Source: Halanaerobium kushneri (lineage in GTDB: Bacteria; Bacillota; Halanaerobiia; Halanaerobiales; Halanaerobiaceae). Taken from it: DNA of 64,000 bases. How positions within the stretch are numbered: the first letter of the stretch is position 1; every line of letters begins with the position of its first letter. The DNA is taken from the NCBI RefSeq assembly GCF_900156285.1, contig NZ_FTNC01000006.1, forward strand, positions 1 to 64,000, written 5' to 3'. The notes under the pieces are model-generated. The model ran no database searches. It saw only the letters and a program-made list of their open reading frames with translations, and was not told where the DNA came from. The position numbers and the translations under genes are program-made. This document shows positions 1-64,000 of the stretch, piece by piece.

Positions 1-1
1 T

Positions 2-88
2 ATTTATTACAAACTGGCAGAAGGCTGTCCCAACAAAGAATTATTCTTTAAGGTACTGGATAATATACAGGGTTTGGGATTTATCTGA
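2..88 (+). pseudogene. C-terminal fragment of an unidentified protein, possibly transposase
   Basis: An open frame enters from the left edge and stops with TGA at 86-88, giving 28 residues that begin IYYKLAEGC and end NIQGLGFI. Its amino-acid mix is protein-like. The next 560 bases hold another insertion-sequence scrap, so a transposase tail is the best guess, but I do not recognise the family. It is the only sizeable feature here on the plus strand. Confidence 0.3.
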
Positions 89-288
89 ACCTGAATACTA
101 AACTACCTTAACATATAGGGCCTGTAAAGTTTTAAAGACAAAAAGGAAGAACAGGGGATATCTATACCCGATTTTAATAGTAATTTTTACCATAATACCA
201 AAAACAGATCTTTTTTAAGAATTCAACTCAAAAAAATATTTTTAAGTTCTTAAATCAGATGATTTTAGAGTTAAATAAAAGGAAAAAT

Positions 289-345
289 TTATTTTGTGGT
301 TGCTATGAATAATTCAGGTTTATTGTTGTTTTGTGGTAAACTCAT
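289..345 (-). pseudogene. IS transposase N-terminal remnant (18 codons)
   Basis: On the minus strand a clear ribosome site (AAGGAG) precedes ATG at 345 and a short frame, MSLPQNNNKPELFIATTK, that ends in TAA at 289-291. The start resembles the first residues of IS1182-type transposases as I recall them; this family call is from memory. Past the stop nothing resembles a transposase, so most of the element has been lost. The stretch from 89 to 288 shows nothing else I can support. Confidence 0.45.
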
Positions 346-348
346 ATC

Positions 349-421
349 AGAATCTCCTTTTTGGTTTTGGTATGGTTTTTTGTCCTAAAAACATTTTACC
401 ATAAAACCAAGAGGAGATTCT
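349..421. repeat. Hairpin at the 5' end of the IS remnant
   Basis: Imperfect inverted repeat: AGAATCTCCT followed by TTGGTTTT on the left arm matches AACCAAGAGGAGATTCT on the right arm, with small bulges and an AT-rich loop. Read leftward, the RNA hairpin would bury the AAGGAG ribosome site of the remnant. Several insertion sequences use such hairpins to stop read-through transcripts from being translated. Read rightward, the stem is followed by a T run, so it may also terminate transcription. Confidence 0.5.
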
Positions 422-616
422 ATTTTTTTATTCAAAAAAATTTGAACTAGATTTACTGTTTAAAGACTATCATAACTGGATTCGGTATTTTTACTTGCCG
501 AATTCAAGTTTAATATATATTATTAACATTAAAGTATTTTATTTATAATTAAAGTTTAATTTAAAATTTTTACTATTAATTAAACTCTCGATAAAAGAAC
601 CAAGAATTTAATTAAT

Positions 617-640
617 AGGGAGAAGCTTAAGCCTCTCCCT
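617..640 (-). terminator. Hairpin after sugar-binding protein gene
   Basis: AGGGAGAAGCTT and AAGCCTCTCCCT form a 12-bp stem with one mismatch just 12 bases past the stop codon of the sugar-binding protein gene. The bases after it on the minus strand are AT-rich but lack a clean T run, so it may be a weak terminator or an mRNA-stabilising stem. A second small stem lies at 477-506. The rest of 422-616 is AT-rich with no gene seen. Confidence 0.5.
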
Positions 641-652
641 AAATGTATCTAT

Positions 653-1645
653 TTATTCACCCATATAAAATTCAACATTGTCCTGAGTTACTAAGTTTAC
701 ACCAGTATCAACATAATCAGGTAGTGGGTTAATTCCAGCTTCCTGCCAGTTTCCATTTTCAATTGGATTTAAAAGTCCTTCTTTTAAGTGGAAGAGGAAC
801 ATTTGTCCCCAGTAACCCATATTCCAGGTTCCCTGAGCTAATGTTGCATCAATAACTCCTGATTCAACAAAATCAAGTGTACCAGGATCAGTATCAAAGC
901 TTACAATGTCAATGTTATCTACCATATTAGCTTCTTCTACTGCAGTTGCTGCACCTACACCTGTAGAAGCTTCAGTTGTAAATACTCCTACTAAATCAGG
1001 ATTAGCCTGAATCATTGAACCCATTGCTCTAGCAGAAGCAGCCTGATCTGATTGACCATCCTGTACTGAAACAACTTCCATGTTAGGATAATCATTAGCT
1101 ATTGTTTCCTGGAAACCACGAGCTCTTTCTTCGTGATTTAACTGACCAGGGATAGTTATTAAACCAAGGTTACCTTCTTCATCATTAAGATCAGCTAGAT
1201 AATTAGCTGCTTTTACACCAGCTTCATAGTTTGAAGTAGCTAAGAAAGAATAACGATTAGAATTAGGAGAATCAGCATCAAATGTTACTACAGGAATTCC
1301 CGCTTCCATTGCTCTGTTAATTGGACCTACAAGAGCATCAGGATTAATTGCTGTTAGAAGAATACCAGCTGGCTGCTGAGAAATAACCTGTTCTAAAACT
1401 GTAACCTGCTGATTAATATCATAATCAGTGGCACCAGTATAACGAGTGGATACTCCCAGATTTGCAGCTGCTTCTTCCATACCTCTGTAAGCAGGTTTCC
1501 AGTATTCAATACCAGAAACAAAAGTAACCATTACATACTCATCTTCCATACTACCCTGTAGTGGAGAATCGCCCTGTGCGGCTGCCATACCAACAAAACT
1601 GAGTGTTAAAGCAAAAACCATAACTAAAACTAATAATTTTTTCAA
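653..1645 (-). CDS. Ribose-type sugar ABC transporter, substrate-binding protein (copy 1)
   Basis: Binds a sugar in the periplasm and delivers it to the adjacent permease. About 330 residues, normal for the RbsB class (Peripla_BP_4). I start it at TTG 1645 rather than the upstream ATG at 1660, because that ATG lies inside the GGAGGG ribosome site. The protein then begins LKKLLVLVMVF, a good signal peptide ending near AAAQG. Core features include the VISQQPAGILLTAINPDA and GIPVVTFDADSP segments typical of the hinge and sugar pocket. Last gene of the operon regulator-ATPase-permease-binding protein. The exact sugar is not readable; the AraR-like regulator and nearby xylulokinase hint at a pentose. 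Confidence 0.9.
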   Translation of the reverse strand: MKKLLVLVMVFALTLSFVGMAAAQGDSPLQGSMEDEYVMVTFVSGIEYWKPAYRGMEEAAANLGVSTRYTGATDYDINQQVTVLEQVISQQPAGILLTAINPDALVGPINRAMEAGIPVVTFDADSPNSNRYSFLATSNYEAGVKAANYLADLNDEEGNLGLITIPGQLNHEERARGFQETIANDYPNMEVVSVQDGQSDQAASARAMGSMIQANPDLVGVFTTEASTGVGAATAVEEANMVDNIDIVSFDTDPGTLDFVESGVIDATLAQGTWNMGYWGQMFLFHLKEGLLNPIENGNWQEAGINPLPDYVDTGVNLVTQDNVEFYMGE

Positions 1646-1708
1646 ACTAAATCCCTCCATATTTTTATTTTATTTAAAATGTGTTTAAACACATTTAAAT
1701 AATCTTAT

Positions 1709-2677
1709 TTATTTACTGCCATGGACCTTCATATCTATTATTACAGCACTTAGAAGTACTAAACCAACAACTAACTGCTGCCAGTAAACAGATACACCTA
1801 AAAGAACCAGAGCATTATTAACCAGACCAACAAGTATAATCCCTAAAAAAGCACCAAGAACAGTTCCTTCTCCACCAGTAAGACTAGCTCCACCAATTAC
1901 AGCACCAGCAATAGCTCTTAATTCAGCGCCAGTACCAACAGTAGGTGTAGCTACTCCAAAACGAGCCAGATTTAAAATCCCGGCAAAACCAGCTAAAGAA
2001 GAACATAAAATATAAACCATTATTTTAGTTTTATTTACATTTATTCCAGAAAATTTAGCTGCTTCTTCATTTGAACCTACATAATAAATTTTTCTAAAAG
2101 TTTTAGAATTCCTCATTAAGAAGTCCATTACTATAACTAAGAGTATTAAAATTAAGCCAGGATTTGGAATTCCAAAAGTCTTCCCCCCACCGATAAAATC
2201 AAAAGTTTCCGAAATCTGACCGATACTAACAGGTGAACCTTTGGTGATAATATAGGCCAAACCACGCCCAATAGACATCATACTTAAAGTTGTAATAAAT
2301 GGGCTTAATTTTATTTTAGTAATAAATTGCGAAATACTGAAACCAATCAAAACGGATAAAACCATTGAAATTAAAACTGATAACCAGATATTCAAACCCA
2401 GAGTTACCATTGTCATTCCGGCAAGTACATTGGCAAAAGCCATAACAGAACCAACTGAAAGGTCAATTCCGCCAACAACTAAAACTAAAGTCATTCCTAC
2501 TGCCAGGATTCCATCCATTGATAAACCAATCAAAGTAGTATTTATATTATAAGTACTTAAAAAACCTGGGGCCATGAAGCTTAATAAAGCCGCAAAAACT
2601 ATAATTATAAGTGCAAGTGAAGCTTCTCGTAAACCAAATAACTTTTTTAGAACACTAGAATTCTGTGTGTTTTCCAT
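1709..2677 (-). CDS. Ribose-type sugar ABC transporter, permease (copy 1)
   Basis: Inner-membrane channel subunit of the RbsC family (BPD_transp_2). About 322 residues with 8-10 hydrophobic segments, including the conserved TLVLVVGGIDLSVGSVMA stretch near residue 70 and AIAGAVIGGASLTGGEGTV, the loop that contacts the ATPase. The longest frame starts at 2695, but its first codons contain the GGAGG ribosome site, so the second ATG at 2677 is the likelier start. It lies 21 bases (or 3, with the longer start) after the ATPase gene and 63 before the binding protein gene, in one operon. Confidence 0.9.
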   Translation of the reverse strand: MENTQNSSVLKKLFGLREASLALIIIVFAALLSFMAPGFLSTYNINTTLIGLSMDGILAVGMTLVLVVGGIDLSVGSVMAFANVLAGMTMVTLGLNIWLSVLISMVLSVLIGFSISQFITKIKLSPFITTLSMMSIGRGLAYIITKGSPVSIGQISETFDFIGGGKTFGIPNPGLILILLVIVMDFLMRNSKTFRKIYYVGSNEEAAKFSGINVNKTKIMVYILCSSLAGFAGILNLARFGVATPTVGTGAELRAIAGAVIGGASLTGGEGTVLGAFLGIILVGLVNNALVLLGVSVYWQQLVVGLVLLSAVIIDMKVHGSK

Positions 2678-2698
2678 TCCCTTATATCCCTCCATTTT

Positions 2699-4201
2699 TT
2701 AGTTTTCAAAATCATTTTTTCTACCAGAAGCATACATCATAACTTCTTCTTCGGTTGCTGTGTCAGCATCTAATTCTCCAACTAATTTACCTTGATGCAT
2801 AATTAAAATTCTATCACTCAAACCTAAAATCTCAGGTAATTCAGAAGATATAAACATAACTGCATGACCATTATTAGACAACTCTCTTAAAGTTGTATGA
2901 ATTTCAAATTTAGCTCCCACATCAATACCTCTGGTAGGTTCATCTAAAATTAAAACTCTTGGATCTACAGCTAACCATTTAGCAAGCAATACCTTTTGCT
3001 GATTCCCACCACTTAAACTCTTAACTGGCTGATCTAAACTTGCGTATTTTGTATTCATTATATCAACAAATTTACCACCAATATCTTTAACTTTTTTCTT
3101 TTTTACCAGTGAATTTTCAGATACCTGTTCTAAATCAGCAGCTACAACATTTGCATTCAAATCCATATCTAAAAATAGTCCCTGCTCTTTTCTGTCTTCG
3201 GTAATATAAATTAAACCCTGATCAATATTTTCGCGGGTATTATTAGCAGTTATATCTTTATCAAATAATTTAATCTTTCCACTGTCAGGCTGATTGATCC
3301 CAAAAACAGTCTGCATTGCTTCAGATCTTCCTGCACCAATCAAACCAAACAAACCAACAATTTCTTTTTCATTAACTTCAAAACTAATATTTTCAAATTC
3401 ATCTTTTCTACTAATATTTTCAACAGTTAGAATATTTTGACCAACTTCAGTTCCTTTATCTGGATAAGCCTGGTCAAGCTCTCTCCCCACCATCATCCGA
3501 ACAATATCATCAGGATCAACATCTGCTACTCTGCCATCTCCAACATGAACTCCATCTCGCAAAACAGTAAAGCTATCACATATCTGAAAAATTTCTTTAA
3601 GTCTATGACTTATAAAAAAGATTGCAATACCTTCTTTTTTCAATCTTAATAAATTATCAAATAAAATCTGCGACTCAGATTCTGTTAAAGAAGATGTTGG
3701 CTCATCAAGAATTAAAATTTTTGCATTGATTGATAATGCTTTAGCTATCTCAACCATTTGCTGTTCTGAAATTCCCAATTTACCCAGAGGCTGCTTAACA
3801 TCGATATCAAGATTTAATCTTTTTAATACTTTTTCAGCCTCCTTACGCATTTCCTTAAAATTAACCATGCCTCTTTTTTTCTCCGGCACACGTCCCATAA
3901 AAATATTCTCGGCAACACTTACTTCTGGACAGAGACTCAATTCCTGGTGAACAATACTTATTCCTTTTTCCTGCGCTGTACGAGGGTCCAGGTTAGTTAA
4001 TTTCTCACCTTCAAATATAATTTCTCCTTCATTTGGCTGCAAAATCCCGGTCATAATATTCATTAAAGTTGATTTACCGGCACCGTTTTCTCCACAAACT
4101 GCCTGAATCTCTCCGGGCTCAATTTTTATATTCACATCTTTTAGAGCCTGAGTTCCATAAAATGACTTACTAATTCCCTTCATTTCTAAAAGTTTGTCCA
4201 T
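2699..4201 (-). CDS. Ribose-type sugar ABC transporter, double ATPase (copy 1)
   Basis: Cytoplasmic energy subunit of the RbsA class: 500 residues with two nucleotide-binding domains. The first has Walker A GENGAGKST (about 38-46), a degenerate signature (ISEQQMVEIAKA) and Walker B ILILDEPTSSL. The second has the usual degenerate P-loop (LIGAGRSE), signature LSGGNQQKV and Walker B VLILDEPTRGID. This asymmetry is standard for the family. It starts only 10 bases after the regulator gene and is presumably co-transcribed with it. Confidence 0.93.
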   Translation of the reverse strand: MDKLLEMKGISKSFYGTQALKDVNIKIEPGEIQAVCGENGAGKSTLMNIMTGILQPNEGEIIFEGEKLTNLDPRTAQEKGISIVHQELSLCPEVSVAENIFMGRVPEKKRGMVNFKEMRKEAEKVLKRLNLDIDVKQPLGKLGISEQQMVEIAKALSINAKILILDEPTSSLTESESQILFDNLLRLKKEGIAIFFISHRLKEIFQICDSFTVLRDGVHVGDGRVADVDPDDIVRMMVGRELDQAYPDKGTEVGQNILTVENISRKDEFENISFEVNEKEIVGLFGLIGAGRSEAMQTVFGINQPDSGKIKLFDKDITANNTRENIDQGLIYITEDRKEQGLFLDMDLNANVVAADLEQVSENSLVKKKKVKDIGGKFVDIMNTKYASLDQPVKSLSGGNQQKVLLAKWLAVDPRVLILDEPTRGIDVGAKFEIHTTLRELSNNGHAVMFISSELPEILGLSDRILIMHQGKLVGELDADTATEEEVMMYASGRKNDFEN

Positions 4202-4211
4202 TTGAATTTAA

Positions 4212-5288
4212 CTACCTCCTTCTTAGCTCTTTACATGAATCTCTAACTACCAGTTCTGGATCATATAAAAATCTTGGTTTTTCAACTCCAATTTCTATCA
4301 TATTAAATAATAGTCTGGCTGCATGTCTACCTAAATCTTCTTTAGGATGTCGGACTGAAGTAAGCCTGACATTTGTTGCCGTGGCCAGAATTGAATCATC
4401 AAAAGAAACTACAGAGATGTCTTCCGGAACCTTTAGTCCTTTATCAATTATCGCCTTAACTACATCTACAGCAATCTCGTCATTATAACAGACAACCGCT
4501 GTTGGCTGATCCTGATGAGATAACATTTTATCCATCCAGTGATAGGGATAAGATGAAATTTGACTTGTTATATATGTTCCAACATCTGCTGATTCTGAAT
4601 CAATACCATAATCATTTAAAGCCTTTTTAAAACCTTTAAGCCTAAAAACTCCCTGTAAATCATCCTCCTTAAAAATCCCAGCAATATTTTTATGCCCAAG
4701 CTGCAATAAATACTGAGTTGCTTTATAGCCACCCTTATAATCATTGACAATTGCGTAAGATGGGTTTAATTCTCTGTAATAAGCATTTAGCATAACAAAT
4801 GGGATATTTTTTTCTTTTAATTCTCGATAGAGGTCCATGTTGTGAGTATCTATTGCACTTTTGGTGGGTTCAATAATTAATCCATCTACACCGTTGTCAA
4901 TAACTTTTCTTAAGTGCTTTCTTTCTTTATTTGGATCATTATCAGTATTAGCAAGTGTCATCGTATAATATTTTGAACTTACTACCTCTTCAATACCTGA
5001 AATTATATTTGGAAAAATATAATTGGAAAGATAAGTAGTTATCACTGCAATCTTTTTCTCTTTAACTTTATTTTTAGAATCTTTATAAAAAGTACCTCGT
5101 CCCCGCTGACGGTAGACAACATCATCTTTTTCAAGCTGATCTAAAGCCCTTCTAACAGTATCTCTACTAAAATCAAATTTATTAGCAACTTTTGATTCTG
5201 ATGGCAATAATTCTCCATCAGATAATTTATTTTCAGTAATATACTTTTTATAAAAATCCACAATTTGTTTATACTTTGCTCTAGCCAT
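4212..5288 (-). CDS. GntR/LacI-chimera sugar repressor (AraR-type)
   Basis: Transcription factor of 358 residues. Residues 1-70 form a GntR winged helix (LPSESKVANKFDFSRDTVRRAL, then the wing RQRGRGTFY). Residues about 75-355 form a LacI-type periplasmic-binding effector domain (KKIAVITTYL..., ATVVCYND-like VVCYNDEIA, ISVVSFDDS). This architecture defines the AraR family, whose Bacillus member represses arabinose genes and is released by L-arabinose. It lies between two sugar importers and heads the copy-1 operon. An operator sits in its own promoter, so it likely represses itself as well as the copy-2 operon. The effector sugar here is inferred, not shown. Confidence 0.9.
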   Translation of the reverse strand: MARAKYKQIVDFYKKYITENKLSDGELLPSESKVANKFDFSRDTVRRALDQLEKDDVVYRQRGRGTFYKDSKNKVKEKKIAVITTYLSNYIFPNIISGIEEVVSSKYYTMTLANTDNDPNKERKHLRKVIDNGVDGLIIEPTKSAIDTHNMDLYRELKEKNIPFVMLNAYYRELNPSYAIVNDYKGGYKATQYLLQLGHKNIAGIFKEDDLQGVFRLKGFKKALNDYGIDSESADVGTYITSQISSYPYHWMDKMLSHQDQPTAVVCYNDEIAVDVVKAIIDKGLKVPEDISVVSFDDSILATATNVRLTSVRHPKEDLGRHAARLLFNMIEIGVEKPRFLYDPELVVRDSCKELRRR

Positions 5289-5317
5289 AGTACCACAACT
5301 TTCCCTACAATTAGTTT

Positions 5318-5368
5318 ATTTGTATGTACCTTTAAATTTATTATATATTAATATTCTGAAAAAATCAA
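5318..5368 (-). promoter_or_regulatory. Promoter and operator of regulator/importer-1 operon
   Basis: On the minus strand: -35 TTGATT (5363-5368), exactly 17 bases, -10 TATAAT (5340-5345), then the element AAAGGTACATACAAAT (5318-5333) right over the start of transcription. GTACATAC with flanking TTTG/CAAA resembles the AraR operator of Bacillus (ATTTGTACGTACAAAT). The whole arrangement recurs upstream of importer 2. Confidence 0.8.
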
Positions 5369-5397
5369 TAATATTTTTAAAAAATATTAAATAATTT

Positions 5398-5432
5398 AAT
5401 AAGGGAGCAGAATAAATATCCTACCCCCTTAT
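5398..5432 (-). terminator. Terminator-like stem after importer-2 operon
   Basis: ATAAGGG and CCCTTAT pair across an AT-rich loop between the stop of binding protein copy 2 and the promoter of the regulator. On the minus strand it is followed by an A/T-rich stretch with a TTTTTT tract about 15 bases on. Its place suggests that it separates the two transcription units. Confidence 0.5.
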
Positions 5433-5445
5433 ATATTAGCAAACT

Positions 5446-6381
5446 TTAGTTATATGGAAGCTCATCATAGTTATATTCATCTACTATCATAGTTGGTGTC
5501 ACAGTTAATTGTGGAAGTTCTTCTCCTTCCATATATTTTTTAATTGATCTCATTGTTATTCTTCCCATTTCTGTTGGGAATACTGCTAAAGTACCTGTTA
5601 AGTCCCCTTCACCAACATCTTCGATTGCATCTGGGTTTCCATCAATACCTATAGTAAACACCTTTTTATTCATGGACTTTGCGGCCTGAGAAGCTCCCTG
5701 AGCCATGGCATCACTCATGCCAAAAAATAGATCTACATTTGGTCTAGCCTGCAGTAAATTTTCTGCAACATTCATTCCCTTTTCTCTCTCCCAATCTGCT
5801 GGTTGAGAAGCAACAATTTCTATTTCTGGGAATTTATCTAGTATTTCCATAAATCCACCTTTACGTTCTGTATTGTGGAATCCAGGAACTCCTTCTAAAA
5901 TGGCTATCTGTCCATCAAGTTCTCCATACTTTTCATGTAATAGTTCTACTGCTCTCATACCAACCTTACGGCCACCAGCGCGCTGATCATAACCAACATA
6001 TGTTACAACATCTCCACTGGGGAGTTCTGTTAACGAGTTAAAAATAAATACTGGAATACCTGCTTCATTAGCTTTTTCTACAGCAGGAGCAACAGCTTTA
6101 TTGTTAATAGCACATAGAGCAATTGCATCAACTTCACGCTGAATCATATCTTCTACCATACTAACCTGCTTCTGGAAATTAGTTTCTCGATCTGGAGCCA
6201 TTTTATACAATTTCCAACCATATTCCTCCGCCATTTGAGTGGCGCCTTCATTTGTCGCTTTATAAAAAGTACTTGTTAAAGCTGGAGAAATCATAGCTAC
6301 CTCAAAATCATCCTGGGCATAAACAGCAAAACTGAATAACATCACAAATAATAATGAAATTACTAATGTTTTTTTAATCAA
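5446..6381 (-). CDS. Ribose-type sugar ABC transporter, substrate-binding protein (copy 2)
   Basis: Periplasmic sugar-binding protein of 311 residues (Peripla_BP_4). TTG start with ribosome site GGGAGG. Signal peptide IKKTLVISLLFVMLFSFAVYA with cleavage before QDD. Contains NNKAVAPAVEKANEAGIPVF and VFTIGIDGNPDA, typical of the domain hinge and ligand pocket. It is clearly diverged from copy 1 in sequence and length, so the two importers probably differ in substrate or affinity. Third gene of the copy-2 operon, 90 bases after the permease gene. Confidence 0.9.
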   Translation of the reverse strand: MIKKTLVISLLFVMLFSFAVYAQDDFEVAMISPALTSTFYKATNEGATQMAEEYGWKLYKMAPDRETNFQKQVSMVEDMIQREVDAIALCAINNKAVAPAVEKANEAGIPVFIFNSLTELPSGDVVTYVGYDQRAGGRKVGMRAVELLHEKYGELDGQIAILEGVPGFHNTERKGGFMEILDKFPEIEIVASQPADWEREKGMNVAENLLQARPNVDLFFGMSDAMAQGASQAAKSMNKKVFTIGIDGNPDAIEDVGEGDLTGTLAVFPTEMGRITMRSIKKYMEGEELPQLTVTPTMIVDEYNYDELPYN

Positions 6382-6471
6382 TTTAATTTCCTCCCTTTTT
6401 AATTTGAGTCAAACTAATAAAGAAAACACGCCAATATTTATTTATCACCCCCTTTTTCTAAATTAATTTAT

Positions 6472-7470
6472 TTAAGATTTTAGACCAGCAAAAAATGAAC
6501 TTAAAGTCCCATCTTGATCTTCAGAACTTTGTTTTCTCACAACATCTACCGTAACAGCCAATAAAATGATTAAACCAAGTATAACTCTCTGCCAGTGTGA
6601 TGAAACAAGCAATAAATTCAGCCCATTTCGTACAACACCCATTATAAGAGCACCAATTAGAGAACCAATAATTTTACCTCTACCCCCACTTAGACTTGTT
6701 CCTCCAATTACGACAGCTGCAATAACATCAAGTTCAAAACCATCTCCTGCAACTGAAGTGGCAGCATCAAGACGAGCAGATAAAATCATGCCGGAAATAG
6801 AAGCAAATAAACCTGTAAGTGCATAAACAATAGTCTTATATTTTTTCGTATTAATCCCCGATAAAATAGCTGCTTCTTCATTTCCACCTAAGGCATATGC
6901 ATAACGACCTACTTTTGTTTTATTTAAAAGAAAATAACTAATTAAATATATAATAACCATTAAAATAGCGGGGAATGGTATTGGCCCAATCATTCCAGCA
7001 CCAAGATATTTAAATGACTCTGGCAACCCATAAATTGGGGCTCCATCAGTATAAACAAAGGATAAGCCACGGGCAACACCCATCATACCTAAAGTAGAAA
7101 TGAATGGTGGTAGAGGAACTCGAGTAATTAAAACTCCATTTACAATACCTAAAATACCACCTGCAATTAAGCCTAAAAAAACTGCCAGCCAGACATTCCA
7201 ACCTAAACTAACCATCATTCCAGCAGTTAAACAACTGGAAAGACTTAAAACTGAGCCAACAGATAAATCTATTCCTCCCGTAATTATAACAAAAGTCATA
7301 CCGGCTGCTGCTATAGCAATTAGTGATGACTGTCTTAAAATATTCATTAAATTTGTTAAAGTTAAAAAATATGGAGTTGCAAAAGTCATTATAGCACCTA
7401 ATAAAATTAAACCTGTTAAAGCTCCTAATTCTTTCCCTAATGAATCTTTTAATTTTTTTATTATATTCAT
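6472..7470 (-). CDS. Ribose-type sugar ABC transporter, permease (copy 2)
   Basis: RbsC-class membrane permease of 332 residues with about nine hydrophobic segments. Family landmarks: MTFVIITGGIDLSVGSVLS near residue 65 and IAAVVIGGTSLSGGRGKI near residue 250. The start ATG follows GGGAGTGATGTAG and lies only 5 bases after the ATPase stop, so the two are translationally linked. The C-terminal tail (RKQSSEDQDG...) extends slightly past the last membrane helix. Confidence 0.92.
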   Translation of the reverse strand: MNIIKKLKDSLGKELGALTGLILLGAIMTFATPYFLTLTNLMNILRQSSLIAIAAAGMTFVIITGGIDLSVGSVLSLSSCLTAGMMVSLGWNVWLAVFLGLIAGGILGIVNGVLITRVPLPPFISTLGMMGVARGLSFVYTDGAPIYGLPESFKYLGAGMIGPIPFPAILMVIIYLISYFLLNKTKVGRYAYALGGNEEAAILSGINTKKYKTIVYALTGLFASISGMILSARLDAATSVAGDGFELDVIAAVVIGGTSLSGGRGKIIGSLIGALIMGVVRNGLNLLLVSSHWQRVILGLIILLAVTVDVVRKQSSEDQDGTLSSFFAGLKS

Positions 7471-7475
7471 CTACA

Positions 7476-8969
7476 TCACTCCCTGGTAGCAAGACTTAAT
7501 ATATTTTCCTGGTTAGCATCTTCAATATCCATTTGACCAGCTATTTCACCATGGTTCATTACTATAATACGATCACTCATCCCTAAAATTTCTGGCAGCT
7601 CAGAAGACACCATTATTATACCTACACCCTCTTCTGCCAGCTGATTAATAAGTGAATAAACTTCTTTTTTAGCTCCAACATCAATTCCTCTGGTGGGTTC
7701 ATCAAAAATTAAAATTTTAGTATTTCTAATTAGCCATTTAGCTAAAACAACTTTCTGTTGATTTCCCCCACTTAAAAATTGAACTTCCTGTTCTTCTCCA
7801 GGTGTTTTAATATTTAACTTTTCAATATACTCCTGTGCTAATTTCTTATCTTTATCATCTTTTAATATCATACCATTCATTACCTGAGATAAATCAGTTA
7901 ATGATATGTTTTCTTTAACTGATCTAACTAAAACCAATCCCTGTTTTTTTCTATCTTCAGTAATAAATCCTATTCCAGATTCTATAGCACTGCGTGGATT
8001 CTCAATTTTCGCTTCTTTTTGATCAATTAATATTTTACCCGAATCCATTTTATCAGCCCCAAATATACAGCGCATCAGTTCAGTTCTACCCGATCCAACT
8101 AAACCAGCAAAACCAAGAACTTCTCCTTTTTTTAATGAAAATGAAATATCTTTTAATAGGTCGCCTCGATTTAGATTTTCTACTGCCAGAATTTCTTCGC
8201 CAATTTCCGCATCTCTTTCTGGAAATTGTTCTTTTAACTCTCTTCCGACCATTTCTGTGATCAGTAAATCCTTGTCTGTTTCAGAAATCGGATGAGTTGC
8301 AATATACTGGCCATCTCTAAAAACCGTTACTCTATCAGCTACCTGCCAGAGTTCTTTTAATCTATGAGATATATAAATAACTGAAATACCCTTTTCCTTT
8401 AAATTATCAATAGTTTTGAATAGTTCTTCTATCTCATTATCACCAAGAGCTGCTGTGGGTTCATCCATTATAATAATATCAGAATCCATAGATATTGCTT
8501 TAGCTATCTCAACCATCTGCTGCATCGCTACTCCAAGATCAGCAATCTGAGTATTTGGATCTATGTCTATCCCAAGATCTTGCAATATCTTTTTACTTTT
8601 TTGATACATCTCTTTTTTATCAATTATGGTCTGACCTTTCATATCTTCTCTACCTAAAAATATGTTTTCTGAAATCGAAAGATAAGGAACTAAATTAAAT
8701 TCCTGATAAATAACACTAATTCCCAGTTTCCGAGAATGTTTAGGACCTTTTATATCAACACTCTGACCTTTAAATTTTATTTCCCCACCATCTTTTTTAT
8801 GAACTCCAGATATAATTTTAATTAAAGTCGATTTCCCAGCACCATTTTCCCCAACAAGAGCATGTACCTCACCCTCTTTTAAATTAAAATCAACCTGGTC
8901 TAAAGCTAATACCCCAGGAAACTTTTTAGTTATTGAGGATAATTCAAGGATACTTTGATTACTACTCAC
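7476..8969 (-). CDS. Ribose-type sugar ABC transporter, double ATPase (copy 2)
   Basis: RbsA-class ATPase of 497 residues and first gene of the importer-2 operon. First nucleotide-binding domain: GENGAGKST, degenerate signature GVAMQQMVEIAKA, Walker B IIIMDEPTAAL. Second: LVGSGRTE, LSGGNQQKV, ILIFDEPTRGID. GTG start behind AAGGGGTGG. The upstream gap of about 280 bases carries a promoter and operator matching those in front of the regulator gene. Confidence 0.93.
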   Translation of the reverse strand: MSSNQSILELSSITKKFPGVLALDQVDFNLKEGEVHALVGENGAGKSTLIKIISGVHKKDGGEIKFKGQSVDIKGPKHSRKLGISVIYQEFNLVPYLSISENIFLGREDMKGQTIIDKKEMYQKSKKILQDLGIDIDPNTQIADLGVAMQQMVEIAKAISMDSDIIIMDEPTAALGDNEIEELFKTIDNLKEKGISVIYISHRLKELWQVADRVTVFRDGQYIATHPISETDKDLLITEMVGRELKEQFPERDAEIGEEILAVENLNRGDLLKDISFSLKKGEVLGFAGLVGSGRTELMRCIFGADKMDSGKILIDQKEAKIENPRSAIESGIGFITEDRKKQGLVLVRSVKENISLTDLSQVMNGMILKDDKDKKLAQEYIEKLNIKTPGEEQEVQFLSGGNQQKVVLAKWLIRNTKILIFDEPTRGIDVGAKKEVYSLINQLAEEGVGIIMVSSELPEILGMSDRIIVMNHGEIAGQMDIEDANQENILSLATRE

Positions 8970-9052
8970 TTTTAACCACCCCTTTAAATACCTCCTTTTT
9001 TAATAACATTTAATAATGACTTATAATCTTTAAATCATTATATACAATTTAA

Positions 9053-9121
9053 CATACATTAGTTACAACTTGTATGTACCTTTATCAAATAAATTATACT
9101 ACAATATTCTGAAAAAATCAA
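9053..9121 (-). promoter_or_regulatory. Promoter and AraR-type operator of importer-2 operon
   Basis: On the minus strand: -35 TTGATT (9116-9121), 17 bases, -10 TATAAT (9093-9098), then AAAGGTACATACAAGT (9068-9083). The -35, spacer start (TTTTCAGAATATT), -10 and operator match the site at 5318-5368 almost base for base. A second half-site in inverted orientation (ACATACA, about 9052-9058) lies further downstream and may allow a looped or cooperative repressor complex. Confidence 0.8.
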
Positions 9122-9178
9122 ATATTTAATTAATACAATAGCTTAGATTTTTATTAATTTACAATCAAATTTTACCCA

Positions 9179-9220
9179 TAAAAAAACCAGCACCTCTTTA
9201 AAATTAAAAAGGAACTGGTA
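9179..9220 (-). terminator. Rho-independent terminator after DUF711 gene
   Basis: Minus-strand stem ACCAGTTCCTTTTT / AAAGAGGTGCTGGT followed by TTTTTTT, about 35 bases after the stop codon of the DUF711 gene. It ends the ACT-DUF711 operon. Confidence 0.8.
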
Positions 9221-9253
9221 TTTTAAAAAAAAATTAACTTAAGTTAAATTATT

Positions 9254-10612
9254 TTAATTTTTAAGACTCTGCAGAGGGGCGGGAATTCTTCCACCTCGAG
9301 CAATAAAGTCAGTACTTGAATATTCACTTACTTTCATAATTGGAGCTCTTCCAAATAAACCTCCATAAACTACTTCTTCACCAACATCCTTACCAGGGAC
9401 AGGAATTACCCTCACTGCTGTTGTTTTATGATTAACCATACCAATAGCTGCTTCATCAGCAATGATTGCAGAAATTGTTTCTGCAGTAGTTTTTCCGGGA
9501 ACAGCAATCATATCAAGTCCAACCGAACAGACTGCTGTCATGGCTTCCAGTTTTTCCAGACTTAATGAACCTTTTTCAACAGCTTCAATCATACCTGCAT
9601 CTTCACTAACAGGAATAAAGGCTCCACTTAATCCACCAACATGAGAAGAAGCCATTACACCACCTTTTTTTACTGCGTCATTTAGCAAGGCCAGAGCAGC
9701 TGTAGTTCCATGAGAACCAGCAACTTCTATTCCCATTTCTTCTAAAATACGAGCAACACTATCACCTACTGCTGGAGTTGGAGCCAGCGAAAGATCAACA
9801 ATTCCTGCAGTAACTCCCAGCATTTCTGAAGCCTCTTTTGCAACTAACTGGCCCATCCTGGTAATTTTAAAAGCCGTCTTTTTAATAGTTTCTGCAACTA
9901 GATCAAAGGGTTCTCCTTTAACTTTAGTTAAAGCTGCTTTTACGGCCCCCGGGCCAGAAATACCTACATTTATCATACATTCACCTTCACCAACCCCGTG
10001 AAAAGCACCAGCCATAAAAGGATTATCCTCCGGCGCATTAGCAAAAACAACCAGTTTACTGGCTGCCACTCCACCATTATCGGCTGTAAGTTCGGCACAT
10101 TTTTTTACTACTTCACCCATCTGAGCAACTGCATCCATATTCAAACCAGCTCTGGTAGTACCAATATTAACGGAAGAACAGACTCTTTCTGTCTGAGCCA
10201 GGGCCTCCGGAATTGAAGAAATCAACTTTTTATCAGCCTCTGTCATTCCCTTATGTACCAGGGCTGAAAAACCTCCAATAAAGTCAACTCCAACCTCTTT
10301 GGCTGCCCGGTCAAGAGTTTTAGCAAACTCTATATAATCCTGATCATTACTGGCAGCTGCCACAAGTGAAATTGGAGTCACTGAAATTCTTTTATTGATG
10401 ATTGGAATATCATATTTCAGCTCAATTTCCTCTGCTGTTTTAACTAAATCACCCGCATATTTGACAATTTTATTATAAATTTTTTCTCTTGCTTTTGCTC
10501 CATCACTATCTGCACAGTCACTTAAGGAAATCCCCATAGTCACTGTCCTAATATCCAATTTTTCTTCCTCTAACATCCTAATTGTTTCCATGATCTCATA
10601 TGTATTTATCAT
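9254..10612 (-). CDS. DUF711 (UPF0210) family protein
   Basis: Conserved protein of 452 residues with no established reaction. Recognisable by its start ([25 protein letters not shown]-like), the [17 protein letters not shown] segment near residue 220, and a glycine-rich [16 protein letters not shown] near residue 330. No signal peptide, so cytoplasmic. Structures in this family are related to pyruvate-formate-lyase-like folds by my recollection; I would not assign catalysis from that. It sits 48 bases after the ACT-domain gene, a pairing conserved in many Firmicutes, which suggests allosteric control by a small ligand. Confidence 0.88.
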
Positions 10613-10660
10613 TTACTCACTTCCTCTCAAACTTAAATATTACTCTAATTTTAGCTACAC

Positions 10661-10930
10661 TTAAATTCGATGCATAGAGCGAAAAATATCTTCATGCTGT
10701 AATTTAATTGAAACCCCTAATTTTTCGCCTTTTTGCTTTAATTTCTTTTTTAATTCCTCTAACGGGATTTCTAAAGAATCCAGCTCTACAAGCATAGTCA
10801 TAGTAAAATAATCGTCCAGTATTGTCTGACTGATATCAAGAATATTTACTTTTTCTTCAGCCAGAAGTGTACTCACCTCAGCAATAATCCCAATTTGATC
10901 AACACCAATTACACTAATAATTGCTTTCAC
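10661..10930 (-). CDS. ACT domain protein (UPF0237)
   Basis: A single ACT domain of 89 residues: KAIISVIGVDQIGIIAEVST, then VNILDISQTIL and the strand YFTMTMLVEL. ACT domains bind amino acids or similar small molecules as dimers. The UPF0237 type typically precedes a DUF711 gene, as here, and the two probably form one operon. The ligand is unknown. Start ATG follows GAAAGGAAG. Confidence 0.9.
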   Translation of the reverse strand: MKAIISVIGVDQIGIIAEVSTLLAEEKVNILDISQTILDDYFTMTMLVELDSLEIPLEELKKKLKQKGEKLGVSIKLQHEDIFRSMHRI

Positions 10931-11038
10931 AAAAATCTTCCTTTCTCTTCTAGAATAATACTCCCAAACTCTCCTGCTCTAATTTAATAGCTTATAATTC
11001 TTATCACTTATCTTATCATTTATTTAATTTCTTTACAA

Positions 11039-11066
11039 CAAAAACCACCGGCATAATTACCGGTGG
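11039..11066 (-). terminator. Rho-independent terminator after xylB
   Basis: Minus-strand stem CCACCGG / CCGGTGG with loop TAATTATG and a following TTTTTG, starting about 40 bases past the xylulokinase stop codon. Confidence 0.85.
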
Positions 11067-11105
11067 CACCAATATCTCATATTATTTTTATATTTAGAAT
11101 ATAAA

Positions 11106-12599
11106 TTATTTTAAGTCTTTAAATCTATCTTTTAAATCTCCATATAAATTCTGATAAATTTTATAGTTCTGATTATATTTATCAACATTTTCTGCTATTG
11201 GTTCAACTGTCTTAACTACATCCACTAAATCCTCTACAATTGATTCGAAATCAGAAAATACTCCTGCTCCTACCCCTGCTATTATTGCTGCTCCAAAAGC
11301 CGGTCCCTGTTCAATATTTAGAAGACTAATTGTTTCGCCAAAAATATCTGCTGTTATCTGCTGCCAGAGTTCACTTTTAGCTCCTCCACCAATTAAGCGA
11401 ATCTCTTCAATTTCAACTCCACGTGCCTTGATCAACTCTAAAGAATCTCTTAAAGCAAAACTTACTCCTTCCATTACACTGCGGATAAAGTGGCCTCTTT
11501 TGTGTTTACCCGATATACCAAAGAATACTCCTCTCGCATCTGCATCAGCATGAGGTGTACGCTCACCATATAAATAGGGAAGAAATGTAAGTCCTTCACT
11601 GCCAGCTGCCACTGACTCAGCTTCTTGATTTAACTGCTCAAAACTAAGTTCATCATTAAAAAGCTCTTCTTTCATCCACTTAAATGACATTCCAGCCGAA
11701 AGCACAACCCCCATCATATAGTAACTTTCGGGCACTGCATGATTAAAGAGATGAATTCTGCCTTCTGGATCTGCTTCCGCCTGATCGGTCTGGGCTACAA
11801 CTACCCCTGAGGACCCCAAACTGGCCATCACTCGCCCAGCTTTAATGATACCACTACCAACTGAACCACAGGCATTATCAGCTCCCCCAGCTACTATCTT
11901 AGTTGAAGTTGACAGGCCAGTCTTTTCTGCTGCTTCTGTTGTTACAGAACCAACTATATCAATCGATTTTAAAACAGGTGGCATAATGGAAGGGTTTAAC
12001 TCCAGTCTATTTAAAATTTCTTCTGACCAGTCCTCTGCTTTAACATCACAGAGAAGTGTCCCAGCTGCATCAGATAAATCCATTCCCAGTTTGCCACTCA
12101 ATTTATATCTTATGTAATCTTTGGGCAGCAATACTTTTTCCAATTTTTTATAGTTTTCCGGCTCATTGTTGCGAAGCCATAATATCTTTGGAGCTGTAAA
12201 TCCTTCTAAAGCTGGATTGGAAACTAAACTGGCTAACTCTTTAATTCCACCAACCCGCTCATAAATTTCTTCACATTCAGCTGATGTTCTGGTATCACTC
12301 CAGAGTATTGCCGGTCTAATCACTTCCATATTTTCATCCAAAAAAACTGAACTGTGCATCTGACCAGAAAAACTAAGTGCTTTAATTTTTTTAGCTTTGA
12401 TTTCGTTTTCTAAAATTAAATCTCTAATCACTTTTTGACTCGCCTGCCACCAGTCCTCCGGATTCTGTTCTGCCCAACCTGCCTGTGGGGTTGACAGAGG
12501 ATATCCCTCACTGTTTTCGGCAATAATTTCACCATTTTGATTCATTAAAAGTGCCTTAACTGCACTGGTTCCAATATCTAAACCTAAAGTATACTGCAA
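11106..12599 (-). CDS. xylB: Xylulokinase
   Basis: Phosphorylates D-xylulose to xylulose 5-phosphate with ATP, feeding pentoses into the pentose phosphate pathway. FGGY-family kinase of about 497 residues: N-terminal LGLDIGTSAVKALL phosphate loop, GWAEQNPEDWW and MHSSVFLDE typical of xylulokinase, and the C-terminal ATP loop IRLIGGGAKSELWQQI. The longest frame begins at a GTG (12608) inside the GAGGGG ribosome site, so TTG at 12599 is the likelier start. It follows the ROK repressor gene by about 50 bases and is probably co-transcribed. No xylose isomerase gene is present in the window. Confidence 0.9.
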   Translation of the reverse strand: MQYTLGLDIGTSAVKALLMNQNGEIIAENSEGYPLSTPQAGWAEQNPEDWWQASQKVIRDLILENEIKAKKIKALSFSGQMHSSVFLDENMEVIRPAILWSDTRTSAECEEIYERVGGIKELASLVSNPALEGFTAPKILWLRNNEPENYKKLEKVLLPKDYIRYKLSGKLGMDLSDAAGTLLCDVKAEDWSEEILNRLELNPSIMPPVLKSIDIVGSVTTEAAEKTGLSTSTKIVAGGADNACGSVGSGIIKAGRVMASLGSSGVVVAQTDQAEADPEGRIHLFNHAVPESYYMMGVVLSAGMSFKWMKEELFNDELSFEQLNQEAESVAAGSEGLTFLPYLYGERTPHADADARGVFFGISGKHKRGHFIRSVMEGVSFALRDSLELIKARGVEIEEIRLIGGGAKSELWQQITADIFGETISLLNIEQGPAFGAAIIAGVGAGVFSDFESIVEDLVDVVKTVEPIAENVDKYNQNYKIYQNLYGDLKDRFKDLK

Positions 12600-12651
12600 A
12601 ATAAACACCCCTCATTAAATATCCAAAAAAATCCTTTTTATCCTAATAAAA

Positions 12652-13827
12652 TTAAGTCACAATCTCTACACTAAGATTAAATATCTGAGCTGCCAGACCA
12701 TAAACAGTTGCCAAACCTTCCAACTCGGTAAACTTGAGATCTGCAAACTCACGTGAGATTTTCAAAGATTTTTGATCCACAATTTGATTAATATTTTCCA
12801 TCAAATAACCTTCAGCCCTAATAATTCCTCCTCCAATTACTATGTGTTCAGGACTCAAACTATTGATTATATTTACCAGACCTATTCCGATATTGCAGCC
12901 GCTTCTTTTAATAATGCTTTTTAACTTTTCGTCTTTTTCAAAATCAAGCTGGTAAATCTGATCAATACTTAAATCTTTGCCCAAGTATCTGTTAACTTCA
13001 TCACGTAAAAACGACTCAGAAGCCAGAGTTTCCCAGCAGCCATCATTTCCACAGTGACATTTGGGCCCATCACTATCAATGATTAAGTGACCAAATTCAC
13101 CGGCATTACCACTGGCACCTGTATAAAGCTTTCCGTCAAGCAAAATTCCACAACCAATACCTTCATTAATTGAAACAAAGACTAAATTTTCAATATCTGG
13201 ATAAACAAATTCCTTTTCTCCGATCACAGCTGCTTTTGCCTCATTTTCCAGCAGCACCGGAAAGTCAAAATAACGGGCATAAAATTTAGGTATCTCTAAA
13301 TTATTCCAGCCCAAATTAGGAGCAAATTCCAGACTTTTATCTTCTCTATTAATTAAAGCTGGGACACCAACGCCTAAACCCAGAATTTTATCACGCTTAA
13401 TCTGATGTTTTTCCAGTAAATTTTCAATTTCATCTTTAATTTTTAAAAGATTAGATTCTGCATCCTTTTGATGATCTATGGCAATATTCTTTCCTTCTAG
13501 AATTTCAAATGCCAGATCAAATAAATATAATTGACTGTGATTAACACCTATATTTAACGATATCATATAACCTTTTTTCGGATTCACTTTAATATAAACA
13601 GGCTTGCGCCCCCCATTAGAACTTCCCTTTTCAGTTTCAATGACATACTCGTCTGCAATTAATTTTTTCACATGATTGGTAATTGTAGCAGCACTATAAC
13701 TAGTATTCTCTGCTAACTCTTTGCGAGTTATAGGTCCATGGCGATGGATAATTTTAAATATTGAACCCTGATTTAAATTGTGAATAAAAGTTGAATTTCC
13801 TACACGCTGTTTGTTCATAAATATCAA
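12652..13827 (-). CDS. ROK-family transcriptional repressor (XylR/NagC type)
   Basis: About 390 residues. Residues 15-75 form a MarR-like winged helix (GPITRKELAENTSYSAATITNHVKKL). Residues 85-385 form a ROK sugar-kinase fold with LGLGVGVPALI, the zinc-binding cluster GPKCHCGNDGCWE near residue 255 and the EFGHLIID segment. Proteins of this build repress xylose or amino-sugar genes. The adjacent xylulokinase gene points to XylR function; this is inference. Starts are possible at TTG 13827 or ATG 13818, both near AAGGAG. Confidence 0.88.
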   Translation of the reverse strand: MIFMNKQRVGNSTFIHNLNQGSIFKIIHRHGPITRKELAENTSYSAATITNHVKKLIADEYVIETEKGSSNGGRKPVYIKVNPKKGYMISLNIGVNHSQLYLFDLAFEILEGKNIAIDHQKDAESNLLKIKDEIENLLEKHQIKRDKILGLGVGVPALINREDKSLEFAPNLGWNNLEIPKFYARYFDFPVLLENEAKAAVIGEKEFVYPDIENLVFVSINEGIGCGILLDGKLYTGASGNAGEFGHLIIDSDGPKCHCGNDGCWETLASESFLRDEVNRYLGKDLSIDQIYQLDFEKDEKLKSIIKRSGCNIGIGLVNIINSLSPEHIVIGGGIIRAEGYLMENINQIVDQKSLKISREFADLKFTELEGLATVYGLAAQIFNLSVEIVT

Positions 13828-13843
13828 TCCTTATCTCCTTATT

Positions 13844-13872
13844 AATTTAAGTTTTAATTTAAAGCTTAAATT
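13844..13872. promoter_or_regulatory. Candidate ROK operator
   Basis: Perfect 8-bp inverted repeat AATTTAAG / CTTAAATT with a 13-base spacer, immediately upstream of the ribosome site of the ROK repressor gene. Size and place fit autorepression, but the site is AT-rich and could be chance. Confidence 0.35.
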
Positions 13873-13948
13873 ATCTTCTGTATTATATATTCTCGCTTTT
13901 AAATAATATTCCTGCTTTTTAAGAAAATTTTTTAAAATTTAATTCAAA

Positions 13949-14284
13949 TTAGTCCAAAAAATCTTCCCTTTGAGGCGTAAAAACATCAAGAATAACTGAA
14001 TCTTTAAGCGCTTTAACTCCATGTTCCACATTTTCTCCTGCATAAAAGCTATCACCAGCAGTCAAAACTTTTTTCTCATCACCAACTTCTACTTCAAACT
14101 CACCTTCTAAAATATAACTGATCTGTTGATGCTTACTATGACTATGTTTTTCACCAATTCCACCTTTATTAAAATGAACTTCTACAGCCATCATTGAGCC
14201 ACCACGACTCAGTATTTTTCTCTTAACTTTAGCTTCCAGCTCTTCAAATTCAATTTCACTATTTTTAACAATTATTTTTTCCAC
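13949..14284 (-). CDS. Cupin-domain protein
   Basis: Small beta-barrel protein of 111 residues with the two cupin motifs: motif 1 around GGIGEKHSHSKHQQISYILEG-like (residues 40-62; histidines at HSHSKHQ) and motif 2 GDSFYAGENVEHGV (residues 76-89). These histidines normally bind a metal. Small single-domain cupins next to sugar genes often act as sugar isomerases or binding proteins, but the reaction is not readable. Encoded alone, divergent from the SDR gene at 14528. Confidence 0.85.
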   Translation of the reverse strand: MEKIIVKNSEIEFEELEAKVKRKILSRGGSMMAVEVHFNKGGIGEKHSHSKHQQISYILEGEFEVEVGDEKKVLTAGDSFYAGENVEHGVKALKDSVILDVFTPQREDFLD

Positions 14285-14527
14285 TCTTTCCTCTCCTCAC
14301 CTTAAGCATTTAGTAATTACAATTATTATCTATATAATATTTTCTCATAAAATTTATTTTAAAGCAATATTTTAGCAGACATTAGTCTAATTATTTTAAG
14401 ACTTAAATTTTTTTATTTAATTGAGTTGAATTAAAGGAGAAAAATAACTGATAGTGAATATATTAAATAAGAGAAAACTAATAACTTAATCACAAAAAGT
14501 GAAATTTGAAAAGGGAGTGAATAATAA

Positions 14528-15523
14528 ATGAAAGTTTTATTTATTGGAGGTACAGGAACTATTAGTAAAGCAGTGTCAGAACTGGCTGTTAAAAAAGGAA
14601 TAGACTTATATTTATTCAATCGAGGTAATAGTAATCATCTGGCTCCAGCAGAGGCAAATATTATTGAAGGGAATATCAGGAACCCGGAAGAAGCAAAACG
14701 AAAACTGCAAAATCACCACTTTGATGCTGTGGTTGACTGGGTTGCTTTTACTCCTGAACATATTAAAAATGATATTGAAATTTTTAGAAATAAGACAGAT
14801 CAATATATTTTTATTAGCTCAGCATCTGCCTATCAAAAACCTCAGACAAGTTATTTAATCGATGAATCAACTCCACTTGCTAATCCATACTGGGAATATT
14901 CGCAGAATAAAATTGCCTGTGAAAATATTTTAATGGCTGAATACCGGAAACACGATTTTCCCATTACTATTATCCGGCCCTCTCATACTTACGGCAAACG
15001 CTCAATTCCGGCAGCTTTAAACAGTCATCAGGCTCCCTGGTCACTGGTTGACAGAATGCGCCGCGGTAAAAAAATTCTGGTTCATGGAGACGGCAGCTCA
15101 CTCTGGACAATGACTCATAATACTGATTTTGCTAAAGCTTTTGTTCCCTTACTGGGAAATATGCAAACTCTTGGTCATGCTTTCCAGATTACTTCAGATG
15201 AAACACTAAATTGGAACCAGATATTTAAAGCTATTGCCAGAGCAGCAGGTGTAGATAATCTCGAGCTGGTTCATGTTGCTTCTGAAAAAATTGCAGAATA
15301 TGATCAAAGCTTCAGAGGATCACTGCTTGGAGATAAGGCAGTGAGTGTTGTATTTGACAACTCTAAAATAAAACGTTTTGTACCCCAATTTAAAGCAACC
15401 GTACCGTTTGCAAAGGGAGTAAAAAAATCAATTAATTGGTTTGATAATCATCCAGAAGCACAACAGATTGATCAGGACTGGAATATATTAATGGATAAAA
15501 TAATTACTGAAAATAGGAGGTAA
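14528..15523 (+). CDS. NAD-dependent epimerase/dehydratase (extended SDR)
   Basis: Oxidoreductase of 331 residues with N-terminal Rossmann motif FIGGTGTIS (residues 5-13) and catalytic YSQNK (about residues 118-122; YxxxK). The family includes sugar-nucleotide epimerases and the CSP41-like group; this one most resembles the latter by its MTHNTDFAKAFVPLLGN segment. Substrate unknown. Ribosome site GGGAG before ATG. The HD-domain gene starts 2 bases after its stop, so the two form an operon ending at a strong terminator. Confidence 0.85.
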   Translation: MKVLFIGGTGTISKAVSELAVKKGIDLYLFNRGNSNHLAPAEANIIEGNIRNPEEAKRKLQNHHFDAVVDWVAFTPEHIKNDIEIFRNKTDQYIFISSASAYQKPQTSYLIDESTPLANPYWEYSQNKIACENILMAEYRKHDFPITIIRPSHTYGKRSIPAALNSHQAPWSLVDRMRRGKKILVHGDGSSLWTMTHNTDFAKAFVPLLGNMQTLGHAFQITSDETLNWNQIFKAIARAAGVDNLELVHVASEKIAEYDQSFRGSLLGDKAVSVVFDNSKIKRFVPQFKATVPFAKGVKKSINWFDNHPEAQQIDQDWNILMDKIITENRR

Positions 15524-15524
15524 T

Positions 15525-16043
15525 ATGCTTAAAAATAAGCTAATTAAAGAACTTGAGCAGTATTTTGCAGATGATCAAAAAAGAATCCAGCATGCTCTCA
15601 AAGTAACTGATTATGCAGAAAAACTAATAAAAGCTTTTAAGGAAAAGTATCCAGATAAAAATATAAATGAACAGGTAATTATCTATACTGCAGTTTTACA
15701 TGATATTGGAATTAAAAATTCAGAAGTTAAATATGGAAGTAGTTCCGGGCACTATCAGGAAATTGAAGGGCCCCCGGTTGCCAGAAAGATAATGAAATCA
15801 CATAATATTGATTTTGAAACGATGGATGAAGTTGCTGAAATTATTGCTCATCACCATACACCAGGTAAAGTAAGCAGCAATAATTTTAAATTACTTTACG
15901 ATGCTGACTGGCTGGTCAATTTGCCAGAAGTTTATAATTTAAATAAAAAAAATACAACTGAAAAAGAAAATTTGATCGAGAAAATCTTTCTGACTTCGAC
16001 AGGAAAAAAGATTGCCAGAAAAGAATTTTTAAATAATTACTAA
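15525..16043 (+). CDS. HD-domain phosphohydrolase
   Basis: Metal-dependent hydrolase of 172 residues. The HD superfamily ligands are visible: H in RIQHALKV (near 23), the HD pair in AVLHDIG (near 62-65), HHHTPG (near 112) and the distal D in DADWL. Such small HD proteins hydrolyse nucleotides or phosphorylated metabolites. Coupled to the SDR gene upstream. The natural substrate cannot be told from sequence. Confidence 0.82.
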   Translation: MLKNKLIKELEQYFADDQKRIQHALKVTDYAEKLIKAFKEKYPDKNINEQVIIYTAVLHDIGIKNSEVKYGSSSGHYQEIEGPPVARKIMKSHNIDFETMDEVAEIIAHHHTPGKVSSNNFKLLYDADWLVNLPEVYNLNKKNTTEKENLIEKIFLTSTGKKIARKEFLNNY

Positions 16044-16058
16044 ACTGGTCCATAAGTA

Positions 16059-16102
16059 AAGCTCCCTGACTCAGGATTAAACCCGGGTGGGGAGCTTTTT
16101 TG
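16059..16102 (+). terminator. Rho-independent terminator after HD gene
   Basis: Stem AAGCTCCC / GGGAGCTT with a 23-base loop containing a CCCGGG, followed by TTTTTT, starting 16 bases past the stop of the HD-domain gene. Confidence 0.85.
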
Positions 16103-16185
16103 ATGGGTCAAAATCAGAATTTTGACTACTTCTTTATACTTGTAAAATTTTAAATATTACTGGATATCAATTAATACTAAAGAAT

Positions 16186-16218
16186 AAAAAAAGACACTCC
16201 CGGGATAAGGAGCATCTT
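16186..16218 (-). terminator. Rho-independent terminator after TRAP operon
   Basis: Minus-strand stem AAGATGCTCC / GGAGTGTCTT (10 bp with two G-U pairs) followed by TTTTTTT. A second perfect stem GCAAATAT / ATATTTGC lies just before it (16223-16253). Both are downstream of dctM. Confidence 0.85.
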
Positions 16219-16310
16219 TTCTGCAAATATTAAACTAATAAGGAGATATTTGCTTTTAGTATCATCTAATACTTTGTATTACTTTATATTAAATATTATC
16301 CTTTTTTGGC

Positions 16311-17600
16311 TTATCCCATCAAAAAGTTGGGAAGCCAGAGGGTTAAAGCAGGGACAAAGGATAATAGTAATACCATAATTACGAGTACTGCATAAAATGG
16401 CATTAGTGACTTTGCTATTTTTTCTATTGGAGCATTTCCAATTGAACAACCCACAAATAAAGTTGAACCTACTGGAGGTGTTAAAAGACCTACCCCAAGA
16501 TTAAGCATCATCACAACACCAAAGGTAATGGGATCCATTCCAATACTTTTTACAACCGGTAATAAAATAGGGGTTGCAATTAAGATCAGTGGAGCCATAT
16601 CCATTATTGTACCAAGGAATAATAAAATTAAATTAACTAATAACATTATGATAATTGGATTATTTGATAAATTTAATAATGCATCTGTAATCATGCCAGG
16701 CACCTGTAGATAAGACATCATCCAGGCAAAGGCACTCGAAGTCGCAATAATTGCTACAACCATAGCTAGAGTACTCAATGAACTTCTTAAAATATCAACA
16801 AATCTGGAAATCGGTATATCTTTATAAACAAAGAAAGTTATAATAAAAGCATAAACTGCAGCTATAGCTGCTGATTCAGTGGCTGTAAAAATACCGGTAG
16901 TTACTCCACCAATGATGATAACAGCTGTTAAAAGACCAAGTACACTATCCCGAGTTATCCGTAATGCTTCTTTAAAAGAAACAGTTTCTTCTCTCGGATA
17001 ATCTCTCTTAACGGCAATTGCATAACTTAAAATCATCAAAGCAATTCCCAGGAGAACTCCAGGAACTATACCTCCCAGAAACAATTTAGCTACTGAGATT
17101 CCACCGCCAGCGGCCAGAGAATAAATAATCATGTTGTGGCTGGGTGGAATAATAATACCCTGAACAGAAGAAGTAATGGTCACATTGATAGAATAATCTT
17201 TATCAAAACCTTTTTGCTCCATCATAGGAATCATAATTGAACCAATAGATGAAACATCAGCTACAGAAGAACCAGAAATTCCTCCAAAAAACATACTGGC
17301 CAGAATATTAACCATAGCCAGTCCACCGCGCATCCAGCCAATAATTACATTAGAAAATTTAATTAATCGATCTGAAATACCACCTTGACCCATTATTTCA
17401 CCTGCAATAATGAAAAATGGAATTGCCATCAGGGAAAAGGAATTAATTCCTTTAACCATCTGCTGCATGACTACCATTGGTGGTAATCCAACATAAAAAG
17501 CTGTAAACATTGTTGAAAGTCCTAAACTGAAAGCAATGGGGATACGAATAAAAAGCATAAATAAAAAAGAACCTAATAATATTATTACCGCTGGATCCAT
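16311..17600 (-). CDS. dctM: TRAP transporter large permease DctM
   Basis: Inner-membrane ion-coupled transport subunit of 429 residues with about 12 hydrophobic segments. Family marks: LFIRIPIAFSLGLSTM at the start, GGISGSSVADVSSIGSIMIP near residue 110, and LGVGLLTPPVGSTLFVGCSI near residue 370. It uses a sodium or proton gradient to import an organic acid presented by DctP. Its ATG overlaps the stop of dctQ by one base (TAATG). Confidence 0.95.
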   Translation of the reverse strand: MDPAVIILLGSFLFMLFIRIPIAFSLGLSTMFTAFYVGLPPMVVMQQMVKGINSFSLMAIPFFIIAGEIMGQGGISDRLIKFSNVIIGWMRGGLAMVNILASMFFGGISGSSVADVSSIGSIMIPMMEQKGFDKDYSINVTITSSVQGIIIPPSHNMIIYSLAAGGGISVAKLFLGGIVPGVLLGIALMILSYAIAVKRDYPREETVSFKEALRITRDSVLGLLTAVIIIGGVTTGIFTATESAAIAAVYAFIITFFVYKDIPISRFVDILRSSLSTLAMVVAIIATSSAFAWMMSYLQVPGMITDALLNLSNNPIIIMLLVNLILLFLGTIMDMAPLILIATPILLPVVKSIGMDPITFGVVMMLNLGVGLLTPPVGSTLFVGCSIGNAPIEKIAKSLMPFYAVLVIMVLLLSFVPALTLWLPNFLMG

Positions 17601-18157
17601 TAATTTTCCCCCTTTGCTTTTTTATTTTTTTCTGTTTCAGACTGAATTGTAAGATGTTCCTCTCTCAAAATACCAAAAAATTTAGCAGCAGAATAAAGAA
17701 TAATTAAAATTCCGGAAAGAGGTAACATAATGAACAAAAGCCCTCTTGTCCATTGTGTAGCGGGCAAAACTGTAGTTTTAGTAGCATTATAAAGTTCCCA
17801 GCCGTATTTTAACATAAAAAAACCAAAAATACCTACTAGAATATCCTCAATCTTATAAATATATTTTTGATATTTTTCTGGAAACAAACTCATAAAAAAT
17901 TCAATACTTAAATGAACTGAATTTTTTACCCCCAGTGCCATACCTAAAAATCCAAACCAGATCATCATTAACAAGGCAACTTCGTCTGACCAGCGAAAAG
18001 TAAAATTAATTGTATATCTTGTAAAAACAGTTGTACTGACAATAACTATCATTGCAACCAAAAAAATCATAGCAATATAGCTGATGAATTTCTCAGTATT
18101 ATCTAAAATTTTATTTAGAAACCCCTGTTTTTCTTTTTTTTCTTCCATAAAACTCAC
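17600..18157 (-). CDS. dctQ: TRAP transporter small permease DctQ
   Basis: Membrane subunit of 185 residues with four helices. FTFRWSDEVALLMMIWFGFLG (near 60-80) is the DctQ hallmark, together with ALGVKNSVHLSIEFF. Required to assemble with DctM. ATG start at 18157; a long hairpin separates it from dctP. Confidence 0.93.
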   Translation of the reverse strand: MSFMEEKKEKQGFLNKILDNTEKFISYIAMIFLVAMIVIVSTTVFTRYTINFTFRWSDEVALLMMIWFGFLGMALGVKNSVHLSIEFFMSLFPEKYQKYIYKIEDILVGIFGFFMLKYGWELYNATKTTVLPATQWTRGLLFIMLPLSGILIILYSAAKFFGILREEHLTIQSETEKNKKAKGEN

Positions 18158-18168
18158 CCTTTTTTAAG

Positions 18169-18194
18169 AGGTGGAAGGAAAATTCCTTCCACCT
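18169..18194. repeat. Intercistronic hairpin between dctP and dctQ
   Basis: Perfect 12-bp inverted repeat AGGTGGAAGGAA / TTCCTTCCACCT with two bases between. No T run follows on the minus strand, so it is more likely a 3'-end stabiliser or partial attenuator that lets dctP be made in excess over the membrane subunits. Confidence 0.7.
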
Positions 18195-18247
18195 TCATTT
18201 ACAAATATTATTTAACTTAATTTAGTTTAAGTTAGATTAATATCAGT

Positions 18248-19231
18248 TTATTCTTCCATTTCAAAGTTTAAAATACTATTTAATAAATCTTCATATCCTT
18301 CACTGTACTTAGGATAAAGACCTTTAACTTTGTCCTGGAAAGCCTGCTTTTGTTCAGGAGTTAAAGTAGTAATTGTAGCGCCTTCTTCTACAGCTAATTT
18401 TTTAGCTTCTTCAGTACGCTTATCCCAGGCTTCACGCTGTACTTCAGTAGAATCTACAGCAGCCTGCTTAATAATTTTCTGATCTTCAGCACTTAACTTA
18501 TCCCAGGTAATCTTACTCATGATTATTAATTCTGGAATACGGTTATGTTCATCTTCAACAAAATTAGGTGCAACTTCATGGTGACTGTTGTAATACCAAC
18601 CAGGATAATTATTTTCACCAGCATCTACTACACCAGTCTGCAGTGCACTGTAAACCTCACCCCAGGCAATTGGAGTAGGTGAAGCACCAAGAGCCTCTAC
18701 CATATCCATCATTAACTGACTTTCCTGAACACGAATTCTTAAACCTTCTAAATCTTCAGGACTTGTAACTTTTTTGTCAGCAGTATAAAAACTACGAGCA
18801 CCAGCATCATACCATGTTAAACCTACAATACCAGCGTCTTTTAAACCTTCCAGGATACCTTCGCCAATTTCGCTCTGTAATACCTGGAACATATATTCTT
18901 CACTTGGATATAAATCTGGAAGAGATAAAACGTTCATCGCAGGCTCAAAGTTAGCCATAGGAGTAATTGATGTTCTAACAAAATCAATCGCACCAAACTG
19001 AACCTGTTCAATTGTAGAACTTTCGTCTCCTAAAATTCCACCAGGATAAACCTCAATCTTAATTCTGCCATCTGTTCTTTCTTCAACCAGACGAGCAAAT
19101 TCTTTTGCACCAACAACTGTAGGATAACCTTCGGGCTGATTATCTGCCAGACGTAAGGTCATTTCCTGAGCTGAAACTGCAAATGAGAAAATCAAAAGAC
19201 TAGCTAAAACTAACACTAAAACTTTTTTCAT
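18248..19231 (-). CDS. dctP: TRAP transporter substrate-binding protein DctP
   Basis: Periplasmic binding protein of 327 residues. Signal peptide KKVLVLVLASLLIFSFAVSA, cleaved before QEM. DctP landmarks: GARSFYTADKKVTSPEDL followed by GLRIRVQES (the arginine that grips the substrate carboxylate, near residue 172), and GEVYSALQTGVVDAGENN. The ligand is likely a carboxylate such as a sugar acid or C4 dicarboxylate. Ribosome site GGGGG upstream of ATG. First gene of dctPQM. Confidence 0.94.
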   Translation of the reverse strand: MKKVLVLVLASLLIFSFAVSAQEMTLRLADNQPEGYPTVVGAKEFARLVEERTDGRIKIEVYPGGILGDESSTIEQVQFGAIDFVRTSITPMANFEPAMNVLSLPDLYPSEEYMFQVLQSEIGEGILEGLKDAGIVGLTWYDAGARSFYTADKKVTSPEDLEGLRIRVQESQLMMDMVEALGASPTPIAWGEVYSALQTGVVDAGENNYPGWYYNSHHEVAPNFVEDEHNRIPELIIMSKITWDKLSAEDQKIIKQAAVDSTEVQREAWDKRTEEAKKLAVEEGATITTLTPEQKQAFQDKVKGLYPKYSEGYEDLLNSILNFEMEE

Positions 19232-19266
19232 TGTTTTTCTTCCCCCTTAATTTATTTTCTATATTA

Positions 19267-19300
19267 ATTGTATCAGGAGATATAGACAGAAACTATAGAC
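19267..19300 (-). promoter_or_regulatory. Candidate activator-dependent promoter of dctPQM
   Basis: On the minus strand a -10-like TACAAT (19267-19272) lacks a good -35. In its place are two direct repeats GTCTATA (19294-19300 and 19281-19287) spaced 13 bases start to start. AraC-type response regulators such as the one encoded next door commonly bind direct repeats overlapping the -35 region. Inference from position and repeat only. Confidence 0.45.
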
Positions 19301-19361
19301 TAACTTGTTATCTTATTCATTTCTTTGTTTGTTTTCAGAAAATTAAAGACATCAAATTAAA

Positions 19362-20858
19362 TTATTGAAATTTGCCGGGAGAAATACCTGTATATTTTTT
19401 AAATGCACGACTAAAATAATTACGATCTGAATATCCAACTTCACAGGCAACAACTTTAATTTTTTCTCCTTCTTTTAATCTTTTCTTGGCCTCTTCCATT
19501 CTAACTTTGATTAAATAATCCTTATAATTAATTCCTTCCACTTCTTTAAACAACTTACTTAAATAATATTTGCTAAAAGAAATATAATCAGCTACATCAT
19601 CCAAACTAATATCTTCTTTATAATTTTCGTCAATATAATCTTTGACAGTTTCTATAATCTGTACTTTCTGTTCTTTTGCATTATTACAAAGATCATCTAC
19701 CAAATTTTCTATAATCTGCTCAAAATATATTTTTAATCCTTCCAGATTATCGATCAGTTCAATTTCATTTTCTAAACTCTGCATTTCTAAAAATGGCTGT
19801 TGTTCATTATAATATTCCATCAATCTTCGGTTTAAGAAAATTAAAAATCTCCTTAAAAATGATTTAATCCGGCTTAGATTATTTTTTTCTTCCTTTAATA
19901 AATAATTATATATTTTATTAAATTCTTTTCGAGCCAGTTTATAATTTTTATCAATTATCTTAGCAAAAACTTTCTTTTCACTCTGATAGGGGTAATTATT
20001 AATTGAAAATTGAGCATCAGCAGTAGATTCTTTTGTCTGATTGTAAATTTCACTAATTCTATTAAAATCCGAAGAAATACTGCTCTTATTTATCAGTATC
20101 TTTTCTTCTCTATTTTTAATCGAATTCTCAATTTTTTTATATGCAATTGATTTTAATTTTTTTTCCAGCTGATTATCAATAATTAAAAAGATGCTGTTAA
20201 TTAATCCATTATAAGAAATAATAGCATCAAAATAATTTTTTAATTTTTTTCGAATGTAATTATATAAATCTGTATTAATTTTATGTTGATCCTGATAATT
20301 AAAAGTTATAAAAAGATAATTTTCAGCCTTAATACCAAGCAATCTGGTGTGTTTTAAAAAGTTATTTATGGAAGATTCTGTATTATAAATTATATTTAAA
20401 ATTATTTCTTTTTCTAAAACTGGAGAAATATTTTTGATTTTTTCCAGCAGTTCTTTTTCTTTCTCATTTTCTTTTTTCTTAGCTTTAATTTTATTAAGAG
20501 CACTGTCAATAACTTCTTTAAAATCTGCTTCTACATATGGCTTAACAAGATAATCACTAACTCCGATTTTAATTGATTTTTGTGCATAATCAAACTCACT
20601 GTGAGCAGTTAATATAATAATCTCAATTCCTGGTATTTTTTCTTTTAGTTTTTCAGCTGCTTCCAGACCATTTAGTTTGGGCATTTTTATATCCATCAAA
20701 ACCAGATCAACATCTTTTTCTAAAGCTTGAAAAAAAGCTTCTTCTCCATTACTAACCTCAGCAACTATTCTAATCTCTTCTTTATAAAGTTTATTTATAA
20801 AGAATTTTATTGCTTTTCTTTCCAGATGTTCATCTTCTGCTATCAATAACTTTATCAT
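19362..20858 (-). CDS. YesN-type response regulator (receiver plus AraC HTH)
   Basis: Transcription factor of 498 residues. Receiver domain 1-120 with acidic pocket AEDEH, phospho-acceptor Asp56 in LMDIKMPKLNG, and K in YLVKPY. A helical linker rich in lysine and asparagine covers about 140-390. AraC-type double HTH occupies about 395-498 (DDVADYISFSKYYLSKLFKE, then VGYSDRNYFSRAFKKYTGISPGKF-like). It follows the sensor kinase gene by 46 bases and precedes dctPQM, so it very likely activates the TRAP operon. Confidence 0.93.
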   Translation of the reverse strand: MIKLLIAEDEHLERKAIKFFINKLYKEEIRIVAEVSNGEEAFFQALEKDVDLVLMDIKMPKLNGLEAAEKLKEKIPGIEIIILTAHSEFDYAQKSIKIGVSDYLVKPYVEADFKEVIDSALNKIKAKKKENEKEKELLEKIKNISPVLEKEIILNIIYNTESSINNFLKHTRLLGIKAENYLFITFNYQDQHKINTDLYNYIRKKLKNYFDAIISYNGLINSIFLIIDNQLEKKLKSIAYKKIENSIKNREEKILINKSSISSDFNRISEIYNQTKESTADAQFSINNYPYQSEKKVFAKIIDKNYKLARKEFNKIYNYLLKEEKNNLSRIKSFLRRFLIFLNRRLMEYYNEQQPFLEMQSLENEIELIDNLEGLKIYFEQIIENLVDDLCNNAKEQKVQIIETVKDYIDENYKEDISLDDVADYISFSKYYLSKLFKEVEGINYKDYLIKVRMEEAKKRLKEGEKIKVVACEVGYSDRNYFSRAFKKYTGISPGKFQ

Positions 20859-20904
20859 CTTTCCCTCCTTTTAAACTTAAAAAATCTTAATTAAAGTAAG
20901 TTAT

Positions 20905-22455
20905 TTATGAATTTTTAATCGGTATCTCAATAACTACTTCAGTCCCCTGGTTAATTTTAGAATTTATTTTTAATAAATTTTTCCCATAATGAAGTTTTAA
21001 TCTTTTAATTACATTTAAAATGCCCAGACTCTCTCTTTCCTCTTTTTTACTGTTCTGAGGCTCTTCATTTAATATTTTGCTTAGTTCTTCACTCTCTATA
21101 CCAATTCCGTTATCTCTAATCTTAATTTCTACCTTTTTTGCAAATCTTTTAATTTCTATTAAAACTCTACCTTCCGAAGCTGTATCAGCAAGTCCATGAA
21201 TAATTGAATTTTCGACAATAGGCTGAATTATCATCGGAGGTATTTTAATCTGTTCTAAATCCCCATCTGTATATATCTCAAAATCCATCTGTTCCTTAAA
21301 TCTTGTTTCCTGAATAGTAAGATAAGCTTTTAAAACCTCGATTTCTTTTTCTAATTCAACTAACTTACCTTTGTGATCAAGGTTATAACGCATTATTTTA
21401 GAAATTGCAATTATTAAATTCTGTGTTTCTGCCGCATTTTCAAACATTGCAGTTCTGGAGACTGTATTTAAAGTGTTAAATAAAAAATGGGGATCCATCT
21501 GCATCTGCAGATTTAAAAGTTGGGATTCTTTTAACAGCCTCTCTTTTTCTATATTATCCATTTTTTCCTGATTTAATTTATTCTCAAGTTCTGATTTTTC
21601 CTTTAATTCTTTAATATAATTTCTAATATTGTTTTTCATCAAATTGAAAGTTTGTCCTAAAATATTAAGTTCCCGATAATTAATTTCTTTAATATCTTCA
21701 ATCTCCCAGTGCCCTAGCGAAAGATAACGAGCAGCTGAGGATAATTTTTCAATTGTATTGAGAATACTATTTGACATTAAAACAGCAAAAATAAATACAG
21801 CTATACTAATTAAAATAACGACTGCATAAATAGTTTTTGTCCTGTTCTGAGTATCTACCAGCAAATTGACATAATTACTACTATGATAAGCAAGATAAGA
21901 ATTTATTAAATTCTGAGTATGACTGCTCATATAAGAATATAGTGTATCAATATCAGTAAGCTTTTGATAGGTACTCTGATTTAAAACACGACTGTTAAAT
22001 AAATCTGCAGCCAATTGATCATGATAATCAAGCATATTATTTAAGTTTCTATAAAAAGTCCTGCTTTTTGGATCACGACTAATTTCATCTTTTATTTCTT
22101 TCATCAGAGCTGTTATTTCATTCCGCGAATTTTGATATAACTCTCGATTTTCTTCATTTCTCTCCTGAAAAAATAGATCAAAATGACGCGAGTTTTCGGT
22201 GATTTTAAGTGAAAGTTGATTCAGTTTAAAATTAACATCAACGTTATTTTGATAAATCTCTATTTCCCTATCCCGTCTTATAAAGGAAAGAAAAAAAACT
22301 ATATTTAAAATGACAATAATAATCATAAAAATACTTATTATTCTACTTCTTATTGATCTTTTTGGTTTTTTTACAAATTCAATAAATCTGGAAATTATAA
22401 CTAACACCTCCCATATACAAAAATACATCAGCAAAAATCTTTCCCGAACTAACAT
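20905..22455 (-). CDS. YesM-type sensor histidine kinase
   Basis: Membrane sensor of up to 516 residues. First membrane helix near 38-58 (IISIFMIIIVILNIVFFLSF), a helical extracytoplasmic domain to about 205, second helix near 208-230, HAMP domain, then the His_kinase domain with LQMQMDPHFLFNTLNTVSR (phospho-accepting His) and the ATPase N box QPIVENSIIHGL and G box DNGIGI. Start is unsure: a strong GGGAGG lies inside the long frame with no ATG, GTG or TTG at proper spacing after it, only ATA/ATT codons. Partner of the response regulator downstream. Confidence 0.9.
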   Translation of the reverse strand: MLVRERFLLMYFCIWEVLVIISRFIEFVKKPKRSIRSRIISIFMIIIVILNIVFFLSFIRRDREIEIYQNNVDVNFKLNQLSLKITENSRHFDLFFQERNEENRELYQNSRNEITALMKEIKDEISRDPKSRTFYRNLNNMLDYHDQLAADLFNSRVLNQSTYQKLTDIDTLYSYMSSHTQNLINSYLAYHSSNYVNLLVDTQNRTKTIYAVVILISIAVFIFAVLMSNSILNTIEKLSSAARYLSLGHWEIEDIKEINYRELNILGQTFNLMKNNIRNYIKELKEKSELENKLNQEKMDNIEKERLLKESQLLNLQMQMDPHFLFNTLNTVSRTAMFENAAETQNLIIAISKIMRYNLDHKGKLVELEKEIEVLKAYLTIQETRFKEQMDFEIYTDGDLEQIKIPPMIIQPIVENSIIHGLADTASEGRVLIEIKRFAKKVEIKIRDNGIGIESEELSKILNEEPQNSKKEERESLGILNVIKRLKLHYGKNLLKINSKINQGTEVVIEIPIKNS

Positions 22456-22504
22456 TATAATACTACTTTAATAACCTGAGTGTCAAAACATAATTTTGCT
22501 AAAG

Positions 22505-22534
22505 AAAAAGACCAGCCAAATTAATGGTTGGTCC
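22505..22534 (-). terminator. Terminator after tRNA-Arg
   Basis: Minus-strand stem ACCAACCA / TGGCTGGT (one G-U pair) with loop TTAATT followed by CTTTTTC, 35 bases past the tRNA 3' end. Confidence 0.8.
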
Positions 22535-22566
22535 TATCATAATCATTCTATATAATAAATTATAAA

Positions 22567-22643
22567 TGGTGAGGTTAGGCGGATTTGAACCGCCGGCCTA
22601 CAGATTAGGAATCTGTTGCTCTATCCAGCTGAGCTATAACCCC
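22567..22643 (-). tRNA. tRNA-Arg (CCT)
   Basis: Full cloverleaf on the minus strand: acceptor GGGGTTA pairs with TAACCTC, D arm AGCTCAGCTGGATAGAGC, anticodon loop TTCCTAA with anticodon CCT, T arm GGCGGTTCAAATCCGCC, and encoded CCA. Reads AGG codons. Confidence 0.96.
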
Positions 22644-22656
22644 GAAAGCTATTTCT

Positions 22657-22685
22657 ATTTTATAATTAATTATTTGAAATATCAA
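22657..22685 (-). promoter_or_regulatory. Promoter of tRNA-Arg
   Basis: Minus strand: -35 TTGATA (22680-22685), 17 bases, -10 TAAAAT (22657-22662), placed 14 bases before the tRNA 5' end. It lets the tRNA be made independently of the prenyl synthase gene upstream. Confidence 0.65.
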
Positions 22686-22709
22686 GTTAAATTTTTACCA
22701 AAAAGAAGT

Positions 22710-23669
22710 TTAAAATTTTCTCTTAACCTGAACTTCAATGAGCTTTTTTAATTTATTTTTTGCCTTATTATCAGGCAATTGGGTCAGATATTTATTTACA
22801 CGATCAATAAAAACCATTAAAATCTGACGACTCTCTGTAAGCACACCCGAATTTTTGACGTCAACAATAATCTCATTAACAATCTTATCATCAAGTACGG
22901 TTTTGTTATAATCAGCATACTTACTCCGATAGTGATCTTTATTTAACAATAAGATAACAGGTAGAGTAATAACTCCCTCTTTTAAGTCCTGGGCCAGCAT
23001 TTTACCAGTAGCTTCCTCATCACCTTCAAAATCTAAGAGATCATCCTGTATCTGAAAAGCCATTCCTATTTCTAAGCCCAACTTATATAAAAGGTTAAGC
23101 TTTTTTCCTCTAATTCCACTTTCATGAGCTCCCAGATAACTGCTTAAAGCAAAAAGCAGAGCAGTTTTATGTCTTATTCGTCGATAGTAATCCCTAATCC
23201 CAATCTGAAAGTCAAATCGCTTTTCGGATTGCTCAATTTCTCCCTCACATAATAAGCGTACATTTTTATTCATTTTTCTTAAAACTTTTTTGTCCAGATA
23301 ATTAAAGAAAATATCAAAAGTACGGGAAAGCAAAAAGTCTCCAATAAAAACCGCTTCTTTTTTACCAAATCTTCTCTGAGCAGTTTCCCTGCCCCGTCTG
23401 AGCTCAGCATTATCAATAATATCATCATGAACCAGTGAAGCCATATGCAGCAGTTCAATCCCACTACCTAACTGCAGCATCTTTTCTTTATCATAGTTAC
23501 CAAATGAAGCAGCTAAAAACATTAAGAAAGGTCGTAATTTTTTACCCCCTCCATTGATCAAATCCTCAACTGACTGATTAATAATAGCACGTTTTGATTT
23601 TGTTATTTTTAAAATATTTTCATTTATTTCAGAACAAATTTTCCGGTATAATTTATCTTCAATCAGCAA
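22710..23669 (-). CDS. Long-chain polyprenyl diphosphate synthase
   Basis: Condenses isopentenyl diphosphate onto allylic diphosphates (all-trans prenyltransferase). About 319 residues with GGKKLRPFLM near 48, first aspartate motif LVHDDIIDNAELRRG near 85, and second motif FQIQDDLLDFEGD near 215. Small residues before the first motif fit a long-chain (heptaprenyl or longer) product. I start it at TTG 23669, behind GAAGGTG, rather than TTG 23684, which has no ribosome site. It overlaps the end of apbE by about 11 bases, so the two are coupled. Confidence 0.88.
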   Translation of the reverse strand: MLIEDKLYRKICSEINENILKITKSKRAIINQSVEDLINGGGKKLRPFLMFLAASFGNYDKEKMLQLGSGIELLHMASLVHDDIIDNAELRRGRETAQRRFGKKEAVFIGDFLLSRTFDIFFNYLDKKVLRKMNKNVRLLCEGEIEQSEKRFDFQIGIRDYYRRIRHKTALLFALSSYLGAHESGIRGKKLNLLYKLGLEIGMAFQIQDDLLDFEGDEEATGKMLAQDLKEGVITLPVILLLNKDHYRSKYADYNKTVLDDKIVNEIIVDVKNSGVLTESRQILMVFIDRVNKYLTQLPDNKAKNKLKKLIEVQVKRKF

Positions 23670-24738
23670 AGTTTTCACCTTCAATTAAATTAAAATCTGA
23701 ATCCTTTATTTCAACAATATCTTTTAGACCTGATGAAATGTAAACATCAAGATCCTCTGTGATAATCATAACATTAACATCTTCCATATTTTCAATAAAT
23801 TTCATTCCTTTTTTGAGGCCCATTACGTAAACAGCTGTAGAAAGGGCATCTGCATCAAAAGAATTTTCACTGATTATACTAACACTTAAAAGATTATTCT
23901 CAGCAGGATAGCCAGTTTTAGGATCTATAATATGATGATAAATTTTCCCATCCTTCTCAAAATATCTTTCATAATTTCCAGAAGTAACAATGGTCTTATC
24001 GACAGCATCAACAATGGCCATCACATTTCCTCGATCTTTTCTGGGATCCTGAATCCCAATTTTCCAGGGAGTCCCATCAACTTTATCACCAATAACCAGC
24101 ACGTTTCCACCTAAATTCACAAAAGCATGTTCAATACCATAGTTTTCAACAACTTTTTTTACTTCTTCAGCTGCAAATCCTTTAGCTATACCTCCCAGAT
24201 CAACTTTTACACCTGGTCTGGTAATTTCTGCCGAACTATCATATAATTTTAGATATTGATAACCTGTATTTGACAAAGCCCGCTTAATTTCTGATTCTGA
24301 AGGAACTTCTGGATTTTTAGTTCCAATCCCCCAGAGCTCAACTAAGGCTCCAATAGTAGGATCAAAATTTCCATCAGTTTGCTCAGCATAATTAACAGCC
24401 TTTTTTAAAACTTTCATAGATTCCTGATTAATATCAATTTTCATTTCTGGGCTGTTGTTTAATTTATAAATATCACTTGTTTCGATGGTTTTACTCATTA
24501 AATTTTCAAGTTCTCTTATTCTCTCCATGCTTGCTTCAACTGCTTTTTCAGCATTTTCTCCATGAGCTCGCATCTGGACTAAAGTATCCATTAAAAAGGC
24601 ACTGTCATCTGCCTGAGGTATTTTTTCTTCCTTATTACTACAGCCAGTTAAGGTTAATAATATGACTGCAATTATTGTAATTAAAATTATCTTTTTATTT
24701 TTTAACAAATTATCACTTCCTATTTTTATTAAATCCAT
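23659..24738 (-). CDS. apbE: FAD:protein FMN transferase, lipoprotein
   Basis: Attaches FMN covalently to threonine in partner flavoproteins such as RnfG/RnfD or NqrB/C. 359 residues: N-terminal membrane signal with lipobox LTGC near residue 30-33, so it is anchored outside the inner membrane. ApbE landmarks are DLGGIAKGFAAEEV near 185, AFVNLGGNVLVIG near 205, and FDADALSTAVYVMG near 300 (magnesium site). No flavoprotein target gene is adjacent. Its promoter faces away from the NDH-2/DoxX gene. Confidence 0.93.
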   Translation of the reverse strand: MDLIKIGSDNLLKNKKIILITIIAVILLTLTGCSNKEEKIPQADDSAFLMDTLVQMRAHGENAEKAVEASMERIRELENLMSKTIETSDIYKLNNSPEMKIDINQESMKVLKKAVNYAEQTDGNFDPTIGALVELWGIGTKNPEVPSESEIKRALSNTGYQYLKLYDSSAEITRPGVKVDLGGIAKGFAAEEVKKVVENYGIEHAFVNLGGNVLVIGDKVDGTPWKIGIQDPRKDRGNVMAIVDAVDKTIVTSGNYERYFEKDGKIYHHIIDPKTGYPAENNLLSVSIISENSFDADALSTAVYVMGLKKGMKFIENMEDVNVMIITEDLDVYISSGLKDIVEIKDSDFNLIEGENFAD

Positions 24739-24803
24739 TTTTCAATTAAATTAATTTTACAAAAAATTATATAAAATTTAATAATCCCGGGTAAATCACT
24801 TAC

Positions 24804-24831
24804 ATTTTATCATAAATGCTTAACTTTGCAA
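24804..24831 (-). promoter_or_regulatory. Promoter of apbE operon
   Basis: Minus strand: -35 TTGCAA (24826-24831), 16 bases, -10 TAAAAT (24804-24809), about 65 bases before the apbE start. A 10-base direct repeat GTAAATCACT occurs at 24791-24800 and again at 24862-24871, beside each of the two divergent promoters. Confidence 0.6.
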
Positions 24832-24878
24832 ATGATTATTCTGGCTAAATTACTATTCTGAGTAAATCACTAAGAAAT

Positions 24879-24990
24879 TTGCAATTTATTTTTATTGTGC
24901 TATAATTATAGTGTGAAAAAAATAACTCATGACTTACTTTTATAAAGCATGTGAAATTATAAATTTAATTCTAATATAAAATAGTCATGA
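24879..24990 (+). promoter_or_regulatory. Promoter and leader of the NDH-2/DoxX gene
   Basis: -35 TTGCAA (24879-24884), 16 bases, -10 TATAAT (24901-24906). The transcript would carry a leader of about 135 bases. Inside it an 8-bp inverted repeat TCATGACT (24927-24934) / AGTCATGA (24983-24990) encloses a 48-base AU-rich loop. The gap 24739-25047 holds only these two divergent promoters, the repeats and the leader. Confidence 0.55.
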
Positions 24991-25047
24991 AGGAAAGCTT
25001 TAATAAAAGTAAAAAAAAATAAAAATATCTAAGGGAGGTAAAAAAAA

Positions 25048-26832
25048 TTGAGTAATAATATTATAGTACTTGGAGCAGGATATGGTGGAGTTACTGCTGC
25101 TCAGACTCTCCATAAGAAATTAAAAAAACATCCTGACTCTACAATTACTCTCATTGACAGGAATTCTTATCATACCCTGTTAACAGAATTACATGAGGTG
25201 GCAGGCAAAAGGATTGAAGAAGATGCACTTGAAATTGATTTAGAAAGGATCTTTTCTTCAACAAGGGTAAATGTAGTTAAAGACGAGATCAACAATATTG
25301 ATTTCGAAAATCAAATTTTAAGTTCTGATGATCATCAATACAGCTATGATTATTTGATTATGGGTGCCGGCAGCAAGCCGAGCTACTGTGGAGTTGAAGG
25401 TGTAGCCGAACACGCCTTTACACTCTGGTCAATGGATGATTCTAAGTCTATCAGAAAACACATTGAAAATTGTCTGCAGGAAGCAAGAATGACAGATGAT
25501 CCAGCCGAAAGAAAGGAACTGCTTTCCTTTGCAGTTGCTGGTGGAGGTTTTACCGGAGTTGAAATGGTTGGTGAATTAATTGAATGGCTTGATGATTACA
25601 GCAAAGAATATAATATCCCACGCGATGAAATGGAGATTTATAACTTTGAAGGCCTTGATCAAATACTTCCTAATCTCAGTGATGAACTGGTTAAAAAAGC
25701 AAGTAATTATATGAGAAAAAAAGGAGTAAATGTTAAGACCGGTGAGTTTGTTGATAGAATTGAAGAAAACAAACTGGTTTTAAATGATGGAATGGAAGTC
25801 GAAGCTCGAACCATCATCTGGACCTGTGGGGTGCAGGCAGCTGATTTCGCTGCAAATTCTGGTCTTGCTACTGATCGTGCAAATAGAATAAAGGTAAATA
25901 AATATCTGCAGACAGCAGATTATTCCAATGTTTATGCTATTGGTGACAACGCAGCAGCTCCCTGGAAAAATGATCAGATCCTTCCTGCCTTAGTTGAGTC
26001 TGCTCAGCAAACAGGTGAATGTGCAGCTAAAAATATTATCGCTGAAATTAAGGGAGGGTCTAAAGAAGAACTTGAGCCAAATTTACACGGAGTTATGGTT
26101 TCAGTTGGAAGCAGTTATGCTGTAGCTGAAGTAATGGGCCTATCTTTGACAGGAATTCCAGCTATGTTTATGAAACACTCTGTTAATATGTTCTACCGTT
26201 TTGAAATTGGTGGTTTAAAAGAAACATACAGTATGATTACTGAATATATGAAAGAACAGGCTTCTCATAAAGGATTACTACCACAATTATTTGGCTTTGT
26301 TAGTGAAACTTCGAGGTCGCTCTGGCTGGTCCCTTTACGTGTCTTTGTTGGAATTATGTGGCTTTATGAGGGTTATACTAAAGTTAGAGATGGCTGGTTA
26401 ACAGCACCGGATTATTTAGTTTCTGGAGCTTCAGCATCTCCAATTGGTGACTATGCAGTTGGATGGTATGTCTGGTTAAATGAAGCTATTATTTTTAAGT
26501 TTCCACTTTTCTTCCAAACTGTAGTTACTTTAAGTATGATAGGAATCGGACTTTCCTTAATCTTTGGTTTATTTGCAAGCCTGGGTGCCCTGGGTTCTGC
26601 CGGTTTTTCAGTTAACTTTTTACTTGCCGGTCAGTATGCTCACTGGTCCAGTGACTGGCCTGGACACTTTAGTCCTCTTTTCTGGTTCCTCTTTGCCTCA
26701 ATTGCTTTAATCGGTTCGGGACGTTCCTTCGGCCTGGATTATTATGTTCTACCCTGGCTGAAAAGTAAAATCTGGAGCAGACCAAAAGATAAGGATCAGG
26801 ATCTGAGAAAAGTAGTTAAAAAAATAAAATAA
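25048..26832 (+). CDS. NDH-2-like NAD(P)H oxidoreductase fused to DoxX membrane domain
   Basis: 594 residues. Residues 1-400 form a flavin-dependent pyridine-nucleotide oxidoreductase: FAD loop VLGAGYGGVTAAQ at the N terminus, NADH loop VAGGGFTGVEMVGEL near 172, and second FAD contact NVYAIGDNAA near 305. Residues about 425-575 form a four-helix DoxX domain (PLRVFVGIMWLYEGYTKV..., GHFSPLFWFLF). TTG start behind a strong GGGAGG. NDH-2 enzymes pass electrons to quinone, and DoxX proteins occur with thiosulfate:quinone oxidoreductase, so a membrane electron acceptor is likely. Single-gene unit ended by a strong terminator. Confidence 0.88.
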   Translation: MSNNIIVLGAGYGGVTAAQTLHKKLKKHPDSTITLIDRNSYHTLLTELHEVAGKRIEEDALEIDLERIFSSTRVNVVKDEINNIDFENQILSSDDHQYSYDYLIMGAGSKPSYCGVEGVAEHAFTLWSMDDSKSIRKHIENCLQEARMTDDPAERKELLSFAVAGGGFTGVEMVGELIEWLDDYSKEYNIPRDEMEIYNFEGLDQILPNLSDELVKKASNYMRKKGVNVKTGEFVDRIEENKLVLNDGMEVEARTIIWTCGVQAADFAANSGLATDRANRIKVNKYLQTADYSNVYAIGDNAAAPWKNDQILPALVESAQQTGECAAKNIIAEIKGGSKEELEPNLHGVMVSVGSSYAVAEVMGLSLTGIPAMFMKHSVNMFYRFEIGGLKETYSMITEYMKEQASHKGLLPQLFGFVSETSRSLWLVPLRVFVGIMWLYEGYTKVRDGWLTAPDYLVSGASASPIGDYAVGWYVWLNEAIIFKFPLFFQTVVTLSMIGIGLSLIFGLFASLGALGSAGFSVNFLLAGQYAHWSSDWPGHFSPLFWFLFASIALIGSGRSFGLDYYVLPWLKSKIWSRPKDKDQDLRKVVKKIK

Positions 26833-26870
26833 ATTAATAGACTATTAATTTAAAAATTAGGATAGCAAAA

Positions 26871-26902
26871 AGCAGGAGCTAAGAAAAGCTCCTGCTTTTT
26901 TT
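26871..26902. terminator. Bidirectional terminator
   Basis: Perfect 10-bp stem AGCAGGAGCT / AGCTCCTGCT with loop AAGAAA, T run on the plus side (TTTTTTT) and TTTTT on the minus side. Ends both the NDH-2/DoxX gene and the convergent engB-methyltransferase unit. Confidence 0.9.
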
Positions 26903-26937
26903 AATCAACTTTTAAACTGCAAAATTATATTAAAAAA

Positions 26938-27864
26938 TTAAAATAAATATCTTAAGCTAACAAAAAAGTAATCTATTCTATTTTTGGTTCCATAATATAA
27001 TTTTTTTAATTGGCCCTGATTTTGCTCTAGCCTCTTTTCATTTAGCGAAGCTGCAAAATAAAGGCGATCAGAATTATTTTTACCGCTGGCCAAACTAAAA
27101 GCATTGTAAACATCGACCGCTTTAAAACCACTTTTTTTAAGTAATCTGACAATAGTATCAATCTTATATCCCCGTTCACTATGTGTCTCCTCAAAACAAG
27201 GAAGTTGATCATTATCAGGACATATTTTGAGCTTAACCTGCCATAAATTTTCTTTTGCTTTAACAATATCCTCCCAAAAACACTGATAACTATCCCCTTC
27301 GATTACAAATGATTTTTCCTCAATAGTTTTAATTCTGCCAATTGAGTTCATATCAAAAATAAATAATCCATTCTCAGTTAAGGAAGCTGCTGCACTCTCA
27401 AAACAACTCTGAAGTTGATTCAGATCAGTTAAATAATTTAAACTATCAAAAAAAGAAACTATTAAATTAAATTTGTTTTCAAAATAAAAATCAGTCATAT
27501 TCTGTTCCTTAAAATTAACTGTTAAGTTCTTACTGTTTTGCTGCAAATGATAGGTTGAGTTATTTTCCTCAATAGAATAATTAATAAATTTACGGGAATT
27601 AAATAATTCAGTTTCTAATTTTTCTGCAGCTCTGGCAAGCATTGCTGCAGATAAGTCAAGTGCAGTGACTCTCTTAACTGACTGCAAATTTATTATTTTC
27701 AAAGTCATATTAGAAGTTCCAGAAGCTAGTTCTAGAACTGAATTTGGCTTTAGTTTATAATATTTTAAAAGGTCCTTTAAATACCTGAACCAGTATTTAT
27801 AAGGAACATTTTTCATTACATCATCATAAATTTCAGCAAAATATGTGGTATAACTATAATCCAT
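26938..27864 (-). CDS. SAM-dependent methyltransferase, class I
   Basis: 308 residues. Methyltransferase motif I is VLELASGTSNMTLK near residue 42, followed by ALDLSAAMLARA (motif II) and LIVSFFDSLNYLTD (motif IV). Substrate not readable; similar cytosolic enzymes act on small molecules or tRNA. A non-conserved tail of about 60 residues follows the fold. Starts 2 bases after engB and ends at the bidirectional terminator. Confidence 0.82.
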   Translation of the reverse strand: MDYSYTTYFAEIYDDVMKNVPYKYWFRYLKDLLKYYKLKPNSVLELASGTSNMTLKIINLQSVKRVTALDLSAAMLARAAEKLETELFNSRKFINYSIEENNSTYHLQQNSKNLTVNFKEQNMTDFYFENKFNLIVSFFDSLNYLTDLNQLQSCFESAAASLTENGLFIFDMNSIGRIKTIEEKSFVIEGDSYQCFWEDIVKAKENLWQVKLKICPDNDQLPCFEETHSERGYKIDTIVRLLKKSGFKAVDVYNAFSLASGKNNSDRLYFAASLNEKRLEQNQGQLKKLYYGTKNRIDYFFVSLRYLF

Positions 27865-27866
27865 TT

Positions 27867-28478
27867 TTAACCCCTATCTTTTGCCAGCTGCATTAAAAAA
27901 TCAAGATATTCATAGACATCCTTACTTCCTTCCCCACTCTGAGCAGAAAAAAATGTAAAATTATCTTCTCTGGTTAAACTTAATTCTTTATAAATTAATT
28001 TTTTCTGTTTTGCTTTTTTATTATTAGATATCTTATCTACCTTTGTAGCAACAATTAGATAACTTAAACCACTGGCCTGCAGCCATTCGACCATCATTTT
28101 ATCATCTTTGGTTGGTTTATGACGAGAGTCAATAATCTGAACAACTCCAATTAAATTTTCTCTGTAATTTAAGTAAGTATCTATTAGTTCTGCCCAGTCA
28201 TCTTTTACTTTTTGCGGTACATTGGCGAAACCATAACCAGGCAAATCTACCAGATAAAACTTATCATCAATATTAAAATAATTAAGAGATTGGGTTCTTC
28301 CAGGAGTATTACTTGTTCTCGCCAGTTTTTTCTGTCTAGTAATTCTATTTATCAATGATGATTTTCCAACATTTGAGCGACCACTAAAGGCTACCTCAGG
28401 CTGCTGCAGCCTGGGGCAGTCTTCATATTTATATACACTTTTATAAAATTCGGCATTACTAATCTGCATGATTTTCAT
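27867..28478 (-). CDS. engB: Ribosome biogenesis GTPase EngB (YsxC/YihA)
   Basis: Essential GTPase for late assembly of the 50S subunit. 203 residues: G1 FSGRSNVGKSS near 32-41, G2 threonine in NTPGRTQS, G3 DLPGYGFAN, G4 VATKVDK, G5 FFSAQSGEG. It overlaps the 3' end of lon by 20 bases. lon-engB adjacency is common in Firmicutes. Confidence 0.95.
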   Translation of the reverse strand: MKIMQISNAEFYKSVYKYEDCPRLQQPEVAFSGRSNVGKSSLINRITRQKKLARTSNTPGRTQSLNYFNIDDKFYLVDLPGYGFANVPQKVKDDWAELIDTYLNYRENLIGVVQIIDSRHKPTKDDKMMVEWLQASGLSYLIVATKVDKISNNKKAKQKKLIYKELSLTREDNFTFFSAQSGEGSKDVYEYLDFLMQLAKDRG

Positions 28479-30807
28479 CCTCTAGCAATAAAATATCCAT
28501 TACCTCATCCATGTGAGAGACAAATGTTACATTTAAGCCTCTGGTAATTTCTTTTTCAATTTCTTTAAATTTATTTTCATTTTTCTTTGGTAAAATAAAG
28601 TTATTTATCCCCGCTCTTCTTCCGGCAAGAATTTTAGTTTTTAAACCACCAATCGGCAGCACTCTACCTCTTAAGGAAATTTCTCCAGTCATTGCATAAT
28701 CTCCACGTACTTTGCGACCTGTTAAAGCAGAGGCTAAAGCAATTGCAATTGTAATCCCTGCTGAAGGTCCATCTTTAGGAACAGCACCCTGAGGTACATG
28801 AATATGAATATCATATTTTTTATAAAACCCATCACTTAAGTTTAAGTCATTCTGTTTAGAGCGTACATAACTCAAAGCTGCCTGCGCAGATTCTTTCATT
28901 ACATCTCCTAAAGAACCGGTAAGAGTTAACTCTCCTTTACCAGGAACTACTGCCACTTCTATATCCAGAATATCTCCTCCTGCCTGATTATAAGCAAGAC
29001 CTGTAGCCACACCAATTCTGTCTTCAAGATCACTTTCCTGATGTTCATAATCTGCCAGTCCCAGATATTTTTCCACACTATTGACTGCAACTAGAGCTTT
29101 ATGATCTCTGCCTTCCACAAATTCTTTAGCCACTTTACGTGCTATAGCAGCAAGCTTTCTTTCTAGATTTCTTACACCTGCTTCTCGGGTATATTCCCTG
29201 ATAACCTTTAGAATAGCATTAGAAGAAATGTTAATCTGATCTTCTTTTAAACCATGATCTTCATATATCTTCGGTAAAAGATGACCTTCTGCAATTTTTA
29301 ATTTCTCATCTTCAGTATAACCTGGGATTTCAATTAATTCCATCCGATCAAGAAGAGGCGCTGGTATTGTATGAGCTACATTAGCTGTTGTAACAAAAAG
29401 AACCTGGGAAAGATCAAATGGAACTTCAAGATAATGATCACCAAACTCTTTATTCTGCTCTGGGTCTAAAACTTCAAGTAAAGCAGACGCAGGATCTCCT
29501 CTAAAATCGGAGCTCATTTTATCAACTTCATCCAGTAAAAAGACCGGGTTTTTGCTGCCGGCATCCCGCATAGCATTTATAATCCTGCCGGGTCTGGAAC
29601 CAATGTAAGTTCTGCGGTGCCCTCTAATTTCTGCCTCATCTCGTACTCCCCCCAGAGAAAGACGGACAAAGTCTCTGTCCAGTGCTCTGGCAATTGAACG
29701 ACCAAGAGAAGTTTTACCAACACCCGGGGCACCTACAAGACAAAGAATAGGACTTTTCTTAGCTGGTGCCATTTTGCGAACAGCCAGATATTCTAAAATT
29801 CTCTCCTTAACATCTTTTAATCCATAGTGATCTGCTTCTAAAATCTGCTCAGAACTTTGTATGTCAATTTCCTCATCTTTTTCTTTATTCCAGGGAAGAT
29901 CTAAAACACAATCAAGATAGTTGCGAATTACTGTAGCTTCGGGTGACATATTGGGAGTTCGATCAAGTTTTTCAATCTCCTCTTCAACCTTTTCAGCTAC
30001 ATTCTCTGGCAAATCTGCCTCTTCCAATTTTTGATAGTACTCATCAATCTCATCAGTTGAACTTTTGTCCTGATCTAGTTCATCCTGAATAACCTTCATT
30101 TTTTCTCTTAAATAATATTCTTTTTGGTTTTTTTCAACTTTCTTTTTTACTCGTTTATTTATATCCTGTTCAATTTTTAAAACTTCAATTTCATCCTGCA
30201 GCAAACTCAGCATTTTTTCCAGACGCTGAATTATATCAGTTGCTTCCAGTAATTCCTGTAACTGCTGATATTTCAATTCCACCTGTGATGATATAACATC
30301 GGCCAGTCGACCTGGTTCTTCAATATTGCTGGCTGACATAATTGTTTCCGCAGGCAAATTACGATTATATTTAATATATTCTTCAAACTCCTTAACTACA
30401 GTCCGCATTAAAGCCTTAACATCTGTAGTTACTTCAACTTTTTCTTCAGGACAGCTTTCTGCTTCAACCAGAAAATATTCTTCTGTATCAATATATTCAA
30501 TGACCTCAGCTCTTTCCAAACCTTCGACTACAACTTTAATCATACCATTCGGAAGTTTAACCAGCTGTTTTACCTCGGCAATAGTTCCAAACTGATAAAT
30601 ATCATCTATTTCAGGCTCCTCTATTGTTTCATCCTTTTGTGCAGCTATAATAATTTTCTTTTCCTCCATCATCGCTTCCTCCAGAGCAGCTATAGATTTA
30701 TCTCTGCCAACCAGAAGAGGAATCACCATATGTGGAAAAACAATCACACCCCGGGACGCAAGTAGAGGGAGTTCCATCATTTCTTTAACTTCATTATCTT
30801 CAGACAT
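28459..30807 (-). CDS. lon: ATP-dependent protease Lon
   Basis: Cytoplasmic AAA+ protease of 782 residues that degrades damaged and regulatory proteins. N-terminal substrate domain about 1-210, coiled region, Walker A GAPGVGKTS near 358, Walker B VFLLDEVDK, and C-terminal protease domain with catalytic dyad Ser682 (PKDGPSAGI) and Lys725 (GGLKTKILAG). Length matches LonA. Ribosome site AGAGGTG. It follows clpX after a terminator and so has its own promoter region in 30808-30910, where I found no clear heat-shock operator. Confidence 0.97.
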   Translation of the reverse strand: MSEDNEVKEMMELPLLASRGVIVFPHMVIPLLVGRDKSIAALEEAMMEEKKIIIAAQKDETIEEPEIDDIYQFGTIAEVKQLVKLPNGMIKVVVEGLERAEVIEYIDTEEYFLVEAESCPEEKVEVTTDVKALMRTVVKEFEEYIKYNRNLPAETIMSASNIEEPGRLADVISSQVELKYQQLQELLEATDIIQRLEKMLSLLQDEIEVLKIEQDINKRVKKKVEKNQKEYYLREKMKVIQDELDQDKSSTDEIDEYYQKLEEADLPENVAEKVEEEIEKLDRTPNMSPEATVIRNYLDCVLDLPWNKEKDEEIDIQSSEQILEADHYGLKDVKERILEYLAVRKMAPAKKSPILCLVGAPGVGKTSLGRSIARALDRDFVRLSLGGVRDEAEIRGHRRTYIGSRPGRIINAMRDAGSKNPVFLLDEVDKMSSDFRGDPASALLEVLDPEQNKEFGDHYLEVPFDLSQVLFVTTANVAHTIPAPLLDRMELIEIPGYTEDEKLKIAEGHLLPKIYEDHGLKEDQINISSNAILKVIREYTREAGVRNLERKLAAIARKVAKEFVEGRDHKALVAVNSVEKYLGLADYEHQESDLEDRIGVATGLAYNQAGGDILDIEVAVVPGKGELTLTGSLGDVMKESAQAALSYVRSKQNDLNLSDGFYKKYDIHIHVPQGAVPKDGPSAGITIAIALASALTGRKVRGDYAMTGEISLRGRVLPIGGLKTKILAGRRAGINNFILPKKNENKFKEIEKEITRGLNVTFVSHMDEVMDILLLEDENHAD

Positions 30808-30910
30808 TAATTTTCACCTCTATCAATTATATTTAGATAAACAAATTCTTAAATTAATTATTCTACTTTAATAATTCTGGATTCTTAAGTTTTCCCCTCC
30901 AAAATTAATC

Positions 30911-30962
30911 AAAAAAACGAAAGAGATAATACCACTCACTCATCAGGAGTAATATTATCTCT
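30911..30962 (-). terminator. Terminator after clpX
   Basis: Minus-strand stem AGAGATAAT / ATTATCTCT around a loop with an inner short stem, followed by TTTCGTTTTTTTG, about 60 bases after the clpX stop. Confidence 0.75.
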
Positions 30963-31020
30963 AAATAATCTCTTACAGCTTAAAATTTTTAAACATTTTA
31001 CCTTATTTAATCCTTAGCTG

Positions 31021-32292
31021 TTAAGCGCTTTCTTCCTCTTCTAGTCTCTGTTCTTCAATTTCTAGAATAGGATCAGCATTTTCTTCTATAACTTCCTTAG
31101 TAATAATACACTTTCTAATTTCAGGCCTTGAAGGTAAATCATACATGATATCTAAAACAGCATTTTCTACAACTGATCTCAGACCACGAGCACCTGTATC
31201 ACGTTCTAATGCTTTTGCTGCAATAGCTTTTAAAGCTTCATCAGTAAACTCTAATTCTATATCATCCATAGCAAAGAACTTCTCATACTGTTTTACTAAA
31301 GCATTACGCGGTTCTTTCATAATTCGAACCATATCTTCTTCCTCAAGCTGATCTAAAGTAACCTGAACTGGCATTCTACCAATAAATTCTGGAATTAAAC
31401 CATAGTGCAGTAAATCCTGAGGCTGGATATGCTTTAAAGTATCCCCGATATTCTTATCCTCTTCTTTAGTCTTGATATCAGCTCCAAAACCCATTACCTT
31501 TTCGCTAATCCGGGAATCAATTAACTTTTCCAGACCATCAAAGGCTCCACCAGCAATAAAGAGAATATTGGTTGTATCTATCTGAATAAATTCCTGATGA
31601 GGATGCTTTCTTCCACCCTGGGGTGGAACACTGGCAACAGTACCCTCTATAATCTTAAGCAGTGCCTGCTGTACACCTTCCCCAGATACATCTCTGGTAA
31701 TTGATGTATTTTCTGATTTACGGGCAATTTTATCAATTTCATCCACATAAATTATACCTTTTTCTGCTTTTTCTACATCATAATCAGCAGCCTGAATCAG
31801 TTTAAGCAGAATATTTTCCACATCTTCTCCTACATAACCAGCTTCTGTTAATGATGTAGCATCTGTTATTGCAATTGGTACATCTATAATCTTGGCCAGA
31901 GTTTGAGCCATCAGAGTCTTACCACAACCGGTAGGACCTACCATCATAATATTACTCTTCTGCAACTCAACATCATCAACCATCATATTGGAGTTAACTC
32001 GTTTATAATGATTATAAACAGCAACTGACAGTGATTTTTTTGCTCTTTCCTGACCAATTACATATTGATCTAAATATTCTTTTATTTGTTTTGGTTTGGG
32101 AACACTTTCAAATTCAAGTTCCAGTTCCTCATCCAATTCTTCTTCTACAATTTCATTACAGAGTTCTATACATTCATCACAAATATAGACTCCTGGACCG
32201 GCAACAAGCTTCTTGACCTGGTCCTGGCTCTTACCACAGAAGGAACATTTTAGCTCCCCATCTTCGTGATCGTGATCGCCAAATTTGAACAT
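31021..32292 (-). CDS. clpX: ClpXP protease ATPase subunit ClpX
   Basis: Unfoldase of 423 residues that feeds substrates, including tmRNA-tagged proteins, to ClpP. Zinc domain cysteines C16, C19, C38 and C41. AAA+ core with Walker A GPTGCGKT near 115, Walker [10 protein letters not shown], the YVGEDVEN pore segment and sensor DTGARGLRS. Acidic C-terminal tail. 21 bases after clpP, same operon. Confidence 0.97.
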
Positions 32293-32313
32293 TATATCAC
32301 CTCTTGGGCTAAA

Positions 32314-32910
32314 TTACTTTTCTTTTAATTCATTTCGGGTAATTACTTCATCAATTATTCCATAATCTACAGCTTCTTCTGCAGTCATAAAATAATCTTT
32401 TTCTACATCCTGAGCAATTTTCTCTGAATCCTGACCTGTGTGTTTGCTGAGAATATCATTTAATAATTCTCTAATCCTCATTAACTCTTTAATATGGATT
32501 TCAGCTTCAGTCGCCTTACCCTGAGCTCCACCGGCTGGCTGATGAATCATCACTCTTGCATATGGAAGAGCATAACGCTTCCCTTCTGCACCAGCAGCAA
32601 GCAGCAGTGCACCGGCACTAGCAGCCTGTCCCATACCAATTGTAACTACATCAGGCTTAATATACTGCATTGTATCATACATTGCCAGAGCAGCAGTTAC
32701 TGAGCCACCCGGACTGTTAATATATAGATAAATATCTTTATCCGGATTATCTGCTTCTAAAAAGAGCAGTTGAGCAATAACAGTATTCGCAACATCATCT
32801 GTTACTGGAGAACCCAGAAATACAATTCTATCTTTTAAAAGTCGGGAATAAATATCATATGATCTTTCCCCACGATTTGTCTGTTCAACTACCATTGGAA
32901 TAAGGCTCAT
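32314..32910 (-). CDS. clpP: ATP-dependent Clp protease proteolytic subunit
   Basis: Serine protease of 198 residues forming the double-heptamer chamber. Catalytic triad visible: Ser98 in GQAASAG, His123 in MIHQPAGG, Asp172 in VEKDYF. Ribosome site GGGAGG before ATG. Lies between tig and clpX in the order tig-clpP-clpX common in bacteria. Confidence 0.97.
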
Positions 32911-33034
32911 CGTTTAAAACCTCCCTTTATTTTTTGGCACAGGGTATTCTCTAAATTTTACACCTGATACCTATATATAATTATATCTGATTTAATGATG
33001 AAAAACAGTTATTATTTAACAATCTAATCAAAAT

Positions 33035-34315
33035 TTAATTATTTTCAATTAAGAAATCAATGGTTTTTTGTCTTCTAATATCTTCTGTAAGCTGTGAAAG
33101 CTGTCCCTGCATCTGCAAAATAGCTTTAATCTGTTCTGGATCCTGATCATGCATTTCTGCAATCTCATTTACCTCTTCTTCAATTTCTTCATCTGTAACT
33201 TCAATATCTTCTACTTCAGCAATAGCTTCCAGTACCAGCAGTTCTTTTGCCCGCTCTGATGCAGTTTCTTTGTTCTGTTCTCTCCAGCCTTCTTCGTCCA
33301 TACCCATATAGCCCAGGTAATCTTCTACATCCATACCCTGCTGGGAAATAGACTGAGATAAACGCTGGAACATCTGGTCAAGCTGCTCATCTACAAGAGT
33401 ATCAGTCATATTAACTTCAGCATTTTCACTTGCCTTTTTTATCAGTTCTTCTCTAAAGTTATTTTCAGCTGAATTTTCTTTCTGTTCAGCTAATTCTTCT
33501 TCAATACTAACTCTTAGTTCTTCCATTGTTTCAAAATCACTTGCTTCTTTAGCAAAATCATCATCTAGTTCTGGTCTTTCTTTAACTTTAATTTCTTTAA
33601 GAAGTACATCAAAAGAAGCATCTGCACCTGCAAGGTCATCTGCATGATAATCTTCCGGGAATGTTACTTCTACAGATTTTTCTTCTCCAACCTTCATTCC
33701 AATTAACTGCTCTTCAAAACCGGGAATAAAGCTTCCGGACCCTATTTCTAAGCTGTATTCTTCGGCAGAACCACCCGGGAATTCCTCTCCATCTACATAA
33801 CCGGTAAAGTCAATAATTGCAAAATCGCCTTCCTGCAGTTCTTCGCGCTCGGCAGTAACCAGCTGACTGTGCTCATCCTGCATTTTTTCCAGACGCTGAA
33901 CAATCTCCTCGTCTTTGACTGCAGTATCTTCTTTTTCAATACCTAAACCTTTGTAGTCACCCAGTTCAACTTCAGGCTTAACCTCTACAATTGCAGTAAA
34001 AGTAGCAGGCTCTCCTTTTGAAATATAAAAATCTTCTATATCTGGCTGATCAATGGGCTCAATATCAGCTTCTTCTACAGCTTCGCTGTATCCCTTTGGG
34101 ATCAGAATATCGAGTGCATCTTTGTGTAGAACCTCTTCGCCAAATCTCTGTTCAATTATCTTGCGAGGAGCTTTCCCTTTTCTAAATCCAGGAATTTCTA
34201 CATCCTTAACCACCTGACGATAAGCCTGCTCTAATGCTTCATCTACCCGATCACTTTCTATTTCAACTTCCAGCTTAACTTTATTACCTTCCAATACTTC
34301 CTTTTTTACTTCCAT
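33035..34315 (-). CDS. tig: Trigger factor
   Basis: Ribosome-bound chaperone and prolyl isomerase, 426 residues. Ribosome-binding domain at the N terminus (GFRKGKAPRKIIEQRFG near 45, the trigger-factor signature), FKBP-type domain about 150-245 (GDFAIIDFTGYVDGEEF), and C-terminal helical cradle. The start is ATG 34315 with GGAGG before it. The reading frame stays open for 89 more codons upstream, but that part is the translated tRNA-Leu gene and cannot be coding. Confidence 0.96.
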   Translation of the reverse strand: MEVKKEVLEGNKVKLEVEIESDRVDEALEQAYRQVVKDVEIPGFRKGKAPRKIIEQRFGEEVLHKDALDILIPKGYSEAVEEADIEPIDQPDIEDFYISKGEPATFTAIVEVKPEVELGDYKGLGIEKEDTAVKDEEIVQRLEKMQDEHSQLVTAEREELQEGDFAIIDFTGYVDGEEFPGGSAEEYSLEIGSGSFIPGFEEQLIGMKVGEEKSVEVTFPEDYHADDLAGADASFDVLLKEIKVKERPELDDDFAKEASDFETMEELRVSIEEELAEQKENSAENNFREELIKKASENAEVNMTDTLVDEQLDQMFQRLSQSISQQGMDVEDYLGYMGMDEEGWREQNKETASERAKELLVLEAIAEVEDIEVTDEEIEEEVNEIAEMHDQDPEQIKAILQMQGQLSQLTEDIRRQKTIDFLIENN

Positions 34316-34376
34316 TAATATTCCTCCTAACTGATATTTAAATAAAACTTTAAAAAACTCTCTATATGTTAATAAT

Positions 34377-34406
34377 CCCCGATCTGGCACCGGGCCAATA
34401 TCGGGG
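34377..34406 (-). repeat. GC-rich hairpin between tRNA-Leu and tig
   Basis: CCCCGAT / ATCGGGG stem with an inner TGGC / GCCA stem. It lies 22 bases after the tRNA 3' end and 62 before the tig start. No T run follows, so it looks like a processing or partial-termination stem in a shared tRNA-tig transcript. Confidence 0.6.
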
Positions 34407-34427
34407 GTCAATGACAGAATTATTAAA

Positions 34428-34513
34428 TGGTGCGAAAGGTGGGACTCGAACCCACACGGGGATTGCCCACTAGATCCTAAATCTAGCGCGTCTGCCAATT
34501 CCGCCACTTTCGC
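34428..34513 (-). tRNA. tRNA-Leu (TAG)
   Basis: 86-base class II tRNA on the minus strand: acceptor GCGAAAG pairs with CTTTCGC, anticodon loop TTTAGGA with anticodon TAG, long variable arm, T arm GTGGGTTCGAGTCCCAC, encoded CCA. Reads CUN leucine codons. Confidence 0.96.
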
Positions 34514-34572
34514 ATAGTAAATAATGCTGTGAGTGAAAACTTCTTTTTTCTTTTTCACAAAAAGCACATATA

Positions 34573-34601
34573 ATGTTAGCATAGCTTTTTGCTCTTGTCA
34601 A
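34573..34601 (-). promoter_or_regulatory. Promoter of tRNA-Leu (and probably tig)
   Basis: Minus strand: consensus -35 TTGACA (34596-34601), 17 bases, -10 TAACAT (34573-34578). The tRNA begins about 60 bases downstream. No other clear promoter is visible between the tRNA and tig. Confidence 0.7.
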
Positions 34602-34734
34602 GGATTTTTTAAAAATTATCATTTAATTCTTCTAATTTAATTTATAAATTGAATTAGAATCCCGACAGCAAAATTTTCATCTTTTCAATTATATAATAAA
34701 TCAAAGAAAATTTCCAGTGAATCACCAAAATAAT

Positions 34735-35148
34735 TTATTCTTTATCTATCTCAACGGTATTAGACTCAAGTTCTTTCCACCTACGAAAATGTTCTAACTC
34801 CTGTGAGAGCTGCCTAAAAGCAAGGATAAATGCTGCTGCATCATCAGTCAGACCAACTCCCGGCAAAAAATCAGGAATTAAATCTGTTGGTAAAATTAAA
34901 TAGGCCAGTGTAGCTACAATCCAACCTACGGCTGCTTCATTGAGCTTAAAGTTGCCTTTTGAATACTCACTTAACATTTCCAGCAGTTCTGTTACCTTAT
35001 CTATAAAAGGCAGCTTATAATTTTTCTTTTCAATAAAATCTCTACTCTTATCAAGAATTTTACTCACACTTTCATGGCCAGTACCCCATTTAGTAGCAAG
35101 ACGACCCAGAAAAGCAAGTAAATCATCATTATTAAAATTCTTTTTCAT
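34735..35148 (-). CDS. YkvA-family (DUF1232) membrane protein
   Basis: 137 residues. The C-terminal half carries the DUF1232 signature WIVATLAYLILPTDLIPDFLPG followed by LTDDAAAFILAFRQL, a short membrane-associated helical hairpin. The N-terminal half is charged. Function of the family is not established. Downstream of the TetR-type gene by about 58 bases and possibly in its operon. Confidence 0.85.
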   Translation of the reverse strand: MKKNFNNDDLLAFLGRLATKWGTGHESVSKILDKSRDFIEKKNYKLPFIDKVTELLEMLSEYSKGNFKLNEAAVGWIVATLAYLILPTDLIPDFLPGVGLTDDAAAFILAFRQLSQELEHFRRWKELESNTVEIDKE

Positions 35149-35206
35149 ATTTACACCACCAGTTTTAGTTAAAAAGTGAGAAAAGTGAATTATATTTATA
35201 ATCCAA

Positions 35207-35842
35207 CTAAGATTTTTCAGGTTTCATTAAAGATAGATCAACTTTTCTACCTTTTACATTTAAGGTTCGGTTTAATAACTCTTCTACTGCTGCAAATTTA
35301 TCAACATACATTTCTTCGGTTGTAAATTTAGCATAATGTCGATGCAAAAAATTATCGATACCCATAAACAAAATTTCGGTTATCTCTTCCGGGTATTCAG
35401 TTTCAAATTCCCCTCTTTCAACCCCTTCTTTTACAATGGCTGTAAAAATAGGCATAAACTTATTCCAGAACTCCTTATTCCTCTCTTTCATAAATTTAGC
35501 ATTTTCATCAATTTTAAAGAATTCATAAACTTTAAAATTACCACGTCTGCTAAAAATAAGGCGCAAAATAACCTTTTCCAGTTTTTCTAAAGAAGACATT
35601 TTTTTGTTTTCTAAAACATGTCTTGCCTTTTTTTCTGTCTTTCTATATCTTTTTTCTAAAAGAGAAGAAATAATATCTTCCTTTGTATCAAAATAGTAAT
35701 AAAAAGTCCCCTTAGCTACACCTGCTCGAGCAGCTATATCTTTAACAGTAGTTTTTTCAAATCCCTCTTCAATAAATAGTTTTTCGGCCTCATTTAAAAT
35801 TGTATTACGCCTTTTCAGCGATTTTTTTGTTTGTTTTGCCAC
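35207..35842 (-). CDS. TetR/AcrR-family transcriptional regulator
   Basis: About 211 residues. N-terminal HTH (ILNEAEKLFIEEGFEKTTVKD, then AKGTFYYYFDTKEDI) is typical TetR; the remainder is a helical ligand-binding domain. I start it at GTG 35842, which has GTGGAGG at 9 bases, rather than at the ATG 33 bases upstream. A 13-bp palindrome lies just upstream. Target and ligand unknown; no efflux gene is adjacent except the ykvA-like gene. Confidence 0.88.
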   Translation of the reverse strand: MAKQTKKSLKRRNTILNEAEKLFIEEGFEKTTVKDIAARAGVAKGTFYYYFDTKEDIISSLLEKRYRKTEKKARHVLENKKMSSLEKLEKVILRLIFSRRGNFKVYEFFKIDENAKFMKERNKEFWNKFMPIFTAIVKEGVERGEFETEYPEEITEILFMGIDNFLHRHYAKFTTEEMYVDKFAAVEELLNRTLNVKGRKVDLSLMKPEKS

Positions 35843-35867
35843 TCTTATTAACCTCCACTTGTTTTTT

Positions 35868-35880
35868 TGACTCAAAGTCA
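35868..35880. promoter_or_regulatory. Candidate TetR operator
   Basis: Palindrome TGACTCAAAGTCA (arms TGACT / AGTCA) in the leader of the TetR-type gene. A TATAAT-like -10 on the minus strand lies close upstream (about 35895-35902). Position fits autorepression; not tested. Confidence 0.45.
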
Positions 35881-36051
35881 GGACAGAGTGAGTATATTAT
35901 AGCATAGAATTTCAATTAATTAAATCATAACCTAATATTAATTATATCCTTTCTAAAAGTTATTAGTCAAGATTATTGATAAGAAATAAATTTATTATTT
36001 TTAAAACAGTATTTAAAAATCTATTAATAATTGAATTATAAAATTTTGCAT

Positions 36052-36080
36052 AAAAAAAATACATCTTAGATAGATGTATT
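36052..36080 (-). terminator. Terminator of the tRNA cluster
   Basis: Minus-strand stem ATACATCT / AGATGTAT with a 5-base loop and a following run of eight T, directly after the 3' end of tRNA-His. Confidence 0.9.
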
Positions 36081-36083
36081 AAA

Positions 36084-36161
36084 TGGGGTGGATGATGGGG
36101 CTTGAACCCACGGCCTCGGGAGCCACAATCCCGCGCTCTAGCCAACTGAGCTACATCCACC
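36084..36161 (-). tRNA. tRNA-His (GTG)
   Basis: Minus-strand cloverleaf: acceptor GTGGATG / CATCCAC, with a G before it opposite discriminator C as expected for histidine tRNA. Anticodon loop TTGTGGC with GTG. T arm GTGGGTTCAAGCCCCAT has one mispair. Encoded CCA. Last of four tRNAs. Confidence 0.95.
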
Positions 36162-36185
36162 ATATTAGGTTGTTTAATTTGAAAA

Positions 36186-36263
36186 TGGCGCGCCCGACAG
36201 GATTCGAACCTGTGGCCTACGGATTAGAAGTCCGTTGCTCTATCCGGGCTGAGCTACGGGCGC
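36186..36263 (-). tRNA. tRNA-Arg (TCT)
   Basis: Minus strand: acceptor GCGCCCG / CGGGCGC, anticodon loop CTTCTAA with TCT, T arm ACAGGTTCGAATCCTGT, encoded CCA. Reads AGA/AGG. Confidence 0.96.
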
Positions 36264-36269
36264 ATAAAA

Positions 36270-36346
<77 letters not shown>

Positions 36347-36370
36347 TTAAAAACTTGCTATAATCTAAAA

Positions 36371-36447
36371 TGGTCGGAGCGAAAGGATTTGAACCTTCGA
36401 CCCCCTGCTCCCAAAGCAGGTGCGCTACCAAACTGCGCCACGCTCCG
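36371..36447 (-). tRNA. tRNA-Pro (TGG)
   Basis: Minus strand: acceptor CGGAGCG / CGCTCCG, anticodon loop TTTGGGA with TGG, T arm GAAGGTTCAAATCCTTT, encoded CCA. First gene of the cluster. Confidence 0.96.
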
Positions 36448-36498
36448 ACGTGTTTTGTGCCGCAAAAATTAATAACTTTTTTCGCGACGACAATTAAT

Positions 36499-36545
36499 AG
36501 TATATAGTAAATGCCGCTTTCGGTCAAAGAGGAAAACGGCATTTA
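36499..36545 (-). promoter_or_regulatory. Promoter of the tRNA cluster, with overlapping hairpin
   Basis: Minus strand: -35 TTGACC (36522-36527), 17 bases, -10 TATACT (36499-36504). A 9-bp stem TAAATGCCG / CGGCATTTA (36508-36516 and 36537-36545) encloses the -35 box. On a transcript reading through from rdgB this stem could act as a terminator-like structure. Confidence 0.7.
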
Positions 36546-36586
36546 TTGATGTTCAGATTAAATTAAATGCTAAATGCTGCTTTTTA

Positions 36587-37186
36587 TTAATTATAGCTCT
36601 CTTTTATTTTCCTTTTCATTTTAATTAAAGCCCTACCTCGATGGCTAATTTTATTCTTTTCTTCCTGGCTAATCTGGGCCATTGTCTTCTTATATTCAGG
36701 TAAATAAAAGATAGGATCATAGCCAAAGCCATTTTCCCCAGCAGGCTCTTCAGCAATCAGTCCCTCACATCTTCCTTCAGCAGTAATTTCTATATTTTTA
36801 AAAGGATCTACCAGAGCAATAACTGAAACAAAAGCTGCCTTGCGATTGGACTCAGGCTGTCCTTTTAATATCTCTAATATTTTCAAATACTTATCTCGGT
36901 CATTTAAATCTTCTCCCCCAAAACGAGCCGAATAAATTCCAGGTGCTCCATCCAGATAGTCTACTGAAAGACCAGAATCATCTGCAAGTACAATCTCATT
37001 TAATTCTTTAGCACGCTGCCTTGCTTTTTTCAGAGCATTTTCTTTATAACTCTTACCATCTTCTATAACATCAGGCAGTTCCAGTTCTGGATCAAGGCCT
37101 TCAAAATCAAAATCCAGTTCAGCGAAAAAAGCCTTGATCTCCTCTATCTTATGCTGATTACCACTACCAATAATTATTTTTCTCAT
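36587..37186 (-). CDS. rdgB: Non-canonical purine NTP pyrophosphatase (RdgB/HAM1)
   Basis: Hydrolyses ITP, dITP and XTP to keep them out of nucleic acids. About 199 residues: nucleotide loop IIIGSGNQHKIEEIKAF at the N terminus, ADDSGLSVDYLDGAPGIYSAR near 70, and GFGYDPIFYLPEY near 150. ATG 37186 is preferred over the TTG 12 bases upstream, since GGTGAG fits it and it lies one base after the rph stop. Order murI-rph-rdgB is common in Firmicutes. Confidence 0.95.
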   Translation of the reverse strand: MRKIIIGSGNQHKIEEIKAFFAELDFDFEGLDPELELPDVIEDGKSYKENALKKARQRAKELNEIVLADDSGLSVDYLDGAPGIYSARFGGEDLNDRDKYLKILEILKGQPESNRKAAFVSVIALVDPFKNIEITAEGRCEGLIAEEPAGENGFGYDPIFYLPEYKKTMAQISQEEKNKISHRGRALIKMKRKIKESYN

Positions 37187-37187
37187 T

Positions 37188-37907
37188 TTACTCACCAACC
37201 AGTGAGAGTTTTTGTTCTTCTATTAACTCTAAGATACCTTTTTCTGCCAGGTCATATAACTGATCCAACTCTTCTCTACTAAAGGGATGTTCTTCTGCTG
37301 TACCCTGAATTTCAATGATTTCTCCCGCTTCAGTCATAGCAATATTCATATCAACCTGAGCTTTAAAGTCTTCTTCATAACATAAATCGAGCATTGGAGT
37401 TCCATTAACAATCCCAACACTGGTTGCTGCCATAAACCCCTGCAGAGGATTTTCGTCCAATTTACCCTCATTAAGCAAATAATTAATTGCATCTACAAGA
37501 GCCACATAAGCACCGGTGATTGAAGCAGTTCTGGTACCGCCATCAGCCTGCAGCACATCACAGTCAACCCAGATTGTACGCTCACCCATTTTGTCTAAAT
37601 CAATAATCGCCCGTAAACTTCTACCAATCAGTCTCTGAATCTCCTGAGTTCTGCCACTCAATTTTCTTTTAGCTGCTTCTCTAATATTTCGATCCTGAGT
37701 TGCCCGGGGTAATAAAGAATATTCAGCAGTTAACCAGCCTTTATTCTGGCCTCTTAAAAAGTAAGGAACACTATCTTCTATAGACACATTACATAAAACC
37801 ATAGTGTCACCAGTCTCAACTAAAACAGAGCCCTCAGCATATTTTGTATAATTCCTTGTTATTTCTACTTCTCTTAATTGATCTACTTTTCTTCCATCAT
37901 TACGCAT
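37188..37907 (-). CDS. rph: Ribonuclease PH
   Basis: Phosphorolytic 3'-5' exonuclease that trims tRNA 3' ends. 239 residues: [20 protein letters not shown] at the N terminus, [20 protein letters not shown] (phosphate/RNA site), and [21 protein letters not shown], all family hallmarks. Between murI (26 bases upstream) and rdgB. Confidence 0.97.
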
Positions 37908-37933
37908 TATAAAATTTCCTCCCAGTTTAATTC

Positions 37934-38767
37934 TTAACTAAATATATTTTCTTCTTTAAAATTTAAAACTTCTAAACCTAAAAACCTGCGTCCATGTTCC
38001 AGAAAACGTCTGGATATCCGGCTCTTATCACTTACAATAAATTTATGCTCAGCATTTCCTGTTATATCTTTTTTTAAAAGTTCAATTTTTGTCAAAGTGT
38101 CTTTAACTTCAACTGCCATCTCATGAGCGGGGTTAATTAGCGTAACATCATCCCCCATTATCTCGGCTAACAAAGGACTCAAATACGGAAAATGTGTGCA
38201 GCCTAAAATTAAAGAATCAACTTTCGCTTCTTTTAAAGGCAAAAGATAATTTTGAGCAGTTCGCTCAACCTCAGCTCCATCAAACTTTCCTTCCTCAACC
38301 AGCTCAACAAATTTGGGACAGGCTTCCGCATAAAGATCAGCTCTACTATTAAATTTCAAAATTGCATTCTGATAAGCTAGACTATTAACTGTTCCCTCTG
38401 TACCAATAACTGCAATTTTTTGTCTATTACTTATTTTTACTGCTTTAGCAGCCGCACTTTTAATCATTCCAAAAATAGGTATCTCAAATTTATTTTGAAC
38501 ATAGTCAAGAGCGGCAGATGTAGCTGTATTACAGGCTATAACAACTGCTTTAACCTTTTTTTTATAGATTAAATAATTTATTATCTTTTCTACATACTCC
38601 CTGACTAAATCTAAATCTTTGGGGCCGTAAGGAAGATGTAGAGTATCTCCATAATAAATAATATCTTCTTCTGGCAGCAGCTTAAAAATTTCGCGAGCAA
38701 CCGTCAGGCCTCCAACACCTGAATCCAGTAACCCAATTGCTCTCTTTGAATCTTCCAACAAAACCAA
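37934..38767 (-). CDS. murI: Glutamate racemase
   Basis: Makes D-glutamate for peptidoglycan. 277 residues with both catalytic cysteines: Cys79 in [11 protein letters not shown] and Cys190 in [26 protein letters not shown] near 12-28 binds substrate. Sits with cell-wall genes (GerMN protein, amidase) upstream in one minus-strand run. Confidence 0.96.
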
Positions 38768-38782
38768 CTCCTATTAATTTAG

Positions 38783-39322
38783 TTAACTTCCCTCAGTTAG
38801 TTTTTGATTGTACATCAAGGGTTGTGTTAAGTCAAGATGACCAACCAAACTTTCTACCTCTTTTCCTTCAATCAATATCCGGACAGTTTGAATTTCTTCC
38901 AGCGAGGTATAAGAATTCACGATAGAGTAAATTGTCAGTAATTCTCCTGTGCTACCACCCCAGTGATTATCTCTAAAAGCCTGATTGAAATTTAAAATTA
39001 TCATTTTATCTTCAATTTGGTAATCCAGCAGTTGACTGCCTGCTGGAATTGTTGCAGTAAGTCCACTACTTTCCGGTCCAGATTTGAGTTCATCAAATAT
39101 CTGAAAATATAAGTCGCTTTCCTGATTAATAGTCCTCTTTTCTGATTTCAAATAATTTGCATTTTCGGTAGAAAAATAAACTTTGATTTTATCATCCAAA
39201 AAATAATTATTATAGAAGAGGAAAAGTAAATAAAGTACTGCTGCTGTCAACAGTAAAACTCTCAAAACAAGCAGCATTTTTCTTTTTTGCTCAGGACTTA
39301 ATTTAATCTTTTTAACAGCCAT
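38783..39322 (-). CDS. GerMN-domain membrane-anchored protein
   Basis: About 179 residues. Basic N terminus, one membrane helix (VLRVLLLTAAVLYLLFLFY) and an exported GerMN domain (IKVYFSTENANYL ... YSIVNSYTSLEEIQTVRILIEGKEV). GerMN domains occur in GerM of spore formers and in non-sporulating bacteria, with a presumed cell-wall role. ATG 39322 lies 1 base after the amidase stop with GGGGG before it; the longer upstream frame overlaps the amidase and is rejected. Next to the amidase gene, as commonly seen. Confidence 0.9.
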   Translation of the reverse strand: MAVKKIKLSPEQKRKMLLVLRVLLLTAAVLYLLFLFYNNYFLDDKIKVYFSTENANYLKSEKRTINQESDLYFQIFDELKSGPESSGLTATIPAGSQLLDYQIEDKMIILNFNQAFRDNHWGGSTGELLTIYSIVNSYTSLEEIQTVRILIEGKEVESLVGHLDLTQPLMYNQKLTEGS

Positions 39323-39323
39323 A

Positions 39324-41579
39324 TTATTTTCCCCCATTCTCTTCCAGGTAATCAAGAATCCCTTCCGTAATCAGAGATGCGGCTTTTTTCTGGAATTTGG
39401 ATGATTGAAGCATTTTTTCTTCTCCAGGATTACTTACAAATGCAACTTCTATCAGAGCAGAAGGCATTTTTGTATATTTTATAACATAAAAATTACTTTC
39501 CTTGATTCCTCGATCATAAATTCCAAGACCTCTCCCCAGTTTATCATGTATTTTTTCAGCAAGAAATCTATTCTGATTATTTTCATGCTGATTATAATAA
39601 GTCTCTACTCCACCTGTTTGAGGATTATTAAAGGAATTAGCATGAATACTGACAAATAAATCTGCATTTCTGGCATTAGCAAACTTGACTCGCTGCTGCA
39701 GTGAATGGAAACGATCAGAATTTCTAGTTAAAAGCACTGTCTGATCTTTATCAGCTAATTGACTGGCAATTTCTCTGGCAATTGCTAAATTAGAAACTTT
39801 TTCTTCCAGACCTGTCATTCCTATAGCACCCGGGTCAAAACCTCCATGCCCTGCATCAACTACTATCAGATGACTTTCAATTTCTCTATCTTCTTTCATT
39901 TGCTTATTTAAATAATCCTTAGCTAGAGCAATTTTAATCCCATGTTTATCCTGATATGTCTCAACTCGATGGCTGTAATAATCATTTAATTCAAAAACCA
40001 ATCGGGTGACTTCTTCTCCCTCCAGTTGATAATTACTACTTCTAATATCTTTTATTAAAGAAGTCTTTTCAATGGTCTTAAATTCATCCAGGTTATTTAA
40101 AGTATTTTTAAAATCAACTACTATTCGGTGCGGATAATTAAACTTCTTAACCTCATATTCAGCTCTGCTGTCCATTAAAATGTCAAGATATTGATATTTA
40201 TCATTATCCTCTGTCCTGATTTCTGCAAACTTATTTTTTAAATTAACTGTGTAATGATAGATACCATTTTTCTCTTCTTCTACCCAATCATAGCCAGTAA
40301 GCTCTTTTAGGTCGGCAACTATTCTAACAGTCTGTTCATCAAATCTTGCTGTCCTTAAATTTTTAATCAGAGAATTATTAACCTCTATTTTATCAAGAAT
40401 CCCGGCTCCACGATTAACATGATAGAGATTCATAACCAGTCTTGGAGGGGTTTCCAGCAAAAATAGTTCAGGATTTAAGGCAGAAGAAGAATCAAAACTA
40501 AAACTTCCCGCTGCATAATCAAGATTTGTAATCTCCGAACGCTGTCCTGGCTTAAATGCCAGCAGACTATTTTTTTCTCTTTTTAACGGCTTAAATATAT
40601 CCCCATTTACCATTGTGGCTTCTATCCTTAAAATTACCGGGTCCAGATCATGCTGGGTAACCTTAATGTCCTTAATCAGAGGATGATTTTCTATATCCAG
40701 ATCAAAATTACCAATAACTACAGACGGTATATCAATAATCATTTTTTTGCTTTCAGAGATATATTTAGTTTTTGCATCAGGAATTTCACCGGTAGCTTCA
40801 ACTTTCAAAATGTTATTTTTATCAATCCTTATATCTTTAAGCTGAGGCAGGAAACTGAGGACCAGTGAATCTTCATACTCATAAACTCCCCCATCAATCT
40901 GAAAGGGAATCGGAGTTCTACTTTTAATAATTAACCTTAATAAAGCTCTATCCGGAACATTAACAACACGCAAATAATAGTTATTATTTGAAATATTATC
41001 ACTAAACTCCTGATCAATTACTGCCTTATCAATCTCTATAGTAATTTCTCTACCATCTTCACTATGTAAAATTCTATAAGGTGTAATCTCATCCATTTTA
41101 ATCTGAAGTTGATTACCATCTTCCTGCCAGGATACATTGTTAATTGTTGTTTCTGGCTGAAAAATATACAGCTCCTCATTATCGCGCTGATATTCAAGCA
41201 GATATCCAAATGCCTCTATCGATTTTGCCAGCGGAATATATGCCTGATTATCTACCAGCTGCAGACCAGCTCTAGTTTTTAAAGCATCATTACCTATCTG
41301 AATATATCGACTATTGGCCATGATTTTAATTGTAACATTCTGGGACTTCATTTCCAGTGATTTAAGAGCTGGTCTCCAGGTTAAATCAGCATCCAGTAAT
41401 TCTGCCAGGTCCCTTGCCTTAATCAGCAGTTCCCCTTCCCGGCTTACCGTTTCTATTTCCGAAGTAATATCTTTGCTATTAAAATAAATTGTATTTTGAG
41501 CTGCTGCTGTACTGCTCAGAATAAAAATTGATAAAATAAGCAGTAAAATTCTAATGCCAAATTTTCTGGGAACTGACAA
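39324..41579 (-). CDS. N-acetylmuramoyl-L-alanine amidase with AMIN domains
   Basis: Exported cell-wall hydrolase of 751 residues. Signal peptide ends near STAAAQN (28). Residues about 30-135 are a copper-amine-oxidase-N-like domain (TIKIMANSRYIQIGND). Several AMIN-type repeats follow to about 560. The Amidase_3 catalytic domain covers about 570-748, with zinc ligands in VVDAGHGGFDPGA, an E in GLEEKVSN, SIHANSF, and ALIEVAFVSNP. AMIN domains direct amidases to the septum or envelope. TTG start behind GGAGGGG. Longer than usual because of the extra AMIN repeats. Confidence 0.93.
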   Translation of the reverse strand: MSVPRKFGIRILLLILSIFILSSTAAAQNTIYFNSKDITSEIETVSREGELLIKARDLAELLDADLTWRPALKSLEMKSQNVTIKIMANSRYIQIGNDALKTRAGLQLVDNQAYIPLAKSIEAFGYLLEYQRDNEELYIFQPETTINNVSWQEDGNQLQIKMDEITPYRILHSEDGREITIEIDKAVIDQEFSDNISNNNYYLRVVNVPDRALLRLIIKSRTPIPFQIDGGVYEYEDSLVLSFLPQLKDIRIDKNNILKVEATGEIPDAKTKYISESKKMIIDIPSVVIGNFDLDIENHPLIKDIKVTQHDLDPVILRIEATMVNGDIFKPLKREKNSLLAFKPGQRSEITNLDYAAGSFSFDSSSALNPELFLLETPPRLVMNLYHVNRGAGILDKIEVNNSLIKNLRTARFDEQTVRIVADLKELTGYDWVEEEKNGIYHYTVNLKNKFAEIRTEDNDKYQYLDILMDSRAEYEVKKFNYPHRIVVDFKNTLNNLDEFKTIEKTSLIKDIRSSNYQLEGEEVTRLVFELNDYYSHRVETYQDKHGIKIALAKDYLNKQMKEDREIESHLIVVDAGHGGFDPGAIGMTGLEEKVSNLAIAREIASQLADKDQTVLLTRNSDRFHSLQQRVKFANARNADLFVSIHANSFNNPQTGGVETYYNQHENNQNRFLAEKIHDKLGRGLGIYDRGIKESNFYVIKYTKMPSALIEVAFVSNPGEEKMLQSSKFQKKAASLITEGILDYLEENGGK

Positions 41580-41597
41580 GGTAACCCCTCCTTACTT

Positions 41598-43166
41598 TTA
41601 AATATAATTAATATCACTAAATTCTAACTCTACCTTATTTAATAGACTGTCTGCAGAATAACTTTCTGCAGCCAGAGTTCGCTCATCAATGGTTTCTGCA
41701 GGTAAATAAACACTAAATCTGCTGTAAACACCGTAAATACTGTCCAGTTCTATTTTTCCTCCATGCATCTCCACAATTGACTTAACTAGAGATAAACCAA
41801 TCCCACTACCCTCTCTTTTTTTATTAAAACTCTGATCCACCTGTCTAAACTGTTCAAATATAATATCCTGATTTTCCTTTTTAATACCAATTCCAGTATC
41901 TCTTAAAGAAATTTTAATCCACTCTTTTTCTTTTTCAATTCTTAATAAAATTTCGTCTCCCTCTGCTGTAAATTTTACAGCATTTGAAATCAAATTCAAA
42001 ATCACTCTCTCAATATTAAACGGGTCACAGGCTATTACTTCCGAATCCAGACTGCTTTCAAATCTAAAATTTCTATTTTTGGCTTCCAGATAGTCTCTAG
42101 TACTTGTTACAACCGATCTGATTAATTCTATAACATCAAAATTGGCCCGATGAAGCTGAAAAGTATTAACATCGATTTTAGTTATATCAATAAGGTTATT
42201 TACAAGTCTCAACAGTCTAAATCCATTATTTCGAATTGAAGCCAGATATTTATCAAAATGATTTATCTGTTCAAAATTAGTATTTTTAAGTTTATAATCT
42301 AAAAGCTGCAGACTGGAGAAAATCAAATTTAGAGGAGTCTTCAATTCATGCGAAATATTTGCAAAAAATTGAGTTCTCAGCTCACTATATTTTAATTCTT
42401 CTTTCTGATTTTCAATTCTTCTTTTTGTTTCTATCTTCTCACTAATATCTTGAGCAATCGAAATAATTTCCAGTATTTTATCGTTTTTATCTCTTATTAA
42501 GGCAGTATTCCATTCACAGTAAAGTTCACTGCCATCTTTAGCTATATTTTTATTAATGTTGTAACTCTTTTTCCCTTCAAAGACATTTTCAATAACCTCT
42601 GTTATTTCAGAATAAGAATCTTCGGCTACAATTAAATTAAAATTTTTATTAATAACCTCTTCTTTTTTCCAGCCAAAAATGTCTTCAGCCTTATCATTCC
42701 AATCAATAATGTTTGTTTCTCTATCAGAAACAACAAAAGCGAGTGGTGCTTTTTTAAAAATACTTCTGTATCGTTTTTTGTTTCTATAAAATCTTTTCTC
42801 TTTTTCCAGCTCTGCAGTAATATCTTCAGCCAGGCAGAGTAAATAATCAACTTTGCCCTGATTATTATGATGAGGTATTGTATCTACTTCAATTGTGTGA
42901 AGCTTTTTATTTATCTCAATTTCCATTTCAGCCTTTTTCCGCAGACCTTCGTTAAAAATATTTTGATTAAATCTTTTAACTGTTTCAATCTCTTTTTGAT
43001 CCAAAATAACAGATACAGATTTCCCCTCCAGTTCTGAAACTTTACAGGAACAAAAATCAGCCATTTTCTGATTTACAGAACCAAAGTGAGTTGGATCTTT
43101 AAAAATATAGGCAATTTTATTTAAATTATTAAATAAAAAATCAAAATCAGGTGCAAGCTTCTGCAT
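41598..43166 (-). CDS. Soluble PAS-domain histidine kinase
   Basis: 522 residues with no membrane helix or signal peptide. An N-terminal PAS-like domain (about 5-120), a second PAS domain (about 128-250; FVVSDRETNIIDWNDKAEDIFG), HisKA with phospho-acceptor in FFANISHELKTPLN near 280, and HATPase_c with N box NLISNAVKFTAEG, G1 DTGIGI and G2 REGSGIGLSL. No response regulator gene is adjacent, so it is an orphan kinase sensing a cytoplasmic signal. It lies between the ABC exporter and the amidase gene with short gaps. Confidence 0.92.
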   Translation of the reverse strand: MQKLAPDFDFLFNNLNKIAYIFKDPTHFGSVNQKMADFCSCKVSELEGKSVSVILDQKEIETVKRFNQNIFNEGLRKKAEMEIEINKKLHTIEVDTIPHHNNQGKVDYLLCLAEDITAELEKEKRFYRNKKRYRSIFKKAPLAFVVSDRETNIIDWNDKAEDIFGWKKEEVINKNFNLIVAEDSYSEITEVIENVFEGKKSYNINKNIAKDGSELYCEWNTALIRDKNDKILEIISIAQDISEKIETKRRIENQKEELKYSELRTQFFANISHELKTPLNLIFSSLQLLDYKLKNTNFEQINHFDKYLASIRNNGFRLLRLVNNLIDITKIDVNTFQLHRANFDVIELIRSVVTSTRDYLEAKNRNFRFESSLDSEVIACDPFNIERVILNLISNAVKFTAEGDEILLRIEKEKEWIKISLRDTGIGIKKENQDIIFEQFRQVDQSFNKKREGSGIGLSLVKSIVEMHGGKIELDSIYGVYSRFSVYLPAETIDERTLAAESYSADSLLNKVELEFSDINYI

Positions 43167-43183
43167 CCTATCTCCTCCGAGAA

Positions 43184-44107
43184 TTAATTATTAAAATTAT
43201 TAAAAACCTGCTGCAGATCTGCTTCAACCTTCTTTAGATCGAGCAGTTTAAATTTTGCAGCTACTCTCTCTGCCTTATTAAAAAGCTGCTGGTCAAAATT
43301 CAACTTCAAATTCAAAACTCCAGACTGCAGACTGTAATCATCTTTAGCAGCCAAAACACCTTCTAAAAACTTCTTGATTTCTTTTAAGTCAAGATCTGGA
43401 TCAATTAAAAATTTGAGTTCCAGATACTTTTCCTGAAGCTTATTTTTAAATGCTGAAGGTCTGTTAACTGCCAGTACTTTTCCCTGATTAATAAAAGCCA
43501 CTCTATCACAGAGCCGATCTGCTTCTTCCAGATAATGGGTACTCAAAATTACAGTTTTTCCTTCTTCTTTTAAGCTCAGAACTTTTTTACGAATAATTTC
43601 TGCCGAAATTGGATCAAGCCCTCCGGTAGCTTCATCTAAAATTAAGATTTCTGGCTCAGCAAGCAGTGCTCTGCAGATCATCAGCCTTTTTTTCATTCCC
43701 TTAGAAAAGTTTCTAACTTCTTTTTTAGCAGCATCCTGCAGCTTATATTCAGACAAAAGTTCAGCAATTCTAGCTTTGCTAACATTATTTATTCCGGCAA
43801 ATAACTTAAGATTGTCAATAGCATTAAGTCTCAGATATAAATTGCTTTCTTCAAATACAACTCCGATTTTTGCCTTTAACCAGCCCGGAAGTTTTTTGTT
43901 GACAGATGATCCCATTATTTTTATACTTCCCTGATCAGCACTTAAAAGCCCGGTTAATATCTTAAGGGTGGTTGTTTTTCCGGCGCCATTAGGCCCTAGC
44001 AGCCCAATAATCTCTCCCCTATCAATTTGAAGATTAATACCTTTTAAAGCTTTAAAACCTGAAAAATTTTTTTCTAAATTTCTTATCTCAATAATTGGAT
44101 TATTCAT
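43184..44107 (-). CDS. ABC exporter ATP-binding protein
   Basis: About 307 residues, Nat/Bcr-type ATPase. Walker A LLGPNGAGKTTTLKIL, signature NFSKGMKKRLMICRALL, Walker B ILILDEATGGLDP (Ala where Pro is usual after DE), and H loop STHYLEEADRLCD. A C-terminal 90-residue extension is typical. ATG 44107 overlaps the stop of the exported-protein gene upstream (ATGAATAA), implying translational coupling; the longer frame to 44137 has no ribosome site. Works with the permease at 44593. Confidence 0.9.
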   Translation of the reverse strand: MNNPIIEIRNLEKNFSGFKALKGINLQIDRGEIIGLLGPNGAGKTTTLKILTGLLSADQGSIKIMGSSVNKKLPGWLKAKIGVVFEESNLYLRLNAIDNLKLFAGINNVSKARIAELLSEYKLQDAAKKEVRNFSKGMKKRLMICRALLAEPEILILDEATGGLDPISAEIIRKKVLSLKEEGKTVILSTHYLEEADRLCDRVAFINQGKVLAVNRPSAFKNKLQEKYLELKFLIDPDLDLKEIKKFLEGVLAAKDDYSLQSGVLNLKLNFDQQLFNKAERVAAKFKLLDLKKVEADLQQVFNNFNN

Positions 44108-44603
44108 TTTTATCAGCCGGTTCTGCTGCTTCATCATTATTCAAAGCATTTTTATAATCCCAGAAAATTTGGAAGTCATCATTTATTTTTCTAATATAAA
44201 CCTTCTTCTCAGACTTTTCTTCCCGACTGCCAAAATGTTTGAATTTTAATAAATAACTAACCTGAAGCTGATAATAACTGCCAAAATCATCAGCATAATC
44301 AAATTTATCTTTAATTGTCTTAAAATCTATTTCTTTGGCAGCAGAAACTTTAATTTCTGTATATTTCAATTGATATTTTTCAAAATTCTGCTGTTGAAAT
44401 TCTGTATATTTATTTTCGGGTAATATCCTTTTTAATTCTGCAGCAAAATTATTATAGACCTCAGAAAAATCCCTTTCTGAATAACTATTATAAATATATT
44501 CTGTAAAAGCCTGCGGATTTTCGAATCCCTCAGCCTGAACTACTGGATTTATTAAAATAATAATAGAAATAACTGCTAACAAAAAATTATTTTTATTCAA
44601 CAA
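44100..44603 (-). CDS. Exported protein of unknown function in ABC operon
   Basis: 167 residues that I do not recognise. Signal peptide LNKNNFLLAVISIIILINPVVQA, probable cleavage before EGF. The mature part is about 140 charged residues with alternating strands and helices (SERDFSEVYNNFAAELKRIL ... YYQLQVSYLLKFKHFG), a layout like NTF2/DUF4878-type folds, and an acidic tail. Its start overlaps the permease end by 11 bases and its end overlaps the ATPase start by 8, so it is clearly part of the transporter operon and may be a periplasmic partner. Confidence 0.75.
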   Translation of the reverse strand: MLNKNNFLLAVISIIILINPVVQAEGFENPQAFTEYIYNSYSERDFSEVYNNFAAELKRILPENKYTEFQQQNFEKYQLKYTEIKVSAAKEIDFKTIKDKFDYADDFGSYYQLQVSYLLKFKHFGSREEKSEKKVYIRKINDDFQIFWDYKNALNNDEAAEPADKNE

Positions 44604-45654
44604 GAGAATCAGCCTTTCTAGTATAAATAAGGATTATTAAATAAAAAATCAATGCAAATAAAATTAAAACTGCTAACTCTAAAGACAGATTTCTATTGCC
44701 TCCCTCATAAACCAGAACTTTATCTAAAGCCTGATATAAATAATGAGTTGGAAAAAATAATGCTAATCTCTGTGTTAAGGGAGAAACATCAGCAACAAGA
44801 GCAGGAAAAATAATTGGAAAATAGATAACTGTCGAAATTGACCTCGAAGAAGACTGTGATTTACTGAAAAGACTAATAATTAATCCCAGACCACTAAAAA
44901 CAAATGAAGCAGCTGAAATAATAATAAAGGCAGATAATAATCTATTAAACCCAATTACTAAAACTCCATTTAAAGCTCCCATCAAAGTGGAAGTTATTAA
45001 AACTAAAATCCAGGCGAATAAACTTTTGGCTATTATCACCTGGTAAATATTTGCTTTTGTGACCAGTAAAGCGGCCAGAGTTTTATTATCCTTTTCTTCC
45101 GATAAAGAAGCAGATATTAACATTAAACCAATCATTGTAATTGTAACTGTTAACCAGACTGGTAAAATTGAACTGCTAACTTTTACTTCTGAAGCAGAAT
45201 TAAAGTTAAATTGGGGACCACTATTTAGATTATGATAACTTGATAATAACTGAGAAATATTTTCTTTCAAAATAAAAAAATTAATTGTATCTCTACTATC
45301 TAAATATATCTGATAACGGTCTTCAATATTTTCTGGATCAGGATCATAATTTATAGCTGCATCAATAGATCCTGCCGCTGTAGCCTCTTTACCAGCCTTA
45401 ATATTGGGATATTTTTCAATTTTAAAGTTTTTAAAATTACTGTTAATAAATGATACCAGTTCTTCGCTTTCAGGTCCACTTACTGCAAGTTCGAAATTTC
45501 GCACCAACTGCTGAGAACTAACAAGAGAAAACATCAGTGATGCAAAAAGAGGTAGCATGATAATCATTAAAGCAGTTCTATTTTTCAGTGATTCTTTTAT
45601 ATCTTTCTTAATTAGTAAAAATATAATCTTGATATCTTCTTTAAAATTAGGCAT
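44593..45654 (-). CDS. ABC-2 type permease
   Basis: 353 residues. First membrane helix near 28-48 (ALMIIMLPLFASLMFSLV), a large extracytoplasmic domain to about 175 and five further helices (VWLTVTITMIGLMLISASL ..., IYFPIIFPALVADVSPL). The build matches NatB/CcmB-like exporters of the ABC-2 class. Substrate unknown; sodium export or peptide export are both seen in relatives. First gene of the exporter operon. Confidence 0.88.
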   Translation of the reverse strand: MPNFKEDIKIIFLLIKKDIKESLKNRTALMIIMLPLFASLMFSLVSSQQLVRNFELAVSGPESEELVSFINSNFKNFKIEKYPNIKAGKEATAAGSIDAAINYDPDPENIEDRYQIYLDSRDTINFFILKENISQLLSSYHNLNSGPQFNFNSASEVKVSSSILPVWLTVTITMIGLMLISASLSEEKDNKTLAALLVTKANIYQVIIAKSLFAWILVLITSTLMGALNGVLVIGFNRLLSAFIIISAASFVFSGLGLIISLFSKSQSSSRSISTVIYFPIIFPALVADVSPLTQRLALFFPTHYLYQALDKVLVYEGGNRNLSLELAVLILFALIFYLIILIYTRKADSLVE

Positions 45655-45705
45655 TATTACTCCTCTACTAATTTAAAATTTATGTCTGACTAATCATGGA
45701 AAGAA

Positions 45706-45729
45706 GGGAGAAATAAATACATTTCTCCC
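45706..45729 (-). terminator. Terminator after the 23-residue peptide gene
   Basis: Perfect 9-bp stem GGGAGAAAT / ATTTCTCCC with 6-base loop, followed on the minus strand by TTCTTTCC. It lies just past the small gene and before the exporter operon. Confidence 0.7.
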
Positions 45730-45741
45730 TCCAATTTTTTC

Positions 45742-45813
45742 TTATGGAGCCATTCTATCAAAAAAGTAAACGATAGCCCATACTATAACAACAATTCCTA
45801 CGATTTCTGCCAT
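45742..45813 (-). CDS. Small single-helix membrane peptide (23 residues)
   Basis: A strong ribosome site AAAGGAGG, 8 bases, then ATG at 45813 and a frame of 23 codons ending TAA, followed at once by a terminator. The product starts MAEIVGIVVIVWAIVYFF and ends DRMAP: one hydrophobic helix with a short charged tail. No database family known to me. The signals on both sides argue it is a real gene. It may be a regulator subunit of a membrane complex. It faces away from the chromate-transporter pair across a 14-bp inverted repeat. Confidence 0.7.
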   Translation of the reverse strand: MAEIVGIVVIVWAIVYFFDRMAP

Positions 45814-45914
45814 AAGAAAAACCTCCTTTCACCTCAAAAATATAATCTTAAATGCAAGGCTATATATATTTATTCTCTAAAAAATTTTATTATCCTTTTT
45901 ATTCCGCCTTTAAA

Positions 45915-45964
45915 TAACATAATAAGAATATAATTTCGCCAATTTTTTCTTATTATGTTATAAT
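45915..45964. promoter_or_regulatory. Perfect inverted repeat and promoter before chrA pair
   Basis: TAACATAATAAGAA (45915-45928) and TTCTTATTATGTTA (45947-45960) form a perfect 14-bp inverted repeat with an 18-base spacer. The right arm merges with a TATAAT -10 (45959-45964) reading toward the chromate-transporter genes. Good candidate operator shared by the two divergent units. Confidence 0.55.
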
Positions 45965-45987
45965 ATTAGCCGGAGGTTGAATAAATC

Positions 45988-46575
45988 GTGAAAAAATTAC
46001 TCAAAATCTTTTTGATTTTTTTTAAAATTGGATCTTTCACCTTTGGTGGTGGTTATGCCATGCTGCCAATAATCAAACGGGAACTGGTTGATAATTTAAA
46101 CTGGATTACCGAAAAAGATATCTATAATTATTATGCAATCGGCCAGAGCACTCCGGGTATTATAGCTGTTAATACGGCTACCATGACCGGTTACAGCCTT
46201 AAGGGTATTAAAGGAGCACTGGCAGCTACTACCGGTTTTATTATGCCCTCGCTTATTATTATAACGCTTATTGCTTCATTTTTTAAGCGTTTTCAGCAAA
46301 TTGATCTTTTTCAGCATGCATTTGCTGCTATTCAAATTGCTGTAGTTGCTTTAATAATTGATATAGTAATCAAAATGTGGCAAAAATCTGATAAAACCAG
46401 AGCCAGTCTGCTTATATTTTTAATAGCTTTTTTATTGCTGGTAATTTTTAAGATATCCCCAGTTTTTGTTATTCTTGGCTCAGCAGCAGCCGGTATTATA
46501 ATTCAATATCTCAGAGGTAATCTGGAGACTGCCTATTACGATTATCAAAATAAAGATCAGGGAAGTGATAAATAA
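45988..46575 (+). CDS. Chromate transporter, short subunit 1
   Basis: 195 residues with about six hydrophobic segments. CHR-family marks: FKIGSFTFGGGYAMLPIIKREL at the N terminus and YYAIGQSTPGIIAVNTATMTGY near 50. This is one half of the duplicated ChrA fold, as in the paired short CHR proteins of Firmicutes. Moves chromate or, more likely in native role, sulfate-like anions. GTG start behind GGAGG. Stop overlaps the next start (TAATG). Confidence 0.92.
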   Translation: MKKLLKIFLIFFKIGSFTFGGGYAMLPIIKRELVDNLNWITEKDIYNYYAIGQSTPGIIAVNTATMTGYSLKGIKGALAATTGFIMPSLIIITLIASFFKRFQQIDLFQHAFAAIQIAVVALIIDIVIKMWQKSDKTRASLLIFLIAFLLLVIFKISPVFVILGSAAAGIIIQYLRGNLETAYYDYQNKDQGSDK

Positions 46576-47138
46576 TGGTCTATCTAAGATTATTCCTGGA
46601 ATTTTTTAAAGTTGGTCTTTTTGCCCTTGGAGGCGGACTGGCAGCTCTGCCCTTTCTGCAGGATTTAATTACAAAATACAGTTGGATGACTTCCAAAGAA
46701 CTTTTAAATATGATTGCAATTTCCGAATCAACTCCCGGTGCCATTGGAATTAATACCGCAACTTTTATTGGTTTTAATACTGGAGGTATCCCGGGTGGAA
46801 TTATTGCAACAGCAGGACTGGCAGCTCCTTCAATTATTATTATTACTATTATTGCTCATTATTTTAAGAAATTTAATCAGCATCCCCTTGTTGAATCAGC
46901 ATTTAGTGGAATTAGACCTGCAGTCGCTGGTTTAATTGCTTCAGCAGCTTTTGAACTGGCTCAGGGTGGAATTTTAAACCTCCAATATCTGCAGTTAAAT
47001 AAAAAGTTAATTAATTTTTTTGACTATAAATCTTTACTTTTACTGCTAATTGTCTTTACTGCAGTTCGAAAATTTAAAAAACATCCTATTATTTACATAA
47101 CTGTTTCTGCACTGATCGGGATTATCTTTAAATTTTAA
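46575..47138 (+). CDS. Chromate transporter, short subunit 2
   Basis: 187 residues, the partner half: FFKVGLFALGGGLAALPFLQDL and ESTPGAIGINTATFIGF match subunit 1 but are clearly diverged. The two halves are expected to insert in opposite topologies and act as a heterodimer. Translationally coupled to subunit 1. Confidence 0.92.
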   Translation: MVYLRLFLEFFKVGLFALGGGLAALPFLQDLITKYSWMTSKELLNMIAISESTPGAIGINTATFIGFNTGGIPGGIIATAGLAAPSIIIITIIAHYFKKFNQHPLVESAFSGIRPAVAGLIASAAFELAQGGILNLQYLQLNKKLINFFDYKSLLLLLIVFTAVRKFKKHPIIYITVSALIGIIFKF

Positions 47139-47173
47139 AATCAACTATTTAAAAATTATTATCTGTTTTTAAC

Positions 47174-47214
47174 TTGCAGATAATAATTTTTTATCGTATA
47201 ATTGGTATAGACCA
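47174..47214 (+). promoter_or_regulatory. Promoter and NagR (dre) operator
   Basis: -35 TTGCAG (47174-47179), 17 bases, -10 TATAAT (47197-47202), and directly after it TGGTATAGACCA (47203-47214), a perfect palindrome identical to the core of the dre site bound by NagR/YvoA-type GntR regulators. The next gene encodes such a regulator. Confidence 0.88.
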
Positions 47215-47247
47215 CATGTTGTATATTCCTTAAAAGGAGGCAGGTTT

Positions 47248-47979
47248 ATGCAGGAAATTAATAAAAACAGTCCTCTTCCGCTTTATTACCAGCTTAAAGA
47301 AAGTATTTTAAATGCTGTTAAAAATAAAGAATTTGAAGTTGGAGAAAGACTGCCCTCAGAAAGAGAACTGGCTGAATATCACAATATTAGCCGCATGACT
47401 GTTAAAAAAGCAGTTGATATTCTGGTAGACAACGGCTATTTAATTAGAAAACAGGGAAGTGGTACCTTTGTCACAGACTATCAGCAGAGTTACAGCATCT
47501 CTCCACTTTTAAGCTTTACCAAAGAAATGGAAAAAAAGGGACTCAGTTACACCACTAAGATTCTTGCTTTTAATAAAATTAGAGATAAACAAGCTGCTAA
47601 AAAAATGAATTTAGACTCTAAAACAGAACTTTTCAAACTGGAAAGATTAAGATTAATTGAAAATAAGCCTTTTTTACTGGAAAACACCTATTTAGCTGCT
47701 CATAATTTTAAAGATCTAAAAAAGAATGAACTGGAAAATAGCTCCTTGTTTAAAATAATAAAAGACAAATATAATATTCAGCTGAGCAATGCTGAAGCAG
47801 AAGTTGAAGCAGTTATTTTTGATTCCAGTATTGCAGATAAGATGCAGGTTAAGGAAGGTATGCTGGGGCTATATTTTGAACAATTCAGTAAAAATGAAAC
47901 TGATGACATTATTGAATATACTTCTGCCTATTATCGTAACGATAATTATAAATTTAAATTCACTTTTGATCTAGACTAA
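47248..47979 (+). CDS. nagR: GntR/HutC-family regulator of amino-sugar genes (NagR-like)
   Basis: 243 residues. N-terminal winged helix (LPLYYQLKESILNAV, LPSERELAEYHNISRMTVKKAV, QGSGTFV) and C-terminal UTRA effector domain (about 95-240). NagR/YvoA members sense glucosamine-6-phosphate or GlcNAc-6-phosphate. The dre operator in its promoter and nagB 22 bases downstream support the role and show autoregulation. Confidence 0.9.
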   Translation: MQEINKNSPLPLYYQLKESILNAVKNKEFEVGERLPSERELAEYHNISRMTVKKAVDILVDNGYLIRKQGSGTFVTDYQQSYSISPLLSFTKEMEKKGLSYTTKILAFNKIRDKQAAKKMNLDSKTELFKLERLRLIENKPFLLENTYLAAHNFKDLKKNELENSSLFKIIKDKYNIQLSNAEAEVEAVIFDSSIADKMQVKEGMLGLYFEQFSKNETDDIIEYTSAYYRNDNYKFKFTFDLD

Positions 47980-48001
47980 ATTTTTAAAAGGATGTGTAAA
48001 A

Positions 48002-48772
48002 ATGAGAATTATTGTAGAAAAAGATTATCATGCTATGAGCAAAAAGGCTGCTCTAATGGTTGCAAGTCAAATCACTTTAAAACCCGACAGCAATCTGGGA
48101 CTGGCAACTGGTGGTACCCCCCTGGCAATGTATGATAAACTAATTGAAATGTATAGAGAAGATGAAGTTGATTTTAAAGAAGTACAAAGTTTTAATCTGG
48201 ACGAATACTGTGGACTGGAAGCAGACCATCCTAACAGTTATCATTATTATATGAATGATAATTTTTTCAATGACATTAATATTAAAAAAGAAAATATCCA
48301 TATCCCTGATGGAAGTGCAGAAGATTTTGCTGAGGAGTGCAGAAATTACGAAGAATCAATTAAAAATGCCCGGGGTATTGATCTACAGATTCTGGGAATA
48401 GGTTCTAATGGCCATATTGGTTTTAACGAACCTGCAGAAAATTTAAATGTCGCAACTGAAGTAGTAGATCTAACTGAAGAAACAATCGAAGCAAACAGCC
48501 GCTATTTTGACAGCAAAGATGAAGTTCCTAAAAAAGCAATTTCAATGGGTATGGCTACTATTTTAAAAGCTGATAGAATAATTTTGCTGGCCAGTGGTAA
48601 AAGTAAAGCAGAGGCAATAAAACGAACTGTAAGTGGAAAAATATCCACTCAGGTTCCAGCATCACTACTACAGACTCACCCCCAGATCACAGTTTTGCTT
48701 GACCGGGAAGCTGCTTCTTTAATTAATAAAGAAGAGCTTTCAGCTGATTGTCACTTCGAAGTCTGTAAGTAG
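48002..48772 (+). CDS. nagB: Glucosamine-6-phosphate deaminase
   Basis: Converts glucosamine-6-phosphate to fructose-6-phosphate and ammonia. 256 residues: ATGGTPLAMYDKLIEM near 38, catalytic Asp in FNLDEYCGL near 65-72, and GIGSNGHIGFNEPA near 132 with the catalytic His and Glu. Usual partner nagA is absent here. Its last 33 bases overlap the convergent ylxP-like gene. Confidence 0.96.
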   Translation: MRIIVEKDYHAMSKKAALMVASQITLKPDSNLGLATGGTPLAMYDKLIEMYREDEVDFKEVQSFNLDEYCGLEADHPNSYHYYMNDNFFNDINIKKENIHIPDGSAEDFAEECRNYEESIKNARGIDLQILGIGSNGHIGFNEPAENLNVATEVVDLTEETIEANSRYFDSKDEVPKKAISMGMATILKADRIILLASGKSKAEAIKRTVSGKISTQVPASLLQTHPQITVLLDREAASLINKEELSADCHFEVCK

Positions 48773-49021
48773 AAATTCGGGAAAAGATTCAACAAAGTCA
48801 AGATATTTGTCCATGACACTCTGCAAATACTGATAATCACTTCCTACCAGTGCAACTCCCAGTACAGCAGTCTGGATATAATCCTGGGCATCTACCTCTG
48901 CTGCAGAAAGATTAAATTTGTTTTTGCTTTTCTGCAGCAGGCTTTTTATTATTCGCCGCTTATCTTTTAAGTTTGCTGCGCCTGGTAAATATAATTTGAT
49001 TTCACAACTTGCAATTAACAT
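48740..49021 (-). CDS. DUF503 (YlxP-like) protein
   Basis: 93 residues: LIASCEIKLYLPGAANLKDKRR, then DYIQTAVLGVALVGSD. YlxP has been linked to ribosome assembly in Bacillus as RbfA-like activity, by recollection; treat as provisional. Ribosome site AAGGAG. Convergent with nagB with a 33-base overlap of coding ends and no terminator between. Downstream of the MscS gene by 17 bases. Confidence 0.9.
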   Translation of the reverse strand: MLIASCEIKLYLPGAANLKDKRRIIKSLLQKSKNKFNLSAAEVDAQDYIQTAVLGVALVGSDYQYLQSVMDKYLDFVESFPEFLLTDFEVTIS

Positions 49022-49038
49022 CTTTTTAACTCCTTATT

Positions 49039-50172
49039 TCAATTTATTTTATCTTTATTAAAATTATTTTGATCTTCTTTATTTATACCTACAACTTTTT
49101 CAGATTTTTTATTTATTAACTCTGATGAAGCAAAGTGAATAGTCTGAGTTGGAAAAGCAAAACTAACTCCCAACTCCTCAAAATTTTCTTTTAGTTTAAA
49201 ATTTATCTGCTGCTGAATGTCCATATATAATTTATAATCACTATCTGTAACATAATATACAACCTGAAAAAGCAGACTGGAGTCAGCATATTCTGCAAAA
49301 TGAGCTCGATCAAATTCTGTCTTATCAATTGATTTAATTATATCTTCTACTATACCCGTCACTTTTTTTAGCTTTTCCAGAGGAGTATCATAAGTCACCC
49401 CAAAACTAAAATTAATTCTTCTCTGCCTCATCCGCTTATAGTTGTTAATTCTAGAATTGACAAGGTCTGTATTGGAAATAATAAGTTGTTCACCACTCAG
49501 ACTTCTAATTCTGGTAGTTTTAACTCCTATATGCTCTATTGTGCCTTTATAGTCTCCTATAATAATAAAATCACCTATATCAAATGGTTTATCAAAAAAA
49601 ATTGTAAAATAATTAAAAAGATCAGTTAAAACATTTTGAGCTGCAAAAGCTATTGCAATACCACCAATTCCAAGCCCAGTGATTAGGCCAGTAATCTGGA
49701 TATTTAAATTGTCCAAAATAAATAAGAAAGCAATTATCCAGACAACAGTCTTGATAATAAAGAGTGTAATACTCAAAACTTTCTGCTGTTCCTCACTTCG
49801 ATGTTTTTTAGACCAGTATTTTTTAAGACTGTAAGTAATTATATCCAGAACAGAAAGAACTATAAAAATAACTGATAAAATCATAAGAATTAAATTAATA
49901 AAATTATCAATCTGGCTGCTGGTTTTCAACTCATTAAAAGCTAAGAAAAGTGCCAGCAAATACAATAATGGATAAATACGTTTTTTTATTATTTTTTTTA
50001 ATAAGACTGAAAAAGAGTGAGAAAACTTTTCTACAAACAAATCCATTTTCCCCAGTAATACTTTATCAAATATTCTTATTATAAAATAAACTGCAGATAA
50101 GAATAATAAAGCCAGAAGGTAATTTTCAATACTATTATTTAAGAGCATTGTTCCCAGACCAATTTCCTGCAT
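49039..50172 (-). CDS. MscS-family mechanosensitive channel
   Basis: 377 residues. About five membrane helices, the last being the pore helix (GLITGLGIGGIAIAFAAQNVLTD), followed by the beta domain (DFIIIGDYKGTIEHIGVKTTRIRSL) and C-terminal alpha/beta domain. Opens under membrane tension to release solutes on osmotic downshift, useful for a salt-adapted cell. Lies 33 bases after the diguanylate cyclase gene, probably same operon. Confidence 0.92.
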   Translation of the reverse strand: MQEIGLGTMLLNNSIENYLLALLFLSAVYFIIRIFDKVLLGKMDLFVEKFSHSFSVLLKKIIKKRIYPLLYLLALFLAFNELKTSSQIDNFINLILMILSVIFIVLSVLDIITYSLKKYWSKKHRSEEQQKVLSITLFIIKTVVWIIAFLFILDNLNIQITGLITGLGIGGIAIAFAAQNVLTDLFNYFTIFFDKPFDIGDFIIIGDYKGTIEHIGVKTTRIRSLSGEQLIISNTDLVNSRINNYKRMRQRRINFSFGVTYDTPLEKLKKVTGIVEDIIKSIDKTEFDRAHFAEYADSSLLFQVVYYVTDSDYKLYMDIQQQINFKLKENFEELGVSFAFPTQTIHFASSELINKKSEKVVGINKEDQNNFNKDKIN

Positions 50173-50205
50173 TATCTTTCCTCCTTTTAATTTAAGTTTA
50201 TCTAT

Positions 50206-51360
50206 TTATCGTATGTTTTCAGCTGATTTAATCTTTTGCTTTTCCTTATACATAGCATTATCAGCTTCATTTATCAGTTGTTCTAAATCTTTTTGATAAT
50301 CAGGACTGTATTCAGCTGCTCCATGACTGGCGGAAATTTTATAGTCTTTTTTATTAGCTTCTGTAGCTCGCCTAAATTCTTTTCTAATTCGCAGCCAAAT
50401 CTTTTCAGCCTCTATTTGATTACTATGAGGTAAAACAAGTAAAAATTCATCTCCACCCAGTCTGACTACTCTATCATTTCTCCGAAGAGAGTGCTGTAAA
50501 ATATCGCTAATTTTTTGCAGCAGTTCATCTCCTTCCTGATGACCAAAATTATCATTAACCAGCTTAAGATCATTAACATCAATAAAAATAATAGAAAGAC
50601 TGTCCTGATTTTCTTCAGCCTTGTCCATTTCTTCTGCTTTTTTAACTTCAGCTGCAGTTATATCTAAATCCTGTTCATTATTATCTTCAATAAATATCTT
50701 GAAAATATCTGTACACTCTTTTCCTTTTGCTTGGGAAAGTGTCCAGCCAAGCATATCTTCAGCTTTCGAATTTAAATAAACAATAAGGTCATCCTGATCA
50801 GCAGTTATCACTCCTTCTGCTATGCTAGCAAGTGTAACACGATATTTTTCTTTTTCTGCTTTTAAAAGCAGATTTTGTTTGTTTAGTTTGCGCTGAAGAT
50901 TTACTAATTCATTATTTAACCTGCTCATTTCATTATAAATTTGATCTTCAGATAAAAGCATTCCCTGATCAATCTTTTCCTTTAAATTTCGTCTCAAATT
51001 ATTTACATAATTATTATTGATCCGCATTAATTCTTCATAATATTTAATAATCCCTTCAGATTGATTGGCAGCAATTAAAATACTACTGCTGTCAAGATTA
51101 TTTAAAACTATCAAAATATATGATTCTGATTTTTCGCCCAGTTTAAGATTAATTTCTCTGCCAAAAACAACCTCTTTCTTTTTAACTTCCTTTAAAAGAG
51201 AAAAATATTTTTTAAGACTACCCTGGTCTACATATCTGCTGAAATTTTCATTTTCTAAATTTAGCGAGTTATTTAAAGAATTGAAAAGGACTTCCTGAAC
51301 CTGACTGTCCTGATCAATTTTTATAATAAAACCTAAATTCTGCTGGTTTTTACTTATCAT
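50206..51360 (-). CDS. Diguanylate cyclase with truncated PAS domain
   Basis: 384 residues, soluble. Poorly recognised N-terminal domain 1-110, coiled coil about 110-172, PAS half 173-225 (TLASIAEGVITADQDD ... NSKAEDMLGW), an acidic joint 226-252, then the GGDEF domain 253-380. Active site LGGDEF (302-306) and inhibitory I-site RRND (293-296) are intact, so it should make cyclic-di-GMP. Missing are the second half of the PAS fold and the D-x-LTGLxNR start of GGDEF, as if deleted in frame. ATG overlaps the stop of the B12-sensor gene (ATGA), so the two are coupled. Confidence 0.9.
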   Translation of the reverse strand: MISKNQQNLGFIIKIDQDSQVQEVLFNSLNNSLNLENENFSRYVDQGSLKKYFSLLKEVKKKEVVFGREINLKLGEKSESYILIVLNNLDSSSILIAANQSEGIIKYYEELMRINNNYVNNLRRNLKEKIDQGMLLSEDQIYNEMSRLNNELVNLQRKLNKQNLLLKAEKEKYRVTLASIAEGVITADQDDLIVYLNSKAEDMLGWTLSQAKGKECTDIFKIFIEDNNEQDLDITAAEVKKAEEMDKAEENQDSLSIIFIDVNDLKLVNDNFGHQEGDELLQKISDILQHSLRRNDRVVRLGGDEFLLVLPHSNQIEAEKIWLRIRKEFRRATEANKKDYKISASHGAAEYSPDYQKDLEQLINEADNAMYKEKQKIKSAENIR

Positions 51361-52406
51361 AATAACGAATCAGCCACCTTTACTGCTTCTTTTGCATCAG
51401 CGGCAAAAGCATCTGCTCCAATTTTTTGCCACAAATTGTTGTTTTCTAAAAACACTCTTCCACCAACAATAATTTTTAAACCTGACAATTTAGTATTTTC
51501 ATTAATTTTAGTTATTAAATCCTGTGCTAACTCCAACTTATCTGGCAGAGTGAGCGAAATAGCAAGTAAATCAATTTCTTTTTCTACTAGCAGCTTTAAA
51601 ATTTCAGCAGGAGGAGTGTTTGAACCAAGATGAATTGTATCCCAACCGGCTAATTCTAAAAGATCGGCTACCATTCTAACTCCCAGCTCATGTAACTCAT
51701 CTCCAATACAGCCAGTTAAAACTTTTTTCCCTTTCTTATAGGAAGAAAAAATTTTAGGATATAATTGTGCCATTGCCAGCTGAGTTACAGAAGTCGCATA
51801 ATGTTCCTGAGCTATACTTATCTGATTTAGCTGCCAGAGACGTCCAATTTCATACTGTACTTGTTGAAAAATATTTAAATAAATATCGTCTACTGCAGTT
51901 CCCTGATCAACCAAATCAAGAATTAGTTTAACTGCTCTTTCTCTTTCCATATTAATTATAAAATTAAGATAAATTTTTGCTTTTTCCTGCAAATAATTAT
52001 TTTCATTGATGAAAGATTGATAATGATTCTCAGGATTTTGAATCTCCTTCTCAGCAGAATTTAAATAATTTTTAATTAAATTAAAATCTTTTTGCGTAAA
52101 TTCAGAATATAAAACATTTTTTATTGCCTTTAGGTGTTTCTTAAGAACTTCAATTCCAATCCCCCGCTCTTTTAAAACCGTATAAAGCCAGCTGTAGTAA
52201 TTAACAAAAATGTTTTTTTCACCAACAGCTAAAGCTTGAGCCAGATAATTTAAATTAGAAGAGGTATCACTTCTAACTTTCTCCATCATATTTGAATTAT
52301 ACCTGTTCATTTCTTGAGGTAACAAAAACTCCTGCTCATCCATAATTTTATTTATTAGATCATCTCTATTATCTAAAATATATTTTTTGATTTTTGTCCC
52401 GGTCAT
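51357..52406 (-). CDS. CarH-like cobalamin-binding sensor without DNA-binding domain
   Basis: 349 residues. 1-140: helical domain with no MerR HTH. 150-225: B12 cap four-helix bundle with W191, then exactly nine residues, then E201-H202, the W-x9-EH signature of adenosylcobalamin photoreceptors. 226-349: Rossmann B12-binding domain with GDELHELG (235-242), where H239 is the expected lower cobalt ligand, and KIIVGGRVF near 325. The residue after W191 is Gln, where Thermus CarH has the His that binds cobalt after light, by recollection. Coupled to the diguanylate cyclase, so likely its input sensor. Confidence 0.88.
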   Translation of the reverse strand: MTGTKIKKYILDNRDDLINKIMDEQEFLLPQEMNRYNSNMMEKVRSDTSSNLNYLAQALAVGEKNIFVNYYSWLYTVLKERGIGIEVLKKHLKAIKNVLYSEFTQKDFNLIKNYLNSAEKEIQNPENHYQSFINENNYLQEKAKIYLNFIINMERERAVKLILDLVDQGTAVDDIYLNIFQQVQYEIGRLWQLNQISIAQEHYATSVTQLAMAQLYPKIFSSYKKGKKVLTGCIGDELHELGVRMVADLLELAGWDTIHLGSNTPPAEILKLLVEKEIDLLAISLTLPDKLELAQDLITKINENTKLSGLKIIVGGRVFLENNNLWQKIGADAFAADAKEAVKVADSLL

Positions 52407-52474
52407 AAGGACACCTCATTTCTTCTACTAGTATATATATTAAACATTTGAGCCTTATTTCCTTCTATATAAAA

Positions 52475-52505
52475 CAAAAAAGAACCCTTATATAATCAGG
52501 TTCTT
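52475..52505 (-). terminator. Terminator of ssrA
   Basis: Minus-strand stem AAGAACC / GGTTCTT with loop TGATTATATAAG, followed by TTTTTTG, about 30 bases after the tmRNA 3' end. Confidence 0.85.
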
Positions 52506-52535
52506 GAATCAAAAATATTAAATTTAGTTATTATT

Positions 52536-52892
52536 TGGTGGAGGTGGTGGGAGTCGAACCCACGTACTGAATGGCTCACCCAGTAGTTTCTACGAGCGTA
52601 GTTCAGCTTTTAATCTCACAGTAAGCACTCCACTGAACAGGATTACTTACTGCCAGCCTGTTAAATGTCCCTTCTTCTTACAGACATCAGAAGAAGGTTA
52701 GTCTGCTTTTTATGGCACCTGAGGCGACTCCACAGACAGGACCCGCTCAGGCGTTAACTGCCTACGCGGCAGCTAAAGCGTAATTATTATCGTTTGCAGA
52801 TAATTTTATAGTTCCCAGTGTTTTACGAGTGAAAGGAACTCCTCGACCCGCTTCTAAAGGATTCACCATCCAGGCGAAGCCAGAACACCCCC
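52536..52892 (-). ncRNA. ssrA: tmRNA
   Basis: Rescues stalled ribosomes. On the minus strand the 5' end GGGGGTG pairs with CACCTCC before the encoded ACCA, and the T arm is GTGGGTTCGACTCCCAC. The tag frame runs from GCA at 52797 to TAG at 52762 and encodes ANDNNYALAAA, ending in the ALAA-type degron recognised by ClpXP. smpB lies 120 bases upstream, and clpXP are in this window. Confidence 0.96.
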
Positions 52893-53012
52893 TGGATAGC
52901 TGTTTCTTTTCAGCATAATTATTATAACTCAAAGGTCAGGAAATGTCAAATTTATATCATATTCCAAGATCATCCTAAAAGCAAAATAGTAAAAAAAATT
53001 AACATTTAAGAG

Positions 53013-53495
53013 TTAATAATCTCCTTTTTGCTGACGTCTAAAAGCTTTTTCCATCTCTCTCTGAGCAGTTCTCTTAGCAATATCTCTTCTTTTATCATGC
53101 TGCTGCTTACCTTTAGCCACTGCAAGTTCAACTTTACATAGATTTTTCTTTAGATAAAGAGTAAGAGGTACCAGGGTATAACCTTTCTGAGTTGTATATC
53201 CGATTAGCTTTCTGATTTCATTTTTGTGAAGCAGAAGTTTTCTTTTTCTTTCCGGTTCATGATTATAACGATTTCCTTCTTTATAGGGACTGATATGCAT
53301 ATTATGCAGATAGACTTCCCCCTCTTCAACTAGAGCAAAACTATCTTTTAAATTCACCCGATGATTTCTAATGGATTTAATCTCTGTTCCTTTTAGTTTG
53401 ATTCCTGCTTCATAAGTTTCCTCTATATAAAAATCATGTCTGGCTTTCTTATTTCTGGAGATAATTTCTATGTCTTTATCCTTGTTTTTAGCCAT
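53013..53495 (-). CDS. smpB: SsrA-binding protein
   Basis: Partner of tmRNA, about 160 residues. [21 protein letters not shown], then [19 protein letters not shown] and basic tail [20 protein letters not shown], which enters the decoding site. ATG 53495 is preferred over the GTG 9 bases upstream that lies within the AAGGATG ribosome site. Order rnr-smpB-ssrA is conserved in Firmicutes. Confidence 0.97.
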
Positions 53496-53535
53496 GACTA
53501 TCACATCCTTATTCGTTTATTTCAGCTATTATAGC

Positions 53536-55683
53536 TTAATCTAATTTCTCAAGCAGTTCGAAATCCAACTGCCTCTCATCTCTATTAACTTTTGTGACCT
53601 TTATTTTTACCTGGTCCCCAATCCGATAAATCTTTTTGGTTCTCTCACCAATTAAATGGTATTTTTCTTCATCATAATGATAATAATCATCACGCAGATT
53701 TTTTATATGAACCAGGCCCTCAACAGTATTCTCCAGTTCAACAAAAATCCCAAAACCTGTTATTCCACTGATAATACCTTCGAATTCATCACCAATTTTA
53801 TCTTCCATAAATTCAATCTTTTTAAGATCAACTGAATCTCTTTCCGCGTCCATTGCCCTTCTCTCCTGTAAGGAGCAGTGGTCTGCAATTTTAGGCAGCT
53901 CACTATCCAGCTCATCCTGACGTTCTTCACTTAAATATCCTTCAGTGATTGTTTCCTTAATGATTCGATGAGCTGTTAGATCAGGATATCGCCTAATGGG
54001 AGAAGTAAAATGACTGTAATGACTAATTCCAAGTCCAAAATGCCCTATGTTTTTATCAGAATAAACAGCTTTCTTAAGTGAACGAAGCATTACTGTTTCA
54101 ATAATTTTTTCTTCCTTAGTACCCCTAACATCTTCTAAAATTTCCTGCAGTGCTCGGGGATGGACTCCATTTTTAACTCCTTTAAGACTGTAGCCAAAGT
54201 TATGAATAAATTCATTAAACTGCTGCATTCGATCAAGATCCGGTTCTTCATGAACTCGATAAATAAACGGCATATCTCGCCAGGACATTTCAGCAGCTAC
54301 AATTCTATTAGCAGCAATCATAAATTCTTCAATTAACTGCTCTGCTTCCCGGTGACGTCTTTTCTTTAAATCAATTGGATGTCCTTCTTCATCAAGTTCT
54401 ACCTTAACTTCTGTAAAATTAAAATCCATGCTTCCTTCCTCAAAGCGATGGCGCCTCAGTCTTCTTCTTAATTCATTCATCATTTCCAGCTCTTCAACAA
54501 AATCACTGTATTGCTGTCTCTCCTGACTTTCTTTGTCCTCTAAAATATTTTGTACTGCATCATAGGTCAGCCGGTGATTGGAATTTATCACAGATTTAGT
54601 AATATCATGATCTATAATCTCAATTCCATTTTTTCCCTGCAGCCTGTAGTCAATAAATACAGTCATAGTGAAACGATCAACACGAGGATTTAAGCTGCAA
54701 ATACCATTCGAAAGTTTTTCGGGCAGCATTGGAATCACCCGATCAACCAGATAAATACTTGTAGCCCTCGAATAAGCTTCACTATCAAGCGGACTATCTT
54801 CGGTAACATAATGACTTACATCAGCAATATGAACTCCCAGTCGATAAACTTCACTATCGAGTTTTTCTATCGAAACTGCATCATCTAAATCTTTTGCATC
54901 TGCTCCATCAATTGTAACCAGTTTTAAATCTCTTAAATCTTTTCGTTCGTCATCCTTTTTTACTCTTGCCTCACTAACTTCATCCGGAATATTTTTAATC
55001 TGAGTTAAAACTTTATCCGGAAATTCTCCCGGTAGATCAAGCTGACGTATTATTGCCTCAATATCTACACCTGGATCATCCTTATCTCCAAGAATTTCAA
55101 TAATTTCGCCTTCAGGATTTCTATTTTTTTCCGGCCAGCGGGTTATTTTAGCAACCACTTTTTGACCATTTTCCGCCTTATTTAAAGCTTCAGGTGGAAT
55201 AAATACATCATTACAAATTCTATTATTATCCGGAATCAAAAATCCATAATTTTTATATTTCTCTAAATTACCAACTATCTTTTTGTTAACACGTTCTATA
55301 ATTTCTGCAACTTCTCCTGCCTGACTTTTACCTCTATCAGAATGGACAGGTCTCACAAAAACTTTATCATTGTGCATTGCACCGTTCATATTTGCTGAAG
55401 CAATATAGATATCATCTTTTTCTGGGTCATCAGGTATTAAAAATGCATTTCCAGATGCTGTTTTCTCTATTCTCCCACCGATTAAATTAAATTTTTCAGG
55501 AACTCCATATAATCCCTGTGAGTTTTTAAAAATCTGTCCTGACTTAATTAAATCCTGCAGTAGATCTGAAAACATCTGCTGCTGATCCTTTGCTATCTCA
55601 AACTCCTCAAAAATTTCGTCCTTACTTAATGGACGATGCACATCTTCTCTTAAGCGTCTCAATAATTCACTTCTGGCACTCAT
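53536..55683 (-). CDS. rnr: Ribonuclease R
   Basis: 3'-5' exoribonuclease able to digest structured RNA. 715 residues: N-terminal winged helix and cold-shock domains (about 1-220), RNB catalytic domain (about 250-590) with TIDGADAKDLDDAVS holding the metal-binding aspartates, and C-terminal S1 domain (about 635-710; EGIISGITGFGIFVEL). Works with SmpB/tmRNA in clearing faulty mRNA. 31 bases upstream of smpB. Confidence 0.97.
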   Translation of the reverse strand: MSARSELLRRLREDVHRPLSKDEIFEEFEIAKDQQQMFSDLLQDLIKSGQIFKNSQGLYGVPEKFNLIGGRIEKTASGNAFLIPDDPEKDDIYIASANMNGAMHNDKVFVRPVHSDRGKSQAGEVAEIIERVNKKIVGNLEKYKNYGFLIPDNNRICNDVFIPPEALNKAENGQKVVAKITRWPEKNRNPEGEIIEILGDKDDPGVDIEAIIRQLDLPGEFPDKVLTQIKNIPDEVSEARVKKDDERKDLRDLKLVTIDGADAKDLDDAVSIEKLDSEVYRLGVHIADVSHYVTEDSPLDSEAYSRATSIYLVDRVIPMLPEKLSNGICSLNPRVDRFTMTVFIDYRLQGKNGIEIIDHDITKSVINSNHRLTYDAVQNILEDKESQERQQYSDFVEELEMMNELRRRLRRHRFEEGSMDFNFTEVKVELDEEGHPIDLKKRRHREAEQLIEEFMIAANRIVAAEMSWRDMPFIYRVHEEPDLDRMQQFNEFIHNFGYSLKGVKNGVHPRALQEILEDVRGTKEEKIIETVMLRSLKKAVYSDKNIGHFGLGISHYSHFTSPIRRYPDLTAHRIIKETITEGYLSEERQDELDSELPKIADHCSLQERRAMDAERDSVDLKKIEFMEDKIGDEFEGIISGITGFGIFVELENTVEGLVHIKNLRDDYYHYDEEKYHLIGERTKKIYRIGDQVKIKVTKVNRDERQLDFELLEKLD

Positions 55684-55734
55684 TAATAATCATCCCCAAT
55701 CTTTTGGTGATTCTGAGCTAAAATTTATTTAAAA

Positions 55735-56286
55735 TTAAAGTCCTAAATCATCAGAAACATTCTGCATAGCTGCTAGAGACAGTTCAATAAATTCTTTTAA
55801 TTCTAAATCCATCTCCTTACAGGAAGCAATTACATCCCGATCAGCTCCCTTGGCAAAAGAGTTGTCTCCATAACGATTTAAAACAAAATCTATATCCAGT
55901 GCATTTAGACTTTTTTCAGGATGGATCAATGCCGAAGCAACAATTAAACCGGTTAATGGATCAGCTGCATATAAAGCCTTTGCCATCAATGTTTTTCTGG
56001 GAAGTTGATGCATTCCATTGTGAGCTCTAACAGCCTCCACTATTTTTGCTTCCATTCCCATATCTGCCAGCATTTCTGCACCAAGCTGACTGTGCTTTTC
56101 GGGCTCATCTGCAGTATCTTCGTAATCAATATCATGCAGCAGCCCTGCCAGCCGCCATTTATCCTGATCTTTATCAAAATAATCAGCAAGCTCAGCCATT
56201 ACTGCTTCCACTGCCAGACAATGTTTACGCAAATTCTTCTGTTTAATATTTTCTTTCATTAATTTAAGTGCTTCTTCTCTCTGCAT
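55735..56286 (-). CDS. HDIG-type hydrolase
   Basis: 183 residues. HD ligands: H in LRKHCLAVEAVM near 21, HD pair in LAGLLHDIDYED near 50, H in KHSQLGAEML near 64, VRAHNGMH near 88 and distal D in AADPLTGLI near 107. Domain type is seen in small phosphodiesterases. Substrate unknown. Ribosome site GGGGAGG. Confidence 0.85.
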   Translation of the reverse strand: MQREEALKLMKENIKQKNLRKHCLAVEAVMAELADYFDKDQDKWRLAGLLHDIDYEDTADEPEKHSQLGAEMLADMGMEAKIVEAVRAHNGMHQLPRKTLMAKALYAADPLTGLIVASALIHPEKSLNALDIDFVLNRYGDNSFAKGADRDVIASCKEMDLELKEFIELSLAAMQNVSDDLGL

Positions 56287-56349
56287 TAGTATCCTCCCCT
56301 AAATATGATTTAATTGTTTGCAAGTTTTCGTTAATAATTAAGATTATCC

Positions 56350-56754
56350 TCAGGCCTCAATAAATTTGGCTCTGGCTTCAGCTTTTAAGTTTCCATTATT
56401 ATCAATAATTTCTGCCCGGGCATAATAAACATTTGCAATAGATGACTTTTTAGAACTTTTATATTCACCAATAATTTCTAACTTTTTTCCAATCTCAATT
56501 GCTTTTCTGTACCGAATATTTAATTCAGCAGTATAAGCCTTAATTCCTTTAAAACCAAGTACATGTGCCATTGCCTCATCCAGTAAAGTAGCTGTTATAC
56601 CTCCATGAATAATCCCCTTATATCCCTGGTGATATTCTCCAGGTATAAATTCAGCTTTAACTTTGTTTTCTTCAATTTTTTCAAATTTAAGAGCCAGAGA
56701 AATTGGATTTTCCTCACCACAGGCAAAGCACATTTCATCCTCTACTTCCGGCAT
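56350..56754 (-). CDS. PaaI-type hotdog thioesterase
   Basis: 134 residues. Starts with CFACGEENPISLAL-like motif (two cysteines), then YKGIIHGGITATLLDEAMAHV, the hotdog helix with the catalytic Asp/Glu, and AELNIRYRKAIEIGKKLEI. Cleaves acyl-CoA or acyl-thioesters; substrate unknown. It lies between hppA and the HD gene after the hppA terminator. Confidence 0.88.
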   Translation of the reverse strand: MPEVEDEMCFACGEENPISLALKFEKIEENKVKAEFIPGEYHQGYKGIIHGGITATLLDEAMAHVLGFKGIKAYTAELNIRYRKAIEIGKKLEIIGEYKSSKKSSIANVYYARAEIIDNNGNLKAEARAKFIEA

Positions 56755-56774
56755 TAAATCACTACCTTTCTAAT

Positions 56775-56812
56775 TAAAAAACCCTCCCAGTAGTATTAAC
56801 TACAAGGAGGGT
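56775..56812 (-). terminator. Rho-independent terminator after hppA
   Basis: Minus-strand stem ACCCTCC / GGAGGGT with an inner TAGT / ACTA stem, followed by TTTTTTAATTAG. It starts about 30 bases after the hppA stop. Confidence 0.88.
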
Positions 56813-56840
56813 GATTAAATCCTTTACTACTATATTAATT

Positions 56841-58793
56841 TTACATGAATAAAGGAGCAAATACAAGTGAAACAATGGTCATTAATTTGATTAAAATATT
56901 TAAGGATGGACCGGATGTATCCTTAAATGGATCACCAACTGTATCACCAACAACCGAAGCAGCATGAGTTTCTGTCCCTTTGCCACCAAAAGCTCCTGAT
57001 TCAATATATTTTTTAGCATTATCCCAGGCACCACCGGAGTTAGCCATCATAATAGCCAGAAGAACACCGGAAGAAAGAGCACCACCTAAAAGACCACCAA
57101 GTGCCTGCACATTCCAGAGTCCAATAATTACTGGAACAACTACTGCTAATAATCCTGGTAAAATCATTTCTTTTAAAGCAGCTGTTGTAGAAATATCAAC
57201 ACATTTCCGGTGATCAGGTTTTTGAGTTCCTTCCATTATACCTGGCATTTCTTTAAATTGTCTTCTTACTTCTTCGATCATCTCTCCAGCAGCCTTACCT
57301 ACAGCCTCCATAGTAATCGCTGAGAATAAAAATGGTAACATGGCTCCAATAAAGAGACCAATGATAACCTGCGGATTAGTTAGAGAAATTGAATCCAGGC
57401 CAACTGCCTGTGAGAAAGCTGCAAATAGTGAAAGAGCTGTTAAAGCAGCAGAACCAATTGCAAATCCCTTACCCATAGCAGCTGTTGTATTACCAACAGA
57501 GTCCAGTTTATCAGTAATATCTCTAACTGAAGAATCTAATTCTGCCATTTCGGCAATACCTCCTGCATTATCAGCAATAGGGCCATAGGCATCAACAGAA
57601 AGTGTAATTCCTGTAGTAGAAAGCATACCAACTGCTGCCATTGCAATACCATACAGACCGGCAAAATTATAAGCTAAATAAATAGCTACTGCAATAACTA
57701 AAATTGGAAGAGCTGTACTTCTCATTCCTACAGACAGACCACTGATTATGTTAGTTGCTGTACCAGTCTGTGACTGACGGGCAATATGTTTTACAGGCCC
57801 ATAGTGTTCAGAAGTATAATACTCTGTAATTCTACCAATTAAAGTACCTGCAATTAAACCGGCGATAATTGCTATAAAAATTCCAACTTCTCCAGTCAGT
57901 GCTGTTACCAAAAAGTAAGCACCAACAATTGTAATTCCGGCAGCACTTAAAGTTCCCCTTTCCAAAGCTTTAGCAGGGTTGCCACCTTCTTTAGCTCTGA
58001 CAAAACGAGTACCAATAATAGCAGCTACAATACCTAAAGCTGCAATTAACATTGGTAATAAAACATGATCTACACTCAGAGCAGCTCCTAAAGTCATAGC
58101 AGCTACTATTGAACCAACATATGATTCGAATAAGTCTGCTCCCATACCTGCAACATCACCAACATTATCACCAACATTATCAGCAATAACAGCAGGATTA
58201 CGGGGATCATCTTCTGGAATTCCAGCTTCTACTTTACCAACTAAATCAGCACCAACATCAGCTGCTTTAGTATAAATACCTCCACCAACACGGGCAAAGA
58301 GGGCAATAGAACTGGCTCCAAAAGCAAAACCTCTAATAAATTGTACATTATGAGAAAAGAACATATATAAAATTCCAAGCCCCAGAGTACCTAAACCTAC
58401 AACAGACATTCCCATTACTGTTCCTCCGGAAAAAGCAACTTTTAAAGCTGCATTCAAACCTGTCCGGGCAGCATTGGTTGTTCTAGCATTTGATTGGGTA
58501 GCAATTTGCATCCCGATAAATCCAGCCAGAGCAGAGAATAATGCTCCTAAAATAAAGGATACCGCGTACTGCCAGCCAAGACTGGGTACTACTGTCATTA
58601 CAACTGCTACTACAGCAACAAATACTGCTAACATCTTGTATTCACGACCTAAAAAAGCCATAGCCCCTTCATTGATTGCATCTGACAGTTCAGCCATTCT
58701 ATCTGTTCCCATACTTTCCTTTTTTACTTTTCCAGCAAGAATAAAAGCAAAAGCTAATGCGATTATTCCCGCCAGCGGTGTATAAAAATTCAT
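56841..58793 (-). CDS. hppA: Membrane-bound ion-pumping pyrophosphatase
   Basis: Couples pyrophosphate hydrolysis to ion export. 650 residues, about 16 helices. Substrate loop [20 protein letters not shown] and [26 protein letters not shown] near 190-225, and the second acidic site [17 protein letters not shown]. The motif GNTTAA carries Ala where potassium-independent enzymes have Lys, so it should be potassium-dependent; many of these pump sodium. That fits a sodium-driven, salt-adapted fermenter, by inference. Ribosome site AAGGAGG. Confidence 0.95.
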
Positions 58794-58957
58794 GCACCAA
58801 CCTCCTTATTAATTTTTTATCTGCTAATTTTTTCATAGCATCTTATCTGGTTTTTATTTCATTTTAAAAATTTACTATTTTCCCTGATTGAATATTAGAT
58901 GATTATTATTAATAATATTTGCTTTATCATTAACTTATTATTACTTAATTATGAAGT

Positions 58958-59179
58958 TTAAAATATAGCAAGAATTAGAGAATTAAGCATAAATAATACT
59001 GCTGCTACAGTTGTTGCCTTACTTATTTTGTCTTCCATCTTCTTTCCTGACTTACCAAAAAAAGTTGTAGCACCACCATCAATTGCTCCAGATAAACCGG
59101 CACTTTTTCCTGACTGCAGTAAAACACCAACAATTACTCCAATTGCTATAATAAAGTGTAAAATCTTAAGTACAAACAT
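58958..59179 (-). CDS. secG: Preprotein translocase subunit SecG
   Basis: 73 residues with two membrane helices. ILHFIIAIGVIVGVLLQSGKSAGLSG and FFGKSGKKMEDKISKATTVAAVLF match the family. Ribosome site GGAGG. The usual Firmicutes order secG-rnr-smpB is kept here but interrupted by hppA, the thioesterase and HD genes. Confidence 0.95.
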   Translation of the reverse strand: MFVLKILHFIIAIGVIVGVLLQSGKSAGLSGAIDGGATTFFGKSGKKMEDKISKATTVAAVLFMLNSLILAIF

Positions 59180-59305
59180 CTAAATCTCACCTCCAGTAGT
59201 TAAGTAAAATATTGCTAGATATCCATAATTCAACACAGCTTTAATTTTAACATATTAATGATGAAAATACAATAACCTGAATGAGAAAAAATCCCTTTCA
59301 AACCC

Positions 59306-59400
59306 CGGAAAACAGTTTCCGAAGCTCTGAGAAAAAATTAAGAAGACATCTTTTGAATAATCAAACTTTATTATCCAATTATTTTAAGATGTCTCCTTAA
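59306..59400 (-). terminator. Terminator after the RND pump gene
   Basis: Minus-strand inverted repeat TTAAGGAGACATCTTAAAA / AAAGATGTCTTCTTAA (59338-59400, one mismatch) followed by TTTTTTC. A second small stem CGGAAA / TTTCCG sits at 59306-59321. It starts about 16 bases after the pump stop codon. Confidence 0.8.
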
Positions 59401-59415
59401 TTGATTATCTATCTA

Positions 59416-62400
59416 TTAAATTTTTCCTTCCAATTCTGAACGATCAACACCCTTAATTTTTGCAAGTATAATCTCTCTAAATGATGTTAATAGAGAATAG
59501 AAAATTGGTATTATAAATAAAGTTAAGAAAGTGGCAAATGTTAAACCACTGATAACTACAACAGCAATTGGCTGAGCCAGTTCTCCTCCATCACCACGAC
59601 CAAGGGCAAGTGGAATCAGACCCAGAATTGTTGTCAGAGCTGTCATCATAATTGGTCTTAGTCTTACTGAAGCAGCTTCAAGAATCGCTGCATTCTTTTC
59701 CTGTTTTTCTCGTCTCAAATGATTTATATAATCGACCATTACAATCGCATTATTTACAACAATACCGGCAAGAGTTATTAATCCAATTAAAGATGCTACA
59801 GATAAAGTACTATTTGTTATAAAGATACCCAGTATTACACCAATTACAGCAAGAGGTACAGTAAACATGATAATAAATGGATGGATTAACGATTCAAATT
59901 GTGAAGCCATTACCATGTAAACCAGAACTACAGCCAGAATAAAAGCAAAAGCTAAACTTCTAAATGAACTCTGCAAATCCTGGAACTGTCCTTCATAACT
60001 GAATTCGTAACCATCTGGCAGTTCAATATTTTCAGCCAGTCTATTTTGAATTCTCTCAACTGCTGTTCCCAGATCAATATTGTACAAATCAGAATTTATT
60101 TCTGCATACCTTTCCTGGTCTATACGCAGTATTTGATTCGGTCCTGTTTCCACCTCTAAATCAGCAAATCTCTTTAATGGCACCTGAACTCCACCCGGAG
60201 CTATAATATTTAGATTAGAAAGCTGGGAAACAGTATTTAAATCACTTTCCTGTAATTGAACCCTGATATCATATTCATCTCCAGCTACTTCGTAACGGGT
60301 AGTTACACTACCACTAACAGCTGTTCTGACAGTATTAGCAACCTGCCTGGCATTTAAACCAAACTGACTGGCCAGAGATCTATTGAGCTGTATCCTTAAT
60401 TCGGGTCTTCCCTCTTCAAAACTATCACTTACATCTCTCAATCCATCGATATTTTCCATTTCCAGTCTTGCTTTAGTAGTATATTCTTTCAGAACTTCAA
60501 AATCATTACCCTTTAATTTTATATTAATTGGTTTGCCTCCACCCGGGCCACCAAAACCGGACTGAGTAGAAAGCTGAAAGTTTACATCAGGTAAAGATAG
60601 ACGCTGTCTTACTTCTTCCATTATTTGATCAGTACTTCTAGTTCTCTGATCAAGTTCTTTCATTAAAACAATTATAGTTCCCGAATCACTACTGGTAGAA
60701 GTTCCCATCATATCTGCAGAACCAACTCGACTGAAAACAGTTTTTACTTCCGGAATGGAAGCAAGTACATCTTCTATATATTGAGCTACATTATCACTTT
60801 CAGCCAGAACAGTACTGGCCGGTAGATCATAATTAATTGTAAACATCCCCTGGTCAGAAGCCGGTAAGAACTCAGTTCCAATGGTAGGCACTAAAGCAAT
60901 ACTTCCCGCCAGTAAAACAACCAGAATCAAAACAATTATCCAGCGGTGATTTAAGGAAAACCCAAGCATTCTTTTATAATTTCGAGTAATAAAGCCCTGT
61001 TTACTCTCTCTATCTAAATCTTTCTGACTTACCTTCAAAAAGGTTGAAGAAAGCATGGGAATTAAAGTTAAAGCTACAGCCAGAGAAGCAAATAAAGAAA
61101 AACTAACTGTTAAAGCCAGTTCTTTAAATAATCTAGCAGCAAGGCCCTGCACAAAAAACACCGGCAGAAAAACAACTATTGTAGTCAGAGTTGAGGCTGT
61201 AATTGCCATTCCCACTTCTGAACTACCTTCTTTAGCAGCCTCTATCTTACCGACTCCCATACTTCGATAACGATAAATATTTTCCAGCACCACAATAGCA
61301 TTATCCACCAGCATTCCAACACCTAATGCCAGGCCACCAAGAGAAATAATATTAATATTTAAATCAGCAAAATACATTAATACAAAGGTAGCTATAATAG
61401 AAACCGGAATTGCTGTCGCAATAACAATTGTACTTCTAATATTTCTTAAGAAGATAAATAAAATTAATACTGCTAAAAGTCCACCGACCAGAGCATTTCT
61501 CTGCACACTTTCAATAGCTTTTTGAATAAAATCTGACTGATCCATAGCAGTTATAATATTTAAATCATCATACTCATTTTTTATTTTCTCAATTTCATCT
61601 TTAACTGCATTAGCAGTCTGAACAGTATTGGCATCAGTCTGCTTTTGAATGGAAAGACCAATACTGGAATCACCATTAACCCTAGAAATTGTATTTCTAT
61701 CTGCATAAGTATCACGTACTGTACCTAAATCAGACAGCTTTACTGTTGAACCATTTCCAGTTGGGATATTAATATTTCTAATATCATCCAGAGAATCAAA
61801 TTTACCCATGGTTCTAATTAAGAGATTACGATCACCGCGCTGAATTTCACCAGCAGAAACATTAACATTCTCCTGAGCTAAAATACCGTTGACAGTAGAA
61901 AAATCAATACCATAATTATACAGTTTATCTCCTGCCAGAGAAATCATAATCTCTCTGGTTAAACCTCCTTCCAGATTAACCTGGGCAACTCCCGGTAATC
62001 TTTCCAGACGTGGAGCTATATTGTCTTCTACTTCGCTTTTTAAATCTGCCAGATTCTGTTCGCCAGTAATTCCATAACTTAAAATTGGAAACATCGCCGG
62101 GTCAAATTTAAAGATAAGCGTGTCATCAGCCTCATCAGGCAAAAAACTACTAATTAAGTCAATCTGCTGTCTTAAATCTAAAACAGCAAAATCCATATCT
62201 GTTCCCCATTCAAATTCAACTACTATAGTCGACTGTCCGGTATCTGAAGTCGAAGAAACAGATTTAACTCCAGTTACTGTAGAAACCGAACTTTCAATAG
62301 GTTTAGTTATCAGGTTTTCAATTTCTTCGGGACCAACACCGGAATAAGTTGTTACTATTGCTGCACCAGGAAAAGTGACATCAGGATAAAGGTCGACTTT

Positions 62401-62496
62401 TAATCGGCTAAAAGAAATTATTCCGATTAATACGACCAGTAAAACTAACATTGCCGTTGTAATCCGCCTGGAGATGGAAAAATTTGAGATTTTCAT
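59416..62496 (-). CDS. RND-family efflux pump, inner-membrane subunit
   Basis: Proton- or ion-driven exporter of 1026 residues, AcrB/MexB class. About 12 membrane helices with two large periplasmic loops (about 40-330 and 560-860). Ion-relay segment GVGMLVDNAIVVLENIYR near 400 has one Asp followed by Asn instead of the Asp-Asp of AcrB, as in MdtB/C-like and many Firmicutes pumps. Ends TLTTILGLIPLALG... and SGLTFATFLTLFIIPIFYSLL. Its ATG overlaps the adaptor stop (TAATG). Such a pump needs an outer membrane, supporting a diderm host. Confidence 0.94.
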   Translation of the reverse strand: MKISNFSISRRITTAMLVLLVVLIGIISFSRLKVDLYPDVTFPGAAIVTTYSGVGPEEIENLITKPIESSVSTVTGVKSVSSTSDTGQSTIVVEFEWGTDMDFAVLDLRQQIDLISSFLPDEADDTLIFKFDPAMFPILSYGITGEQNLADLKSEVEDNIAPRLERLPGVAQVNLEGGLTREIMISLAGDKLYNYGIDFSTVNGILAQENVNVSAGEIQRGDRNLLIRTMGKFDSLDDIRNINIPTGNGSTVKLSDLGTVRDTYADRNTISRVNGDSSIGLSIQKQTDANTVQTANAVKDEIEKIKNEYDDLNIITAMDQSDFIQKAIESVQRNALVGGLLAVLILFIFLRNIRSTIVIATAIPVSIIATFVLMYFADLNINIISLGGLALGVGMLVDNAIVVLENIYRYRSMGVGKIEAAKEGSSEVGMAITASTLTTIVVFLPVFFVQGLAARLFKELALTVSFSLFASLAVALTLIPMLSSTFLKVSQKDLDRESKQGFITRNYKRMLGFSLNHRWIIVLILVVLLAGSIALVPTIGTEFLPASDQGMFTINYDLPASTVLAESDNVAQYIEDVLASIPEVKTVFSRVGSADMMGTSTSSDSGTIIVLMKELDQRTRSTDQIMEEVRQRLSLPDVNFQLSTQSGFGGPGGGKPINIKLKGNDFEVLKEYTTKARLEMENIDGLRDVSDSFEEGRPELRIQLNRSLASQFGLNARQVANTVRTAVSGSVTTRYEVAGDEYDIRVQLQESDLNTVSQLSNLNIIAPGGVQVPLKRFADLEVETGPNQILRIDQERYAEINSDLYNIDLGTAVERIQNRLAENIELPDGYEFSYEGQFQDLQSSFRSLAFAFILAVVLVYMVMASQFESLIHPFIIMFTVPLAVIGVILGIFITNSTLSVASLIGLITLAGIVVNNAIVMVDYINHLRREKQEKNAAILEAASVRLRPIMMTALTTILGLIPLALGRGDGGELAQPIAVVVISGLTFATFLTLFIIPIFYSLLTSFREIILAKIKGVDRSELEGKI

Positions 62497-64000
62497 TAGT
62501 TAATCACCTCAACTTCTTCTCCATCACTTAGTCTATTCTGACCTTTAAGGATTATTTGATCATTTTCTTCTACACCGGAGACTAGTTCAACTAAATTATC
62601 TGACACGATTCCAATCTTAACTGCTTTTTTTACAGCTTTATTGTCTTCAACAATATAAACATGAGGTTCTGTTGAGTCAAAACCAACTATCGTTGAAATT
62701 GGAACAACCAGTGTATTTTCGGCAGACTGCACACTAAAAACTGCATCTGCAAACATTCCTGGCTTTATTTGATGAGCTGAATTATCAACGAGCATTTTTA
62801 CCGGGAAATTTTTACTTGCCGGATCTGCTTCGGGACTAATTGTATCAATTTTTGCAGTTAGCTCTTCATTTTTAATTGCTTCAGGAATAATTCTAACCTG
62901 ATCTCCCTCCTGTAATCTGCTCATTGTAGCTGCTGTAACTGAAACTTCCAGATAAAGCTGATCAATATCAATAACAGTAACTATCGGCTGTCCTGGAGAA
63001 ATAATTTCTCCAGCTTCTGTTCTAACTGCTGAGACTACTCCCTTAATTGGGCTTTTAACTATAGAATTTTCCAGGCTGAGCTTAGCCTGCTCCAGACCTG
63101 CTTCTGCCTGTTTTACCTGGGCCAGGCTCGCATTTAACTGCTCTTGAGTAGCTCCCTTTTTAACCTGTTCCAAATTTGCTTCAGCAACTGCCAGACCTGC
63201 CTGGGCAGACTTAACCTGACTGCGAGCATTTTCCAGCTGCTGTTTTAACTGAGTCGGATTATTAAAAGTCTGTTCTGTTAATTTATAACTCTGTTGGGCA
63301 GTATTATATCCAATTTTAGCCTGTTCTAAACCTATCTGAGCAGTGTTTAATGAAGATTTAGCATTTTTATACTGACTTTCGGCACCTTCAAACTGCTTTT
63401 CAGTTATGACTTTTTCTTCATATAAATACTGCATTCTCTCATATTCTCGTTCAGCCTGTTCAAAATTAATTTCTGCCTGATTATATCTTTCGCGAGCACT
63501 TGCTAACTGCTGTTCTGCATTTGCCAGCTGACTCTCGGCAGATGTAAGCTGCTGCTTTAAACTAATTTTGTCTTCATATATTTCTTTCATTAATTCTAAA
63601 TTCGACTTGGCCCCCTCCAGAGAAGCCTGAGCCTGATCATAAGAAGCCTGGGCTCTATTAATTTCTTCCTGGCTGGCTCCATTTTTAAGCTGCTGATAAT
63701 TTGCTCTAGCAGCATCTAAAGCAGCCTCTGCCTGTTTGATTTGAATATTTAGTTTATCCTGGTTTAACTGTAATAATTTTTGATCCTGACTAACATCATC
63801 TCCCACACTTACTGTAATTTGATCTACAATCCCACCTATTTCAGCAGGTATATTTACTTTTTTGAAAGCAGAAAAATTACCTGTAATTGTATCTCTAACT
63901 GAAATCCCGGTTCTCTCAGGAGTAGTAACTTCTACCGGAGATTGTGCCATAACATTAAAGGAGAGGAAAATTAATAATAAAAGTATTATAATTGTTTTTC
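62496..64000 (-). CDS. RND/HlyD-type periplasmic adaptor (runs off right edge)
   Basis: Membrane-fusion protein linking the pump to an outer-membrane channel. Over 484 residues here: N-terminal barrel strand (NIPAEIGGIVDQITVSVGDDV), long coiled coil about 75-300 rich in Gln/Ala/Glu, lipoyl half (SIVKSPIKGVVSAVRTEAGE), then beta barrel and membrane-proximal domain. The frame stays open upstream of ATG 63950 to the window edge and reads KTIIILLLLIFLSFNVMAQ, a signal peptide. So the true start lies just beyond 64000 and the internal ATG is not the start. Confidence 0.93.
   Translation of the reverse strand, partial: KTIIILLLLIFLSFNVMAQSPVEVTTPERTGISVRDTITGNFSAFKKVNIPAEIGGIVDQITVSVGDDVSQDQKLLQLNQDKLNIQIKQAEAALDAARANYQQLKNGASQEEINRAQASYDQAQASLEGAKSNLELMKEIYEDKISLKQQLTSAESQLANAEQQLASARERYNQAEINFEQAEREYERMQYLYEEKVITEKQFEGAESQYKNAKSSLNTAQIGLEQAKIGYNTAQQSYKLTEQTFNNPTQLKQQLENARSQVKSAQAGLAVAEANLEQVKKGATQEQLNASLAQVKQAEAGLEQAKLSLENSIVKSPIKGVVSAVRTEAGEIISPGQPIVTVIDIDQLYLEVSVTAATMSRLQEGDQVRIIPEAIKNEELTAKIDTISPEADPASKNFPVKMLVDNSAHQIKPGMFADAVFSVQSAENTLVVPISTIVGFDSTEPHVYIVEDNKAVKKAVKIGIVSDNLVELVSGVEENDQIILKGQNRLSDGEEVEVIN

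Follow-up and report, generated by a model that had tools for sequence, protein, structure and literature searches.

A photocobilin cyclase controlled by light has already been published (PMC10979010). In this protein, AbDPcob, the output is a diguanylate cyclase that is activated more than 10-fold by light, and a standalone photocobilin also works in trans, as separately added photocobilin domains alter the activity of the cyclase AbDGC (PMC10979010). SasPcob (8J2W/8J2X) and AbPcob/AbDPcob (8J2Y) combine a photoglobin with an adenosylcobalamin (AdoCbl) domain carrying the motifs W-x9-EH and ExH, and among photocobilins the AdoCbl domain stands at the N- or the C-terminus, depending on the group (PMC10979010). 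Globin-B12 units tied to signal-transduction domains are also attributed to Schneider et al. (2022; doi 10.1016/j.csbj.2021.12.022) in PMC10151467. CarH/LitR photoreceptors (5C8A-5C8F) likewise contain a B12 cap and Rossmann fold with W-x9-EH and an axial His. In diguanylate cyclases regulated by LOV or phytochrome domains, the light sensor drives the GGDEF domain through a coiled coil that ends at DxLT, the wide turn by which the catalytic domain is attached (PMC8041772).

Here, we describe a related gene pair from the salt-loving anaerobe Halanaerobium kushneri, located in a window of 64,000 nucleotides. Both genes, and all their features given below, lie on the minus strand. The first encodes a sensor of 349 aa (51357..52406) with a predicted photoglobin followed by B12-binding domains, and the second a partner of 384 aa (50206..51360) with a PAS-like adaptor, a coiled coil, a truncated PAS domain and a GGDEF domain. 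As described earlier from the sequence alone, the sensor stop overlaps the partner start, in a 4-nt ATGA (51357..51360). The pair thus resembles AbDPcob in having a diguanylate cyclase as output, and the proteins of Schneider et al. in tying a globin-B12 unit to signal transduction. In contrast to SasPcob and AbPcob, the globin comes first, the output, together with an adaptor, is encoded by a second gene that overlaps the first, the cyclase is shortened, and no bilin-making enzyme (PF01126, PF03992) was detected in the genome. Unlike in the LOV and phytochrome cyclases, the sensor is a separate protein and the cyclase lacks DxLT.

The pair is followed by an MscS gene, 33 nt beyond the partner gene, and further by a DUF503 gene. 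A possible coupling to this channel had been suggested, but MscS accompanies the pair solely inside the genus, and the functional link was dropped. Directly upstream of the sensor gene lies a tmRNA gene (RF00023; 52536-52892), and a terminator-like hairpin is found between the two, near 52470-52510. No riboswitches were found at Rfam thresholds within the 64-kb window, the tmRNA and tRNAs being the sole matches that reached them. Among named relatives, Halanaerobium sp. 5-U2 is closest (97% over the sensor), followed by H. saccharolyticum strains.

Fold and conserved residues of the sensor

Pfam detected both B12 domains (PF02607 and PF02310) in the sensor, and residues 137-349 (51360..51998) form a helical B12 cap and a Rossmann B12-binding domain. 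In a phmmer comparison with solved proteins, SasPcob (E 2.4e-27) and AbPcob (5e-25) were the best matches, ahead of CarH (8e-6). An AlphaFold2 model was built from 13 relatives (mean pLDDT 89) and compared with known structures using VIA-align. Residues 137-349 aligned with SasPcob (8j2w) with a Z of 26.3 and 1.8 Å over 208 residues, and residues 1-126 (52029..52406) with allophycocyanin (9i1r; Z 17.6, 1.9 Å over 124 residues) and with biliverdin-bound smURFP (6fzn; Z 17.3). The fold-search listings are dominated by one domain, and the absence of other families from them carries no meaning. A second, weak phmmer stretch aligned sensor residues 33-99 to the SasPcob globin.

The sequence-only reading had described a CarH-like sensor coupled to a cyclase, with an unrelated helical domain in place of the MerR DNA-binding domain. 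The coupling is backed by motif, fold and gene pairing, but photocobilins are closer to the sensor than CarH. The MerR domain is indeed absent; together with the lack of a second His beside the Trp, this led us to reject membership of CarH, from which the additional globin is a further difference. The helical domain itself is not unrelated, but a phycobiliprotein-like photoglobin that forms part of the known photocobilin architecture. Because this N-terminal domain fits phycobiliprotein-like globins, and in the predicted structure shares one chain with the B12 domain, the sensor is, as modelled, a photocobilin-type protein with its two domains in reversed order. This order alone is not new, since the AdoCbl domain has already been reported at either end (PMC10979010).

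The open reading frame at 51357-52406 contains the previously noted adenosyl-pocket signature W191-x9-E201-H202 (within GRLW191; 51801..51836) and the sequence GDELHELG (51681..51704) with H239, the presumed lower axial cobalt ligand. Among 89 full-length globin-B12 relatives, W73, G188, W191, E201, H202, H239 and G261 are invariant, the E237-x-H239 motif is invariant or nearly so, and P265 is retained in 88. W-x9-EH was absent from the MetH and MtaC-like B12 proteins encoded in the same genomes. Because of this invariance, and the lack of W-x9-EH in these other B12 proteins, the signature residues are, judging from the alignments, not there by chance. Light-responsive domains have W-x9-EH as their signature (PMC11796333), and the SignatureFinder motifs for such cobalamin-binding domains are largely present: GxxW (GRLW), EH and GxxxP (GSNTP) were found, but not GxxH, as the sensor reads DELH, with D236 for the Gly and a Gly one residue earlier (GDELH). 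A Gly occupies position 236 in 53 of the 89 relatives and is missing in the other 36.

In the globin, D47 and W73 correspond in the weak alignment to Asp270 and Trp296 of SasPcob (numbering offset of 6 residues, anchored by W191 and Trp61). Asp270 is the main biliverdin contact of SasPcob and Trp296 touches both corrin and bilin; AbPcob itself has a His at the Asp position (PMC10979010), and the alignment likewise places residue 47 opposite an AbPcob His. D47 is retained in 79 of the 89 full-length relatives, and eight of the ten exceptions are Halanaerobiales proteins paired with cyclases. A second, divergent Halanaerobiales sensor group (L044, L045, L046, L047, L048, L051 and L052) has Asn or Leu instead of the bilin-contact Asp, and its GGDEF partners are short, about 316 aa.

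The residue following the signature Trp is Q192 (conserved in 70/89), at the place of CarH His132, so that the bis-His arrangement of CarH is not available. The earlier remark that the photochemistry may differ for this reason was apt: SasPcob also has a Gln after the Trp (PMC11796333), and its light state is a water/hydroxide-ligated cobalamin (PMC10979010).

A probable two-gene module with exchangeable outputs

The two-gene layout, for which a homologue search had been proposed, recurs in several families of Halanaerobiales and in many phyla. The relatives, found with one pattern and therefore a biased sample, were examined for the best 80 of 391, which include Chloroflexota, Paenibacillus, Bacteroidota, Spirochaetota and Lokiarchaeota. 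In these 80, the following gene mostly overlaps or nearly abuts the sensor gene, often with overlaps of 1-4 nt. Of 61 partners scanned, including that of the window, 53 are histidine kinases, with HATPase_c, and 7 contain GGDEF. At least four changes between kinase and cyclase are needed on the sensor tree, several forks of which are weakly supported. A Pfam analysis of 113 neighbours of the relatives revealed no consistent light-related flanking genes, and the 25 commonest neighbour families are mainly response regulators and unrelated genes. Two Lokiarchaeota MAG contigs (L067 and L089) carry a globin-B12 sensor beside a histidine kinase.

Some B12-domain relatives of about 300 aa (L050:6883-7779, L049:7577-8506 and L054:7456-8400) have an N-terminus that resembles an XRE-type helix-turn-helix, which in L050 reads LKKLRKEKKLRQKDLAEELDLAQTTIANYEK. 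The L050 protein retains W-x9-EH and is a possible B12 photoreceptor repressor without MerR.

Residues 1-181 of the partner (50818..51360) constitute an adaptor common to the histidine-kinase partners of other phyla: an HMM made from the N-termini of 28 such kinases matched residues 3-181 of the window cyclase with an E of 1e-32 (Z set to 1000). In the model, the strands and helices of residues 10-98 succeed one another in PAS-like fashion, and long helices follow. The coiled-coil motif LNNELVNLQR (residues 148-157) falls in this region, and its LNNELxNxxREL version is retained even where the cyclases are short, in the second Halanaerobiales group. As kinase and cyclase partners share this PAS-like/coiled-coil adaptor, the outputs are, on comparative grounds, exchangeable. 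The adaptor is also the best candidate for the contact site of the sensor, a putative contact suggested by the order of the genes and by this sharing of the adaptor.

The sequence-only reading had assigned intact active and inhibitory sites to the cyclase. The GGDEF motif (residues 302-306; 50443-50457) and the RxxD inhibitory site, RRND (50473-50484), are present, as are the conserved base-binding and metal-binding residues N269, D278 and D261. The domain core (residues 242-377; 50230..50637) matches PF00990 from profile position 20 on, and about 87 residues are missing compared to the 470-aa cyclases of sister genomes. This in-frame deletion of about 258 bp, with its junction at 50631..50641, extends from the latter half of the PAS domain to the DxLTxxxNRR start of GGDEF, removing both the wide turn and the NRR helix. 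The D, L, T and N of this motif are retained in all 16 aligned relatives; the contig of the 97% relative (L035) ends short of the deletion site. In the model, the remaining core still adopts the GGDEF fold from residue 241 on and matches PleD 305-446, and in residues 220-242, around the join, pLDDT drops to about 32. This deletion probably impairs the cyclase of the genome. One PilZ protein is encoded in the genome, and cyclic-di-GMP could therefore be read there.

Supply of cobalamin and bilin

The genome encodes a PduO-type adenosyltransferase (PF01923), and no match to CobA or CobS was found in it, so that the organism probably salvages its B12. None of the 38 genomes of the order contained a heme oxygenase (PF01126), this genome included, which makes the use of a bilin unlikely here, and PF03992 had no match in this genome either. 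Among 50 genomes of other sensor carriers, many of them drafts, PF01126 was found in only 8.

In 23 of the best 80 of 391 relatives, an IsdG/HmuQ-like gene of about 99 aa is situated directly upstream of the sensor gene, its position ranging from 105 nt within that gene to about 60 nt before its start (e.g., L057:3652-3948, L088:3676-3972 and L065:3693-3986, and about 20 more). These ABM-fold proteins, 21 of which score above 100 bits, are related to the heme-degrading HmuQ, MhuD and IsdI, and all 23 accompanying sensors have the bilin-contact Asp. The upstream gene may supply the bilin. In the alignment of the upstream proteins, a Ser stands at the catalytic position, which we take to be that of the IsdG-type Asn, and their heme-degrading activity is therefore uncertain.

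Proposed signalling and state of the locus

We consider it reasonably probable that the two genes form a split photocobilin signalling pair in which light switches the output, and that the window cyclase has probably lost this control or is impaired in it. In the dark, AdoCbl held between W191/E201/H202 and H239 would keep the sensor in a single assembly state. On exposure to green light the Co-C bond would break, the adenosyl group would depart, and a water/hydroxide-ligated cobalamin would form, Q192 being unable to provide the bis-His state of CarH. The altered sensor surface could then act on the adaptor and coiled coil of the partner and so switch the output enzyme, presumably a histidine kinase in most lineages and a diguanylate cyclase in Halanaerobiales. 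The light response of the sensor is itself inferred. The sensor of this genome has the look of an intact protein, but the cyclase lacks the DxLT...NRR segment that joins coiled coil and GGDEF; for that reason, light control of cyclic-di-GMP is probably lost or impaired here, whereas in sister species such control is likely to operate.

The locus might also be a decaying remnant without present function, an explanation that is compatible with the split-photocobilin reading for the family and that we regard as a real possibility, held with some doubt. Besides the loss of DxLT...NRR, a stop interrupts the sensor at codon 123 in sister genome G019, which is 97% identical, and the copies in the Halanaerobium genomes G015 and G017 are broken. 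Breakage of the pair in several relatives may also indicate that any signal can be dispensed with. The share of nonsynonymous changes between the window and G019 is raised in the sensor (10 nonsynonymous to 3 synonymous, compared to 14 to 50 in three neighbours; Fisher p 0.0003), but these numbers are low, and G019, being a draft MAG, may contain sequence errors. Both reading frames in the window are open, and dN/dS over longer distances is 0.08-0.25, which argues against a mere remnant. Given the missing DxLT...NRR of the cyclase and the broken loci of several sister genomes, we read these sequences as probable decay of the pathway in some members of the genus, this genome included.

It is rather unlikely that the sensor reports AdoCbl, and hence B12 status, with the loaded and empty forms setting partner activity and photolysis being incidental. 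The apparent salvage of B12 would make its supply variable, light sensing would be of little gain to anaerobes in dark brines, and the activity of AbDPcob differs between its apo and AdoCbl-bound dark forms (PMC10979010). Against this stand the invariance across phyla of W-x9-EH, a light-responsive signature (PMC11796333), and the retention of W73 and D47 in the globin. A redox or oxygen sensor, in which photolysis or the oxidation state of cobalamin signals oxygen, would suit Halanaerobium, an anaerobic lineage. Monomerisation of TtCarH after light is effective only with oxygen (PMC11796333), but these residues are equally conserved in aerobic members of the family (Paenibacillus, Bacteroidota), and we consider this explanation very improbable. 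Membership in a methyltransferase system as its corrinoid protein, hinted at by weak matches to the NCBIfam MtgC/MtbC models, was rejected as extremely improbable, given scores far below the cut-off (54.7 versus 370 bits), the absence of a linked methyltransferase gene, relatives that are paired with kinases or cyclases and not methyltransferases, and the lack of W-x9-EH in the MtaC-like proteins of the order.

The interest of the split photocobilin pair lies in the wider two-gene module with exchangeable output, part of which Schneider et al. (2022) may describe. Tentatively, and with less confidence than for the pair itself, we propose that this module is widespread, that one conserved adaptor allows kinase and cyclase outputs to replace each other, that an upstream IsdG/HmuQ-like enzyme supplies the bilin in many operons outside Halanaerobiales, and that the anoxic Halanaerobiales operate on B12 alone. 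If true, photocobilins would no longer be a handful of studied proteins but a modular light switch of two genes, found in many phyla and in Lokiarchaeota, and such switches would extend to strict anaerobes without heme oxygenase. What occupies the bilin pocket, and how a single B12 sensor drives either kinase or cyclase by way of one adaptor, would become testable questions, and for optogenetics the pair would offer a natural split-protein design.
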